Assembly (NCBI GenBank): GCA_030625885.1
Contig: DAOUPZ010000008.1
Location: 50,228 to 114,227, forward strand
DNA length: 64,000 nucleotides
Direction: 5' to 3'
Origin: Clostridia bacterium
GTDB lineage: Bacteria; Bacillota; DAOUPZ01
This document shows positions 1 through 64,000 of the stretch, piece after piece. Under the pieces are notes generated by a model. That model had not been told where the DNA came from. It did not search any database and saw only the letters and a program-made list of their open reading frames with translations. The position numbers were made by a program, and so were the translations under genes. Within the stretch, counting starts at the first letter, position 1. The number at the start of each line of letters is the position of its first letter.

Positions 1-1335
1 GAGATTAAATATGCAAAGTACTATCAAGATAAGATTTACTACCAGACTTGTCATGATTCTCTGACAGGTTTACCCAATCGCAAGCTTTTGAATGAACGTA
101 TGAATGATGCTATTGATAATGCCCAAAAGAAAGAATGCATGATAGCCCTTCTGTTTATAGATTTAGATGATTTTAAAAGTATCAATGATGTTTTAGGACA
201 TGATATAGGGGATGGGATATTATCTGGTATTGCGCAACGAATTAAGGGAATCATATCTCAGCCTGATACAGTTTCCCGCTGGGGCGGAGATGAGTTTATT
301 ATACTGCTATCAGAGGTACCTACCACGGAAGATGCACTTAAATTCTCGAAAAAAATTCTGAATGCATTTGAAGCGCCTTTTGAGTATAAAGGTTATAGGT
401 TATATGTTACAGCTAGTATTGGTATTGCGTTCTATCCTCAGCATGGTGAAGATACCAATACGGTACTTAAAAATGCGGATATGGCCATGTATAGTGCCAA
501 AGAAAAGGGGCGAAATACGTTTCAAATTTACACTTCTGATATAAACAAGAAGTCTTTTGAGAAATTAATGCTTACCAACGATTTGCGGCATGCATTAGAG
601 CGCGATGAATTCGTGCTTTATTATCAACCTCAGGTGAATATTTATACTGGGAAGGTTGTTGGGATGGAAGCATTGATTAGATGGCAGCATCCCGAACTGG
701 GATTGGTTAGCCCCGCGAGTTTTATCCCTTTAGCAGAAGACATGGGGTTGATTGTGCCTATTGGTGAATGGGTACTTTACACCGCTTGTACCCAAAATAA
801 AGTATGGCAGGATTCAGGCCTTTCACCTTTACGTGTAGCGGTTAATCTTTCTGCCCATCAATTGCAACAATCCGGTTTTGTAGAAAGAGTCATGAGTGTT
901 TTAGAGGAGACGGGACTCGAACCTAATTACTTGGATTTAGAGATTACTGAAAGTGTTGCGCTGCAGAATATAGAATTAACCATAGAAAAGTTAAATGCTT
1001 TGCAGGAGAGAGGGGTTCATATCTCAATGGATGATTTTGGGACAGGATATTCCTCTTTGAGTTACTTAATGAGACTTCCCATTAATACATTAAAAATAGA
1101 TCGGTCTTTTGTAAAAGAGATTAATACCAATACAAAAAAAGTGGCGATTGCGGATGCCATTGTTTCGATGGCACATAGTTTAAAATTTAAAGTGATTGCT
1201 GAAGGGGTTGAAAACCATGAGCAATTGCATTGCGTACGGACAAGGAAATGTGATGAAATACAGGGATATTTATTTAGTAAGCCGTTGACTACTGAGGCGT
1301 TTGAAAAAATATTACGTCAGGATAAACGTTTATAA
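1..1335 (+). CDS. GGDEF-EAL (diguanylate cyclase/c-di-GMP phosphodiesterase) protein, 5' truncated by window start
   Basis: Frame open from base 1 (EIKYAKYYQDKIYYQTCHDSLTGLPNRKLLNER...); intact RWGGDEF and MEALIRW motifs. Confidence 0.93.
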   Translation, partial: EIKYAKYYQDKIYYQTCHDSLTGLPNRKLLNERMNDAIDNAQKKECMIALLFIDLDDFKSINDVLGHDIGDGILSGIAQRIKGIISQPDTVSRWGGDEFIILLSEVPTTEDALKFSKKILNAFEAPFEYKGYRLYVTASIGIAFYPQHGEDTNTVLKNADMAMYSAKEKGRNTFQIYTSDINKKSFEKLMLTNDLRHALERDEFVLYYQPQVNIYTGKVVGMEALIRWQHPELGLVSPASFIPLAEDMGLIVPIGEWVLYTACTQNKVWQDSGLSPLRVAVNLSAHQLQQSGFVERVMSVLEETGLEPNYLDLEITESVALQNIELTIEKLNALQERGVHISMDDFGTGYSSLSYLMRLPINTLKIDRSFVKEINTNTKKVAIADAIVSMAHSLKFKVIAEGVENHEQLHCVRTRKCDEIQGYLFSKPLTTEAFEKILRQDKRL

Positions 1336-1448
1336 GTTAAATAATAAAAAAACGAATAAAAAGTAAAAAATGAGACATTATAAAATATAAGTTGAGTCTA
1401 GACATGGATATGTTTGCCGTTTTTCTAGTAATGTAAGGAGGTGATTGT

Positions 1449-1649
1449 ATGACTTTGGAAGTTCAATACAGAAGTGGGGAAAAAGCCCCTTTTCAAGCTG
1501 ATTTCAGATTTGTACAATATGCTGATGGTTCTGATCAGCCTCGACCGAAGGAATGGGAGCAGCGTATTGAGATAAAAGGAGGAGAAATGTTTCCTATTAT
1601 TAACTCTACGCAGAAGGAAGCCATTTGGGTAATGACAAGTACGACTTAG
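1449..1649 (+). CDS. small hypothetical protein (66 aa)
   Basis: ORF preceded by taaggaggtgattgt RBS. Confidence 0.55.
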   Translation: MTLEVQYRSGEKAPFQADFRFVQYADGSDQPRPKEWEQRIEIKGGEMFPIINSTQKEAIWVMTSTT

Positions 1650-1709
1650 GGATAAGAAAATTTATGGTTGATTTTTATGGCTACTTTTGATAAAATATAG
1701 GACAATATA

Positions 1710-2007
1710 AGAAAAATGCAATGAAGAAGGAAAGTAGGCAGGCAGCACTTGTAAGAGATGAGAAATCTTGGCTGAAAGTTTCTCTCAAGTAAAACCAGTT
1801 GAAGTTCCCTTCCAAGCAGCCCACTGAAACGGTCTGTAAGTAGGTGGTGCCGGATCTTTCGCCGTTAAAAGAAAGAAGGTATCGGATGATAACCATGTCC
1901 TGTGCCGGAAGAGCGGATTCTAATATTTTTGAGTCAATATGGGTGGTACCGCGGGAATATGATTTCTCGTCCCTATTATGTAAGATTACATAATAGGGAC
2001 TTTTTTT
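1710..2007 (+). promoter_or_regulatory. T-box leader (amino-acid-responsive riboswitch) upstream of paaK
   Basis: GAAAGTAG / AGAGAtgA / GGCTGAAAG stem-I-like motifs, GGGTGGTACCGCGGG T-box at 1941-1955, then perfect 15-bp terminator hairpin. Confidence 0.9.
1969..2007 (+). terminator. T-box-associated intrinsic terminator
   Basis: GTCCCTATTATGTAA-GA-TTACATAATAGGGAC followed by T7. Confidence 0.9.
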
Positions 2008-2145
2008 ATATTATTGCAAAGTATAAATTGAGTTAGAGTTAAAATCAGTTGATATTATTTATCTATTTTTGAAGTGGTTATCAGCCTTTGTTTTTAATGA
2101 TCCACTATCAATTGCTAACTGCTAAGTAAAGAGGAGGATATTAAT

Positions 2146-3447
2146 ATGTATTGGAACGAGAAAATTGAATGTATGGAAAGAGAAGACATTAGAGCCATGC
2201 AACAAGAACGTTTAAGGGATATGGTTAATCGAGTATATCATCAAGTGCCTCATTACAAGAAAAAATTTATTGAGATGGGGATCACACCTGCAGATATTCA
2301 AACATTAGAGGATATAAAAAAATTACCTTTTACGACCAAACAGGATTTGCGTGATAATTATCCATTTGGGATGTTTGCTGTTCCCCAAGAAGAAATTGTC
2401 CGTTTGCATGCATCTTCGGGAACGACAGGAAAACCGACTGTTGTAGGCTATACAGAGAAAGATATTGAAAATTGGTCAGAATTGGTAGCTCGATCATTAA
2501 CTTTGGCAGGGGCAACTCGACATTCTGTTATTCAAGTGGCATATGGGTACGGTTTGTTTACGGGTGGGCTTGGGATTCACTATGGTGCAGAACGGGTAAA
2601 AGCTTCGGTTGTTCCTATTTCTGGTGGCAACACAAAACGTCAACTCCAACTGATGCAGGATTTCGAAAGTGAGATTTTGACGTGTACACCTTCTTATGCT
2701 TTATATATTGCAGAAGTCATGAATAAGATGGGGATTGATACAAAAGGTTTAAAATTACGAGCAGGCATTTTTGGAGCGGAGCCATGGTCAGAGCAAATGC
2801 GCAAAGAAATAGAAAACAAATTAAATATCGACGCTTATGATATCTATGGTTTAAGTGAAATTATGGGACCTGGTGTGGCAATGGAATGTTCTGCTAAAAC
2901 GGGTTTACATATTTGGGAAGATCATTTTATTGCGGAAATTATCTGTCCTGATACGGGTGAGGTACTGCCTTATGGAGAAAAAGGAGAATTGGTATTAACC
3001 ACCATTACCAAGGAAGGTATTCCTGTTATTCGCTATCGTACACGCGATATTACCACTTTAAATCCTGTAAAATGTACTTGTGGGCGAACCCACGTACGGA
3101 TGGATAAAGTAGCGGGGCGTTCAGATGATATGCTAATTATTCGAGGGGTTAACGTTTTCCCGTCACAGGTAGAATCGGTGTTGTTGGAGAATGGAAAAGT
3201 TGCACCTTTTTATCAATTGGTAATTGATAGAAAGGGCACATTAGATACCTTTGAGGTATGGGTAGAAGCAACAGAATCAGTGATTGCGTTAGGTGATATT
3301 CGTCACTTGCAGCAATTAGAACGTGAACTTCAGCGAGAAATGGAAAGTCTTTTGGGTATTTCCGTTAAAGTGAAATTAGTTGAGCCTAATACTATTCCTC
3401 GTACAGAAGGCAAAGCGAAGCGTGTTATTGATAAGAGAAATATATAG
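2146..3447 (+). CDS. paaK: phenylacetate-CoA ligase family (AMP-forming)
   Basis: 433 aa; [51 protein letters not shown] motifs. Confidence 0.9.
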
Positions 3448-3536
3448 ATCGTGGCACCTCTTCCTGATTATGCATACAATACTATAACGTGTTATCTATG
3501 AGATGATATGTTAATATGCAGGGAGAGGGGAATAAA

Positions 3537-3767
3537 ATGAATAGGATACAAAGTGTGGTTAATAAATTTGGTAAGCTGAGTGATCAGCAAAAATTAATGA
3601 TTGTTAAATCATTAATGCCCGAAATGGTGGCCATGATTGCTGCGAATCCACAAAAAGTAATTGATGAATTGCAGCCGATTATCAAGAAAGAAATGGAACA
3701 TCAAAGGGTTGATGTTCAGGATGTGATACCATCCATGATGAGTTTTATGATGAGAATAAGAGGATGA
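3537..3767 (+). CDS. small hypothetical protein
   Basis: ORF with gggagagggg RBS before ATG at 3537; stops just before a terminator. Confidence 0.6.
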   Translation: MNRIQSVVNKFGKLSDQQKLMIVKSLMPEMVAMIAANPQKVIDELQPIIKKEMEHQRVDVQDVIPSMMSFMMRIRG

Positions 3768-3774
3768 AGATGAG

Positions 3775-3803
3775 GATAGCTCCGTAACGGGGCTATCTTT
3801 TTA
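3775..3803 (+). terminator. intrinsic terminator
   Basis: GATAGCTCC-gtaac-GGGGCTATC + T run. Confidence 0.75.
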
Positions 3804-3882
3804 TGGTAAAAAGAGGAGGTGTTTGTTAAATGGAGAATAATAATATGAATAAGTAAGAGTGACTGGAAAAGAGGTAAAGCTT

Positions 3883-4287
3883 ATGCACAAAAAAAATCCA
3901 TATGCATTATTAGGCATTTCCCAAGGAGCTAATAAGGAAGAGATTAAAAAAGCGTATCGAAATATGGCGCGTCAGTACCACCCCGATGCCAACTCGGAAG
4001 ATCAGGATGCAGAAGAACGTTTTAAAGAAATCAAGCAAGCTTATGAGTATCTTTTGGCGCATTCGGATGGTAATGAGACTAGAGACGGTGATTTTAAAAC
4101 CGATGGCAATATTCCCAAATCCGCATTTATGAATGTCAAGGACATGTATCAACCATTTGGGGCTAAAGATCATCGCTTTATGTGTCAATTTATGCGCCAG
4201 AATGTATTTGGTAACATGGACATTGAAGCGGAAATGAAAGCTGCGGAAAAATTTAGTGATATCCTTTGGGATGATGAGTCTGATTAA
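3883..4287 (+). CDS. J-domain (DnaJ-like) protein
   Basis: [36 protein letters not shown] motif. Upstream GTG at 3859 is an alternative start. Confidence 0.85.
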
Positions 4288-4320
4288 AAAGCACATAATA
4301 ACATGTGCTTTATTTTTTTG
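4286..4320 (+). terminator. intrinsic terminator
   Basis: AAAGCACA-taataaca-TGTGCTTT + T run. Confidence 0.75.
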
Positions 4321-4474
4321 CAATCTATCCAAATTTCGGTTTATCCTGTTTTTATTGAGATAATTTGGGAAAGATAAGCATTAAGTGAAAGATATAAAAC
4401 TTAACAAAATCTTAAAGAATATAAGCAGGAAAAGAAATAGTTGTTAAGGAAATCTTATTTTGGAGTGTGTTCAT

Positions 4475-6157
4475 ATGCCGTTGCTCAGAAAATATAAACA
4501 TTTTAATCGTTATCATACCATTGCAGTAACACTTGTAAAACATGGGTTTGGCTATTTGATTGATCAGTTGGGGTTAAATCATTTTTTGGCATTTCACGAA
4601 CGCCATCAGGAACCAAAAGGGAGTAAACTTTCTTTGGGAGAGCGGATTCGTTTTATGTTAGAAGAATTAGGTCCTACTTTTATAAAATTAGGTCAATTAC
4701 TGAGTACACGGCATGATCTTCTTCCTCCCGATATTATAGGGGAACTTAAAAAACTTCAAGATGAAGTACCGCCATTTGAATTCGAAAAAGCGCGTCAGGT
4801 TGTGGAAGAGCAAATGGGACAGTCTTTAGCTGAATTATTTGCTGAATTTGAGGTGGAGCCTCTGGCAGCAGCTTCTATCGGTCAGGTGCATCGAGCGCGT
4901 CTTATTCGTACGAAACAGGAAGTAGCGGTAAAAATTCAGCGGCCTGATATTGAAAAAATGGTGAAAAGTGATTTGGAAATCATGTTTGACCTGGCGCGTC
5001 TGGCTGAAAAACACACTGCTTTGGGGGAAACGTATCCCTTTGTGGATATGGTGGCGATATTTTCTCAGGCCATTAAAGAAGAAATGGATTATACGATTGA
5101 AGGAAGAAATACGGAAAAATTTTTCCGAAATTTTGCCCAGGATAAGTCCATATGCATTCCTAATGTTTTTTGGGATTATTCTGGTACGCGGGTGCTGACA
5201 CTTGAGTATTTTGCGGGTATTGGGTTAAATGAAAAGCAAAAGCTTGTAGGGCAAGGTTATAATACTCAAAGATTAGCACAAATTATTTCTCATGCCATGA
5301 TGAAACAAATATTAATAGATGGCATTTTTCATGCGGATCCTCATCCGGGGAATTTGCTGGTATTAGGTGGAGAGAAAATAGGATTTATTGATTTTGGTAT
5401 GGTAGGCTTTATCAGTAAAGAGCGGCAGGAGCAGTTCTTTCAGTTAATGATAGGATTTATAAGAGGTAATACAGAAATCATCATGGATACCATTTTAGCG
5501 ATGGGCGTTATGGATAATGATGTAAATATTGTAAACTTGAGAAGAGACGTGCAGCGGATAAGTGATAAATATGCTCAAATTTCTTTAGGAGAGATTTCTC
5601 TGGGAGATAGTATCCAAGAAATTATGCACTTGGCTTTTAAATACCATATTAAGATGCCTTCAGAGTTCACTCTGCTCTCTCGATCTTTAATTACACTGGA
5701 AGGGACAGTTCAATCGTTAGATCCGGTCCTTAATATACTGGAAGTCATTAAAACCTTTCAAGGGCGTTTTTGGAAGGAAAAACTTTCTTTAAATGAACTA
5801 AAGCACTTTATGATCGATCATTTTCTTTCTTATCAGCACATGTTCAAATTATTTCCCTCTCAGATGACCAGTATACTTGAAAGAATAAAAAATAACGAAG
5901 TGAAAATAAAAATGGAATATCCGGAAATGAATGAGGTTTTCAAACATTTTGATAAAATCGCTAATAAACTTTCTTTCAGCATTGTTTTACTTTCTTTTAG
6001 TATCATTATGGCGGGATTAATCATCGGTTCTAATTTAGTGCGTACCAATATGACGTATAATTATTGGCATCTACCCATATTAGAAATTGGAGCCGTTACG
6101 GCCATTGTAATGGCGGGTTGGTTATTCTGGTCGATTTTTCGGTCAGGGAGATTTTGA
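4475..6157 (+). CDS. UbiB/AarF (ABC1) atypical kinase family protein
   Basis: LGPTFIKLGQLLSTRHDLLPPDI, AAASIGQVHRARL, DGIFHADPHPGNLLVL motifs; C-terminal TM helices. Confidence 0.92.
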   Translation: MPLLRKYKHFNRYHTIAVTLVKHGFGYLIDQLGLNHFLAFHERHQEPKGSKLSLGERIRFMLEELGPTFIKLGQLLSTRHDLLPPDIIGELKKLQDEVPPFEFEKARQVVEEQMGQSLAELFAEFEVEPLAAASIGQVHRARLIRTKQEVAVKIQRPDIEKMVKSDLEIMFDLARLAEKHTALGETYPFVDMVAIFSQAIKEEMDYTIEGRNTEKFFRNFAQDKSICIPNVFWDYSGTRVLTLEYFAGIGLNEKQKLVGQGYNTQRLAQIISHAMMKQILIDGIFHADPHPGNLLVLGGEKIGFIDFGMVGFISKERQEQFFQLMIGFIRGNTEIIMDTILAMGVMDNDVNIVNLRRDVQRISDKYAQISLGEISLGDSIQEIMHLAFKYHIKMPSEFTLLSRSLITLEGTVQSLDPVLNILEVIKTFQGRFWKEKLSLNELKHFMIDHFLSYQHMFKLFPSQMTSILERIKNNEVKIKMEYPEMNEVFKHFDKIANKLSFSIVLLSFSIIMAGLIIGSNLVRTNMTYNYWHLPILEIGAVTAIVMAGWLFWSIFRSGRF

Positions 6158-6174
6158 TGCAGCTTTGCTGTTTG

Positions 6175-6331
6175 CAGCAGGTAGCAACCAGCAGGTAGCA
6201 GGTAGGGAAAGACGAAAGAAATTTAAAATTTAAAATTAAAATTAAAAGAATAAAGATAAAAAATAGTTTAACTATAAGAGTTGTTGCGAGAAGCAGGAGA
6301 TATCAAATTAAATCCTACCTGCTACCTGCTA
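6175..6331 (+). repeat. dispersed/inverted repeat: CAGCAGGTAGCAGGTAGG (6189-6206) and inverted copy CCTACCTGCTACCTGCTA (6314-6331)
   Basis: Same 18-mer recurs at 28822-28839; read directly. Confidence 0.75.
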
Positions 6332-6419
6332 CAAGCGACCGGAGGAAGCGAGCTACCTTCCATATTTAGTGAGAAGTGATTAGTTTCATATTAGAGATCA
6401 ATTACAGGGAGGAACAACA

Positions 6420-7121
6420 ATGGCACGTATACTCGTTATCGACGATGAAGAGCATATTGCACAATTAGTAGCATTTAATTTAAAAAAACAAGGCTATGAA
6501 GTGGCACAGTTTCATGAAGGAAAAGGAGCTGTGGAGAAAGTGAAAGCGTATCATCCCGATCTAATTGTTTTGGATGTCATGTTGCCGGGGATGGATGGAT
6601 TTGAAATTTGTCAGGTATTACGTAAACATGATATTTTTATTCCTATTATCATGTTGACTGCAAAAGATGATGAAATTGATAAGATATTGGGTCTGGAAAT
6701 GGGTGCTGATGATTATTTAACCAAACCTTTCAGTCCCCGTGAATTAGTGGCACGGGTCAAGGCTGTATTGCGACGCACCCAAATGAAGGAACAAGAAACG
6801 AGTAAAGATACGGAGCAGCAAATTTTAACAGGTAGTCTGGTTATTTATCCTGAGAGATACACCGTTTTAGTGGATGAAGAGATGATTTCATTAACGACCA
6901 AAGAGTTTGAATTACTGCTATTTTTAGCAAGGAATCAAGGTAAAGTTTTAAGTCGCAACTTATTATTAGATCATTTATGGGGATACGATTTTTATGGTGA
7001 TACGCGTGTGGTGGATGTACATATTAGCCATTTGCGGGATAAAGTTGAAAAAGATCCCAAAAATCCTGAATATATTAAGACCGTGAGGGGAATTGGTTAT
7101 AAGTTTAGGGAGGAAATTTGA
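6420..7121 (+). CDS. phoP: OmpR/PhoB-family response regulator (PhoP-like)
   Basis: MARILVIDDEEH receiver domain, winged-helix C-terminus; followed by pst genes. Confidence 0.9.
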   Translation: MARILVIDDEEHIAQLVAFNLKKQGYEVAQFHEGKGAVEKVKAYHPDLIVLDVMLPGMDGFEICQVLRKHDIFIPIIMLTAKDDEIDKILGLEMGADDYLTKPFSPRELVARVKAVLRRTQMKEQETSKDTEQQILTGSLVIYPERYTVLVDEEMISLTTKEFELLLFLARNQGKVLSRNLLLDHLWGYDFYGDTRVVDVHISHLRDKVEKDPKNPEYIKTVRGIGYKFREEI

Positions 7122-8947
7122 TGTTACGCGGACTCAAAGGGAAATTAATGGGCACCTATTTTATTCTTATACTGGTGTCTATGACCTTGATGGGTGTATT
7201 GGTTTCTACTTTCTTAAATCAATACTTTTATAATAATTTAAAGAAAGATCTACTTAATGAAGCTAAAATAGCAAGTCACCTTTTTAAGCAAGTTATCATA
7301 CAGGATAATTTGTTAGATGCTCAGCAGTTAGCGGAGCAAATTGGCATAGAGACAAGCAATCGTATTACCATTATCAATCAAGAGGGTAAAGTTTTGGGAG
7401 ATTCAGCTGAAAAAGCAGAAATGATGGAGAATCATCTGAACCGTCAAGAGGTCAAAATGGCTTTACAAGATAAAGTAGGTGTTTCAACCCGATATAGTCA
7501 GACGAGAAATAAACGCATGATGTATGTGGCTGTGCCGGTTAAATATGAGGGAGAAATGATTGGTGTCGCTCGAGTAGCCTTGCCGCTTACCAGCATTGAA
7601 AAGGCTCGTCAGCGTTTATGGGCAATATTTGTAGGGGGTATTTTACTTGCTGTATTTTTATCAGCGGTATTAAGTATTGGTTTTGCCAATCGTCTTTCGA
7701 AACCCATTCAGGAAATGACGTTGGCGGCTGAGAAGATTGCTCATGGAAACTTTCACGTAAAGACGCTTACGACAAGTACAGATGAGATAGGTATGTTGGG
7801 CGCTTCCTTAAATACCATGACAAATCATCTTCAAGAACAAATCAAGGAAATTGATGAAAACAAAAGTAAATTCGAAACAGTTTTAAATTATATGGTAAAT
7901 GGTTTGGTTTTGATAAATGATCAAGGAATCATTGAACTGATGAACCCGGCTGGAGAAGAATTATTTGATGTATCCGCTCGTCGTATCAAGGGTAAATCTC
8001 ATTTAGAGGGTTTGCGAAACTATAAATTAAGTGATTTAATTGAGCAAGTTCTAGAGGAGGGCAAGAAAATTAAAGAAGAGATTGTGATTGATATTCTGAA
8101 AGAACAGGTTATGGAAATCAGTCTCGTTCCTCTTCTTACTCGTAGAGGAAAAACTTTAGGTGTTGTTGTCGTATTTCATGATATTACGGAGATTTATAAA
8201 GCTCAAAAAATGCGTGCTGAATTTGTTGCCAATGTATCTCATGAATTAAAAACGCCAGTTACCTCTGTTAAGGGATTTGCAGAAACGCTTTTAGATGGGG
8301 CATTAGAAGACCCAGATATGGCCAAGCAATTTATTCAAATTATTTATCAAGAAGCGGATAGACTACATCGCTTAATTAATGATTTGTTAGATTTATCTAG
8401 GATAGAAAGCAAACATATTCCACTGCATAAAGAACCGTTAAATATTGTTGATATAATTAATAGTATTTTAGAAAAAATGAAGCCTAAAATAGAGAAAGAA
8501 AAACAATCAATTGATTTACAAATACCCGATGAAGCTGTCTTTGTTATGGCTGACCAAGATCGTATAGAGCAGGTTTTGATTAATTTAATTGATAATGCTA
8601 TCAAATATACTGAAAATGAAGGAGAAATTGCATTAACATTAGAGAAACAAAATCATTTTGTAACCATCAGTATTTCGGATACGGGAATAGGGATACCCAA
8701 AGAAGATCTACCAAGAATATTTGAACGGTTTTACAGGGTAGATAAAGGACGAAGCCGTCGTATGGGTGGAACAGGTTTAGGACTTTCTATTGTCAAGCAT
8801 ATTGTTGAGGGACATGGCGGAAAGGTTTGGGTTAAAAGTGAAGTAGGGAAAGGAACGACATTTTATTTTACCTTGTCTAAAGGTAAAAACAGTGACATTA
8901 ATCGAAGGGGGCTAATGAATGGACAAGAATCTAGTCAAGAAATTTGA
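7118..8947 (+). CDS. phoR: sensor histidine kinase (HAMP-PAS-HisKA-HATPase; PhoR-like)
   Basis: FVANVSHELKTPVTSVKGFAETLLDGA, DTGIGIPKEDLPRIFERFYRVDKGRSR; overlaps phoP by 4 nt. Confidence 0.9.
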   Translation: MMLRGLKGKLMGTYFILILVSMTLMGVLVSTFLNQYFYNNLKKDLLNEAKIASHLFKQVIIQDNLLDAQQLAEQIGIETSNRITIINQEGKVLGDSAEKAEMMENHLNRQEVKMALQDKVGVSTRYSQTRNKRMMYVAVPVKYEGEMIGVARVALPLTSIEKARQRLWAIFVGGILLAVFLSAVLSIGFANRLSKPIQEMTLAAEKIAHGNFHVKTLTTSTDEIGMLGASLNTMTNHLQEQIKEIDENKSKFETVLNYMVNGLVLINDQGIIELMNPAGEELFDVSARRIKGKSHLEGLRNYKLSDLIEQVLEEGKKIKEEIVIDILKEQVMEISLVPLLTRRGKTLGVVVVFHDITEIYKAQKMRAEFVANVSHELKTPVTSVKGFAETLLDGALEDPDMAKQFIQIIYQEADRLHRLINDLLDLSRIESKHIPLHKEPLNIVDIINSILEKMKPKIEKEKQSIDLQIPDEAVFVMADQDRIEQVLINLIDNAIKYTENEGEIALTLEKQNHFVTISISDTGIGIPKEDLPRIFERFYRVDKGRSRRMGGTGLGLSIVKHIVEGHGGKVWVKSEVGKGTTFYFTLSKGKNSDINRRGLMNGQESSQEI

Positions 8948-9308
8948 GAAATATCAATCGAAAGCTAAGGTATATGTTGAAGATAAAGAAAAAACGAGAC
9001 AGCTTTTAAAGCGGGCAACAGAAAAAGCAGAGGCAAAAGGGCCTTTGGAAAAAATCTGGGATAAATTACAGCTGTTATTTAGTTTAGTTAAGGACTGGAG
9101 TGCGGGGAATTATCGACAGATACCTGTAGGATCTATTTTAACGATGTTAGCAGGGCTTTTATATTTTGTTTCACCCATTGATGCCATTTTAGATTTTATT
9201 CCCGGATTAGGCATTACAGATGATGCAGTTGTTTTGGGATTTGTGATTAAGCAGATGGGTAGTGACTTGGAGAAATATCGTATTTGGAAGTCAAATGAAG
9301 AAAACTAG
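8919..9308 (+). CDS. YkvA/DUF1232 family protein
   Basis: LLYFVSPIDAILDFIPGLGITDDAVVLGFVIK motif. Confidence 0.8.
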   Translation: MDKNLVKKFEKYQSKAKVYVEDKEKTRQLLKRATEKAEAKGPLEKIWDKLQLLFSLVKDWSAGNYRQIPVGSILTMLAGLLYFVSPIDAILDFIPGLGITDDAVVLGFVIKQMGSDLEKYRIWKSNEEN

Positions 9309-9374
9309 TATCTATTTATATGCAACGCAATAAAGAACTTACATTGCAGGTTTGCAGGAAAAGCGAAGGAAAGA

Positions 9375-9411
9375 TGGGGACATTCCACGAGGAACGAGTG
9401 GTGTGTCCCCA
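9375..9411. repeat. TGGGGACA...TGTCCCCA interrupted inverted repeat
   Basis: TGGGGACAttCCAC-gaggaacga-GTGGtgTGTCCCCA. Confidence 0.6.
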
Positions 9412-9746
9412 TGTTGCCAGAGCCATTCTAAATGTAAAAACTTTAATACGATTTATAGAGAAGGAGATTTCTAGTTGTTATTGTCGTATTAGAGAGTATA
9501 AAATTTTATATGTAAGCTTGTGCATAGGTATGGTTTTAAATTAATGGTTTATCTTTTTAAAATCTTATACTTTGTATTTGTTGCAGCTGTAGGATGCGGT
9601 TTTTTTGCTTTCCGCTGAAAAATGGCGTTTTCATATTTTTAAATAATCTGGAAGGTTTAGGTCTAATAGATATAGAACAAATAATAAATAGTTTTTAGAT
9701 TCATATGATAATTAAAGTAATACTTTGGGGAAGGGGGCATTTTATA

Positions 9747-10040
9747 ATGTTTGAGTGGATACTGGGTATTGTTGTAATCGCTATTACGATCGTTACAGTA
9801 ATTGCCTATTTAAAATCCAAAAAATTAAAGGTCGAATACATTGATATTTTGAAAGCGTTTGGTAAAGATCCTGAAAACAAAGAATTAAAAAGGAAAGTAT
9901 ACGAAATAGGGAAACGATATTACGAAAATGAACGCATAAAAAAAGCAAATGTTTTAGACAGGAAGTCAAAAAAAATAGATGTAAAAACACGCATCTATGA
10001 GGATATTTTAGATGTTATAAGTATTGAGAAAGAGGTTTAG
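9747..10040 (+). CDS. small membrane-anchored hypothetical protein
   Basis: N-terminal TM segment FEWILGIVVIAITIVTVIAYL; charged C-terminus. Confidence 0.6.
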   Translation: MFEWILGIVVIAITIVTVIAYLKSKKLKVEYIDILKAFGKDPENKELKRKVYEIGKRYYENERIKKANVLDRKSKKIDVKTRIYEDILDVISIEKEV

Positions 10041-10076
10041 ATAAAACTGTTTTAAAACGATAAGGAGCGTCATAGG

Positions 10077-10970
10077 GTGATTGATACAAGATTGATTACT
10101 TTTTTAACCATAGCCGATACGGGGAGTTTCACAAAGGCTGCTGAACTTTTGAACTTAACTCAACCTGCAGTTTCTCAACAGGTAAAATATTTAGAAGTCT
10201 ATTATGACGTCAAATTGATACGAAAAATAGGGCGTAATATTAAAATGACTGAGGAAGGTATTCTTCTGTGTGAATATATACGTAAAATGCAAGCCATGGA
10301 AAGAAGCATGAAAAATCATATTCATAATCAATCTTCTCTGGTCAAACGTTATAAATTAGGTGCTACCAAAACGATTGGGAGTTATGTAGCACCGGATTTA
10401 TTAGGCGGATATAAAAAGTTATTTTCGAGTACAGAAGTTATTATGGAAGTTGCTAATACCAAAGATACCTTTAGAAAGCTTTTAAATAGAGAGATTGATC
10501 TTGCACTGGTTGAAGGACCGTTTGACAAGACCAAATATGAACACGTTCTTCTGCAAGAAGATGAGTTAGTAGCGGCATTTTCATGTCATCATCCTCTTTG
10601 TGTGAAAGAAGAAGTGTCATTACAAGACGTTTTGAAAGAACATTTAATTTTTCGCGAACAGGGATCAGGGACGCGTGAGATTATGGAAAACTATTTATTA
10701 TCTAAAGGATATGGTGCTGAAGATTGGCATGTATTTATGGAAATTGGAGATATTACAGCCATAAAATCTTTGATTCGTTGGAATTTAGGTTATAGTTTTA
10801 TTTCAAAAGCAGCGGTTCAAACAGAAGTAGCAGAAGGCAGCATCCATATTGTTCCCATCAAAGATTTTTATATTAAGCGGGGTTTTTACTTTGTATGGGG
10901 AAAAGAGGGACCCGATATTTTTATTAAATCATTTACTGATTTTTGCCGAATGCATAAGAAAAACTTATAA
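10077..10970 (+). CDS. LysR family transcriptional regulator
   Basis: FLTIADTGSFTKAAELLNLTQPAVSQQVKYLE HTH. Confidence 0.92.
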   Translation: MIDTRLITFLTIADTGSFTKAAELLNLTQPAVSQQVKYLEVYYDVKLIRKIGRNIKMTEEGILLCEYIRKMQAMERSMKNHIHNQSSLVKRYKLGATKTIGSYVAPDLLGGYKKLFSSTEVIMEVANTKDTFRKLLNREIDLALVEGPFDKTKYEHVLLQEDELVAAFSCHHPLCVKEEVSLQDVLKEHLIFREQGSGTREIMENYLLSKGYGAEDWHVFMEIGDITAIKSLIRWNLGYSFISKAAVQTEVAEGSIHIVPIKDFYIKRGFYFVWGKEGPDIFIKSFTDFCRMHKKNL

Positions 10971-11038
10971 ATACATTACAATTCATAATTAGTATTTATG
11001 ATACAACTCTGCTATACTCTAAGCGGAGGTGTTTTTAT

Positions 11039-12022
11039 ATGGCAAAAATCAATAAATTAATTCCAGGTTTAGGTTTTGTTCTTGGACTATCCCTTCTATC
11101 TACTGTGCTGAATCATCAACTTGAGGCCATCATTCAGCTTGAAGCCTTAACCATCGGTATCCTGTTGGGGATGATTTATAATAACGTATGGAAAACCCCA
11201 AAAGTATTGTATGATGGGATTCATTTTTCATTAAAAAAACTATTAAAAGTGGGTATCGTATTATTAGGATTCAAACTTAATTTTGGAGCCATTCTCCAGT
11301 TAGGTCCCAAAGTGCTTATCATGGTGATCGTGTTTGTTCCCACTGTTCTTTTACTTTCTAATCTGTTGGGAAAAGGGTTGAAGGCGGATACAAAATTAGC
11401 AACATTAATTGGCGTTGGTTCTTGTATTTGTGGTGCTTCTGCCATTGTAGCCATGTCTCCTTGCATTCATGCGGATGATGATGATTCGGTTTTAGCCGTG
11501 TCCGTGGTGAGCTTTCTCGGTGCCATTGGGGTGATTATCTATTCTGCTATGGCTGTTTTTTCCGGCATGAGTAATTTGCAATATGGTATTTGGTCTGGGA
11601 TTTCCCTTCATGGTGTGGCGCATGCCATAGCGGCAGCTTTTGCCCGTGGAGATACGGCAGGTGAGATTGGAACCTTTGTTAAAATGGCTAGGGTTTTGAT
11701 GCTGGTTCCTGTAGCAGTGGTACTTGGGTTTTTGTTTAACAGAGAAGCTGATCAAAAAGGTGGACGAGTGCCATTTCCGCTCTATGTACTCTATTTTATA
11801 CTAGCGGGCGTAGTGGCTTCAACAGGATGGTTACCTCAGACGTTAATTTACTTATTATCGCAAATGAGTTCATGGCTTATTTTGATGGCTATGATTTCTA
11901 TGGGACTTATGGTTGATTTTAAAACGATTAAAAATAAAGGGATGAGAGCAATAAGTGTGGGGTGTATTCTTTTTGGTATTATTTCTCCAACCATGTTTTG
12001 GGTTATTTCAAAAATATTTTAA
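11039..12022 (+). CDS. YeiH/UPF0324 family putative sulfate exporter
   Basis: Multi-TM; GVGSCICGASAIVAMSP and ISMGLMVDFKTIKNKG motifs; adjacent LysR regulator. Confidence 0.85.
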   Translation: MAKINKLIPGLGFVLGLSLLSTVLNHQLEAIIQLEALTIGILLGMIYNNVWKTPKVLYDGIHFSLKKLLKVGIVLLGFKLNFGAILQLGPKVLIMVIVFVPTVLLLSNLLGKGLKADTKLATLIGVGSCICGASAIVAMSPCIHADDDDSVLAVSVVSFLGAIGVIIYSAMAVFSGMSNLQYGIWSGISLHGVAHAIAAAFARGDTAGEIGTFVKMARVLMLVPVAVVLGFLFNREADQKGGRVPFPLYVLYFILAGVVASTGWLPQTLIYLLSQMSSWLILMAMISMGLMVDFKTIKNKGMRAISVGCILFGIISPTMFWVISKIF

Positions 12023-12185
12023 AAAAGACCGTGATTTTCGACATATTTTGACATAATTTATAAAAACGTTATAGTATTATAATATCAGTTAAATTGGTAA
12101 AAAAGTTATACATACTAGGCCTTATTTACCATATAATGAAGTATTAGCAACATCATATTGAAAAATATTTTTATATTCTATGTTA

Positions 12186-12258
12186 ATAGCAAACTTATCG
12201 AAAGGTAAGGACGCAAAGCTGTGGATCTAAGGTGTATTCTATGATTGCCAGGCTGCCA
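12186..12258 (+). ncRNA. c-di-GMP-I (GEMM) riboswitch, copy 1
   Basis: GCAAACTTATCGAAAGGTAAGGACGCAAAGCTGTGGATCTAAGG...ATGATTGCCAGGCTGCC: GAAA tetraloop, CGCAAAGC core, tetraloop-receptor arm. Confidence 0.9.
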
Positions 12259-12269
12259 GAAAGAAGACT

Positions 12270-12303
12270 GCCCGGGCAGCATTTTGCCTGGGCTATTTTT
12301 TTG
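12270..12303 (+). terminator. riboswitch expression-platform terminator
   Basis: GCCCGGGCA-gcatttt-GCCTGGGC + T7. Confidence 0.85.
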
Positions 12304-12326
12304 CAGACGTGTGGGGGGGAGTAACA

Positions 12327-12572
12327 TTGAAGGATATTTCGGATGAAAATTTACGATCCATATTTGAAATGTTTAGTCAACATTTTGATATGTCATCAAG
12401 CTTAAAGCTGGCACATATGGCTTTCCAATTAGAATGCGAGTTATTGAATTCATATCAAATTGCTAAGATGTGGATACAAACGGCAAAGGCCTTCGAATTT
12501 AATGGACAACAATTAGTAGAATACAATGAGGAAATGGCATTAAAATATAGTAAGTTTTACTCTATAAGTTAA
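12327..12572 (+). CDS. small protein under c-di-GMP riboswitch (81 aa)
   Basis: TTG start after ggggggag RBS; GTG at 12309 is an alternative start. Confidence 0.7.
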   Translation: MKDISDENLRSIFEMFSQHFDMSSSLKLAHMAFQLECELLNSYQIAKMWIQTAKAFEFNGQQLVEYNEEMALKYSKFYSIS

Positions 12573-12682
12573 TTTTTAAGTTCTATCTAAAACCACAATG
12601 AAATACTAAAATGCATGAATCCCTGATGTATGGTGTTTATCACCTATCTTTTCAGGGACTTTTCTTATGTGGAAAGCAATAA

Positions 12683-12721
12683 TTTACACATTCTTTACAT
12701 CCCTTTCAAAATAACTTTACG
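12683..12721 (+). promoter_or_regulatory. Pho-box-like tandem array upstream of pstS
   Basis: TTTACA 12683, TTTACA 12694, TTTCAA 12704, TTTACG 12716 (spacing 10-12 bp). Confidence 0.65.
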
Positions 12722-12784
12722 ATATGTTGGTAATATTATATTGCACATAAGATATTGAAAATATATTTGTAGGAGGGATTGGTA

Positions 12785-13630
12785 ATGATGTTTACGAAGA
12801 AAAAAAGTTTTATCGTTGGGTTAATGATTTGTGTTGTGTCGTTGGCAGTGATTGTATCTGGCTGTGGTGGGAATCAAGATGATGCAGAACAGATAGGTGA
12901 TGCGTTAACTGGTAGCATTACCATTGCAGGCTCTACATCCGTTCAACCGCTATCAGAAGTATTAGCAGAAAAATTCATGGAAGTACATCCAAATGTAAGA
13001 ATCAATGTGCAAGGCGGCGGGTCAACTGCTGGGGTACAAGCGGCAACAACGGGTACAGCGGAGATTGGGGCATCCTCCAGAGAGTTGAAAGAATCCGAAA
13101 AAGGATTAAATGAATTTGTAGTTTGTAAAGATGGTATAGCAATTGTTGTTAGCCCTGAAAACAAAGTAACTGATTTAACATTAGAACAAGTGAAGAAAAT
13201 CTATCTTGGTGAAATTAAAAATTGGCAAGAAGTTGGCGGCAATGATGCGGAAATTCATGTTGTGAGCCGGGAAGAAGGATCAGGGACAAGAGGGGCATTT
13301 GAAGAATTAGTAATGGAAAAAGAGGCTGTTATTGATACAGCTACCATTCAGAATTCTACAGGTGCGGTAGCAACTTATGTAGCAAGTGATGAAAATTCAA
13401 TGGGCTATGTTTCCTTAACGGGTCTAGGTGACCGTGTTAAAGCGATAACTGTTGAAGGGGCTGAAGCGACAACGGAAGCGATTAAAGATGGTTCTTATAA
13501 AGTAGCAAGACCGTTTCTTTACCTTACGAAAGAAGAACCTGGGGGTCTGGTAAAAGATTACTTTGATTTTGTTGCCAGTGAAGAAGGTACAAAAATTATA
13601 GAAGAAGAAGGTTTAGTTGCTGCTCAATAA
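12785..13630 (+). CDS. pstS: phosphate ABC transporter substrate-binding lipoprotein
   Basis: Lipobox VSGCGG; GSITIAGSTSVQPLSEVLAEKF. Confidence 0.95.
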   Translation: MMFTKKKSFIVGLMICVVSLAVIVSGCGGNQDDAEQIGDALTGSITIAGSTSVQPLSEVLAEKFMEVHPNVRINVQGGGSTAGVQAATTGTAEIGASSRELKESEKGLNEFVVCKDGIAIVVSPENKVTDLTLEQVKKIYLGEIKNWQEVGGNDAEIHVVSREEGSGTRGAFEELVMEKEAVIDTATIQNSTGAVATYVASDENSMGYVSLTGLGDRVKAITVEGAEATTEAIKDGSYKVARPFLYLTKEEPGGLVKDYFDFVASEEGTKIIEEEGLVAAQ

Positions 13631-13774
13631 TTTGTAACTCTTTATCCAAATAACAACATATGAAAAAGGAAGCTTTATTATGGGCTTCTTTTTTTGTTTT
13701 TTACCTTCAGCCTTCAGCATCATTAATCTTTCCCTTTAAGCTAATAGCTAAAATGTCTTTTTCTTCTCTCTTTC

Positions 13775-13813
13775 TTTACACAATCTTAATATTTCATTTA
13801 CTTTCATTTTACG
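13775..13813 (+). promoter_or_regulatory. second Pho-box-like tandem array, upstream of pstC
   Basis: TTTACA 13775, TTAATA 13786, TTTACT 13797, TTTACG 13808: exact 11-bp period; TATGAT (-10) at 13823. Confidence 0.65.
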
Positions 13814-13859
13814 TTTCTTTGATATGATGAATATAAGAAATAAACAAGAGGTGACAAAG

Positions 13860-14822
13860 ATGAGACAAAGTATTAGGGAAAAAGCGATTTTTATCAATTA
13901 TAAAAAGAAAAACATAATAAGAAAAAGTACATTACAAGAAGGGAGTAAAAGTTTGTTGTACCAAAAGGGTTATAAAGATTCACAATGGATTGAATATATT
14001 CTGTTTGTTTCTGCAATGATTGCGTTATTAAGTGTGTTGCTTATAACTTTTTTTGTATTAAGAAGCGGCTTACCCCTTATTCAGAAAGTAGGTATTAAAG
14101 ACTTTATTTTTGGTTTGAAATGGGCGCCAACACAGGGGAGTTTTGGGATATTCCCCATGATTATTGGAACCGTAATGGTCACATTAGGTGCTTTAGTGAT
14201 TGGAATACCATTCGGATTAGCAGGTGCCATTTTCTTAGCAGAAATTGTGCCTGTAAGCGTAGCCAAAGCGGTTCGACCCATGATTGAGCTGCTGGCTGGT
14301 ATTCCTTCTGTAGTTTATGGGTTTTTTGGGATGATTGTGATTGTACCTTTTTTGCGAGAAAAACTGGGTGGGACAGGATTGGGTATTTTAGCAGGGTCAA
14401 TTATTTTAGCAATAATGATATTACCTACGATTATCAATATAGCAGAAGATGCGATTCGGGCTGTGCCGCGGGAATATAAAGAAGGTTCTCTAGGAATGGG
14501 TGCGACTCACTGGCAAACGATAAAAAAAATAATACTTCCGGCTGCTCGTTCTGGTATTATTAGCGGTATTGTGCTTGGAATGGGGCGTGCAATTGGAGAA
14601 ACAATGGCGGTGATCATGGTAACAGGTAATGCGCCTGTTCTGCCAAATTCAATCATGTCTCAAGTTCGTACATTGACTGGCAACGTTGTATTAGAAATGG
14701 GTTATGCGGCAGGAGAGCATCAGCAGGCTTTATTTGCTACGGGCATTGTATTGTTTGGTTTCATTATGATATTAAATCTAGTCATTAGCTTTACTCTTAA
14801 AAAGGAAGGTGAAAGTGCATGA
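13860..14822 (+). CDS. pstC: phosphate ABC transporter permease PstC
   Basis: PstC permease motifs; ATG at 13860 after acaagaggtgacaaag RBS, consistent with a -10 at 13823. Confidence 0.93.
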   Translation: MRQSIREKAIFINYKKKNIIRKSTLQEGSKSLLYQKGYKDSQWIEYILFVSAMIALLSVLLITFFVLRSGLPLIQKVGIKDFIFGLKWAPTQGSFGIFPMIIGTVMVTLGALVIGIPFGLAGAIFLAEIVPVSVAKAVRPMIELLAGIPSVVYGFFGMIVIVPFLREKLGGTGLGILAGSIILAIMILPTIINIAEDAIRAVPREYKEGSLGMGATHWQTIKKIILPAARSGIISGIVLGMGRAIGETMAVIMVTGNAPVLPNSIMSQVRTLTGNVVLEMGYAAGEHQQALFATGIVLFGFIMILNLVISFTLKKEGESA

Positions 14823-15655
14823 AAAATCGAGTTAAGTATGAGGAAAAGGTTGCAAAAATTTTACTCTGGTTTGCTGCACTAACCATTATATGTATTTTGT
14901 TTGCGATTGTATCTTTTATTGTGATTAAAGGGGTTAGCAGTTTATCTTGGGAATTTTTTACAGAAAACCCCAAACGTGGCGGAAAGGAAGGGGGGATCTA
15001 TTCAACAGTCATTTCAACCCTCTATTTGACAGGTGTGGCGCTCGCTCTTTCTACCCCTATTGGCGTGGGCGCAGCTATATATTTAACTGAATATGTGAAA
15101 CAGGGCCGGGTCGTGCGTTTGATTCGCTTTGGAACAGAATCTTTAGCGGGCATTCCTTCGATTATCTTTGGTTTATTTGGTTTTGTTTTCTTTGTGATAT
15201 TTTTAAAGATGGGGTGGTCTGTGTTATCAGGTGGATTGACCCTGACCATGATGATTTTACCAACGATTGTTAGAACGGCGGAAGAAGCGCTTAAGAGTGT
15301 ACCCAGGAGCTACAGGGAGGGCAGTCTGGCGTTAGGGGCAACAAAATGGATGACTATTTATAGAGTGGTTTTACCCAGTGCGATTCCGGGAATTCTAACC
15401 GGTATTATTTTAAGTATAGGTCGGGCTGTGGGTGAAACGGCGGCGATTATGCTGACGGCTGGGAGTGCCTTGGGGATTCCGCTTTCTCTCTATGATCCCG
15501 CCAGGACGATGTCTGTACACCTATATGTTTTGGCTATGGAAGGCTTATCCATGGAAAATGCTTTTGCAACAGCGACGGTTTTGATTGCGCTTGTTACCAT
15601 AGTTAATATGCTGGCTAATCGATTTCGGATATACTTTACGAAACAAGTTTCTTAG
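14819..15655 (+). CDS. pstA: phosphate ABC transporter permease PstA
   Basis: PstA permease motifs; 4-nt overlap with pstC. Confidence 0.94.
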   Translation: MKNRVKYEEKVAKILLWFAALTIICILFAIVSFIVIKGVSSLSWEFFTENPKRGGKEGGIYSTVISTLYLTGVALALSTPIGVGAAIYLTEYVKQGRVVRLIRFGTESLAGIPSIIFGLFGFVFFVIFLKMGWSVLSGGLTLTMMILPTIVRTAEEALKSVPRSYREGSLALGATKWMTIYRVVLPSAIPGILTGIILSIGRAVGETAAIMLTAGSALGIPLSLYDPARTMSVHLYVLAMEGLSMENAFATATVLIALVTIVNMLANRFRIYFTKQVS

Positions 15656-15670
15656 AAAAGAGGGATAAAA

Positions 15671-16435
15671 ATGAAAATAAATAATATTAAAATTGAAACT
15701 CAAGAATTTAATTTGTATTATGATCATTTCCAGGCTTTAAAAAATATTTCTCTTGATATTGAAGAAAATAAAGTAACCGCTTTAATCGGTCCGTCAGGAT
15801 GTGGGAAATCAACGTATCTACGCACGCTGAATCGCATGAATGATTTAATTGACAATGTAAGAGTAGAAGGTTCCATTAAGTTGGATGGGGTAGATATTTA
15901 CCATTCCAAGGTTGATGTGGTTAACTTACGTAAACGTGTTGGAATGGTATTTCAGCGTCCTAATCCTTTCCCGATGTCAATCTATGATAATGTTGCCTAT
16001 GGCCTACGTATTCACGGATTAAAAGACCGGGAAAAGCTAGATGAAATCGTGGAAAAGAGTTTAAGGAATGCAGGATTATGGGATGAAGTGAAAGACCGCT
16101 TAAAAAAATCCGCTTTAGGTTTGTCAGGCGGGCAACAGCAGCGTTTGGTGATTGCCAGGGTTTTAGCGGTGGAACCGGAAGTTATTTTAATGGATGAACC
16201 CGCTTCCGCTTTGGACCCTATTTCTACGTCTCGGTTAGAGGATTTAATTGCGGAATTAAAAGATAAGTATACAATTGTTATTGTGACGCATAATATGCAG
16301 CAGGCCGCACGAGTATCTGATTACACGGCGTTCTTTTTGAGCGGCGAAATGGTGGAATATAATTTAACCAAAGATATTTTTACAACACCTCAGGAGAAGC
16401 GAACAGAAGATTATATTACAGGACGTTTTGGTTAA
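15671..16435 (+). CDS. pstB: phosphate ABC transporter ATP-binding protein
   Basis: [23 protein letters not shown] Walker [14 protein letters not shown] signature. Confidence 0.97.
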
Positions 16436-16450
16436 AGGAGGTAAAAAATC

Positions 16451-17107
16451 ATGCTAAGACACAGCTTTCATGATGAATTAAAAAATTTGAGACAGGATAT
16501 TTTAAAAATGGGTACCTTAGTAGAAGCTGCGATTGCAAAAGCAGTAAAAGCTTTGGCAGAAAATGATATTAAACTGGCAGAGCAAGTCGTTCTTGACGAT
16601 GAAATAGTCAATGAATTAGAATTAAGTATTGAAGAAAAATGTTTTTCCCTGCTTGCAACGCAGCAGCCGATGGCTAGAGACTTGAGGATTATTAGTACGG
16701 CGTTGAAAATTATTACGGATTTGGAACGGATGGGGGATCATGCTAGAGATATTGCCAAAGTTTGTATCCGTACCCAGGGGGAAGCACTCATTAAACCGTT
16801 GATTGATATTCCTCGTATGGCGGAAATGACACAAAAAATGGTTCGTGAAGTTCTAACAGCTTACGTAGAAATGGATATTGACTTAGCAGAAACCACCTGT
16901 AAAACAGACCATGAGATTGATTATTTGCATAATCAAATTATTCGAGAACTTTTAGTTTACATGATGGAACAACCCCATAATATTCGCGGTGCCATGCACC
17001 TGATTTTTGTCAGTCAGTATCTGGAACGTATCGGGGATCATGTGACGAACTTGGGTGAGTGGATTGTTTATATGGTCAGTGGTGAGCGAGTAGATTTAAA
17101 TAGTTAA
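16451..17107 (+). CDS. phoU: phosphate signalling complex protein PhoU
   Basis: Tandem PhoU repeats (ISTALKIITDLERMGDHARDIA; LIFVSQYLERIGDHVTNLGEW). Confidence 0.95.
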   Translation: MLRHSFHDELKNLRQDILKMGTLVEAAIAKAVKALAENDIKLAEQVVLDDEIVNELELSIEEKCFSLLATQQPMARDLRIISTALKIITDLERMGDHARDIAKVCIRTQGEALIKPLIDIPRMAEMTQKMVREVLTAYVEMDIDLAETTCKTDHEIDYLHNQIIRELLVYMMEQPHNIRGAMHLIFVSQYLERIGDHVTNLGEWIVYMVSGERVDLNS

Positions 17108-17132
17108 AAAAACCCTAAAATTAGGGTTTTTT
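17107..17132 (+). terminator. intrinsic terminator after phoU
   Basis: AAACCCTAA-aa-TTAGGGTTT + T run. Confidence 0.8.
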
Positions 17133-17397
17133 TACTTTTTTGTAACCTTTTCTTGATGAATTTGTGATAATAATTAATATGAGGTTAGAACTTAAATAAA
17201 AAGTCCACTCTAAAAGCACAATTGTATTGCTATATGAGATATTACTATATAGAGTTAGCAAGAAAGAGAGAATACAAAAAAAATATCAATAAATAGCATA
17301 TTATGGACATACAAGTAACATAAGGAATAAAATTGACTCATATTGTAGTTTGCTATTTTGTATACAAGAGATATAATACTAATGGCATGAAAAAATC

Positions 17398-17940
17398 ATG
17401 ATTAAAATACGACATGAGTTCAATGACTATTCTATGAAAGCTGGAATGTCTATAATGATGGATGAAGAAAAAGCCAGAGAATATAGTTCTTTTATTTGTG
17501 AAATGCATTATAGAATTTTCTGTGATAATAATAAAATGTGGAAAAAAATAGAGTTAAAGACGGGTATTACATCTTCTCAAGCAAGAGTTTTATTAAATCT
17601 GGAAAATAAAAATGGGTGTACGATTTCAGAATTAGCCCAGTTATGTTTGTTACATATTTCTACTATATTTAAAATGTTAAAGATTATGAACAAAAACAAA
17701 TTGGTGACGATCAGTACGGATGAAAACGATCATAGAGTAAAAACAGTCCATATCACCGCTTATGGTAAGAAGAAACTAAGGCAGTTTATGACATGTTATT
17801 GGGAAACGTCTTTATTAAAGGAAAATATAAAAAGTCTTAGTAACGAAGAGCTGGATCGGTTATTTGGGGGGTTAAGGATTTTTGTAGAATTAAAGCTGGG
17901 CAAAGAAGAAGCGGAACAACTTTTTAAAAACTTACATTAA
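17398..17940 (+). CDS. MarR family transcriptional regulator
   Basis: winged HTH: TISELAQLCLLHISTIFKMLKIMNKNKLV...DENDHRVKTVHIT. Confidence 0.8.
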   Translation: MIKIRHEFNDYSMKAGMSIMMDEEKAREYSSFICEMHYRIFCDNNKMWKKIELKTGITSSQARVLLNLENKNGCTISELAQLCLLHISTIFKMLKIMNKNKLVTISTDENDHRVKTVHITAYGKKKLRQFMTCYWETSLLKENIKSLSNEELDRLFGGLRIFVELKLGKEEAEQLFKNLH

Positions 17941-18022
17941 AATTTTTTTATTTGTTTGGTTAGCCAAGCTAGAAGGGTTATATTACTGAAAGAATTTACT
18001 TATTCCTATAATATCATAGAGG

Positions 18023-18092
18023 GGTAAACCTATCGAAAGATGGGGGCACAAAGCTATGGGCCTAAGGAAAAACTACGGTCGCCGGGTTGCAA
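18023..18092 (+). ncRNA. c-di-GMP-I (GEMM) riboswitch, copy 2
   Basis: GGTAAACCTATCGAAAGATGGGGGCACAAAGCTATGGGCCTAAGG...ACGGTCGCCGGGTTGC. Confidence 0.92.
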
Positions 18093-18098
18093 GTTGAT

Positions 18099-18128
18099 AG
18101 ACCTGCTTGTAATTTTGGCAGGTTTTCG
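18099..18128 (+). terminator. riboswitch-linked terminator
   Basis: GACCTGC-ttgtaattttg-GCAGGTTTTCG. Confidence 0.65.
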
Positions 18129-18274
18129 TTTGTTATAGATATATTTCATCGTACATTGAATCCAAAGGAGGCGATAAAGAATCAAAGAATGAGAAATCGT
18201 AGGGGACGGTAGAATGGTTAGGTACCACAAAAATTTTGGAGGATGGTAATTCGGTAGCAACAGGATGAGGGGAA

Positions 18275-19987
18275 ATGGGTATGAGGCGTTTTAACAATCA
18301 AAAATTAGCCGCAAAAATAACCGCTGGTTTTTTAATGATTTCTTTACTGATTGGGGTTGTCGGTTTTGTAGGTTATGTGAATATCAATCAAGTTAACAAC
18401 TTGATGACAACCATGTACTATGATCGTTTAATGCCGATTCAATATATTGGAGATATTAATAATGAGTTATTAAATATGCGCGGTGATGTATTTCGAATCA
18501 TTATAACGGACAAGGCAAATCGCCAAGAGTTTATTAATAAGATAGAGGAAGAAAGTGAAAGTGTTCCTGTATTACTCCAGAAGTATAAAGAGACAGAATT
18601 GGTTGAAGATGAAAAAGAAGCGATTGCCGATTTTGAAAGTTCTTTTAATCAATATGCACAAAGACTGGATACCTTTATCAGTTTAATTGAAGGCGAACAA
18701 ATAGAAGCTGCACAATCATTTTCCATTGAGTTAGCGCCGCTAAGACGGCAGGCACAAACAGATTTAGCTTCTTTAATTGTTATAAACAAAAATATTGCAG
18801 CAGAAGAAAATAAAGCGGCGGATCAAGTGGCGGCGCGAGCAACAAGAAATCTATGGATATTGATTATATTCGCATTACTACTGGCTGTTGTATCCGGTAG
18901 AATGGTGGCTAAAGGGATTACAAAACCGATTATAAAAATTGTAGAAGTAGCCAAAGCGATGGCGCATGGTGATTTGACTCAACAGTTGTCATATGGGGGG
19001 AAAGATGAAGTCGGGCAGCTTTGTGCTGCAATAAATAATACAATACGCAAACTGAATCGTGTTGTCATGCATACGGGACAATCCGTTGATCAATTGATGC
19101 AAGCCGAAAAAGGATTAATTGCCGGGATGCACGAATCCAATGCGGCTCAAGAAGAAATTACTAAAGCCATCAATAATATTGCAGCTGCATCTCAAGAGAT
19201 TTCAGCTATTTCAGAAGAGACCAATGCGGGGTTACAAGAGGTTTCGACAAGTATAGAAGTGGTGGCGAAAAATTCGGGTGAAGTGGCAGAAGAAAGCAGT
19301 AAAGTTGATGAAGCAGCTCATGAAGGCGGGCAAGCCGTAAAAGATATCCAGCAAGCCATGGAGGATATTGTCAATTCATTTAAACAAGTCAAGATAATGG
19401 TTGGCGATTTAGAAGGGTCCGTCAATGATATTGATCAAATTGTAGGTGTTATTACCGGTATTGCGGATCAGACCAATTTATTGGCACTTAATGCAGCGAT
19501 TGAAGCGGCGCGTGCAGGCGATGCGGGTAAAGGTTTTGCGGTGGTAGCGGAAGAAGTGCGCAAGCTTGCCGAAGAATCAGCGCGGTCAGCCAAAAGCATT
19601 ACCAACTTAATTAAAACGGTACAGGAGAAAACGCAATCTACATCAGGTTTAATGGATAAAAATGAATCGGAAATTAAACAGGGATTTGAAAAAGTGCTGG
19701 TAACCAATCAGGGTATCGCAAAAATTGTCGTGGCAACGGATCAGGTAACGGGTCGGATTCAAGATATTGCTGCAGCAGCTCAGCAGCAAGCAGCAACCAG
19801 CGAGCAAATGGCAAATGCGATCGAGTCGTTGACGAATAAAGTGCAGCATGCGTCTGCAGCCACTCAGGAGATTAATAGTAGTGTAGAAGAGCAAATGAGT
19901 GTGCAGGAAGAAATTGAAGCCACTGCAGAACAATTAGGGACAATGGCCAATAATTTGAAGGAAGAGATGACTTTTTTTAAGGTTTAA
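18275..19987 (+). CDS. methyl-accepting chemotaxis protein (4HB-HAMP-MCP signal)
   Basis: [45 protein letters not shown] hairpin tip. Confidence 0.95.
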
Positions 19988-20002
19988 TAGTGGAGCTGAA
20001 AA

Positions 20003-21352
20003 ATGATTATAATAAATAATAAGATGTTAAAAATAATAAATGGTTTTTCAATATTAATGACAGGTGTGGCTTTATTTTGTCTCTTCTTGTATCATCCAGT
20101 GCTTGAAAACAGTAAAAACTTTGTACCGTATATTATTTTGCTGGTGACAATCATTTGTTTTTTAATAATAATAAAAGTGTTAATAGTTTTCTTAAATAAG
20201 CAGGCTCCAATTGAAGAAAAAGAATCTAACAGTTTACAGAACATACGTGAATTAGAATATGAACTATTAAATCTAAAAAATATTGAGCGTGTTCCTACGC
20301 TTATTTGCGAAATGGCAATTATGGAGCTTGGGGAGTCTATGGCCTGGATTGGGTTGAGCGCTGAGAATTCCGGTCAGATTATGCCAGTGGCTCAAGCTGG
20401 AAGTGACAGTGATGATTTTTTAAGGGATATCAGAGTAACGAATGATAATGATACAGATGGGATAGGCCCTACAGCTTGTTGTATACGGGAAAAAAGGTAT
20501 ATTACCTTATCCATCGCTAAAGGCTATAATTCTCATCTTCCCACTAACCAAGAATCATTAAGGGATTGGGAAAATTTATTGGGTGATAAAGGGTATCAAT
20601 CTTGTGTTGCTTTTCCTTTGTTAGTTAATGAAGAAGTACTGGGAAGTTTGACCATCTACTCTAAGTGTGAAGAGAATAAGTTGCTAGATAAATTGACCCA
20701 TTTGCAAGCTTTTTCTTATATTGCAGCAATAGCCATTGATAATTTAAAAAAGGTGAATAAAGACCGAGCATCTTTTCAAGAGCTCGTGAAAATGCTTTCG
20801 TTTATCATTGATGCTAGAGATCATTATACGGCTTTTCATTCTGCTAATGTCGCTAATTATGCTAGAGGAATTGGAGAACAGCTGAATTTGTCAGCTAAGC
20901 AACTAAAAGAGGTTGAATTATGTGGTTTGTTGCACGATATCGGTAAAATTTATATTGCTGATAAAATATTACATAAAGCGGGGCCGCTCGATTTTGAAGA
21001 AAGAAAAGTTGTACAAACACATGCCGTATTAGGCTCAAACATACTAAGTCAATCTCCAAATATATTTAATCTTCAAATTGTAAAAGGGATTATGCATCAT
21101 CATGAACGGCATGATGGCAGGGGGTACCCAGATGGGTTAAGTGGGGAAGCCATTCCTTTTTATGCTCAAATTTTAGCGGTTGCAGATGCTTTTGATGCTA
21201 TGACAACAGAAAGACCATATCGTAAAGCGTTGCCACATGAAGTGGCTTTGTCAGAAATCAGGAGCCAGTACGGCAAACAGTTTTCTCCTGATGTTGTTGA
21301 TGCATTTCTTGAATTTATGGACCATGGTGAGGAAAGAGAAGATTGTTTATAG
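20003..21352 (+). CDS. GAF + HD-GYP domain c-di-GMP phosphodiesterase
   Basis: LLHDIGKIYI...HHHERHDGRGYPDGLSGEAIP; N-terminal TM segments. Confidence 0.93.
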   Translation: MIIINNKMLKIINGFSILMTGVALFCLFLYHPVLENSKNFVPYIILLVTIICFLIIIKVLIVFLNKQAPIEEKESNSLQNIRELEYELLNLKNIERVPTLICEMAIMELGESMAWIGLSAENSGQIMPVAQAGSDSDDFLRDIRVTNDNDTDGIGPTACCIREKRYITLSIAKGYNSHLPTNQESLRDWENLLGDKGYQSCVAFPLLVNEEVLGSLTIYSKCEENKLLDKLTHLQAFSYIAAIAIDNLKKVNKDRASFQELVKMLSFIIDARDHYTAFHSANVANYARGIGEQLNLSAKQLKEVELCGLLHDIGKIYIADKILHKAGPLDFEERKVVQTHAVLGSNILSQSPNIFNLQIVKGIMHHHERHDGRGYPDGLSGEAIPFYAQILAVADAFDAMTTERPYRKALPHEVALSEIRSQYGKQFSPDVVDAFLEFMDHGEEREDCL

Positions 21353-21373
21353 CGATGATTTTTTTTAAATGTG

Positions 21374-21410
21374 CGCAAAAATGGGGACAGTCCCCATTTT
21401 TGCGTTTTTA
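21374..21410 (+). terminator. intrinsic terminator
   Basis: CGCAAAAATGGGGAC-a-GTCCCCATTTTTGCG + T5. Confidence 0.8.
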
Positions 21411-21478
21411 TTACTTGCTGTACAAATAAATATATGATAATATTAATATGTTGTAAATAAATTTATAAAACATAAAGG

Positions 21479-21772
21479 GTGATGGGTGTGGACGTATTAG
21501 CATACCGTAAAGATTTAAAAAAATGTTCTGAGATTTTTAAGGCTTTAGGGCATCCTACAAGAGTATGTATTGTCTATAAATTAATATCAGGTCCTTTGAA
21601 TGTTACTCAAATGCAGGAATGTTTAGATATTGCTCAGTCCAATATATCTCAACATCTTACCATATTAAAAAACAGAGGTATTATTGAAGGCAATAGAAAA
21701 GGTTCTGAAGTGATTTATTCTCTTGTAGATGATTATGTTCGAGAAATAGTTAGCACTTATTTTAATAAATAA
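21479..21772 (+). CDS. ArsR family transcriptional regulator
   Basis: EIFKALGHPTRVCIVYKLISGPLNVTQMQECLDIAQSNISQHLTILKNRGII. Confidence 0.88.
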   Translation: MMGVDVLAYRKDLKKCSEIFKALGHPTRVCIVYKLISGPLNVTQMQECLDIAQSNISQHLTILKNRGIIEGNRKGSEVIYSLVDDYVREIVSTYFNK

Positions 21773-22129
21773 TTTATTTGAAATTTTTTTAGACTCTATA
21801 TTAAGATATTATAATATTATGAGTTTTTAATATCATGAATATATAATGGCTATTAAGAATATATAATCATTATATATTAAAAATATCATCTAATATTCAA
21901 CTCTTTTTGTATGCAGGTATGATAGATGAAGCTTATATTTTTAAATATAGCGAAGGTCGTTTTTCGGTATTAGCTTTACTTTGATTCGAATGAGAGAAAT
22001 TTGTTTTTTCAAGATAACCCTGTCTGAGGTAATCTATATAAGCCACAAGGCAATCTATAGGTTTAAATTGTAATTAATTTCTTTCAAGAGAATTAGGTGT
22101 TAATAAAATATAAATATGGAGGGATTATC

Positions 22130-23476
22130 ATGTTAAACACAGATGTACTGGTAATAGGGGGAAGCGCAGCTGGATTAGTAGCGGGCAGTACAGTCAAGTC
22201 AAATTATCCAGATAAAGATGTAACGGTGATTCGCAAGGAAGAAAAGGTCATGATTCCGTGTGGTATTCCTTATATTTTTGGTACGGTTGGCACCAGTGAT
22301 AAAAATGTGCTGCCGGATGCAGGTTTAGTTAAACTGGGCGTCAATATTAAAGTAGATGAAGTGCTTTCTATTGATCAAGAGAAAAAACTTTGTCAAACCC
22401 AAAGCGGAGAAACCATTACATATGAAAAATTAATTATGGCAACGGGTTCTACACCTGTTATGCCCAAATGGCTTAAAGGACCAAATTTGAAATATGTTTA
22501 TGCCATTCCTAAAAACAAAGTTTATTTAGATCAACTACACAAAGAAATAGAAGATTGTAAAAAAGTTGTACTTATTGGTGCAGGATTTATTGGGGTTGAA
22601 GTTTCAGATGAGTTGAATAAAATGGGTAAAGAAGTTACATTGGTTGAGATTATGCCCAATGTATTAGGGGCCACATTTGATCAGGAATTTGCTATTGAAG
22701 TAGAGAAATTACTTGAGTCTAGAGGGATTACATTAAAAACAAGTGTTGGGGTTAAGGAAATTTTAGGTGAAGAAAAAGTAACAGGGGTCTTATTAGATAA
22801 TGGCGAAACGATTGATGCGGATGCCGTCATTTTATCTTTAGGCTATGCGCCTAATACAAAACTTGCTGAAAATTTAGGCTTGCCTTTAAATGAATTCGGG
22901 TTTATTAAAACGGATCAGTATCGAAGAACAGACATTCAGGATGTTTTTGCAGTTGGCGATTGCTCGGAGAAAAAAGAGTTTGCCACTGGAAAATTAAGCA
23001 AAACAATGCTGGCATCAACGGCATGTACTGAAGCAAGAATTGCGGGTCTTAATTTATATAAATTATCAACGGTTAACGAATTCAGAGGAACGATAGGTAT
23101 TTATTCTACAAGTGTTGGCGAAATGGGTTTTGGTGTTGCTGGACTCATTGAATCTCAGGCCCAAAAAGAAGGGTTTGATATTGTTGTAGGAAGTTTTACA
23201 GGAGTAGATCGTCATCCTGGCCATATAGATGATTCTCAAAAGCAGACCGTTAAATTAATTGTTTCTAAAGATAGCGGCGTCATTTTAGGCGGGGAAGTTA
23301 TGGGTGGAAAGAGCATTGGTGAATTGACAAATGTGATTGGATTTATCATTCAAAATAATATGACGGTCAATGATCTTTTGGTGTCTCAAATTGGAACGCA
23401 ACCCATGCTGACAGCGTCTCCCGCAGGTTATCCATTAATTAAAGCAGCTGAGATTGTTGCGAAGAAATTAAGATAG
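22130..23476 (+). CDS. FAD-dependent pyridine nucleotide-disulfide oxidoreductase (CoA-disulfide reductase/NADH oxidase-like)
   Basis: VLVIGGSAAGLVAGS FAD motif, IPCGIPYIF, VVLIGAGFIGVEVSDEL NAD motif. Confidence 0.9.
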   Translation: MLNTDVLVIGGSAAGLVAGSTVKSNYPDKDVTVIRKEEKVMIPCGIPYIFGTVGTSDKNVLPDAGLVKLGVNIKVDEVLSIDQEKKLCQTQSGETITYEKLIMATGSTPVMPKWLKGPNLKYVYAIPKNKVYLDQLHKEIEDCKKVVLIGAGFIGVEVSDELNKMGKEVTLVEIMPNVLGATFDQEFAIEVEKLLESRGITLKTSVGVKEILGEEKVTGVLLDNGETIDADAVILSLGYAPNTKLAENLGLPLNEFGFIKTDQYRRTDIQDVFAVGDCSEKKEFATGKLSKTMLASTACTEARIAGLNLYKLSTVNEFRGTIGIYSTSVGEMGFGVAGLIESQAQKEGFDIVVGSFTGVDRHPGHIDDSQKQTVKLIVSKDSGVILGGEVMGGKSIGELTNVIGFIIQNNMTVNDLLVSQIGTQPMLTASPAGYPLIKAAEIVAKKLR

Positions 23477-23518
23477 GGGTTTTTAAATCAAAAAACCTGA
23501 ATAATGACATGTAATGAG

Positions 23519-23563
23519 AGCGGGATTTGCTATGTTGGGTAAAACGACATAGCAAATCCCGCT
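23519..23563 (+). terminator. strong intrinsic hairpin
   Basis: Perfect 17-bp stem AGCGGGATTTGCTATGT / ACATAGCAAATCCCGCT. Confidence 0.7.
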
Positions 23564-23657
23564 TTCGGTGTTTTAAATGTTTTATTGATGAAATAAAAAG
23601 GTATATATAGGATCAGATGTAATATTAGTAGGTTTTAATTTAAAAGGAGGGACCCTC

Positions 23658-24227
23658 ATGAGTTTTAACAATCCTACAGGTATAGATTTTTTGGCGGAAA
23701 AGTGGATTCATAATAAATTGGCTGCCCCTTTATATAAAGGGTTTGTAAACAAGATCAATTTAAAGGGGGATGAACAGGTACTTGATTTTGGTTGCGGGGG
23801 AGGTGCTTGTTCAAGGCATATTGCTGAAAAATTATTAGATGGTGGGAAATTAACTTGTGTTGATGCATCTCAACCTTGGGTCGATGTCGCTAAAAATAGA
23901 ATGCAAAGATATGAACAGGTAAACTTTGCGGCAGGGGATATAAGAATATTAGAAATTGATGAGGGCATCTATGATATTGTATCCATTCATTTTGTATTAC
24001 ATGATATTGACAGTCATTTAAGGCAGGATATTGTCAATGCATTATCAAGAAAATTAAAACAGAATGGTCAGTTGTATATCAGAGAACCGATTAAGAAAAG
24101 TCATGGCATGCCCCCGGAAGAAATACGTCAACTGATGAAAATTGCCGGATTAGAAGAAATTCATGGTGAAGTTAGCAAATCTATGTTTATTAAGCCAATG
24201 TATATGGGTATATTTAAAAAGAAATGA
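23658..24227 (+). CDS. class I SAM-dependent methyltransferase
   Basis: QVLDFGCGGGACSRHIAEKL motif I. Confidence 0.85.
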   Translation: MSFNNPTGIDFLAEKWIHNKLAAPLYKGFVNKINLKGDEQVLDFGCGGGACSRHIAEKLLDGGKLTCVDASQPWVDVAKNRMQRYEQVNFAAGDIRILEIDEGIYDIVSIHFVLHDIDSHLRQDIVNALSRKLKQNGQLYIREPIKKSHGMPPEEIRQLMKIAGLEEIHGEVSKSMFIKPMYMGIFKKK

Positions 24228-24264
24228 TATAATAAATGCACCATAGATATAGGAGTGATTACAG

Positions 24265-25374
24265 GTGAAGAAATTGGTTTTTCTAGTGTTGATTTGTGTT
24301 TTTGCGGGAGTAGGAATAGGTTGGACATTTGTTCATGTAGCTGTATTTGATATGGGTGATCATACAGCTGAAAATGAGCCGTTAGAAGAAAAAGAACAAA
24401 ACCTGATAACAGAGGAGCCGATTACCATATCATTTTGTGGTGATGTTTTACTGGGGGGAAAAGTGGGGGGGAAGATAAAGCAGGAAGGCAGTGACTATCC
24501 TTATAAATATGTTAGGGATATTTTCCTTGAAGATGATGTAACTATTGTTAATTTAGAGAATGCGGTAGGGGATACAGGCAGCCCGGAAGATAAACAGTAT
24601 GTTTTTCGTGCCCGATACGATCATGTGAAAGCATTGAAAGAAAATGGTGTGGATCTGGTCTCGCTGGCTAATAACCATGCAATGGATTTTGGGCGTTCTA
24701 ATTTGGAAACGGGCTTAGAATTTTTACAGGAATTGGATTTACCATCTATTGGGGCAGGATTTAATGAAGCAGAAGCATTTGAACCCGCTATACTTGAAGT
24801 CAAAGGAAAAAAAATTGCTGTTTTTGGTGTGACGCACGTTTTGCCTACCGTGGACTGGTATGCTAGAGAAAATCAATCAGGGTTAGCTCAAGGTTATAAT
24901 ATTAATCCTTTAATTTCACGTATTCATACCATTCGTCAAGCAGTTGATTATGTTTTCGTATATTTTCATTGGGGAAAAGAACGGGAAGATTTTCCGCTTG
25001 AAAAACAGAGAAAGCTGGCCTATCGGTTGATTGACGAAGGACAGGTGGATTTGATTCTTGGTTCTCATCCGCATTGCTTGCAGGGATTTGAATTTTATCA
25101 TGATCAGTTAATTGCTTATAGTATGGGAAACTTTGTTTTTACGCATGGCAGGCAAAGTAAAACTGCAGATACGGGTATTATGAAGCTTACGATTCAAGAA
25201 GATGATCTTAATTATCATTTTATGCCGGCAGTCATTAGAGATTATCGTCCCCATATTGTAGAAAATGAGGAAAAAGAACGTATTATTGATAAACTCAATC
25301 ACCTCTCATTTAATGCACGAATTGATGATGAAGGGAAAATATATAAAATTGAAGCTGCTGCAGATACAAATTAA
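24265..25374 (+). CDS. CapA family protein (metallophosphatase fold)
   Basis: ITISFCGDVLLGG, LANNHAMDFG, ILGSHPHCLQGFE. Confidence 0.9.
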   Translation: MKKLVFLVLICVFAGVGIGWTFVHVAVFDMGDHTAENEPLEEKEQNLITEEPITISFCGDVLLGGKVGGKIKQEGSDYPYKYVRDIFLEDDVTIVNLENAVGDTGSPEDKQYVFRARYDHVKALKENGVDLVSLANNHAMDFGRSNLETGLEFLQELDLPSIGAGFNEAEAFEPAILEVKGKKIAVFGVTHVLPTVDWYARENQSGLAQGYNINPLISRIHTIRQAVDYVFVYFHWGKEREDFPLEKQRKLAYRLIDEGQVDLILGSHPHCLQGFEFYHDQLIAYSMGNFVFTHGRQSKTADTGIMKLTIQEDDLNYHFMPAVIRDYRPHIVENEEKERIIDKLNHLSFNARIDDEGKIYKIEAAADTN

Positions 25375-25379
25375 TACAT

Positions 25380-25432
25380 AACAAAAGATAAAAATAGGAC
25401 AGCCAATGGCTGTCCTATTTTTATCTTTTGTT
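25380..25432. terminator. perfect 26-bp inverted repeat (terminator-like)
   Basis: AACAAAAGATAAAAATAGGACAGCCA-a-TGGCTGTCCTATTTTTATCTTTTGTT. Confidence 0.8.
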
Positions 25433-25594
25433 GTTACTCGTTTAGTAGCCGATGGCTGCAATCGTTACCCATTTCTCGAAAAATGTGTCCCAAAATAACC
25501 TGAATATTTCTTGAAACAGTAATTAAAATCAATATTTTACAATATTTTATAAGAAGGTGAGATAAATCATTAAGTTCAAAGAGGGGGATTAAAT

Positions 25595-26974
25595 TTGCAA
25601 AAAACATACGTATTGGATACCAATGTTTTGCTTCATTCACCCCAGGCGTTACTGGCTTTTGGGGATAATAAAATTGTAATCCCGGAAGTTGTTTTGGAAG
25701 AATTAGATGACTTTAAAAAAAGGAATAATGAGTTAGGCGCGAATGCCCGCGCAGTGGCTCGTAAAATTGAAGCGCTGTGTGGAAAAGGAAAATTAAGTGA
25801 AGGTGTACCGTTGGAAAACGGGGGTATTTTGAAAATAGAAATGAATCATTATGATGTAGAAATGCCGCCTGCATGGGATGTTTTAAGCCCTGATAATCGT
25901 ATTATTCAAGTCTGTAAAGGATTAAGTGCCTCAGGTGAAAAGGTTTTTTTGGTAACCAAAGACATATTTGAACGAATCAAAGCAGATGTTTTAGATGTGG
26001 TGGCACAGGATTTCTTGCATGATCGTGCACCGCACATAGACGAACAATATAAAGGGCGTATTGACCTCTATACCCAAACTGAAAATCTAGCTTCATTTTT
26101 TAATGAGGGTAAAAGTATTAATCCTAAAGATACAAAGTATTATGAAAAAGGGAAATTGGAAGGTGTTCAACCTGATTTGGTTAGCAATCAATTTGTTATC
26201 TTGCATTCTAATAGCAACTACAAACAAACGGCTTTAGGAAGGTTTGATGGCAAAAAAATTGTTTCTCTTAATTTTTTAAAGGAGATACCTTTTGGTGTTG
26301 TTCCCCGTAATGTTGGGCAAAGGTTTATGCAGGAAGCCCTTTATGCCAATGCTAATCAGGCACCTCTGGTTATTGTTAAGGGACCGGCGGGTACGGCTAA
26401 AACATTTTATTCATTAGCAGTAGGATTACATAAGATGCTGGAAGAATATCCGAGGAGATTTCGTAAAATATTAGTGTGTCGGCCTAATGTTAAATTGGAT
26501 GAAGAAATTGGTTTCTTGCCTGGAACTGAAGAAGATAAAATTTCCCCATTAATGCGTCCTATACGTGATAATTTACAAATTCTCTTAGATAGTGATGAAG
26601 AGCGCAGATATGCCAATGAGAGAGAATTAGAAGATAAGGTGGAGGAACTTTTTGAACGGAAAATCATTAAAACCGAGGCGATTGCTTTTCTGCGGGGACG
26701 CTCCATTGTGAAACAGTGGGTAATAATTGATGAGGCCCAAAATTTAACACCTAAGCAAGTTAAGAGTATTATTACCCGGGCAGGGAAAGGAACTAAAATT
26801 ATTCTTTTAGGCGACCCAGAACAAATTGATCATCCTTTCTTGGATAGCCGTACAAATGGGCTGTGTTATGCGTCGGAACGGATGAAAGGAAGTCCTTTGT
26901 GTTATCAGCTGACGATGTTAGAGGATGAATGTGAGCGTTCTAATCTGGCAGCAGAAGGGGCGAAAAGAATGTAA
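25595..26974 (+). CDS. PIN domain + PhoH-like ATPase
   Basis: TYVLDTNVLLHSP PIN motif; VKGPAGTAKTFYSLAVG Walker A; WVIIDEAQNLTPKQVKSIITRAG. Confidence 0.92.
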   Translation: MQKTYVLDTNVLLHSPQALLAFGDNKIVIPEVVLEELDDFKKRNNELGANARAVARKIEALCGKGKLSEGVPLENGGILKIEMNHYDVEMPPAWDVLSPDNRIIQVCKGLSASGEKVFLVTKDIFERIKADVLDVVAQDFLHDRAPHIDEQYKGRIDLYTQTENLASFFNEGKSINPKDTKYYEKGKLEGVQPDLVSNQFVILHSNSNYKQTALGRFDGKKIVSLNFLKEIPFGVVPRNVGQRFMQEALYANANQAPLVIVKGPAGTAKTFYSLAVGLHKMLEEYPRRFRKILVCRPNVKLDEEIGFLPGTEEDKISPLMRPIRDNLQILLDSDEERRYANERELEDKVEELFERKIIKTEAIAFLRGRSIVKQWVIIDEAQNLTPKQVKSIITRAGKGTKIILLGDPEQIDHPFLDSRTNGLCYASERMKGSPLCYQLTMLEDECERSNLAAEGAKRM

Positions 26975-26984
26975 AATATTAGGA

Positions 26985-27038
26985 TATTCCTAAATAATAA
27001 ATAGGTACCTTTTGGTACCTATTTATTATTTAGGAATA
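26985..27038. terminator. long perfect hairpin after phoH-like gene
   Basis: TATTCCTAAATAATAAATAGGTACC-tttt-GGTACCTATTTATTATTTAGGAATA. Confidence 0.8.
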
Positions 27039-27056
27039 AAAAAGAATAAAATATTC

Positions 27057-27096
27057 TTAAATTTTCTTGACATGCTCTTAATGAAAGCTTTAAAAT
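27057..27096 (+). promoter_or_regulatory. promoter region of Na/Pi cotransporter with possible Pho-box-like periodicity
   Basis: TTAAAT 27057, TTGACA 27067, TTAATG 27078, TTTAAA 27089 (10/11/11 bp); TTGACA-N18-TAAAAT also readable as a sigma-A promoter. Confidence 0.4.
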
Positions 27097-27169
27097 CTAA
27101 TCGTATGGGGGAAAATAACTATGGGGGATGATCGTTTAAGAAGAAATTGAATTTGGATGGAGGTACACA

Positions 27170-28786
27170 ATGCAAAAAGCAATTATTTTTGGTTTAATCG
27201 GTGGGTTGGGGATGTTTTTGCTGGGTATGCAAATTATGTCTGAAGGCCTGCAGAAGGCTGCTGGTAAGCGGTTGCGCCGAATATTGGAGATTATGACTTC
27301 TAAGGCTATTTTAGGGGTTATTGCGGGGGCTGGTGTAACAGCGATTATTCAAAGTAGTAGTGCAACGACGGTTATGACAGTTGGGTTTGTTAATGCGGGA
27401 TTGATGACATTAAGACAAGCCATTGGTGTGATTATGGGGGCAAATATTGGAACGACGATCACAGCCCAATTATTAGCTCAGACAATGGCGTTTGATTTGG
27501 GAGAATTAGCGCTTCCGGCTATTGGCGTTGGTTTTGCGATGACATTTATGACTAAAAATAAGAAAATAAAATATACGGGTCAGGTACTCTTGGGTTTTGG
27601 CCTGTTGTTTTATGGGATGGATACCATGAAGGAAGCGGTTAGACCTTTGAGAGGGAATCCGGATTTTATTAATATCATGGCGACCTTTGGGAAAAACCCA
27701 TTTTTAGGTATTTTGGCAGGTATTGTCATGACAGCGGTCGTACAAAGCAGTAGTGCCACGATTGCGATTCTGATCTCTTTAGCTTCAACGGGTCTATTAG
27801 ATATTCATGCGGCTATTCCGATCCTTTTTGGTGATAATATCGGAACAACGATCACTGCCATTCTGGCAACGCTTGGAACCAACACGAATGCTAAACGAAC
27901 GGCTGTAAGTCATGCCTTGTTTAATATTGCGGGAACAATTATTTTCATGGTTGCACTTCCGGTATATACTTCAATTGTACTAAGAACTTCATCTGAGATT
28001 GCTTCTCAAATCGCAAATGCGCATACTTTGTTTAATATAAGCAGTACGCTTATTCTGTTACCATTCGTATCTTTGATTGAGAAAGGTGCGATCAAATTGG
28101 TACCTGGAAAACCTGAAGGGGAATTGCAGAAGGTTAAATATATTGATGAAAATATGTTAAAAACCCCTTCTATTGCTTTAGCCCAAGTGGCTAAGGAAAT
28201 GGTACGTATTGCTTCGATTGCACAGGAAAATATTCAAAATGCAACGGATTGTTTTTTGCGGAATGATGAGAGTTTGATGGAAAAAGTTGTAGATCAAGAA
28301 GAATTGGTTGATCAATTGGAAGAGGAAGTTGTTGTATTTTTGGCAAAGTTAGCACAGGAACCGATTACATTAAGTCAATCTAAGCGGATCGCAAACCTAC
28401 TACATGCAATCAATGATATTGAACGTGTCAGCGATCATGCGGAGGGGATTGTTCGAATCGCTAAGTTAAAAATTGAGCGCCAATTACCTTTCAGTGAGCA
28501 AGCGATTGATGATTTGAAACATATGTTCAAAGAGGTTGATCTGACATTTGCCAAAGCTGTTAAAGCTTTAAATGAAGATAATATTATGCTGGCAGAAGAA
28601 GTTGTTATTCAGGAAGATAAGATTGATCTGTTAGAAAAAAGATATCGAAAAGCACATATAGAACGTATGAATGAAGCAAGATGTTCTGCTGAATCAGGCA
28701 TTGTTTTCTTAGATATCATTAGTAATTATGAGCGAATTGGCGATCATGCAACCAATATTGCTCATGTGGTTATTGAGAATAGTTAG
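27170..28786 (+). CDS. Na/Pi cotransporter family protein with C-terminal PhoU-like domain
   Basis: Duplicated TAIIQSSSATT / TAVVQSSSATIAI motifs; IERVSDHAEGI, YERIGDHATNIA. Confidence 0.93.
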   Translation: MQKAIIFGLIGGLGMFLLGMQIMSEGLQKAAGKRLRRILEIMTSKAILGVIAGAGVTAIIQSSSATTVMTVGFVNAGLMTLRQAIGVIMGANIGTTITAQLLAQTMAFDLGELALPAIGVGFAMTFMTKNKKIKYTGQVLLGFGLLFYGMDTMKEAVRPLRGNPDFINIMATFGKNPFLGILAGIVMTAVVQSSSATIAILISLASTGLLDIHAAIPILFGDNIGTTITAILATLGTNTNAKRTAVSHALFNIAGTIIFMVALPVYTSIVLRTSSEIASQIANAHTLFNISSTLILLPFVSLIEKGAIKLVPGKPEGELQKVKYIDENMLKTPSIALAQVAKEMVRIASIAQENIQNATDCFLRNDESLMEKVVDQEELVDQLEEEVVVFLAKLAQEPITLSQSKRIANLLHAINDIERVSDHAEGIVRIAKLKIERQLPFSEQAIDDLKHMFKEVDLTFAKAVKALNEDNIMLAEEVVIQEDKIDLLEKRYRKAHIERMNEARCSAESGIVFLDIISNYERIGDHATNIAHVVIENS

Positions 28787-28806
28787 GGAAGACAGCGGGA
28801 CTGTGT

Positions 28807-28840
28807 TTGGCAGGTAGTAAACAGCAGGTAGCAGGTAGGA
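28807..28840 (+). repeat. dispersed repeat copy (GGCAGGTAGtAAaCAGCAGGTAGCAGGTAGG)
   Basis: 18-nt exact match to 6189-6206. Confidence 0.7.
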
Positions 28841-28922
28841 AAAAATTATAGATTAAAACTAAAAGAAATGAAAACAAAAGAGAGAGCATTCAAACTTATT
28901 TGTATGTGGCTCTCGGCGAAGA

Positions 28923-28970
28923 TAAGCAAAGAATCCTAAATTTTGATCAAAATTTAGGATTCTTTGCTTA
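28923..28970. repeat. perfect 48-nt palindrome
   Basis: TAAGCAAAGAATCCTAAATTTTGATCAAAATTTAGGATTCTTTGCTTA. Confidence 0.85.
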
Positions 28971-29008
28971 ACAAACTATTTCACTTTGTCTGAGGGGTGG
29001 CTAAGCTG

Positions 29009-29866
29009 ATGAACATTGATAGAATTAAAGAAATGGCAGTATCTTCAGTTTCATCTTCGGGAGAAGCGTATCAATCACTTTTGCTTTCAGCGGAAAAAGC
29101 TTTGGCTCTTGAATTGAAAAAGAGCCGGCGAGAAATTCAATTGTTAGCTTTAAAGCAGGGTGTTGTTCCAGAACGTTACATTCGTAATATCGGAACCATT
29201 GATGTTGAAGGACAAATATTGCTCTTAAATGCAACTGTTGCAGTGGTTGGTGCCGGTGGGCTTGGCGGAACAATTCTTCAATGTTTAGCACGTATGGGTG
29301 TTGGTCGATTGGTGATTGTAGATGGGGATGTGTTTAGTGATCATAACTTAAACCGGCAAGTGTTTGCGTATGAAGGAAATATAGGAGAAAATAAAGCAAT
29401 GGTCGCATCAGAACAGGTTCAGGAAATTAATGGATCAACTGAGGTAACGGTACACCCCGAATACTTGACAAGTGAAAATATCAATGACATATTAAAATCC
29501 GCAGATGTTATCGTTGATGCACTTGATAATATGTCCATTCGCTTTTTGCTTGAGAGAAATGCAAGAGAAAAGCAGATTCCTTTTATTCATGGGGCGATTG
29601 GGGGCTATTCCGGTCATGTAACAACATTTTTATATGATACGAATGATGTTGAAGGGCTCGCTGCTATTTATGGAGATGAAAAAGAAGTGTCCCAAACTGG
29701 GGTGGAAGTTCAAACTGGCAATCCAGCAGGAACACCTTTGATGGTTGCAGCATGGCAGGTTCATGAGGTCATTAAAGTAATTACGAAAGCGGGGCCCTCA
29801 TTGAGAAACAAGTTGTTATATATGGATGCTGAAGAAAATATAATACAAATAATTGATCTATTTTGA
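29009..29866 (+). CDS. ThiF/MoeB/HesA family E1-like adenylyltransferase
   Basis: VAVVGAGGLGGTILQCLARMGVGRLVIVDGDVFSDHNLNRQ motif; GTG at 28997 is an alternative start. Confidence 0.9.
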   Translation: MNIDRIKEMAVSSVSSSGEAYQSLLLSAEKALALELKKSRREIQLLALKQGVVPERYIRNIGTIDVEGQILLLNATVAVVGAGGLGGTILQCLARMGVGRLVIVDGDVFSDHNLNRQVFAYEGNIGENKAMVASEQVQEINGSTEVTVHPEYLTSENINDILKSADVIVDALDNMSIRFLLERNAREKQIPFIHGAIGGYSGHVTTFLYDTNDVEGLAAIYGDEKEVSQTGVEVQTGNPAGTPLMVAAWQVHEVIKVITKAGPSLRNKLLYMDAEENIIQIIDLF

Positions 29867-29906
29867 AACAAAAAACCTATGTGAACGTTCACATAGGTTT
29901 TTTGTT
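29867..29906. terminator. perfect palindromic terminator
   Basis: AACAAAAAACCTATGTGAAC/GTTCACATAGGTTTTTTGTT. Confidence 0.8.
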
Positions 29907-30002
29907 GTTTCAATTTGGTTAAGTGCTCTAAATTAGGGTAAGAAAATAAAAGGTAGTTTAAAAGATAAGATGAGGAAATGTACTTAAAGGTAGGGTGGGA
30001 AT

Positions 30003-31364
30003 ATGCATATTCAACTTTGTCTACAACAAACACAAAAATTAATAATGACGCCCAAATTAAAACAAGCCATTGAAATTTTGCAATATTCACGTGACGAGCT
30101 GCTGGAGAAAATAAACGATGAATTGGTCAGCAATCCAATTTTAGAGATGAAAGAAGAAACAACGGATCTAAAACAATTAATATCTCATTTTTCTAGTGCG
30201 CATGATGTGAAGAGTTCCGGAAGTTATAAAATGGATGAAGAAATAGATTCCATGACGTACATGCAACATTTTTCTGATGCAAGCTGTTCGTTAAATGAGC
30301 ATCTTGAGCATCAATTACAGATGAGCTGCATGTCCAGTGAAGAAATGGAGATTGGGTGTACCATTCTAGATTGTTTAGATCAAGATGGTTATTTAAATGG
30401 AACTATTGAGGAAATTACTTTTGAATATGAGTGGGATCCAGCTATGGTTGAACGGGTACTGAAGGTGATTCAGACCTTTGACCCGCCGGGAGTAGGTGCC
30501 AGGAATTTGCAAGAATGTTTACTGATACAATTTGATTTATTACCATTATCAGTTAAGAAAACATATGGATGTATAGAAAAGATTATCAAGGATTATTTGT
30601 ATCATTTAGGGAATAGAAAATATGCACAAATTTCTAAAGGACTACACATTTCAGATGAAAAACTACGAAAGGCCATTCAAATTATTCAGAGTTTTAGTCC
30701 TAAACCTGGATTGTGTTTTGATAAGATTGGTAAAGTCGAATATATTGTTCCTGATATTACAGTTAAAGAAATTGATGGAGAGTTTTTTATTCTTCATGAT
30801 ACGTCTTGTTATCCTCGTTTGCGTATTAATCAATACTATTTACAAATGTTGGAAGATAAGAAAGTTGATGCAAAATCCAACAAATATATTAAGGAAAAAA
30901 TGGATGCTGCTCTATGGCTCGTAAAAAACATTGAACATCGTCACTATATTGTTTATCAGATTATGGAAAAAATTATATTTTTTCAGCATCAATTTTTTAA
31001 AGATGGGCCTAAGTATCTCAAACCGTTAAATTTAAAGGATATCGCTCATATGATAGATGTTCATGAATCGACTGTTAGCCGGGCTGTACGAAATAAGTAC
31101 GTACAGACAAAATGGGGCATATTTGAGTTAAAATATTTTTTCCCTGGTATGATCAATAAAGAAGATGGTGGATTGGTTTCCAATGAAGTGATTAAACAAA
31201 TGATTAAGGATTTTATCGATAAAGAAAATGCTAAAAAGCCTTATAGTGATCAACAACTTGTACATATATTACAGCAAAAAAACATTAAAGTTTCACGTCG
31301 TACGATTGCAAAATATCGAAATGAGATGGGAATAGCTTGTTCTAGTCATAGAAAAAGTTTTTAA
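30003..31364 (+). CDS. rpoN: RNA polymerase sigma-54 factor, paralog 1
   Basis: Region I QTQKLIMTPKLKQAIEILQYSRDEL; DVHESTVSRAVRNKYVQTKWG HTH; RpoN box SRRTIAKYR. Confidence 0.95.
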   Translation: MHIQLCLQQTQKLIMTPKLKQAIEILQYSRDELLEKINDELVSNPILEMKEETTDLKQLISHFSSAHDVKSSGSYKMDEEIDSMTYMQHFSDASCSLNEHLEHQLQMSCMSSEEMEIGCTILDCLDQDGYLNGTIEEITFEYEWDPAMVERVLKVIQTFDPPGVGARNLQECLLIQFDLLPLSVKKTYGCIEKIIKDYLYHLGNRKYAQISKGLHISDEKLRKAIQIIQSFSPKPGLCFDKIGKVEYIVPDITVKEIDGEFFILHDTSCYPRLRINQYYLQMLEDKKVDAKSNKYIKEKMDAALWLVKNIEHRHYIVYQIMEKIIFFQHQFFKDGPKYLKPLNLKDIAHMIDVHESTVSRAVRNKYVQTKWGIFELKYFFPGMINKEDGGLVSNEVIKQMIKDFIDKENAKKPYSDQQLVHILQQKNIKVSRRTIAKYRNEMGIACSSHRKSF

Positions 31365-31445
31365 TAGAAGATGCACCAATAAGATACGATCTTTCGTTTT
31401 ATCAAAACTAAAGATGATGATTCAATATGGTACAAAAATGATTTA

Positions 31446-31482
31446 AAGATGTTGGGTAATATGCTCAGCATCTTTTTTTATT
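31446..31482 (+). terminator. intrinsic terminator after rpoN paralog 1
   Basis: GATGTTG...CAGCATC + T7. Confidence 0.65.
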
Positions 31483-31528
31483 TTTAAATATGGATCTAAT
31501 TGTTAAATTTTAGAACAAAAATATCAAA

Positions 31529-31546
31529 TTGGCATATGATTTGCAT
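31529..31546 (+). promoter_or_regulatory. sigma-54 -24/-12 promoter for regulator 1
   Basis: TTGGCATATGATTTGCAT (GG-N10-GC). Confidence 0.8.
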
Positions 31547-31597
31547 TTAAATATAACTAGCTTATGTTTTAGATGACTTGAAAGAAGGTGAATAAAG

Positions 31598-33625
31598 ATG
31601 AAATCGTTTCAAGCCTATATACCAGAATTAGTCGGTTATGAACAGGCTTGGTTGCGTTTTATTAATACAGGAGAAATTGATACATCAGTCATTCGTCCTA
31701 TTATTGCTGAATCGTGGGAGAGATGCCGTAAAATGAACTTGGATCCTCTTAAAGCGAAAAAGGATGTTGTGCTATCAAAAGAACAATTAAAAAAAAGGAT
31801 AAAAGACCGACAAGAATTAGTCAAAATAGGGTGGCCTTTTATGAATATATTGTACGATATTGTAAAAGGTTCAGGATTTCGTGTGGATTTGGTTGACGAA
31901 GAGGGTTATATCCTTAAAATATTAGGGGACGAAGAAGCACTGGAAATTTGTCGGAAAACAAATTCTATTCCTGGGGCAAATCTTTCTGAAGATATTGCGG
32001 GAACGAATAGTTTATCCTTATGTACTATTACTGGCGAACCCATTCAGATCGTGGGGGCAGAACATTTTTTTCAAGCTAGTCATCGTTGGACGTGTTCGGC
32101 GGCACCTATTTTTAATGAAAAAGGAGAATTGCTTGGGGCATTGAACATGGGCGGACGTTATGAATTGGTACATAAACATACATTGGGCATGGTTGTATCA
32201 ACCGCAAAAGCAATTGAGGAAGAGCTAAAGATACAGCGTATGGCTGACGATATTTCCCGTAGTAACCAACAATTAAGAGCAACATTAGAATCTATTTCAG
32301 ATGGTATTATTTATGTTAACTTTAAAAAAAGAATTAACCAAATCAATAGAATAGCCACAAAAATTCTTGGTCTTGAGCCAAAGGAAGTCATCGGTAAAAA
32401 TATTGATGATTTTATCTCTGTATCTCCATCTGCTATTTCCCCCTCGTGGGATGGTGTTTTGGAATCAGGAAAAGGTTATGAAAATCAAGAACTCATTATT
32501 AATACCAAAAATGAGAGCTTTCATTGTTTTGTGAGTGCTAAACCTATCATGCGTCATGATAAAGTAGATGGGCTGGTCGTCATTTTAAAGCGTACTGAAG
32601 AGGTAAGAAAGTTAATACATAAGATGGTAGGGGCCACTGCTCGTTTTACTTTTGATACCATTATCGGTGAAAACGAAAATATTAAAGAAGTTATTGAATT
32701 GGCTCGTTTAGCGGCCGAAACATCTTCAAGGGTGATTATTGAAGGAGAAAGTGGTACGGGTAAAGAGCTAATTGCTCAAGCCATACATAATGAAAGTTTA
32801 CAACAGAACGGACCATTCATTGCAGTTAATTGCGGTGCTATACCACGAGAACTTATTGAGAGTGAGTTATTTGGCTATGAAGACGGATCCTTTACCGGCG
32901 CTAAAAAAGGCGGTATGCCCGGTAAATTTGAATTGGCTGAAGGCGGCACATTGTTTCTAGATGAAATAGGTGATATGCCGTTGGAAATGCAAGTTAAAAT
33001 GTTACGCGTCTTGCAGGAAAATCAAGTCATACGGATCGGGGGTCGCAAAGCGATTCCGATTGATGTTAGAGTGATTGCTGCTACGAATAAAAGCTTGGAG
33101 GAGGAAATTAAGAATGGGAACTTCCGAGAAGACTTATTTTATCGGTTGAATGTCATTAAATTGAACATTTCTCCATTAAGGGAGCGAAGGGATGATATTC
33201 CTTTATTGATTAAAGACTTTTTAGAGTGTATCAGTAAGAAGATCGGAAAGGAAATAGAAGATGTTGAGCCAAGTGTACTGGATATTTTAGTAGAATATGA
33301 ATGGCCAGGTAATATTCGCGAATTACAGAATGTAATTGAGCGTGCTATTGTGGTTTCAAATAAGCAAATCATTACAGTGAGTGATTTGCCCCAGCATTTA
33401 TATAAAGATGAAAGTGAACAGAGAGCATTACGGATTAAAGAATTACAATCTCTAGAAGAGATCGAGAAACGGGCAATTCTCAGTACTTTGCGGGCAGTAG
33501 ATGGCAACATATCAAAAGCCGCTAGGATTTTAAAGATTGGAAGGAATACATTTTATCGTAAATTGGAGAAATATGATTGCAAAGAATTTTTTGATAATAC
33601 AGATCATATGGTGAGCCATTTTTAA
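31598..33625 (+). CDS. sigma-54-dependent Fis-family regulator (GAF-PAS-AAA+-HTH), paralog 1
   Basis: GESGTGKELIAQAIHNES Walker A; GSFTGA loop; IREFfis HTH GNISKAARILKIGRNTFYRKLEKY. Confidence 0.94.
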   Translation: MKSFQAYIPELVGYEQAWLRFINTGEIDTSVIRPIIAESWERCRKMNLDPLKAKKDVVLSKEQLKKRIKDRQELVKIGWPFMNILYDIVKGSGFRVDLVDEEGYILKILGDEEALEICRKTNSIPGANLSEDIAGTNSLSLCTITGEPIQIVGAEHFFQASHRWTCSAAPIFNEKGELLGALNMGGRYELVHKHTLGMVVSTAKAIEEELKIQRMADDISRSNQQLRATLESISDGIIYVNFKKRINQINRIATKILGLEPKEVIGKNIDDFISVSPSAISPSWDGVLESGKGYENQELIINTKNESFHCFVSAKPIMRHDKVDGLVVILKRTEEVRKLIHKMVGATARFTFDTIIGENENIKEVIELARLAAETSSRVIIEGESGTGKELIAQAIHNESLQQNGPFIAVNCGAIPRELIESELFGYEDGSFTGAKKGGMPGKFELAEGGTLFLDEIGDMPLEMQVKMLRVLQENQVIRIGGRKAIPIDVRVIAATNKSLEEEIKNGNFREDLFYRLNVIKLNISPLRERRDDIPLLIKDFLECISKKIGKEIEDVEPSVLDILVEYEWPGNIRELQNVIERAIVVSNKQIITVSDLPQHLYKDESEQRALRIKELQSLEEIEKRAILSTLRAVDGNISKAARILKIGRNTFYRKLEKYDCKEFFDNTDHMVSHF

Positions 33626-33653
33626 GCTTAACTTAAGGTAATGTTAAGCAATC

Positions 33654-33692
33654 AAAAAGAGAATTCTTCTTCAGAAGAATTCTCTTTTTGTA
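33654..33692 (+). terminator. intrinsic terminator
   Basis: AAAAAGAGAATTCTTCT-tc-AGAAGAATTCTCTTTTT. Confidence 0.75.
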
Positions 33693-33898
33693 AATATAAA
33701 AAGTACAAAATGAACTGAAAGGTCAAGCATACCACTATTTCATAATGATACATTCGAAACAAGAAGTGTGCATATACGAGACATTATTATAAGAATAGAT
33801 CAAAGCGTATTCTTGGGAAATGATGATCAGAGGTTACAAAACGATATTTAGTGTTTTATAATTCTTAACGGAAAATAAAGGGTCGCATGTCATAGGAA

Positions 33899-33917
33899 TT
33901 GTGCTGTATTAGCACAA
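33899..33917 (+). promoter_or_regulatory. candidate enhancer-binding (UAS) inverted repeat
   Basis: TTGTGCT-gtatt-AGCACAA about 90-110 bp upstream of the predicted sigma-54 start. Confidence 0.45.
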
Positions 33918-33981
33918 AAAATGTTTTCAATACAATATTTATTTCATAATTATATAAAATAAATATCCAATTCTTTTCACT

Positions 33982-33999
33982 TTGGCAGAAAAATTGCAT
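33982..33999 (+). promoter_or_regulatory. sigma-54 promoter for ferredoxin-AOR operon
   Basis: TTGGCAGAAAAATTGCAT (GG-N10-GC). Confidence 0.82.
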
Positions 34000-34254
34000 T
34001 AATTATTAATCAAAAGAATGAATATAAGTGATCGATATAAGCTCTGAAAGGAGGGAAAAGAAGATAAAGTAATAGGGGTGTTTGCAAATAGCGCAGTATT
34101 AAATGAGCGTAACTTATGTAGGAAAAAATGATACATTGATTGATGAAAAAAGGGGGAAGTTTTTAAAAAATTTGAAATATTGATATTTTTTGAAGGAAGC
34201 GTCAGTATATATAATCTGACCATTATTGAAACAAATATTAAAGGAGGGGAAAAT

Positions 34255-34659
34255 ATGGCAAAGCTAAAACGCTTAAAACATGATCCCAGTAAATGTACTG
34301 GATGTCATTTATGTGAAATTGCTTGTTCAGGAAATAAGGAGGGGATGTTTAATTCTAAGAATGCTCGTTTAACAATCCATTCCGATTATGTAGAAGGTAA
34401 AAAATTACATACAAAAGCAGATATGTGTAATTTATGTGGTATTTGTGTCAAAAAATGTCCTGAAAGTGCTATTAAAATCGAAGAGGGTCATTTAATTATT
34501 GATCATGATAAATGTAATGGTTGCGGGACTTGTATCTATGCTTGTCCACAGAATGTTTTATCTTTTGATAGTAAGGAAGAGATAGCTTATTGTGATTTGT
34601 GCGGTGGTGATCCACTATGCATTCAGTTCTGTGCGCATAAGGCCATTACGTTAGAATAA
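34255..34659 (+). CDS. 4Fe-4S polyferredoxin (AOR electron-transfer partner)
   Basis: Cys motifs CTGCHLCEIAC, CNLCGICVKKCP, CNGCGTCIYACP, CDLCGGDPLCIQFC; ATG at 34255 after aggaggggaaaat. Confidence 0.9.
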   Translation: MAKLKRLKHDPSKCTGCHLCEIACSGNKEGMFNSKNARLTIHSDYVEGKKLHTKADMCNLCGICVKKCPESAIKIEEGHLIIDHDKCNGCGTCIYACPQNVLSFDSKEEIAYCDLCGGDPLCIQFCAHKAITLE

Positions 34660-34684
34660 AACAAATTAAATGGAGGTGAATTAA

Positions 34685-36526
34685 ATGTTGGGTTATCATA
34701 ATAAAGTGTTAAGATTTGATTTAACAAAGCGTCAGTGGAAGATTGAGCCTTTGAATTTAAAATGGGCTGAGCAATATTATGGGGGAAAAGGTTTAGGAAT
34801 GAAATATTTATATGAAGAGTTGGAACCGGGGATTGATCCTTTGTCACCAGAAAATAAGTTGATCTTGTCTACAGGTCCTTTATCTGGAACTTCGGCGCCT
34901 TGTAATGGTAAACTTTCTATTACGACTAAATCTCCAGCTACGAATCTTATTAATGAATCTTCTATTGGAGGAACTATTGTAGCTGAAATTAGATATGCTG
35001 GCTATGATATGATTATTCTGGAAGGAAAAGCAAGCAGTCCTGTCTATATTGAGATTGTAAATGATCATATTAGTATTAGGGATGCTGAAAACTTATGGGG
35101 GATGACTAGTCATGCTGCCGAACTAAAGTTACAGGATGAGATTGGTCACGAAGGGGCGACACTCTCTGTTGGGCCTGCTGGTGAAAATATGTGTCCCATG
35201 TCTTGTATCAATGGCGAATTGTTCCGCCAGGCCGGCAGAGGCGGCGTGGGGGCTGTGATGGGTTCCAAAAAGGTTAAAGCAATACATATCAGAGGGTCCA
35301 AGTACCCGGTAAAAGTTGCTGATATGAAGGGATTTCTGCAAAAAACAAAAGATTATTTGCAGAATAATGTTTTAACGGAAGATAATACGTGGGTTATTGA
35401 AGATGGGACAACGATTCTAGTGGATGCGACGAATGAAGGGGGTCTATCTCCTAATAAGAATTTCCAGGATGGTTATAATGAAAAGACTCATATATTAAAT
35501 AATGAAGAGTTTTTAAAGATTCGGGAACATAAAAAAGCCTGCTTTGGTTGTGGGTTAGGTTGTGGGAACGTGGTACGTGCTGGGAAACATTTCCTGGAAG
35601 GCCCAGAATATGAAAGCATTATTTTAGCAGGTCCTAATTTAGACATCTTTGATATTGAGTTTGTAACAGAATTTAATGTGTTATGCGATGATTATGGGTT
35701 GGATACGATTTCTTGTGCGGATACCATTTCTTATGCTATGGAAATGACAGAAAAGAAAATTCATAATTTTGGGATTAAGTTTGGACAACAAGATAAAGTA
35801 AGAGAGTATATAAAATTGATTGCGACTGCTCAAGGAGTAGGATTTGAATTAAGTAGGGGTACAAAATGGCTTTCTGAAAAATATGGCGGTAAAGATTTTG
35901 CGATGCATGTTAAAGGTTTGGAATTGCCGGCATATGATCCGCGTGGTTCTTTTGGAATGACGATCGCTTATGCTACGTCTGATCGGGGTGGATGTCATAT
36001 GCGTGGGTGGCCTGTTGCTGAGGAAGTGTTATCTGATGGAGAACCCTACACTTTAGAAGGTAAGGCGCAGATGACGATTGATATGCAACATTATAATGCC
36101 GTGAAGTTTTCTTTGATGATCTGTGATTTCTGGGCGTTAGGCTATGATGCAATGGCAGACTTGATGACTACAGCATTAGGAAGAGAAATTACAGAAGAAG
36201 AGTTAGAAAAAGCGGGTGAAAGAATTTATAACCTGAGTCGTATGTTTAATTGTCGTGAAGGATTTGCTAGAAAAGACGATACTTGTCCAGAGCGGGTATT
36301 TAAAGAAGCATTAAAGAGCGGTGTTACGGCAGGTAAGTTTGTGCCGCGTGAAGATTTCGAAAAAGAACTTAGCAATTACTATACTTTACGTCAATGGGAT
36401 CAAAATGGTATTCCGATGAAATCTAAACTTGAAGAATTAGGAATGGAAGTTCGAGAAAAACAAGAAAAAATTGTCTACTTAGCAAGTGTAGAAAAAGCAA
36501 ATGCGGAAGTTGCTGTAACCCAATAA
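34685..36526 (+). CDS. aor: aldehyde:ferredoxin oxidoreductase family (tungsten/molybdenum-pterin)
   Basis: 613 aa; YYGGKGLGMKYLYEEL, GPLSGTSAPCNGKLSITTKSP, CFGCGLGC cluster ligands. Confidence 0.93.
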   Translation: MLGYHNKVLRFDLTKRQWKIEPLNLKWAEQYYGGKGLGMKYLYEELEPGIDPLSPENKLILSTGPLSGTSAPCNGKLSITTKSPATNLINESSIGGTIVAEIRYAGYDMIILEGKASSPVYIEIVNDHISIRDAENLWGMTSHAAELKLQDEIGHEGATLSVGPAGENMCPMSCINGELFRQAGRGGVGAVMGSKKVKAIHIRGSKYPVKVADMKGFLQKTKDYLQNNVLTEDNTWVIEDGTTILVDATNEGGLSPNKNFQDGYNEKTHILNNEEFLKIREHKKACFGCGLGCGNVVRAGKHFLEGPEYESIILAGPNLDIFDIEFVTEFNVLCDDYGLDTISCADTISYAMEMTEKKIHNFGIKFGQQDKVREYIKLIATAQGVGFELSRGTKWLSEKYGGKDFAMHVKGLELPAYDPRGSFGMTIAYATSDRGGCHMRGWPVAEEVLSDGEPYTLEGKAQMTIDMQHYNAVKFSLMICDFWALGYDAMADLMTTALGREITEEELEKAGERIYNLSRMFNCREGFARKDDTCPERVFKEALKSGVTAGKFVPREDFEKELSNYYTLRQWDQNGIPMKSKLEELGMEVREKQEKIVYLASVEKANAEVAVTQ

Positions 36527-36768
36527 ATAAGAGATTGAGAAACAGAGTATCAAGAGAACACATTAATATTAAGGATGTGAAGATAAAAGGGAGTAGGGAA
36601 GCGAAGGGTGAGCTAACGTATCCTGGTTGTATAGGTTCAAATTATTATTGCGACGCTGATGGTAATTTGAAAAATATAGCAAAGGTTAGAGATGCGATCG
36701 AGTAAAAAAGTAAGCGAGTAAAAAAGCGCACCCAACTCCTTTTTGTAAATTGAATATGATGTAAGGAG

Positions 36769-36795
36769 CCCGGGAAAATATTTTCCCGGGATTTA
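36769..36795 (+). terminator. palindromic terminator
   Basis: CCCGGGAAAATATTTTCCCGGG. Confidence 0.65.
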
Positions 36796-36913
36796 TTATG
36801 GTCTAAGGGAATGTTATAAACTGGAATTTGTTTTTCTTAGCATATTATGGCTTGTTTCCTCATAATTATGGAATATAAACGCTATTGGGAATATGTATTC
36901 CAGGAGGATCAGC

Positions 36914-38269
36914 ATGTATTTAAATTTAAATTTAAATATGAATCAAACCCAAAAAATGATCATGACACCCAAACTTCAGCAAGCTATTGCTATTCTGCAA
37001 CTTTCTCGAGAAGAATTATATGCAAAAGTTCAGGAAGAAATGTTAAGTAATCCTTTGGTTGAAGTGGAAGAACAAAGTATGACTGAAGATATGCGTGAGA
37101 GAGAATTAAAAAACTTTGTGACTTCTTTTACTTCATATGGGAATGAAACTTATGCAGTTGAGAAAGAGGTAGAAGAAAAAGAGTCTTCAATTAGAAGGGA
37201 ATATGATTCGTTACATGATTACTTGTTGCACCAATTAAGATGTATGACAATTGATGCTTTTGAACTACAAATTGGGACACGATTAATTTTGAGTATTAAT
37301 GAAAATGGTTATTTACAGGAAGTGGTTGAAGAAGCTGCGCAGCCGATACTTTCCCTTATTCAGAGTTTTGATCCACCTGGCATTGGTGGAAGAAATTTAG
37401 AAGAATGTCTTCTTATTCAATATTGGCGATTAGAAGATCAAGAGGATAAAAAGTGGGCGCCTGTTGTGGTTCCTATTATTAATGAGTATTTAAAAGATAT
37501 TGCTGAACGGAAGTATAAAAAAATCAGTAAAGCATTAAACGTTTCGTTAAAAGATATCGAACAAGCTGCAGGTATTATTAAAAGATTAAATCCAAAACCA
37601 GGAATTGAATTTGCGGGTCATAATAATAAAGTAGAATATATTACGCCTGATTTAATTGTTCGAGAAATTGATGGTGATTTTACTGTTCTTAGCGATCAAA
37701 AAAATTACCCCTGTTTGAAGATTAGTTCTTATTATAAAAAAATACTATTGAAATCAAATGATGCAGATGATCAAGTATGTCAATATATTAGAGAACGGCT
37801 ACAATCAGCTTTATGGTTAGTAAAGAGTATTGAACAGCGACGTTTGACGATTCGCCGTGTTATGGAAAGTATTATCGGTTTTCAAATTGAATTTTTCAGG
37901 AAAGGGCCTAATGCATTATTTCCTCTTACTCAACGTGAAGTAGCTGAAGATATTAAAGTTCATGAATCTACTGTTAGTCGAGCTGTATCTCATAAATATG
38001 TACAAACAGATTGGGGGATATTTGAATTAAAATATTTTTTTCCAGGTGGGTTTGGTACAGATGATGGCGGAGAGATTTCGAGTGAAAGATTGAAGGATTA
38101 CCTTAAAGAAATAATTGCTGGAGAAAATCCGCTTAAACCCTATAGTGATCGAAAAATAGCTGAATTATTATCTGACAAAGGGATAAATATTTCCCGTCGT
38201 ACCATCGCTAAATACAGAGACGAATTAAATATATTATCCTCTAACAAAAGAAAAAGATACTTACTATGA
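36914..38269 (+). CDS. rpoN: RNA polymerase sigma-54 factor, paralog 2
   Basis: NQTQKMIMTPKLQQAIAILQLSREEL; KVHESTVSRAVSHKYVQTDWG; SRRTIAKYRDE. Confidence 0.95.
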   Translation: MYLNLNLNMNQTQKMIMTPKLQQAIAILQLSREELYAKVQEEMLSNPLVEVEEQSMTEDMRERELKNFVTSFTSYGNETYAVEKEVEEKESSIRREYDSLHDYLLHQLRCMTIDAFELQIGTRLILSINENGYLQEVVEEAAQPILSLIQSFDPPGIGGRNLEECLLIQYWRLEDQEDKKWAPVVVPIINEYLKDIAERKYKKISKALNVSLKDIEQAAGIIKRLNPKPGIEFAGHNNKVEYITPDLIVREIDGDFTVLSDQKNYPCLKISSYYKKILLKSNDADDQVCQYIRERLQSALWLVKSIEQRRLTIRRVMESIIGFQIEFFRKGPNALFPLTQREVAEDIKVHESTVSRAVSHKYVQTDWGIFELKYFFPGGFGTDDGGEISSERLKDYLKEIIAGENPLKPYSDRKIAELLSDKGINISRRTIAKYRDELNILSSNKRKRYLL

Positions 38270-38416
38270 GTATGAAAATATGGGAATTGTTTTTAAATAT
38301 ATATTATATTGTATACATAGTTTGTATTGTTTTAAGACAATGGATGTGGGTATATAAGTATGGGATTAAATATTTGTAATTTCAGCATATAATTGATGCT
38401 AAAAGAGGGGGGCACT

Positions 38417-40453
38417 ATGAAAAAACTTCAAGGTAATATTCCTCAATTAGTCGCTTATGAACAGGCATGGTTGCACTTTATTAATACAGGGGAGGCGGAT
38501 ACAGAAATAATTCGCCCTGTAATTGCAGAATCTTGGAAACGTTGTCGTGCACAGGGGCTTAATCCTTTAACGTGTAAAACATCAATCATATTGTCTGAAG
38601 AAGAGTTGCAAAAAAGGATCAAAACGCGTCAACATTTGGTGCATACAGCGTGGCCATTTATGAAGGTCTTATATGATATTGTAAAAGGCTCAGGATTCCG
38701 CGTGGATTTGATAGATGAGGAAGGTTATATTCTCAAAATATTAGGGGATGATGAAGCACTGGAAATTTGTCATAAAACCAATTCTATTCCAGGAGCCAAG
38801 CGCTCTGAAGAGATAGCAGGTACGAATAGCATGTCTTTATGCCTTATTACCAAAAATCCTATTCAAATAGTAGGGGCTGAGCATTATTTTCATGCATCTC
38901 AAGGATGGACCTGCTCAGCAGCTCCGATTTTTAATGATAAGGGAACTTTGTTAGGTGTTTTAAATATGGGTGGAAGGTATGAATTAGTTCATAAACATAC
39001 ATTAGGAATGGTTGTAGCTACTGCTAAAGCAATTGAGAATAAAATGAAAGTACAACAATCTACTCAACAATTAGCACGTAGAAATAGTCAGTTAAAAACG
39101 ACATTGGAATCCATATCAGATGGATTAATATATATAGATAAAAACAAAAAGATTACTCAAATCAATGTTGTAGCAGAGGAAATCCTTAATCTAAAATCTG
39201 GAGAAATAGTGGGAAAACCGGTTGATGAGATTTTTTCAATTACACCTTCATTGAATAATGTTTTAGAGTCAGGTCAAGGTTATCTTAATCGTGAGCTCAT
39301 TATTAATACCAAGAAAAAGAGTTTTCACTGTGTTGTGAGTGCTAAACGTATTTTGCGTGGTGGGAATGTTGATGGCTTGGTGGTTATTTTAAAACGTTCC
39401 GAAGAAGTACGGAAATTAGTACATAAGATGGTGGGTGCTACTGCACGTTTTACTTTTGATAATATTATTGGTAAAACAGAGAAAATGAAGAAAGTCATTG
39501 AACTGGCATGTTTGGCAGCTGGGACATCTTCGCGGGTGATTATTGAAGGGGCAAGTGGAACAGGTAAAGAAATGTTTGCTCAAGCCATACATAATGAAAG
39601 CTTGCACCAAAATGGACCTTTTATTGCAGTTAATTGCGGTGCGATACCACGGGAATTGATTGAAAGTGAGTTATTTGGTTATGAAGAAGGTACATTTACC
39701 GGTGCTAGGAAAGGTGGTATGCCCGGTAAATTTGAGTTGGCTGAAGGCGGCACATTGTTTTTAGATGAAATAGGCGATATGCCATTGGAAATGCAAGTTA
39801 AGATATTACGTGTCTTGCAGGAAAATCAAGTCATACGAATTGGGGGCCGCAAAGCCATTTCAATCGATGTCAGGGTAATTGCAGCCACGAACAAGAACTT
39901 AGAGGAGGAAATCAAAGAGGGGAATTTTCGAGAAGACTTATATTACCGTTTAAATGTTATCAAATTAACGGTTCCCCCCCTGCGTGAGCGTCGTAATGAT
40001 ATTCCCTTGATTGCACAGTATATTTTGGAGACATTAAGCAAACGTATTGGAAAAGAAGTCAAAGGCATTGATGCAATGGCTTTAGAAGCATTACAACAGT
40101 ATTCATGGCCGGGGAACATTAGGCAATTAGAAAATATTATTGAGCGAGCAATTGTAGTCTCTGCAGGTTCTGCTATTACAGTTCATGATTTACCAGAGAG
40201 TATTTTGGAAAGCAGGAATCAACGTTCTAAAGATGAACATAAAGATGAGTATCAAATGCAAGAAGGGGAGGAGAATGGTTTAGTAATAGAGGGGTCACTA
40301 GAAGATATTGAAAAACAAGCAATTATTAATACGCTTCATGCTGTTGATGGTAATATATCTAAAGCAGCTAAAATATTAAAAATTGGACGAAATACATTCT
40401 ACCGAAAACTTGAGAAATATCAATGTAAGGAATTATTAAGTAAAGAACAATAG
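38417..40453 (+). CDS. sigma-54-dependent Fis-family regulator (GAF-PAS-AAA+-HTH), paralog 2
   Basis: Collinear with 31598-33625 product; GASGTGKEMFAQAIHNES, GTFTGA loop, HTH GNISKAAKILKIGRNTFYRKLEKY. Confidence 0.94.
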   Translation: MKKLQGNIPQLVAYEQAWLHFINTGEADTEIIRPVIAESWKRCRAQGLNPLTCKTSIILSEEELQKRIKTRQHLVHTAWPFMKVLYDIVKGSGFRVDLIDEEGYILKILGDDEALEICHKTNSIPGAKRSEEIAGTNSMSLCLITKNPIQIVGAEHYFHASQGWTCSAAPIFNDKGTLLGVLNMGGRYELVHKHTLGMVVATAKAIENKMKVQQSTQQLARRNSQLKTTLESISDGLIYIDKNKKITQINVVAEEILNLKSGEIVGKPVDEIFSITPSLNNVLESGQGYLNRELIINTKKKSFHCVVSAKRILRGGNVDGLVVILKRSEEVRKLVHKMVGATARFTFDNIIGKTEKMKKVIELACLAAGTSSRVIIEGASGTGKEMFAQAIHNESLHQNGPFIAVNCGAIPRELIESELFGYEEGTFTGARKGGMPGKFELAEGGTLFLDEIGDMPLEMQVKILRVLQENQVIRIGGRKAISIDVRVIAATNKNLEEEIKEGNFREDLYYRLNVIKLTVPPLRERRNDIPLIAQYILETLSKRIGKEVKGIDAMALEALQQYSWPGNIRQLENIIERAIVVSAGSAITVHDLPESILESRNQRSKDEHKDEYQMQEGEENGLVIEGSLEDIEKQAIINTLHAVDGNISKAAKILKIGRNTFYRKLEKYQCKELLSKEQ

Positions 40454-40474
40454 ATGGTTTTTTACTACTTACCA

Positions 40475-40499
40475 AAAGACAGCGAAGCTGTCTTTTTTA
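40475..40499 (+). terminator. intrinsic terminator
   Basis: AAAGACAGC-gaa-GCTGTCTTTTTT. Confidence 0.75.
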
Positions 40500-40518
40500 T
40501 TAAATGGAGGGATGATAT

Positions 40519-41916
40519 ATGGATGGGTTAAGTCAACAATATTTTGCGGATTTTGATCTGGTTATTGAAAATGGGACGATCATTGATCCTAAAAGAGAAT
40601 TATATACAATAGCAAATGTAGCTGTAAAAGATCAAAAAATAGCCCTCATAACCCGTGCGGACATCAAAGGGAAGAGAACAATTAACGCTAAAAATAAGAT
40701 TGTTTCGCCAGGATTTATCGATTTTCAATCTCATGTTGATGGGAATTTATATTCAGCCAGAAGTGTGATCAGTCAGGGTGCTACAACAACGATTGGCGGG
40801 AATTCAGGAAACATTAACGATGCCCTAGAACGGATTAAAAGAGAAGGATTTCCAATTAATCAGGGTTTTCTTGTATCTCATTCTTCCACGTTAAGGCCTA
40901 TGGTGGGATTAAGTGACCCATATCGATCTGCCAGCCAATGGCAGATCGATAAAATGGTTAGCCTAGCAGAAGAAATGTTAGATTTTGGAGCACTCGGGAT
41001 CTCATCAGGGTTAGAATTTGTTCCGGGATCTTCTATAGAGGAATTACGGGCACTTGCTAGAGTGGTTGCTAAATATGGAAAGGTGATGCCTGTTCATATT
41101 CGACGTGATGGATGGGATGCTTTTAAAGCATTACATGAAGTGATTCGGCTTTCAGAGGAAACTGGGGTAGCCATTCAACTTTCTCATTTGACTTATATGG
41201 TGGGAATGGGGATGATGGCTGAAGCATTAATTTCTATTGATAAAGCACGTAAAAGAGGCTTAGATGTTATGGGAGATGCAGGGGTATATTCTGCTTTTCC
41301 TACTTTTATCGGCACAGCTATATTTGACGAAGGATGGCAGGAAAAATATGAATGTAGTTATGAAGATTTATTGATTTCGTCTGGTATTCATACCGGAAAA
41401 AGGTGTACCAAAATTTTATTTGATGAGTTGCGGCAATCATCTCCCAATACTTTAATTACTGCCTTTGTAGGTGAAGACAGTGAAATTATTGAAGCATTAA
41501 AAAGGGATTATATGCTTATTTCTACTAATGCCGCAGTGGGTTCTCATCAACCGGGTACAGGTCATCCTCAAGATATCGGTACTTTTCCACGTGTATTGGG
41601 CCGTTATGTAAGGGAACTTAAGGTGTTATCTATAATGGAAGCGATAAAGAAAATGACTTATCTGCCTGCACAGCGGTTTGGGCTTAAGAATAAGGGATGG
41701 CTCGGTGTGGGAGCGGATGCAGACATGGCTGTTTTTGATCCCAAGCTTATCATTGACCAAGCAGATTATTTGGGATATGGGATTCCTGATAAGTCACCAA
41801 AAGGAATAGATTATGTGATTGTGAATGGGGTAGTGGTTGTTGAAAATGGTATAGTGAAAGAAACTGAAATGCCGGGTCATATCATAAAATCTCTTAATAA
41901 GTTATGGATTGGATAA
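40519..41916 (+). CDS. amidohydrolase family protein (N-acyl-D-amino-acid deacylase-like)
   Basis: FDLVIENGTIIDPKRELYTIANVAVKDQKIALI...KIVSPGFIDFQSHVDG; metal-dependent hydrolase architecture. Confidence 0.88.
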   Translation: MDGLSQQYFADFDLVIENGTIIDPKRELYTIANVAVKDQKIALITRADIKGKRTINAKNKIVSPGFIDFQSHVDGNLYSARSVISQGATTTIGGNSGNINDALERIKREGFPINQGFLVSHSSTLRPMVGLSDPYRSASQWQIDKMVSLAEEMLDFGALGISSGLEFVPGSSIEELRALARVVAKYGKVMPVHIRRDGWDAFKALHEVIRLSEETGVAIQLSHLTYMVGMGMMAEALISIDKARKRGLDVMGDAGVYSAFPTFIGTAIFDEGWQEKYECSYEDLLISSGIHTGKRCTKILFDELRQSSPNTLITAFVGEDSEIIEALKRDYMLISTNAAVGSHQPGTGHPQDIGTFPRVLGRYVRELKVLSIMEAIKKMTYLPAQRFGLKNKGWLGVGADADMAVFDPKLIIDQADYLGYGIPDKSPKGIDYVIVNGVVVVENGIVKETEMPGHIIKSLNKLWIG

Positions 41917-41959
41917 AGCAAAAGCAGTATACCAAATGGTATACTGCTTTCTTGCTTTA
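41915..41959. terminator. bidirectional terminator between convergent genes
   Basis: AAGCAaAAGCAGTATACC-aaat-GGTATACTGCTTtcTTGCTT. Confidence 0.8.
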
Positions 41960-41963
41960 GGAA

Positions 41964-43547
41964 TTAAATTGATTCTTGACTGACATCTGCGTTCGTACTT
42001 TCCACTAATGATTCTATATCATCACCAAAGAATTTATGTGCAACGATCAGTGTAACAACGAATATACCGAACGTAACTAAAAGGGGCACGATTGGGTTTG
42101 ACATAAAACCGGATAATATGAACCCTACGATCGCACAGGAGGCAACCGTAAAAGCGTAAGGAATTTGTGTTTTAACGTGATCCAAATGGTTACAAGCTGC
42201 ACCTGTAGAAGAAAGAATAGTTGTATCAGCCAGTGGTGAACAGTGATCACCAAACACGCCGCCACCCAGTACAGCTGCGATACAAGCTGACATATTGGCA
42301 TCAGTTGCAACAGCTAAAGGAATAGCAATGGGCATCATGATGGCAAATGTTCCCCAGGAAGCACCTGTTGAAAATGCTGTAAAGCAAGCAAGTAAGAAAA
42401 TCAAAACAGGGATGAAAGTGCCTGGAACAGTACTACCAATCAAACTAGCCAGGAAACCACCTGTATCTAAGGATTCACAAACAGCACCAATGGTCCAGGC
42501 CATTGTTAATAAGCAAAGTGCAAAGAACATCGATTTCATACCGACTACCATGGCTTGAATAGAATCCGTGATGGATACAGAACCTCGGATACGGTACAGA
42601 GCGATACCTACAACAACGGCTAGGAAAGTACCATAAATCAGTGAACTTGCGGCATCGGTGTTATTGAATGCTTCGCCTATGGTAATACCGCCATCGAAAT
42701 AACCGCCGGTATAAACCATAAAGAAGAGAGCACCTGAAAACAATAAGATAATCGGTACAACTAAATCGCTAACCTTTCCATTTTCGGCGGAAGTCATATC
42801 TTTAAAATCATCATCTGACGCACCAAGCTGAGAATCATCATAGGTTTTACCTGTTAAAACCGCTCTCTTTTCTGCATGAGCCATGGGGCCAAATTCTAAT
42901 TTGGTGAAGATGACGATACCAACCATAGCAATGGCTACCCAGGCATAGAAGTTATAAGGAACTGATTTCAGGAAAGCCCCAAACGGTTGGTCTGTAATCC
43001 CTGCTGCAGCAAATCCGGCAGCAATTAAAGATACAACATAGGCAACCCAACTAGAGATAGGAGCCAGGATACAAACGGGAGCCGCTGTAGAGTCGAGAAT
43101 ATAAGCGAGCTTTTCCCGGGAGATTTTGAATCGATCAGTAACAGGACGCATGACTGTTCCAATGGTTAAACTGTTGAAATAATCATCGAAGAATACAATG
43201 ATTCCCATAATCCATGTTGCAGCTTGAGCGCCTTTGCGGCTGTTAATTCGACTTGCGACCCATTCCGCAAATGCAACGGATCCACCAGATCTTGTTAGAA
43301 GACCTACCAAACCGCCTAAAAGGACAACAACCAAAATAACTCTAACATTCCATTCTGGATCGCCCAAACTATTGCAAATCATTTCAAATACTTCGATCAT
43401 AGCAGATACAGGATTAAATCCAGTTAAAATGAGTCCCCCTGCAAATACACCTAAGAATAATGACAAAAGTACTTCCTTAGTAATGATTGCCAGCGTAATG
43501 GCAATAATCGGTGGTAAGATTGACAGGAAACCAAAACCTTGTTCCAT
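41964..43547 (-). CDS. NhaC-family Na+/H+ antiporter
   Basis: 527 aa multi-TM; TWIMGIIVFFDDYFNSLTIGTVMRPVTDRFKISREKLAYILDSTAAPVCILAPISSW, GGGVFGDHCSPLADTTILSSTGA. Confidence 0.92.
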   Translation of the reverse strand: MEQGFGFLSILPPIIAITLAIITKEVLLSLFLGVFAGGLILTGFNPVSAMIEVFEMICNSLGDPEWNVRVILVVVLLGGLVGLLTRSGGSVAFAEWVASRINSRKGAQAATWIMGIIVFFDDYFNSLTIGTVMRPVTDRFKISREKLAYILDSTAAPVCILAPISSWVAYVVSLIAAGFAAAGITDQPFGAFLKSVPYNFYAWVAIAMVGIVIFTKLEFGPMAHAEKRAVLTGKTYDDSQLGASDDDFKDMTSAENGKVSDLVVPIILLFSGALFFMVYTGGYFDGGITIGEAFNNTDAASSLIYGTFLAVVVGIALYRIRGSVSITDSIQAMVVGMKSMFFALCLLTMAWTIGAVCESLDTGGFLASLIGSTVPGTFIPVLIFLLACFTAFSTGASWGTFAIMMPIAIPLAVATDANMSACIAAVLGGGVFGDHCSPLADTTILSSTGAACNHLDHVKTQIPYAFTVASCAIVGFILSGFMSNPIVPLLVTFGIFVVTLIVAHKFFGDDIESLVESTNADVSQESI

Positions 43548-43679
43548 ACAAAACCCTCCTTATTTAATTTTTTTTGTGAACCAAAAAGAAACATTTTTTT
43601 GGATTTGGATGGCTTATTTTTGAACAGTTTAAAGATTTAAACAATAATACTCATCCAAATAAAGGATAACACCTCCTTT

Positions 43680-43730
43680 TTATCTCGTTGCCATTCCCGA
43701 GTAATAGAGATAATCGTGCACTGGGGCAAC
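43680..43730 (-). ncRNA. candidate pseudoknotted leader element upstream of nhaC-like gene
   Basis: Minus strand GTTGCC...TTATCTC...GGCAAC-GAGATAA: two overlapping helices (6 and 7 bp) in H-type topology, immediately 5' of AAAGGAGGTG. Confidence 0.4.
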
Positions 43731-43740
43731 TTTAAAATGT

Positions 43741-43782
43741 TAATGCATATCATGTTAAACTTAATGCTTATCATGTTAAAAA
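43741..43782. repeat. tandem 21-nt direct repeat
   Basis: TTAATGCATATCATGTTAAAC / TTAATGCTTATCATGTTAAAA. Confidence 0.85.
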
Positions 43783-43790
43783 TATATAAT

Positions 43791-43808
43791 TGCAACAATG
43801 ATACCAAT
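43791..43808 (-). promoter_or_regulatory. sigma-54 promoter for nhaC-like gene
   Basis: Minus strand TTGGTATCATTGTTGCAA (GG-N10-GC). Confidence 0.72.
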
Positions 43809-43916
43809 TTTAAAGATTTATAGAAAAAAATAAAAAAATATTTATATTATTATTATTTATATAAAATGAAAGTGTTTTTTTGAAAAGATTAGATAATAAA
43901 TGAATATTGTAGAGAT

Positions 43917-43955
43917 ATAAGACACTATGTATTACAAATGAACAGAGTGTCTTAT
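43917..43955. promoter_or_regulatory. inverted repeat between divergent sigma-54 promoters (candidate UAS or hairpin)
   Basis: ATAAGACACT-N19-AGTGTCTTAT. Confidence 0.45.
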
Positions 43956-44195
43956 AAGTGAACATCTTGATAAAAGAATAAAACGGCTGTTACAATATAG
44001 AACCTTTTATGTTAATAGATTATTCGCAAATTATAATTTTTTCAGCTAGATGCGGTGGGGATATTCCTATAAACGAGAAGTTTCTTCTATATAATTAGAA
44101 AGAAAAGCTTTAAAAAGCTAAATGAGTCATGGTTTGAAACGAATAAGATTGAAATTTAACAATATTATATTAGAAATAATAATATTAACTACGAA

Positions 44196-44213
44196 TTGGA
44201 ACGCAATTTGCAC
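44196..44213 (+). promoter_or_regulatory. sigma-54 promoter for moaD-like gene 1
   Basis: ATTGGAACGCAATTTGCAC (GG-N10-GC). Confidence 0.8.
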
Positions 44214-44334
44214 TTAAAGATGGTTAAAGATCCAAAAGCAATCAAATTATTGAAACAAGTCTCATTGCTGCAAAAAGGGTCAAATATAAAACAAAAGCAG
44301 CTTTTAATTTAAAAAGAAGTAAGGAGGCATAAAA

Positions 44335-44574
44335 ATGGCTGTTCACTTGTTGCTTTATGGCTCACTTAGAAAATATTCAAAGAATAGTGAAACCATAGAA
44401 AACAGTTTATTATATCCATTCAGTCAAGGTATAACGGTTGCGCAGATATTAGATGGGCTAGAAGTTCCGGAGAAAAACGTTTCTTTTATAAGGGTCAATA
44501 AAAATAGATGTAAAATTCATATGACTTTGCGAGATGAAGATTGCATAGAGCTTTTTCCCAGGACCATTGGATGA
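44335..44574 (+). CDS. MoaD/ThiS-like ubiquitin-fold protein 1
   Basis: 79 aa; LLLYGSLRKY...LFPRTIG; ends in a single Gly. Confidence 0.78.
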   Translation: MAVHLLLYGSLRKYSKNSETIENSLLYPFSQGITVAQILDGLEVPEKNVSFIRVNKNRCKIHMTLRDEDCIELFPRTIG

Positions 44575-44650
44575 TCATCAAATGCATAAAACGTTACTTT
44601 TTAAAATGTATCTTCAAAAGATTTTGTAAAAAAGATGATTTCAAATGAGG

Positions 44651-44668
44651 TTGGAACAAAACTTGCAA
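44651..44668 (+). promoter_or_regulatory. sigma-54 promoter for moaD-like gene 2 / CPA2 operon
   Basis: TTGGAACAAAACTTGCAA (GG-N10-GC). Confidence 0.82.
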
Positions 44669-44801
44669 TTTAAATTGATAAATAAATAAAACGAGCATAA
44701 AAAATCGTTAACAAATTTTAAGTCTCCTCGATGATGCAAAACGGGTCAAATAAAAATACGTTAGTTATTAAATGAAATAATAAATAAGGGAGGAAATCAT
44801 T

Positions 44802-45044
44802 TTGGCAATTCAATTATTGTTATATGGACCGTTAAAGAAATATGCGAAAAATATTGAAAAAGGTGAAAATGGTTTGCTGTATCCCTACAAACAAAATATA
44901 ACTGCTCGGAAAGTATTAGATGATTTAGGTATTTCTTTTAAGAACGTTTCTTTTATCATTGTTAATCAAACAAAATATAAATTAGAAACACCCTTGGAAG
45001 ATGGGGATTGCGTAAAAATCCTCCCTAAGATTTTGGGGGGGTAA
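44802..45044 (+). CDS. MoaD/ThiS-like sulfur-carrier protein 2
   Basis: 80 aa; TTG start after gggaggaaatcatt; C-terminal GG; clear paralog of 44335-44574. Confidence 0.8.
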   Translation: MAIQLLLYGPLKKYAKNIEKGENGLLYPYKQNITARKVLDDLGISFKNVSFIIVNQTKYKLETPLEDGDCVKILPKILGG

Positions 45045-45107
45045 CGATCATTAGCTTTAATATGAATCAAATTACAATTAAAAAATAACCAAAGGGGATG
45101 CTATAAA

Positions 45108-46460
45108 ATGGAAATAACGCAATTGCTGATTGTGTTAGTTATTATTTTAGCTTTAGTAAAAATTGCAGGCGTTATTAGTGTTAAATTCGGACAACCAGCT
45201 GTTTTTGGACAGTTATTAACGGGGTTGCTTTTAGGTCCGGCAGTGTTTGGGGTTTTAGAGCCTCACGAAGCCATTTCCTTTTCAGCAGAAATAGGTGTTA
45301 TCCTCATGATGTTTTTGGTAGGTTTAGAAACCAATATTGAAGAAATGAAAAAAGTAGGAATGCCTGCTGTGATGGGTGGCTTTGGCGGTGTTATCGGTTC
45401 ATTTGTATTAGGCTTTGTTGCAGCGCGTTATGTTTTTTCCTTTGATGTCTTCATCAGTGTTTTTATTGGTGTGTTACTTACCGCTACTAGTGTATCTATT
45501 TCAGCACAAACGCTAGTGGAATTAGGTCATATACAGTCTAAAGAAGGTAGAACAATTCTTGGAGCGGCCATTGTTGATGATATTTTAGGGATTATTCTCC
45601 TATCTATCGTTTTAGGGTTCCATGGTGGCGGCGAAATTAATATTTTTCTACTCATAGGGAAAATGATCACGTTTTTTGTTGGAGCAGTCATTTTAGGACA
45701 GAAGCTATTACCGCCGCTGATTAAATATTTACGGATTAACGGTAATCGTTATACCATTACCTCTACGGCATTAATTGTATGTTTCTTTTATTCCTGGTTT
45801 GCCGAGTGGTTTGGCGGGGTAGCTACCATTACGGGAGCATATATAGCGGGTGTTTGTTTTGTTAAGAGTGATGCTGCTCATGAGATTGAAGAAAATATTT
45901 CCATGTTGGCAAATTCCTTCTTTGTACCGATATTTTTTGTGAATGTCGGTTTACAAGCAAAAAAGTTTCCGATTAATGGGCAATTTATCTATTATGCAGT
46001 ATTAATTGTAGTGATTGCTGTTATTTCTAAGGTGGGCGGTTCTGGATTAGGTACTTTCTGGTGTCGCTTTAATGTACTAGAATCATTGCGGGTAGGTATT
46101 GGGATGGTATCTAGAGGAGAAGTAGCCTTGATTATGTGTTCAATAGGTTTAAGTATGGGATTTATGTCACAAGAAGTATTTTCTTTAATGATTGTGATGA
46201 CCATTGCAACAACATTACTTACACCTTTGTTACTAAAAGTGTTTTTCGGCAATGCGACAGTTATTTCTAAAACGAAGAAAATTGACAGCGTTGTACAGCG
46301 AAAACGTGAACAGTTTGAGAAATATTTGCAGAAACAAGAAAATAGGAATTTATCACGGGTAAAGGTTTGGTTAAATATTCATGATTCGAACACAGAAGAA
46401 GATTTAAAGGAAGATGCTACTGATTTAATCATGTGTCACCCAGGAACGAGTGACTTATGA
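45108..46460 (+). CDS. cation:proton antiporter (CPA2/Kef-type)
   Basis: AVFGQLLTGLLLGPAVFG, ILMMFLVGLETNIEEMK, GAAIVDDILGIILLSIV. Confidence 0.92.
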   Translation: MEITQLLIVLVIILALVKIAGVISVKFGQPAVFGQLLTGLLLGPAVFGVLEPHEAISFSAEIGVILMMFLVGLETNIEEMKKVGMPAVMGGFGGVIGSFVLGFVAARYVFSFDVFISVFIGVLLTATSVSISAQTLVELGHIQSKEGRTILGAAIVDDILGIILLSIVLGFHGGGEINIFLLIGKMITFFVGAVILGQKLLPPLIKYLRINGNRYTITSTALIVCFFYSWFAEWFGGVATITGAYIAGVCFVKSDAAHEIEENISMLANSFFVPIFFVNVGLQAKKFPINGQFIYYAVLIVVIAVISKVGGSGLGTFWCRFNVLESLRVGIGMVSRGEVALIMCSIGLSMGFMSQEVFSLMIVMTIATTLLTPLLLKVFFGNATVISKTKKIDSVVQRKREQFEKYLQKQENRNLSRVKVWLNIHDSNTEEDLKEDATDLIMCHPGTSDL

Positions 46461-46872
46461 AAAAAACAAAATAATAAACGAACCTAATAGCTCACTGTTG
46501 CATCGACTTGGCTCAAGTATCGTTATTAACAATTTTCTCTAACAATTTAGTAATAATTTTCCAAAATAATCGTATAAATATAAGGGTGTTAAAAAAAAGA
46601 ACATATTTAAATTATACGCTAAACAACAAAATGGTAATAATGTAACAAAAATAAAACATGGTTAAATCTTATGATGAAAGCCTAAACATTTAATCATGGA
46701 AGAAAAATTTAGTAAAGATATTGCAGACCTACTTATTTATCGACAAGGAACAGGTAGGGTTTGAAGAGGAGGTGGGAGTTGCAAAACTTTGTGGTATTTG
46801 TTCTTGGTTGATTGATGTTTTCAGGAGAAATTAATTTATGGTGATTAGGAGAAAAAAAGGAGGAGAAATTAA

Positions 46873-48237
46873 ATGACAAGAGATTTTAATGCAATTATGG
46901 AGGATTCTCAACGGGTATTGGATATTATTGCGAAGGATAAATTAGAAGGTAAAGAAATGGAAGACTATGTTGCAGAAACGACAGAAAATTTTGCGGAGTA
47001 TTTTAACCCTGGTTTCTTAGAGTATCGTAAATCAGCTTCTACTAATTTCACGGCTGTTGAATGGAGAGACAATGGTGATGTATTCGAAGACCTTCATGGT
47101 AATGAGTATATTGACTGTTTAGGCGGCTATGGTATTTATAACGTTGGACATAAACATCCTAAAGTTGTGGAAGCCGTAACAAATCAATTGAAACGTCAAG
47201 CATTACATAGTCAAGAACTTTTGGATCCATTGCGTGGTAATTTAGCTAAACTTCTTGCTAAAGTAACACCTGGTGATCTTAAGTATTCTTTCTTCTGTAA
47301 CAGTGGTACTGAAGCTGTTGAGTGTGCGTTGAAGGTTGCAATGCTTGCTACAGGTAAACATACCATTATTGCTACGACTGGTGCTTTCCATGGTAAAAGT
47401 TTAGGATCATTGAGTTGTACTTCTAAGTTTGTGTTCCGTAAGCCTTTCTTACCATTACTTCAAGGCGTTAAACATGTTCCATATAATGATCTTGACTGTA
47501 TGGAAAAAATGATACAAAGCTGTCAGTTTACAGGTGAAGATGCTGCTGCTATTATTGTAGAGCCGATTCAAGGTGAAGGTGGCGTTCTCGTTCCTGATGA
47601 TGATTACTTACCAGGACTTCGGAAATTATGTGATAAATATGATGTATTATTGATTGCTGATGAAGTTCAAACAGGTATGGGTAGAACGGGTAAATTCTGG
47701 TGTTGTGATCACTGGGATGTTACACCTGACCTTCTTTGTACAGCTAAAGCATTTGGTGGCGCTGTAATGCCAGCAGGCGCATGTGTTGGTACTGAAAAAG
47801 TTTGGAAAGCTATGATGCCTAACCCATTCTTACATACAACAACATTTGGTGGTAACCCACTAGCTTGTGCTGCAGCTATTGCAACAATCAATGTTCTTTT
47901 AGAAGATAAATTGGTTGAACGTGCAGCTACAGTAGGTGAAGATTTCATTAAGAGATTAGATGGCGTTGCAAAGAAATATCCACAACATGCTGTTGAAGCA
48001 CGTGGAAAAGGTTTCTTGATTGCTATGGAATTTGTAGATGGTGAAAAAGGTTATATGGTAGCTAAGAGTTTATTTAGTCAAGGTGTTATTGTTGCCGGTA
48101 CTTTAATTAATGCGAAGACCATTCGTGTTGAGCCACCAACGACTATTAGTCAAGAACATATGGACGCTGTTGTTGCAGCATTTGATAAAGCATTAGCAAG
48201 CTTAGACGTAGCTGAAGCTGCTGCTACTAACGCATAA
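46873..48237 (+). CDS. patA: putrescine aminotransferase (class III PLP)
   Basis: EYFNPGFLEYRKSASTNFTAVEW, SFFCNSGTEAVECALKVA, LIADEVQTGMGRTGKFW; strong resemblance to E. coli PatA/YgjG. Confidence 0.9.
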   Translation: MTRDFNAIMEDSQRVLDIIAKDKLEGKEMEDYVAETTENFAEYFNPGFLEYRKSASTNFTAVEWRDNGDVFEDLHGNEYIDCLGGYGIYNVGHKHPKVVEAVTNQLKRQALHSQELLDPLRGNLAKLLAKVTPGDLKYSFFCNSGTEAVECALKVAMLATGKHTIIATTGAFHGKSLGSLSCTSKFVFRKPFLPLLQGVKHVPYNDLDCMEKMIQSCQFTGEDAAAIIVEPIQGEGGVLVPDDDYLPGLRKLCDKYDVLLIADEVQTGMGRTGKFWCCDHWDVTPDLLCTAKAFGGAVMPAGACVGTEKVWKAMMPNPFLHTTTFGGNPLACAAAIATINVLLEDKLVERAATVGEDFIKRLDGVAKKYPQHAVEARGKGFLIAMEFVDGEKGYMVAKSLFSQGVIVAGTLINAKTIRVEPPTTISQEHMDAVVAAFDKALASLDVAEAAATNA

Positions 48238-48313
48238 TAAAATAACGGATAGTGAAATAACAGATAGTAAAAGCAAATAAGTCCCCCCCAATGCACAATA
48301 AAGATAAGCCCTT

Positions 48314-48350
48314 ACTAAAGCATCCTTCGGGATGCTTTAGTTTTTTTTCC
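48314..48350 (+). terminator. intrinsic terminator
   Basis: ACTAAAGCATCC-ttc-GGGATGCTTTAGT + T8. Confidence 0.85.
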
Positions 48351-48509
48351 TCTTTCAGCAGTCGCAGGTTTTGGCCTTTTCGTCTTTGGCTGAAAAATGG
48401 CGTTAATCTTTTTTATATCTTGATTAATTTTCATATATTTATTGTATAAAAAGGTAAAACGTACTAAAATATATAAAGGAAGACTTTATTCTCACTCCAT
48501 CCAAGGAAG

Positions 48510-48959
48510 GTGATGTGGATGCTGGTAAAAGAAATGATGACGACTCCGGTAAAGACTGTACTCGAATGGTATACCGTAAAAGAAACGGCAGATTTTTTAG
48601 TTCAGAATGATATTACTGGGGTACCAGTGATCAATAAAGCAGGAGAAATGGTAGGTATTGTGACAGAGAAAGACCTCATCCAGTACTGTTTGCCCAGTTA
48701 TCTTGAATTATTAGGGGATGTACCTTATTTACCAGATACAAATTTTATTCGTTCAATTGAGCAGGAAGAAGATCATGCAATTAGTGAACTGATGACCGTG
48801 GAAGTGATTACGGTTCAAGATGATGCCACAGTAACACAGGTTGCCGCTTTAATGATTGCTAAACATTTAAAGCGGATTCCAATATTGCATGGAGAACAAA
48901 TAGTAGGTATAGTTAGTCGGAAGGATTTAGTAAAATTAATTGCTAAAACAAAAAAATAG
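48510..48959 (+). CDS. tandem CBS-domain protein
   Basis: VKEMMTTPVKTVLEWYTVKETADFLVQNDITGVPVIN; second CBS motif SELMTVEVITVQDDATV. Confidence 0.88.
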   Translation: MMWMLVKEMMTTPVKTVLEWYTVKETADFLVQNDITGVPVINKAGEMVGIVTEKDLIQYCLPSYLELLGDVPYLPDTNFIRSIEQEEDHAISELMTVEVITVQDDATVTQVAALMIAKHLKRIPILHGEQIVGIVSRKDLVKLIAKTKK

Positions 48960-48969
48960 TCATAAAATG

Positions 48970-48998
48970 TTGACAAGGATTAAAAAGTATGATAAATT
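48970..48998 (+). promoter_or_regulatory. sigma-A promoter of the rpmG operon
   Basis: TTGACA-N17-TAAATT. Confidence 0.6.
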
Positions 48999-49052
48999 AT
49001 ACTAGGTAACGTGATAAAAGTAATAGGCTTGGTTTTTAGGGAGGTGGCAAGG

Positions 49053-49202
49053 ATGAGAGTTGCATTTACATTAGAGTGTACAGAATGCAAAAATAGAAAC
49101 TACAGAACTAATAAAAACAAAAGAAATAATCCTGATCGAATGGAATTAAAGAAATATTGTAAGTTCTGTAAAGCTCATACTGTTCATAAAGAAACCAAAT
49201 AG
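49053..49202 (+). CDS. rpmG: 50S ribosomal protein L33
   Basis: [49 protein letters not shown]. Confidence 0.95.
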
Positions 49203-49218
49203 TGTTAATGAATTTTGT

Positions 49219-49295
49219 AGGCCAGTAGCTCCAATTGGTAGAGCACCGGACTCCAAATCCGGGTGTTGGGGGTTCGAATCCCTCCTGGCCTGCCA
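49219..49295 (+). tRNA. trnW: tRNA-Trp (anticodon CCA), encoded 3' CCA
   Basis: Acceptor AGGCCAG/CTGGCCT; anticodon loop cggactCCAaatccg; GGTTCGAATCC T-arm. Confidence 0.96.
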
Positions 49296-49458
49296 ATTTT
49301 TCATATAATTTGAGTGTTTTCTTGTACAAGCCAAAATTATTTGCATATTTCTGCTGGAATTGGCTAAACTTTAGGCTAAGAGCCTTTTATTTTTTTATTC
49401 ATTTGTTTTTGGGGTCATAGTAGAAACTTTAATGAACCAAAGGATGTGAACGTGCTTT

Positions 49459-49659
49459 ATGGCAAAACAAAGCTTTTTAACCCGGACGCAGAAGTTTTTT
49501 AAAGAGGTTCGTTCGGAATTAAGAAAAGTATCATGGCCTAATCGTAAGACCCTTGTTTCTTATTCTTCTGTAGTGGTAGCTTCAGTTGCCGTTGTTTCGT
49601 TTATTGTGTGGGCTTTTGATACAACATTTGTGCAGATTTTTAAGTTTATTATTAAGTAA
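49459..49659 (+). CDS. secE: preprotein translocase subunit SecE
   Basis: FFKEVRSELRKVSWPNRKTLVSYSSVV; between L33/tRNATrp and nusG. Confidence 0.95.
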   Translation: MAKQSFLTRTQKFFKEVRSELRKVSWPNRKTLVSYSSVVVASVAVVSFIVWAFDTTFVQIFKFIIK

Positions 49660-49697
49660 CCTAGGGGGTGTGGGACGATCCGACAGTCCCTTTCATC

Positions 49698-50225
49698 ATG
49701 GAAGAAAAAGAGTGGTATGTGATTCATACGTATTCCGGTTATGAGAACAAAGTGAAATCAAATTTGGAAAAGCGACTAGAATCTCTTAATATGCAAGAAA
49801 AAATCTTTCGTGTACTGGTTCCAATGGAAGAAGTTGTTGAAACGAAAGATGGGAAGAAAAAGACTTCTAAGAAAAAGGTCTTTCCCGGCTATGTTTTAGT
49901 AGAAATGGTGATGGACGAAGATTCCTGGTATGTTGTAAGAAACACTGCAGGGGTTACGGGGTTTGTTGGTTCTGGAGCCAAACCCATTCCGCTTCAGGAA
50001 TCTGAAGCAAAAGCCATTTTGAAAAAAATGGGTGTAGAAGAGGCGAGATCAGAGATTCCATTTGAACAAGGGGAAAGTGTTCGCATTAATTCCGGTTTGT
50101 TCGAGAATTTTGTTGGGGTTATACAAGATATTAATATTGAGAAGCAAAAAGCAAAAGTGCTTGTTTCTATGTTTGGTCGTGAAACACCTGTAGAATTAGA
50201 GTTTTCTCAATTTGAAAAGATATAA
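49698..50225 (+). CDS. nusG: transcription termination/antitermination protein NusG
   Basis: EEKEWYVIHTYSGYENKVKSNLEKR; KOW domain. Confidence 0.95.
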   Translation: MEEKEWYVIHTYSGYENKVKSNLEKRLESLNMQEKIFRVLVPMEEVVETKDGKKKTSKKKVFPGYVLVEMVMDEDSWYVVRNTAGVTGFVGSGAKPIPLQESEAKAILKKMGVEEARSEIPFEQGESVRINSGLFENFVGVIQDINIEKQKAKVLVSMFGRETPVELEFSQFEKI

Positions 50226-50334
50226 CTTCTGGTAACAGAAGACTTTTGCCTAAAAAAGCGAGAATAATCGCTTTTCTAGATAGTGGGAGGGTTTACGCCC
50301 GCATTACCACATTACAAGCAAGGAGGTGGAAGGA

Positions 50335-50760
50335 ATGCCAAAAAAAATTATTGCCCAAATCAAATTACAAGTTCCAGCTGGAAAAGCAAATCCTGCACCA
50401 CCTGTTGGCCCTGCACTAGGGCAGCACGGTGTTAATATTATGGGTTTTTGTAAAGATTTTAATGCTAGAACAGCCAATCAAGCGGGCTTAATTATTCCAG
50501 TTGTTATTACGGTGTTTGAAGACCGTTCTTTTACATTTATTACAAAAACACCACCAGCAGCTGTATTGCTTAAGAAAGCAGTAGGTCTAGATAAAGCATC
50601 TGGAGAACCTAATCGCAATAAAGTAGCTACAATATCTCAAGATAAAGTAAAAGAGATTGCAGAATTAAAAATGCCTGACTTAAATGCAGCTAGTGTTGAA
50701 TCTGCTATGCGGATGATTGCAGGAACTGCACGGAGTATGGGGATTGTTGTTGAGGATTAA
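50335..50760 (+). CDS. rplK: 50S ribosomal protein L11
   Basis: [30 protein letters not shown]. Confidence 0.98.
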
Positions 50761-50803
50761 TGTGGGAGGAATATTCCGCTAATACCACTAAGGAGGTAAT
50801 TGT

Positions 50804-51499
50804 ATGGCGAGTAAAGGGAAGAAGTTTCTTGAAGCTCAGAAAAAGGTTGATAAGCAAAAACTTTATGAACCTAAAGAAGCTTTTGAATTGGTAAAGGAAG
50901 CGGCTTTTGCAGGTTTTAACGAGACTGTAGAAGTTTCTATAAGATTAGGTGTAAATCCTAAGCATGCTGATCAACAAGTTAGAGGCGCAGTTGTTTTGCC
51001 AAATGGAACCGGAAAAGAAGTACGGGTCTTAGTTTTTGCTAAAGGTGAAAAAGCTAAAGAAGCAGAAGCAGCGGGTGCTGAATTTGTTGGTGCTGAAGAA
51101 TATGCTGAAAAAATTCAAAAAGAAGGCTGGATGGACTTTGACGTTGCAGTGGCAACGCCTGACATGATGGGTGTTGTTGGACGTTTGGGTCGAGTATTAG
51201 GTCCCCGTGGTTTGATGCCTAACCCAAAAGCTGGAACGGTAACTTTCGATTTGGAAAAAGCAATAAAAGAAATTAAAGCAGGTAAGATAGAGTACAGAGT
51301 TGATAAAGAAGGCGTTGTTCATGTGCCAGTTGGCAAAGTGTCTTTCGAGGCAGAACAAATTGAAGAAAACTTTGCAACATTGATGGAAGCGCTTATTAAA
51401 GCAAAACCAGCAAGTGCAAAGGGTACGTATTTAAAAGGAATCTCTATCGCTTCTACAATGGGTCCTGGCATTAAAATTAATCCTTTGAAAGCGAAGTAG
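50804..51499 (+). CDS. rplA: 50S ribosomal protein L1
   Basis: [22 protein letters not shown]. Confidence 0.98.
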
Positions 51500-51513
51500 A
51501 TAACATAAAATAT

Positions 51514-51542
51514 TTGACAATATAAACTTGATATAATATAAT
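51514..51542 (+). promoter_or_regulatory. sigma-A promoter of rplJL
   Basis: TTGACA-N17-TATAAT. Confidence 0.75.
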
Positions 51543-51549
51543 AACTTCA

Positions 51550-51677
51550 TTGTCACTGTAGACAGTAGGTGCTTCAGCTTAAACTATGCCTACCGAGGGG
51601 ATATCGCTCGTACATACCACGTTTTGGTATTTGTTGTGTGCTATCAAACCTCTACTGTTTACAGTGGAGGTTTTTGT
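51550..51677 (+). promoter_or_regulatory. L10 (rplJ) leader with terminator-like hairpin
   Basis: Structured leader before rplJ; AACCTCTACTGT-tt-ACAGTGGAGGTT + T run. Confidence 0.75.
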
Positions 51678-51754
51678 TTATATGTGTAAGTGAAAGTTTG
51701 GATGTTTAGAAATACATCGTCTTAAAGACTTTGTAACAAAGGAGGTGTCAATGA

Positions 51755-52273
51755 TTGGCTAGGCCGGAAAAAGAACAATTTGTCGCTGAATTTCAGGAAA
51801 AATTACAAAGTGCACAATCAGCTGTATTAGCCGATTACCGTGGTTTAGATGTTGCAGAAGTAACAGAATTAAGAGCTAAACTACGAGAAGCAGGTGTAGA
51901 ATATCGGGTTGTTAAAAACACCCTTTGCCGTATTGCTGCTAAAAATGTAGGAATGGAAGATTTAAATCAATACTTTGTAGGCCCAACAGCCATTGCTCTT
52001 GGGGTTGAAGATCCTGTAGCACCTGCAAAAATTATATGTGATTTTGCAAAAGACCATGAGAAATTAGAAATAAAAGCAGGTATGATTGAAGGTAAAGTTG
52101 TGGCTGTTGATGGGGTAAAGGCCTTGGCAGATTTGCCATCACGGGAAGTTCTTATTGCACAAGTTTTGGCAGGGATGCAAGCACCTATTGCTGGATTTGT
52201 CAATGTATTACAAGGCAATCTTCGCAATTTCGTTTATGCGCTTAATGCTATTAAAGAGCAAAAAGAAGCTTAA
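51755..52273 (+). CDS. rplJ: 50S ribosomal protein L10
   Basis: [35 protein letters not shown]. Confidence 0.97.
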
Positions 52274-52362
52274 AGCCTAAGGTTTAAAGCTAGAAAATGA
52301 TCAAAATAAGTTGAAGTTAACTAAAAAAATAATAAACATGTATCCTAAGGAGGAACAATTAA

Positions 52363-52734
52363 ATGACAAAAGAAGAATTAATCCAGGCGATAGAAGGCAT
52401 GACTGTACTTGAATTAGCTGAATTAGTTAAAGAATTAGAAGAAAAATTTGGTGTTTCCGCTGCTGCTCCTGTAGCTATGGCTGCTATGCCAGCTGCTGGT
52501 GGTGCTGCTGAAGCTGCTGAACAAACTGAGTTTGATGTTATTTTAGCAAGTGTTGGTGGACAAAAGATTAAAGTAATTAAAGTTGTTCGTGAAATTACTG
52601 GTTTAGGTCTTAAAGAAGCTAAAGAAGTTGTTGATGGCGCACCAAAACCTGTTAAAGAAAAAGTTACAAAAGAAGAAGCAGAAGAAATCAAAGGTAAATT
52701 GGAAGAAGTTGGAGCAGGCATCGAAATCAAATAA
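52363..52734 (+). CDS. rplL: 50S ribosomal protein L7/L12
   Basis: [32 protein letters not shown]. Confidence 0.98.
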
Positions 52735-52748
52735 TTTAAGTCAAGATG

Positions 52749-52773
52749 ACCCCGCAATAGCGGGGTTTTTTAT
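52749..52773 (+). terminator. intrinsic terminator after rplL
   Basis: CCCCGC-aata-GCGGGG + T6. Confidence 0.85.
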
Positions 52774-52797
52774 TTTGCCTAAAATTACAAAAAACCC

Positions 52798-52826
52798 TTG
52801 ACAAAGCTTGACGTATATAGTAACAT
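52798..52826 (+). promoter_or_regulatory. candidate sigma-A promoter of rpoBC
   Basis: TTGACA-N17-TAACAT. Confidence 0.55.
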
Positions 52827-53011
52827 TACAAAATGCCTGTATTGTCGCTTTTTGGGCATTTTTACCTAAAAATATTATAAATGTATAAGTAAATGCTTTT
52901 TGGAGAAAATAACAAGGTTAATATTTCCTCTCTCAGCTAACAAATTAGGTGGATGCTTAATTTGTTTTGCTGTTATATATATATATCATTAAGTTAAGGG
53001 GTGAATTGATT

Positions 53012-56000
53012 ATGGTGCATGCTGTAAAAGCTAGCCAGCGCGTACGTCGGTCTTACGGAAAGATTAATGAAGTGCTAGAGATGCCTAATTTAATCGAGAT
53101 TCAAAGGAATTCCTATGAAATTTTCTTAGATGAGGGGTTAAATGAAATTTTCAAGGATGTTTTTCCCATTCAAGATTTTACAGGTAATTTGGTTTTAGAT
53201 TATGTGGGATTTGAATTAGGTAAGCCAAAATATGATGTAGATGAATGTCGCGAAAGAGACGTTACATACTCTGCCCCCTTAAAGGTGAAAGTAAGATTGA
53301 TCACTTATGAAGAAGGTGCTATTAAAGGGATCAAAGAGCAAGAAGTGTTTATGGGAGATTTTCCCTTGATGACGGATAAGGGTACTTTTATTATTAATGG
53401 GGCTGAACGGGTTATTGTAAGTCAGTTGGTTCGTTCTCCTGGCGTGTATTTCAGTGAAGAGATGTTACCGACTGGGAAAAAAGCATTTGGAGCAACGATT
53501 ATTCCCAATAGAGGTGCTTGGTTGGAATTTGAAACGGATCCTAAAAAAGATGTTGTTTCTGTACGAATAGATCGTACCAGAAAGATTGTGGTTACCGTTC
53601 TATTACGTGCTTTAGGATATAGTTCCGATGCGGAAATTTTGGAACTTTTTGAAAACAATGTGCATATTCGTTCAACGTTAGAAAAAGATACAACCACAAA
53701 TACTGACGAGGCTTTGTTGGAAATATATAAGCGATTACGTCCTGGTGAACCACCAACAGTAGAAAATGCTAAGGCTTTATTAGAATCACTTTTCTTTGAT
53801 CCTCGTCGTTACGATTTTGCAAATGTTGGTCGGTATAAGATTAATAAAAAATTAGGGTTAGATGTTGAGCCGGATGTAAAAACATTGACTAAAGGTGATA
53901 TTCTGGGTGCGATGCAATATGTAGTCAAGCTTATTGATGGTGAGGGTGAAGTGGATGATATCGATCATTTAGGGAATCGCCGCCTTCGCTCTGTAGGAGA
54001 ACTATTGCAGAATCAGTTCCGTATTGGATTATCTCGTATGGAGCGGGTTGTACGCGAAAGAATGACAATTCAAGATATGGAGGTTGTTACCCCTCAAGCT
54101 TTAGTTAATATTCGTCCTGTTGTGGCGTCTATTAAAGAGTTTTTTGGCAGCAGTCAGCTATCTCAATTTATGGATCAAACGAATCCTTTGGCTGAATTGA
54201 CGCATAAGCGAAGACTAAGTGCATTGGGTCCTGGCGGATTAAGCCGGGAAAGAGCTGGATTTGAGGTGCGTGATGTACATCATTCCCATTATGGTAGAAT
54301 GTGTCCTATAGAAACACCTGAGGGGCCGAATATCGGGTTGATTGGTTCATTGAGTACTTATGGTCGGATTAATGAATATGGATTTATCGAGACGCCCTAT
54401 CGTAAGGTGGATGGGGAAGCAGGGAAAGTAATGGAGGAGATTGTTTATTTAACGGCAGACGAGGAAGATAAATATACGATTGCTCAAGCTAACGTTCCGT
54501 TAGATGATGACGGTTATTTTATTAATGAGCAAGTAACAGCTCGGCATAAGCACGAAACCATATATGTTCCTCATAATGCAGTTGATTTTATGGACGTCTC
54601 TCCAAAACAGGTTGTATCGGTTGCGACAGCGCTCATTCCTTTTTTGGAGCATGATGATGCCAATAGAGCCTTGATGGGTGCCAACATGCAGCGGCAGGCT
54701 GTACCATTGTTGCGTCCGAAGGCGCCTTATATAGGTACAGGAATGGAGGCGAAGTCGGCACGAGATTCAGGTGTTATGATTTTGGCTAGAAATGCTGGGA
54801 TGATCGAACGGGTAGCGGGTGACGAAATTCTGATTAGAAACGATGAAGGGCTGATTGATCGTTATCCGTTGGTAAAATTCAGACGTTCTAATCAAGGAAC
54901 CTGTATTGATCAAAGGCCGATTGTTTATAAAGGTGACAGAGTGGAAAAAGGCCAGACACTAGCCGATGGTACGTCTACTGAAAGTGGCGAACTGGCTCTG
55001 GGAAACAATGTATTAGTTGCTTATATGACATGGGAAGGGTATAACTATGAAGATGCCATCCTTCTCAGTGAAAGACTGGTAAAAGAAGATGTATTTACAT
55101 CTATTCATATAGAAGAACACGAAATTGATGCGAGAGATACAAAATTAGGACCTGAAGAAATAACTCGAGAAATTCCCAATGTTGGGGAAGATGCACTGAA
55201 GAATTTGGATGATCGAGGAATTATACGTGTAGGTGCAGAAGTTCATCCTGGGGATATATTAGTTGGTAAAGTAACGCCTAAAGGAGAAACTGAACTGACA
55301 CCTGAAGAAAGATTATTAAGAGCGATTTTTGGTGAAAAAGCGCGTGAGGTTCGAGATACTTCGTTGCGGGTTCCTCATGGTGAAAGTGGTATTGTTGTAG
55401 ATGTTAAGGTGTTTACGCGAGAAAATGGTGACGAGCTTCCGCCGGGTGTTAACGAAATGGTTCGGGTTTATTTAGCACAGAAGAGAAAGATTTCTCAAGG
55501 GGATAAAATGGCAGGTCGTCATGGAAATAAAGGGGTTATTTCTCGTATCATGCCGGAAGAGAACATGCCTTTCTTACCGGATGGAACGCCTGTTGAAATT
55601 GTACTGAATCCTTTGGGAGTTCCTTCCCGGATGAATATTGGTCAAATTTTAGAAACTCATTTGGGTATGGCTGCTAGAGCATTAGGGATTCGAATCGCAA
55701 CGCCTGTTTTTGACGGGGCAAGTGAAGAAGATATTCAAAATGCGCTAGTAGAGTCAAATTTATCACAGAATGGTAAGACTGTTCTCCACGATGGACGTAC
55801 GGGAGAGCCATTTGATAATGAAATTACAGTTGGCGTAACCCATATGTTGAAACTTCACCATTTGGTTGACGACAAGATTCATGCACGCTCAACAGGACCT
55901 TACTCCCTTGTTACACAACAACCTCTTGGTGGGAAAGCTCAGTTTGGAGGACAACGATTTGGGGAAATGGAAGTATGGGCGCTTGAAGCGTATGGCGCTG

Positions 56001-56398
56001 CTTATACCTTGCAAGAACTTCTTACCGTTAAATCGGATGATGTCGTGGGCCGGGTTAAAACCTACGAGGCAATTGTTAAAGGTGAAAATATTCCGGAACC
56101 AGGTGTTCCTGAATCTTTCAAAGTATTAATTAAAGAGTTACAAAGTTTAGGATTGGATGTAAATATTTTGTCCGAGGAAAACAAGAAAATTGAAATGAAG
56201 GAAGAAGATGGGGGAGACTTGGTACAAATTATCAATGAAGATGATCAAATAGAAGATTTATCAGTAGAAGATGACAATCAAATTGATGATGAACAAGTTG
56301 AAGAATTAAACGATGAATTATTTGAAGAAGAAATGGTTTTTGGACAGAATGATGAAGAAGATTTCATTATTGAAGAGGTTGAAGACGAAGATTTATAA
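53012..56398 (+). CDS. rpoB: DNA-directed RNA polymerase subunit beta
   Basis: [66 protein letters not shown]. Confidence 0.99.
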
Positions 56399-56529
56399 GT
56401 AATGCTGATATACAGCATATTCAATTAAGGCATGTTTGAAAAAATAACAAGCCAGTATACGCTTCTATTTTGCTTCTCTGAATTGTTATTTTTTTCATAA
56501 GCCTAAAAAACCAGAAGGGGGATTCGCTG

Positions 56530-59500
56530 GTGTTAGATGTAAACAATTTTGACCGTATGGGTATAGGGTTGGCTTCACCGGAAATGATTCGTGGATGGTC
56601 TAGTGGAGAGGTAAAGAAGCCGGAAACGATTAATTACCGGACGTTGAAACCTGAAAGAGATGGTCTCTTTTGTGAGAAAATATTCGGACCAACTAAAGAT
56701 TGGGAATGTCATTGTGGGAAGTATAAACGTATTCGTTACAAAGGGATTATTTGTGATCGTTGTGGGGTAGAAGTTACTACTTCTAAAGTAAGACGTGAAC
56801 GTTTGGCTCATATAGAATTGGCTGCCCCTGTTTCTCATATTTGGTACTTTAAAGGTATTCCCAGTAGAATGGGGTTGCTTTTGGATATGTCTCCCCGCTC
56901 ATTAGAAAAGGTACTTTATTTTATTTCATATATTGTAATTGATCCCGGAGAAACACCCCTCATGAAAAAACAGCTTCTTAGTGAAGTTGAGTACCGTGAA
57001 TACCGAGAGAAGTATGGTAATTTATTTAAAGCGGCTATGGGTGCGGAGGCAGTTAAAAAATTACTAGAAGAAATTGTTCTGGATGAAATGGCTAAAGAAT
57101 TACGTGTAGAACTTAATGAATCAAGTGGGCAGCGTAAGATTCGAGCAACACGTCGTCTTGAAGTTGTAGAATCCTTTTTGGAATCTAATAATCGTCCAGA
57201 ATGGATGATTTTAGATGTTGTACCTGTTATTCCACCGGAACTCAGACCGATGGTTCAATTAGACGGGGGGCGTTTTGCGACATCTGACCTCAATGATTTA
57301 TATAGACGTGTGATTAACCGTAATAATCGGTTAAAACGTCTTTTGGATTTAGGAGCGCCTGATATTATCGTCCGTAATGAAAAGAGAATGCTGCAGGAAG
57401 CGGTAGATGCTTTAATTGATAATGGACGGCGTGGAAGACCGGTTACAGGACCAGGTAATCGTCCTTTGAAATCTTTAAGTGATATGCTGAAAGGGAAACA
57501 AGGACGGTTCCGTCAGAATTTACTGGGAAAACGGGTGGATTATTCAGGACGTTCCGTTATCGTGGTTGGACCGGAGCTTAAGTTTCACCAATGCGGCTTG
57601 CCGAAAGAAATGGCGCTGGAATTATTCAAACCATTTGTCATGAAAGAATTGGTAAGTAATGGTCATGCGCAGAATATTAAAAATGCGAAAAAATTAATAG
57701 AGCGATTACGTCCTGAAGTATGGGATGTATTGGAAGAAGTGATTAAAGAACATCCCGTTATGCTAAATCGGGCACCTACTTTGCATCGATTGGGGATTCA
57801 AGCATTTGAGCCTGTTTTAGTTCGTGGACGTGCAATAAAACTTCATCCTTTGGTTTGTACGGCATATAATGCTGACTTTGACGGGGATCAAATGGCAGTA
57901 CACGTTCCACTGTCAGCAGAAGCTCAGGCAGAGGCAAGAATTTTAATGTTATCTGCTCATAATATCCTTAATCCTAAAGATGGTAAACCGGTTTGTACAC
58001 CGACTCAAGATATGGTTTTAGGTACTTACTACTTAACGATTGAGCGGAAAGGTGCTAAGGGAGAAGGAATGATTTTTTCGTCTCCTAAAGAAGCAATCTT
58101 AGCATATGAACAAGGTGCCGTTCATCTTCAGGCAATTGTTCAGGTGCGAATGAATGGTGAACGGATTAAAACGACGACAGGCCGTGTTATTTATAATAGT
58201 GCACTTCCTGAAGGCTTTCCATACGTAAACTATATTGTTGGCAAAAAAGCTTTGGGGAATATTGTTGATTTATGTTACCGTAAATACGGAAGCACTATGA
58301 CTGCGCATACCCTTGATGAGATTAAAAGTTTAGGTTTTAAATTCTCGACGCAGGCGGGTATGACAGTTGGTATTAATGATATTCAAGTTCCAGGAGAGAA
58401 GAAAGAGATCTTAGCTACTGCCGATGAGCAAGTTAATAAAATTGAGCGTCGCTTCCGTCGTGGTTTGATTACAGATGACGAACGGTATAAAAAGGTAATT
58501 GATATTTGGACGCAGGCAACTGATGATGTTACAGATGCGTTAATGGAAACACTGGATGAATTCAATCCTGTATACATGATGGCGAATTCTGGTGCTCGTG
58601 GTAATAAACAACAGATACGTCAATTGGCTGGTATGCGTGGGTTGATGGCTGATCCATCGGGACGAATTATTGACTTACCTATCAAAGCAAACTTCCGTGA
58701 AGGATTAACGGTACTGGAATACTTTATTTCTACTCATGGTGCACGTAAAGGGCTAGCTGATACGGCACTGAGAACAGCAGACTCAGGGTACTTAACGCGC
58801 CGTCTGGTTGATGTGTCTCAGGATGTTATTGTAAGAGAAGTAGATTGTGGTACCCACCTGGGCATAGAAGTAGCTGATATAACTGGAAACATTGAAAAGT
58901 TAGATGAGCGTATTGTAGGTCGGATCGCGTTAGAGGATATTATACATCCAGAAACAGGAGATGTTATTGTTTCCGCTAATGAAGAAGTTTCTGAAGAAGA
59001 TGCTGAAGTAATTGTTAATGCAGGTATTAAGAAAGTTAAAATCAGATCTGTCTTAACCTGTAAATCTAAACATGGTGTATATGTTAAATGTTATGGTCGC
59101 AATTTAGCAACAGGTCATATGGTAGATATTGGGGAGGCAGTTGGAATCATTGCTGCTCAATCTATTGGTGAGCCTGGTACGCAGCTTACAATGCGTACAT
59201 TCCACACAGGTGGGGTTGCCGGAGATGATATTACTCAAGGTCTTCCTCGGATTGAAGAACTTTTTGAGGCTAGAAAACCAAAAGGGCAAGCTATTATTGC
59301 TGAATTTGATGGGATTGTTAAAGTAAGGGAAACGAAAACAAAAAAAGAGGTTGAAGTGATTCCAGAGCAAGGAGAAAGTAAACTGTATACCATTCCTTTT
59401 GGAGCTCGTATAAAAGTTAAAAACGACATGAGGGTTGAGGCTGGAGATGAGTTAACAGAAGGATCTATTAATCCTCACGATATGCTTAGTGTAAAAGGTG

Positions 59501-59973
59501 TTCGTGGTGTTCAGACCTATTTACTTCAGGAAGTTCAAAAGGTATATCGTATGCAAGGTGTTCATATTAACGACAAGCATATTGAGGTGATTGTTCGTCA
59601 GATGCTTCGTAAGGTAAAAGTTGAAGATGCCGGAGATGCACGTTTGTTACCTGGGGGTTTAGTTGATATTTTTGAGTTTGAAGCGGAAAACCAAAAGGCA
59701 AGAGAGTTGGATGGAGAACCAGCTGTCGCACGTTCTGTTCTTCTAGGAATTACCAAGGCTTCATTGGCTACAGACTCTTTCTTATCTGCAGCTTCATTCC
59801 AGGAAACGACTCGTGTGTTAACGGATGCGGCAATGAAAGGGAAGCGTGATGATTTAGTAGGATTGAAGGAAAATGTTATAATTGGGAAGCTGATTCCAGC
59901 AGGAACAGGGATGCCTAAGTGTCAACGTGTAGAAATACATCAGGCGGATGAAGAACCAAACCAAAACAGTTAA
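56530..59973 (+). CDS. rpoC: DNA-directed RNA polymerase subunit beta'
   Basis: [18 protein letters not shown]. Confidence 0.99.
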
Positions 59974-60000
59974 AGTTATAGAAAAATAGGTTCAAAACCC

Positions 60001-60029
60001 TTGACACTTTAGCTTTATAATGGTACACT
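60001..60029 (+). promoter_or_regulatory. candidate sigma-A promoter upstream of L7Ae-like/rpsL
   Basis: TTGACA-N17-TACACT. Confidence 0.5.
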
Positions 60030-60095
60030 TGCTGAGTGCGCAAAATTTCTTTCTTCTATATTGGAATTGAGAGATAGAAGCAGGGAGGCATAAGA

Positions 60096-60353
60096 TTGAG
60101 TATTGAAGAGCTGAAAAAGGCTCAAAAAAAGGTTGTAGGTACGAAACAAACAATAAAATCACTTGAAAAACATAGTGAACATGTGGATAAGGTTTATATT
60201 GCAAAAGATGCAGAAGACCATGTAATCCAGCCCATACAGCAATTGGCTCAAACAAAGCAGGTGGAAATTGTTTTTGTTAATAGTATGCATGAATTAGGTC
60301 AAATGTGTGGGATAAAAGTGAAAGCAGCTGTTGCTGCGATCTTGGGAAAGTAG
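60096..60353 (+). CDS. L7Ae-like ribosomal protein (YbxF-type)
   Basis: Conserved position between rpoC and rps[52 protein letters not shown]. Confidence 0.88.
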
Positions 60354-60447
60354 GATTAGAATTTGTTTTTGCCCCTTTGTCGTGCAAAGCAGAGGGGCAA
60401 GAGCTTTTCTTTTGTTTATACATTGGGAGGAAGGAGGTGTGTGCAAA

Positions 60448-60822
60448 GTGCCAACTATTAGCCAATTAGTAAGAAAAGGGAGAGAAGTTTCAGAAAAAAA
60501 ATCAACTGCGCCAGCTTTAAAGGAATGCCCACAAAAAAGAGGCGTATGTACAAGAGTTTATACGACTACTCCTAAAAAGCCTAATTCAGCCTTAAGAAAG
60601 GTGGCCAGAGTACGGCTAACGAATGGGATTGAAGTAACTTCCTATATCCCAGGAATAGGTCATAACCTGCAAGAACACTCCGTTGTTCTAATTAGGGGTG
60701 GAAGAGTAAAGGATTTACCTGGGGTTCGTTATCATATTGTTCGTGGTGCGCTTGATACATCAGGTGTTCAAGATCGCAAGCAATCACGGTCAAAATATGG
60801 TTCCAAAAGACCCAAAAAATAA
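60448..60822 (+). CDS. rpsL: 30S ribosomal protein S12
   Basis: GTG start at 60448: [12 protein letters not shown]...[42 protein letters not shown]. Confidence 0.97.
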
Positions 60823-60879
60823 TTTGATAATAACACGAGTCGCTTAAAAATTATCAATGGCAACAAAGGGGGGAAATGA

Positions 60880-61350
60880 ATGCCTAGAAGAGGGAATATA
60901 CCTAAGAGAGAGGTTTTAGCTGATCCTAAATATAATAGTGAGTTGATTTCAAAGCTCATTAATACCATCATGTTAGATGGGAAGAAGGGTGTAGCAGAAT
61001 CTATTGCCTATAATGCTTTTGAAATCATTGAAAGTAAAACAGATAAAGATCCAATGGAAGTGTTTGAAGAAGCAATAAAGAATATTATGCCGGTTTTAGA
61101 AGTGAAATCAAGACGGGTTGGTGGGGCAACTTACCAAGTGCCAATTGAAGTAAAACCGGATCGTCGTCAAACTTTAGGATTACGTTGGTTGTTAACTTAT
61201 ACTAAGAAGCGCGGCGAAAAAACCATGAAAGAAAGATTAGCTGCTGAAATTATGGATGCTGCTAATAATACAGGTGCATCTGTTAAAAAGAAAGAAGATA
61301 CCCATAAAATGGCAGAAGCTAACAAAGCCTTTGCACATTATAGATGGTAA
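60880..61350 (+). CDS. rpsG: 30S ribosomal protein S7
   Basis: [36 protein letters not shown]. Confidence 0.98.
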
Positions 61351-61379
61351 TGGTTTTTTCTTGAACAGAAAAAGAAAGG

Positions 61380-63464
61380 ATGAAAATAGTGAGCAGAGAA
61401 ATAGCGCTTAACAAGACACGTAATATTGGTATTATGGCACATATTGATGCTGGGAAAACTACAACAACGGAAAGAATTTTATTTTATACTGGCCGAGTTC
61501 ACCGTTTGGGTGAAGTGCATGATGGTGCTGCTACTATGGATTGGATGGTACAGGAACAAGAAAGAGGTATTACAATTACCTCAGCTGCTACAACTTGTCA
61601 TTGGAGAGATCATGGTATTAATATAATAGACACACCCGGCCACGTGGACTTTACTGTTGAAGTAGAACGTTCCTTACGGGTTTTGGATGGTGCTGTTGCT
61701 GTTTTTTGCTCTGTTGGTGGTGTGGAACCCCAGTCTGAAACGGTATGGCGACAAGCTGATAAATACCGTGTACCACGAATTGCTTACATCAATAAAATGG
61801 ATCGAACGGGAGCAGATTTCAATCGCGGCGTAGATATGATCAGAGATCGTCTAAAAGCAAATGCGATTCCTATTCAAATACCAATCGGTGCTGAGGACAA
61901 TTTCCGAGGTATTATTGATTTGATTTCGCAAAAGGCAGTTATGTATAAAGATGATTTGGGTCAGGAACGAGAAGTGGTTGACATCCCAGAAGAACATCAA
62001 GATATTGCTGCAAAATACCGGGAAGAATTACTGGAAGCTGTGGCAGAACAAGACGATAAATTGATGGAAAAGTATTTAGAGGGAGAAGAACTGGAAGAAA
62101 CAGAAATAAAGGCAGCAATCCGCCAGGCTACCATTGATGTGAAGATCATACCCGTTGTATGCGGTTCTTCATTTAAAAACAAAGGTGTTCAGTTATTGCT
62201 GGATGCGGTCATTGATTATATGCCATCCCCGCTTGATATTCCTGCTATTAAAGGGGTAAGACCAGATGAGGATGAGATGGTAGAAAAACCTGCAGATGAT
62301 AACGAAACATTTTCAGCATTAGCCTTTAAAATCGCAACTGATCCTTATGTAGGAAAATTGGCTTTCTTCAGAGTTTACTCAGGTGTTTTAAAAACAGGTT
62401 CTTATGTTTATAATTCTACTAAGGGCAAAAGAGAAAGAATTGGTCGAATCCTGAAAATGCATGCCAATCATCGTGAAGAAGTGTCTGAAGTCTATGCAGG
62501 CGATTTAGCAGCTGCTGTTGGACTTAAGAATACAACAACAGGAGATACCCTTTGTGATGAAGATGATCCTGTAATTTTGGAATCAATGGAATTTCCTGAA
62601 CCGGTAATTGATATTGCTATAGAGCCAAAAACAAAAGCGGATCAAGATAAGTTAGGTGTTGCCTTAGCCAAATTGGCTGAAGAAGATCCGACCTTCCGGG
62701 TACACACCGATGAAGAAACAGGACAGACAATTATTTCCGGGATGGGAGAATTACATCTGGAAATCATTGTTGATCGTCTCTTAAGAGAATTTAAAGTAGA
62801 AGCTAATATTGGTAAACCTCAGGTTGCCTACAAGGAAACAATCCGCAAAACAGTTCAAGTTGAAGGAAAGTTTGTCCGTCAAAGTGGTGGACGTGGTCAA
62901 TATGGTCATGTATGGTTAGAATTAGAACCAATGGAACCAGGACAGGGTTTCGAGTTTACAAATGCTATTGTAGGTGGCGCTATTCCTAAAGAATATATTC
63001 CTGCTGTTGAAAATGGTATCAAGGAAGCAATGAGCACAGGTATTTTAGCTGGATATCCAGTTGTGGATGTTAAAGCAAAACTTTACGATGGTTCATATCA
63101 TGATGTCGATTCCTCAGAAATGGCTTTCAAGATTGCTGGATCTATGGCCTTTAAAAATGGCTGCCAAAAGGCTCAACCCGTTATTTTAGAACCCATTATG
63201 AAAGTTGAAGTGGTTGCTCCCGAAGAATATTTAGGAGATGTAATGGGTGATGTCAATGGACGACGGGGTCGTATTGAAGGAATGGAACCTCGTAATGGTA
63301 TGCAAGTGGTAAATGCTTATGTGCCATTGGCGCAAATGTTTGGTTATGCTACAGATTTGCGTTCTAAGACACAGGGAAGAGCAACTTATTCTATGGAAAT
63401 TTCTCATTATGAACCCGTACCTAAAACGCTGGCTGAGGAAATTATCGCTAAAGTAAAAGGCTAA
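61380..63464 (+). CDS. fusA: elongation factor G
   Basis: [42 protein letters not shown]. Confidence 0.98.
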
Positions 63465-63518
63465 GGATTGTCTAAAGCTAATCATTTAAAATTATAATTT
63501 TAAGGAGGATGTACAAGA

Positions 63519-64000
63519 ATGGGTAAGGCAAAATTTGAAAGAACGAAACCACATGTTAACATTGGAACAATTGGTCACGTTGACCATGGTAAAACAACTT
63601 TAACAGCAGCCATTACAAAAGTAATTTCATCAGTAGGTGGCGCTGAATTTAAGGATTACGCAGAAATTGACGCGGCTCCTGAGGAAAGAGAAAGAGGAAT
63701 TACAATCAATACTGCTCATGTTGAGTATGAAACAGAGACGCGTCATTATGCACACGTTGACTGTCCAGGTCATGCTGACTACGTTAAAAACATGATCACT
63801 GGTGCAGCACAAATGGACGGTTCCATCTTGGTTGTATCTGCAGCTGATGGTCCTATGCCACAAACAAGAGAACACATCTTACTTTCCCGTCAGGTAGGGG
63901 TACCTTACATTGTTGTATTCCTAAACAAATCAGATCAAGTAGATGATCCTGAATTATTAGAGTTGGTTGAAATGGAAGTAAGAGAATTATTAAGTGAATA
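63519..64000 (+). CDS. tuf: elongation factor Tu, 3' truncated by window end (absent from ORF track because no stop)
   Basis: atgggtaaggcaaaatttgaaagaacgaaaccacatgttaac = [35 protein letters not shown]. Confidence 0.97.

Follow-up and report, generated by a model that had tools for sequence, protein, structure and literature searches.

A putative sigma-54-controlled aldehyde oxidoreductase island of a Clostridia bacterium, with two intact rpoN genes that each adjoin one of two paralogous activators

According to the usual view, a single sigma-54 serves every activator in a cell. The locus analysed here provides a concrete case for asking whether each activator needs a separate sigma-54. Within a stretch of 64,000 nucleotides from a Clostridia bacterium (in the following called the window) two sigma-54 genes, rpoN1 and rpoN2, are each followed by a sigma-54 activator, EBP1 and EBP2. 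The system is small, with two old sigma-54 paralogues, four activators and a handful of recognisable sigma-54 promoters, such that sharing of the sigma factors can be distinguished from specificity.

Genes and regulatory sites of the island

A preliminary description of this DNA had placed rpoN1, EBP1, a ferredoxin gene, a gene for aldehyde:ferredoxin oxidoreductase (AOR), rpoN2 and EBP2 in this order on the + strand. The order was borne out and all six genes were found intact at the expected coordinates, with likely starts refined to 36914 (rpoN2), 38417 (EBP2) and 34255 (ferredoxin). Judged from its gene and promoter content, the stretch is most likely part of a sigma-54-controlled AOR island covering approximately 29–48 kb of the window. 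The genes, promoters, enhancers (UAS) and terminators that were read from the sequence are:

28997–29866, + strand: ThiF/MoeB-like adenylyltransferase (PF00899); a ThiF homologue adjoins MoaD and AOR in loci L234 and L235
29870–29904, + strand: terminator-like hairpin in the ThiF/rpoN1 gap (fold -18.4 kcal/mol, z -4.3)
30003–31364, + strand: rpoN1, sigma-54 (domain and equivalog profile matches)
31446–31475, + strand: terminator-like hairpin in the rpoN1/EBP1 gap (z -4.2, T run behind)
31501–31517, no strand: UAS-like TGT-N11-ACA 5' of EBP1, weak on its own (P 0.10)
31530–31545, + strand: sigma-54 promoter TGGCATATGATTTGCA of EBP1 (0 mismatches)
31598–33625, + strand: EBP1, GAF-PAS-AAA+-Fis activator with GSFTGA loop (domain matches)
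33653–33690, + strand: terminator-like hairpin 3' of EBP1 (perfect arms of 18 nt, z -6.7)
33767–33783, no strand: UAS-like TGT-N11-ACA of ferredoxin-AOR
33900–33916, no strand: UAS-like site within the palindrome TTGTGC-N7-GCACAA (the two sites together, P 0.002)
33983–33998, + strand: sigma-54 promoter TGGCAGAAAAATTGCA of ferredoxin-AOR (0 mismatches)
34255–34659, + strand: ferredoxin-type protein with four Cys clusters (Fer4 matches)
34685–36526, + strand: aldehyde:ferredoxin oxidoreductase AOR1 (PF02730, PF01314)
36769–36790, + strand: terminator-like hairpin 5' of rpoN2
36914–38269, + strand: rpoN2, sigma-54 (the ORF opens at 36893; AGGAGG-ATG favours 36914)
38323–38339, no strand: UAS-like TGT-N11-ACA 5' of EBP2, without an accompanying sigma-54 promoter
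38417–40453, + strand: EBP2, EBP1 paralogue with GTFTGA loop and Walker A GASGTGKE
40519–41916, + strand: amidohydrolase-family protein (profile matches)
41964–43547, - strand: NhaC-type Na+/H+ antiporter (PF03553)
43791–43806, - strand: sigma-54 promoter TGGTATCATTGTTGCA of the NhaC gene (near-perfect)
43908–43964, no strand: three TGT-N11-ACA UASs, spaced exactly 20 bp (at least 3 sites in 0 of 1000 shuffles)
44197–44212, + strand: sigma-54 promoter TGGAACGCAATTTGCA of MoaD1 (near-perfect)
44335–44574, + strand: MoaD/ThiS-like protein 1 (PF14451)
44652–44667, + strand: sigma-54 promoter TGGAACAAAACTTGCA of MoaD2 (near-perfect)
44802–45044, + strand: MoaD/ThiS-like protein 2 (PF02597; 49% identity to MoaD1)
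45108–46460, + strand: Na+/H+ exchanger family protein (PF00999)
46873–48237, + strand: class-III aminotransferase (676 bits vs a putrescine aminotransferase cut-off of 612)

The hairpins at the ThiF/rpoN1, rpoN1/EBP1, EBP1/ferredoxin and AOR/rpoN2 boundaries indicate that neighbouring genes are probably separate transcription units. In particular, the hairpin between rpoN1 and EBP1 suggests that this pair is probably not one operon.

Genome-wide, the strict sigma-54 promoter pattern yielded 10 matches vs 2 for the reversed control, and 6 of the 10 were discarded since they lay inside coding DNA or faced away from genes. Upstream of the island promoters, paired half-sites TGT-N11-ACA occurred 6 times vs 0.3 expected. 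The triplet at 43908–43964 lies in the gap between the NhaC promoter and the divergently oriented MoaD1 promoter. Sigma-54 promoters were also sought 5' of rpoN1, rpoN2 and EBP2, and none was found there; the aminotransferase gene is without a sigma-54 promoter within the window. For the aor-moaD genes of other organisms, AorR/sigma-54 control with TGT-ACA motifs at a spacing of 10–12 bp was predicted by Nie et al. 2019 (PMC6615313). Several elements of such a regulon are found here, namely a sigma-54 promoter and TGT-N10-12-ACA sites 5' of the aor operon, an EBP nearby and moaD among the putatively controlled genes. The two MoaD promoters are of the type TGGAAC, not TGGCAN, and each of the tandem genes has its own.

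Other sigma-54 sites of the genome lie 5' of an aminotransferase-AOR operon beside the activator EBP4 and 5' of a transporter beside EBP3. On contig C36 (L153:3376-7001) a sigma-54 promoter TGGCATGAAAATTGCA precedes an operon of an ornithine-cyclodeaminase-like gene and an AOR; an activator was not found nearby. Contig C16 (L015:2277-5046) carries sigma-54-like sites 5' of a CPA2-type transporter and of a GrdX/glycine-reductase-like pair (TGGCACGCTTTATGCA).

Copy number and rarity of the sigma-54 genes

RpoN1 and RpoN2 both possess the AID, the core-binding and the DNA-binding domain, all well over the Pfam cut-offs, and reach 447 and 414 bits, respectively, with the NCBIfam rpoN equivalog profile (cut-off 277). 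The RpoN box SRRTIAKYR and the HTH core VHESTVSRAV are present in both. Both proteins are full length, with departures at only 6 (rpoN1) and 4 (rpoN2) of 72 conserved sites, such that the earlier view of neither sigma-54 being degenerate holds. At the amino-acid level, RpoN1 and RpoN2 are 45% and EBP1 and EBP2 73% identical (72% for the EBP nucleotides). An assembly artefact, which the preliminary description had named as a possible source of the repeat, is incompatible with identities this low.

Counting rpoN over the whole genome (3.1 Mb in 39 contigs) revealed three genes rather than two. The third, rpoN3, lies on contig C16 (L015:11667-13028) and is 64% identical to RpoN1. Its codon 64, between the intact region I and the remainder, is an in-frame TGA, and the gene is otherwise open to its end, which leaves two intact copies and one interrupted copy. 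The TGA could be a sequencing error or a recent nonsense mutation, or the protein could be split. Selenocysteine, considered because of a glycine-reductase-like gene in the genome, was set aside, as the TGA sits in a variable linker.

In the phylum, 399 genomes were sampled, of which 263 gave a match to the sigma-54 DNA-binding domain. Two separate rpoN genes, verified with the full-length protein, were found in 4 of the 399 (G107, G379, G296 and G380, from 2 genera), and three copies in none of them. Several further genomes with apparently multiple copies turned out to contain split or partial matches. The genus, family, order and class of the present organism are represented in the sample by this genome alone. 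Elsewhere, Nie et al. found a single copy in each of 57 Clostridiales with sigL (PMC6615313), and in a wider survey approximately 5% of the organisms had more than one sigma-54 gene (PMC12316311).

For 89 further rpoN loci, we also surveyed flanks of at most 1.5 kb. An EBP was found within this distance at 2 of them, both from the genus g68, while gapA was found at 62; the contexts of typical rpoN loci agree with this neighbour survey. The adjacency of rpoN and EBP at the present locus is more than chance. The described arrangement of two intact paralogous rpoN genes, each adjoining a paralogous activator, is thereby confirmed and is rare in the sampled phylum. In g68, the genomes G296 and G380 contain two very divergent rpoN genes each (L167, L168, L169 and L170); both copies adjoin an EBP in G296 and one does so in G380. 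One rpoN copy per genome lies near nitrogenase-reductase-like genes.

Shared or dedicated sigma factors

Only four activators of this genome have a complete sigma-54 interaction domain. EBP4 is located on contig C5, and EBP3, of the response-regulator type, on C16 at approximately 5 kb from rpoN3. EBP1 and EBP2 both comprise a GAF-like domain, a PAS domain, the AAA+ domain Sigma54_activat and the HTH domain HTH_8. Their recognition helices are identical (GRNTFYRKLEKY), and that of EBP4 differs. The GAFTGA loop, found as such in nearly all outside relatives, reads GSFTGA in EBP1 and GTFTGA in EBP2; GSFTGA is listed as a functional variant and GTFTGA is not named (PMC6615313). In the Walker A motif of EBP2 (GASGTGKE) an A replaces an E that is present in 30 of 30 relatives, and both this change and that in the loop affect sites conserved in 97–100% of relatives. 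The unusual Walker A motif together with GTFTGA suggests that the ATPase or the sigma contact of EBP2 may be altered.

How did the two pairs arise? The preliminary description had proposed one duplication of a module. That both pairs have the same gene order and orientation would fit a tandem duplication of rpoN-EBP around the AOR genes, as would the grouping of RpoN1, RpoN2 and RpoN3 in one clade (support 100/99). The distances in the trees provide a different picture: RpoN1 and RpoN2 are separated by 1.8 (nearest outside protein 2.2), RpoN1 and RpoN3 by 0.59, and EBP1 and EBP2 by 0.47, compared with 1.7 to the nearest outside EBP, the outside EBPs being relatives with orthology assumed at most. 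Scaled to the nearest outside relative, the RpoN1-RpoN2 split is at 0.83 and the EBP1-EBP2 split at 0.27, the same value as for RpoN1-RpoN3. On these distances the EBP split and the RpoN1/RpoN3 split are of about equal relative age, RpoN1/RpoN2 separated much earlier, and RpoN1 is closest to RpoN3 rather than RpoN2. The far older RpoN1/RpoN2 split argues against one duplicated module, and the equal relative ages of the RpoN and EBP splits that such an origin predicts were not observed. We thus consider a single tandem duplication highly improbable. Gene conversion between EBP1 and EBP2 was rejected, with no long near-identical stretch being found (maximum of 91% in 25 codons).

The preliminary description had further suggested two insulated sigma-54 channels. 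A precedent is Cereibacter (Rhodobacter) sphaeroides, in which every RpoN studied is paired with a bEBP of its own and the base at -11 is reported to matter (PMC11999139). By analogy, EBP1 would work with RpoN1 and EBP2 with RpoN2, the GAFTGA loop of each activator contacting region I of its sigma factor. The unlike loops of the two activators would suit such pairs, and so would an adjacency of rpoN and EBP that is rare among the surveyed loci yet occurs twice here, as well as its recurrence in the two-rpoN members of g68. The ratio of three rpoN genes to four EBPs is also similar to that in C. sphaeroides, with four and five, respectively (PMC11999139). Against this stand the mismatched split ages and the region I identity of RpoN1 and RpoN2, which at 55% is at the level expected for pairs of similar DBD identity (51 ± 15%). 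Moreover, the same enhancers are expected for both EBPs, and all five island promoters have A at -11 (TTGCA), so that promoter classes differing at this position, as in C. sphaeroides, were not found among them; the other sigma-54 sites found end in A too. With the motifs that read -24/-12 and the EBP recognition helices being essentially alike, there is no sign of insulation in the sequence, and the evidence leans against separate channels. Dedicated pairs we therefore regard as unlikely. Similarly doubtful are self-contained sigma-54 cassettes with their own sigma, activator and targets, in which the GSFTGA and GTFTGA loops would each fit region I of the partner RpoN. If true, the cassettes would represent a gene-linked, specific pairing of sigma-54 and activator outside the Alphaproteobacteria.

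A further explanation is a turnover of sigma-54 copies, in which rpoN3 is already broken and a copy out of rpoN1/rpoN2, or EBP2, is being lost. The TGA of rpoN3 and its longer branch (0.41 vs 0.18 for RpoN1) point in this direction, as do the changes of EBP2 in Walker A and the GAFTGA loop. However, neither rpoN1 nor rpoN2 is truncated, both depart little from the conserved sites and EBP2 has kept all of its domains, such that turnover appears rather improbable.

We prefer that RpoN1 and RpoN2 share promoter use and have overlapping roles, to which we assign a probability of roughly 0.55. In this case the two old, intact paralogues would be expressed from promoters that are not sigma-54-dependent and most likely recognise one common set of -24/-12 promoters, both at this locus and at sigma-54 sites elsewhere in the genome. 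EBP1, and probably EBP2, would be AorR-like activators that presumably sense a metabolite via their GAF/PAS domains. They would bind the TGT-N11-ACA enhancers and open the sigma-54 promoters of EBP1, ferredoxin-AOR, NhaC and both MoaD genes. What speaks against sharing is that two intact sigma-54 genes have been kept, each with its own neighbouring activator, which would point to a certain division of labour, and that the two activators have unlike GAFTGA loops and EBP2 an unusual Walker A motif.

Function of the island and comparison with known systems

AOR1 has orthologues in six sampled genomes (50–54% identity), clearly separate from other AORs. All six share the gene order ferredoxin-AOR-MoaD; a class-III aminotransferase lies upstream in five of them, and four have an EBP in view. 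A transporter comes next in most of these loci, several have TGGCAC-TTGCA sigma-54 promoters, and rpoN is elsewhere in the genome where listed. Both class-III aminotransferases tested from these loci score over the putrescine aminotransferase cut-off. An E1-like EBP within approximately 4 kb of an AOR was counted by eye in 18 sampled genomes. The present genome contains ten AOR-family matches (on C4, C5, C9, C19, C22, C23, C26, C28 and C36), one of them broken by TAA.

Since its orthologues sit in ferredoxin-AOR-MoaD operons with a neighbour that, in both cases tested, scores as putrescine aminotransferase, the best guess is that AOR1 oxidises an aldehyde derived from an amine or amino acid. 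The earlier assignment to aldehyde/amino-acid-derived carbon metabolism is thus kept in its outline and narrowed to this reaction. The class-III aminotransferase would provide the aldehyde, possibly from putrescine, and AOR1, a ferredoxin-linked and probably tungsten-containing enzyme, would oxidise it and pass the electrons to ferredoxin; 4-aminobutanal is an example of a substrate that the neighbouring genes suggest. The ThiF/MoeB-like adenylyltransferase probably has a role in the MoaD/pterin cofactor. Overall, the island hints at a ferredoxin-linked pathway for amine or amino-acid aldehydes that is probably conserved.

The locus extends a widespread unit under sigma-54 control that consists of activator, ferredoxin, AOR and MoaD, often together with a putrescine-type aminotransferase. 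The metabolic cluster with its activator is ordinary; the rare part is the two sigma-54 genes beside two activators. It resembles the AorR/sigma-54 regulon of Clostridium and Geosporobacter in the PAS-containing EBP beside AOR, the sigma-54 promoter, the TGT-ACA enhancers and the inclusion of moaD (PMC6615313). Unlike that regulon, with one sigL per genome, the island has two rpoN genes, a doubled EBP and moaD genes with their own sigma-54 promoters. Divergent rpoN copies adjoining an EBP are shared with g68 (G296, G380), where, however, RpoN identity is only 25–29% and the recognised neighbours are without AOR. Two rpoN genes are also known from Ralstonia, Xanthomonas, Bradyrhizobium and Mesorhizobium, with partly overlapping and partly special roles, whereas here the organism belongs to the Bacillota and both copies lie within 7 kb in a metabolic island. 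With C. sphaeroides the genome has in common several rpoN paralogues and few EBPs; it differs in its phylum, in a pairing specificity that is hypothetical at most, in promoters that are alike at -11 and in rpoN genes directly adjoining an EBP.
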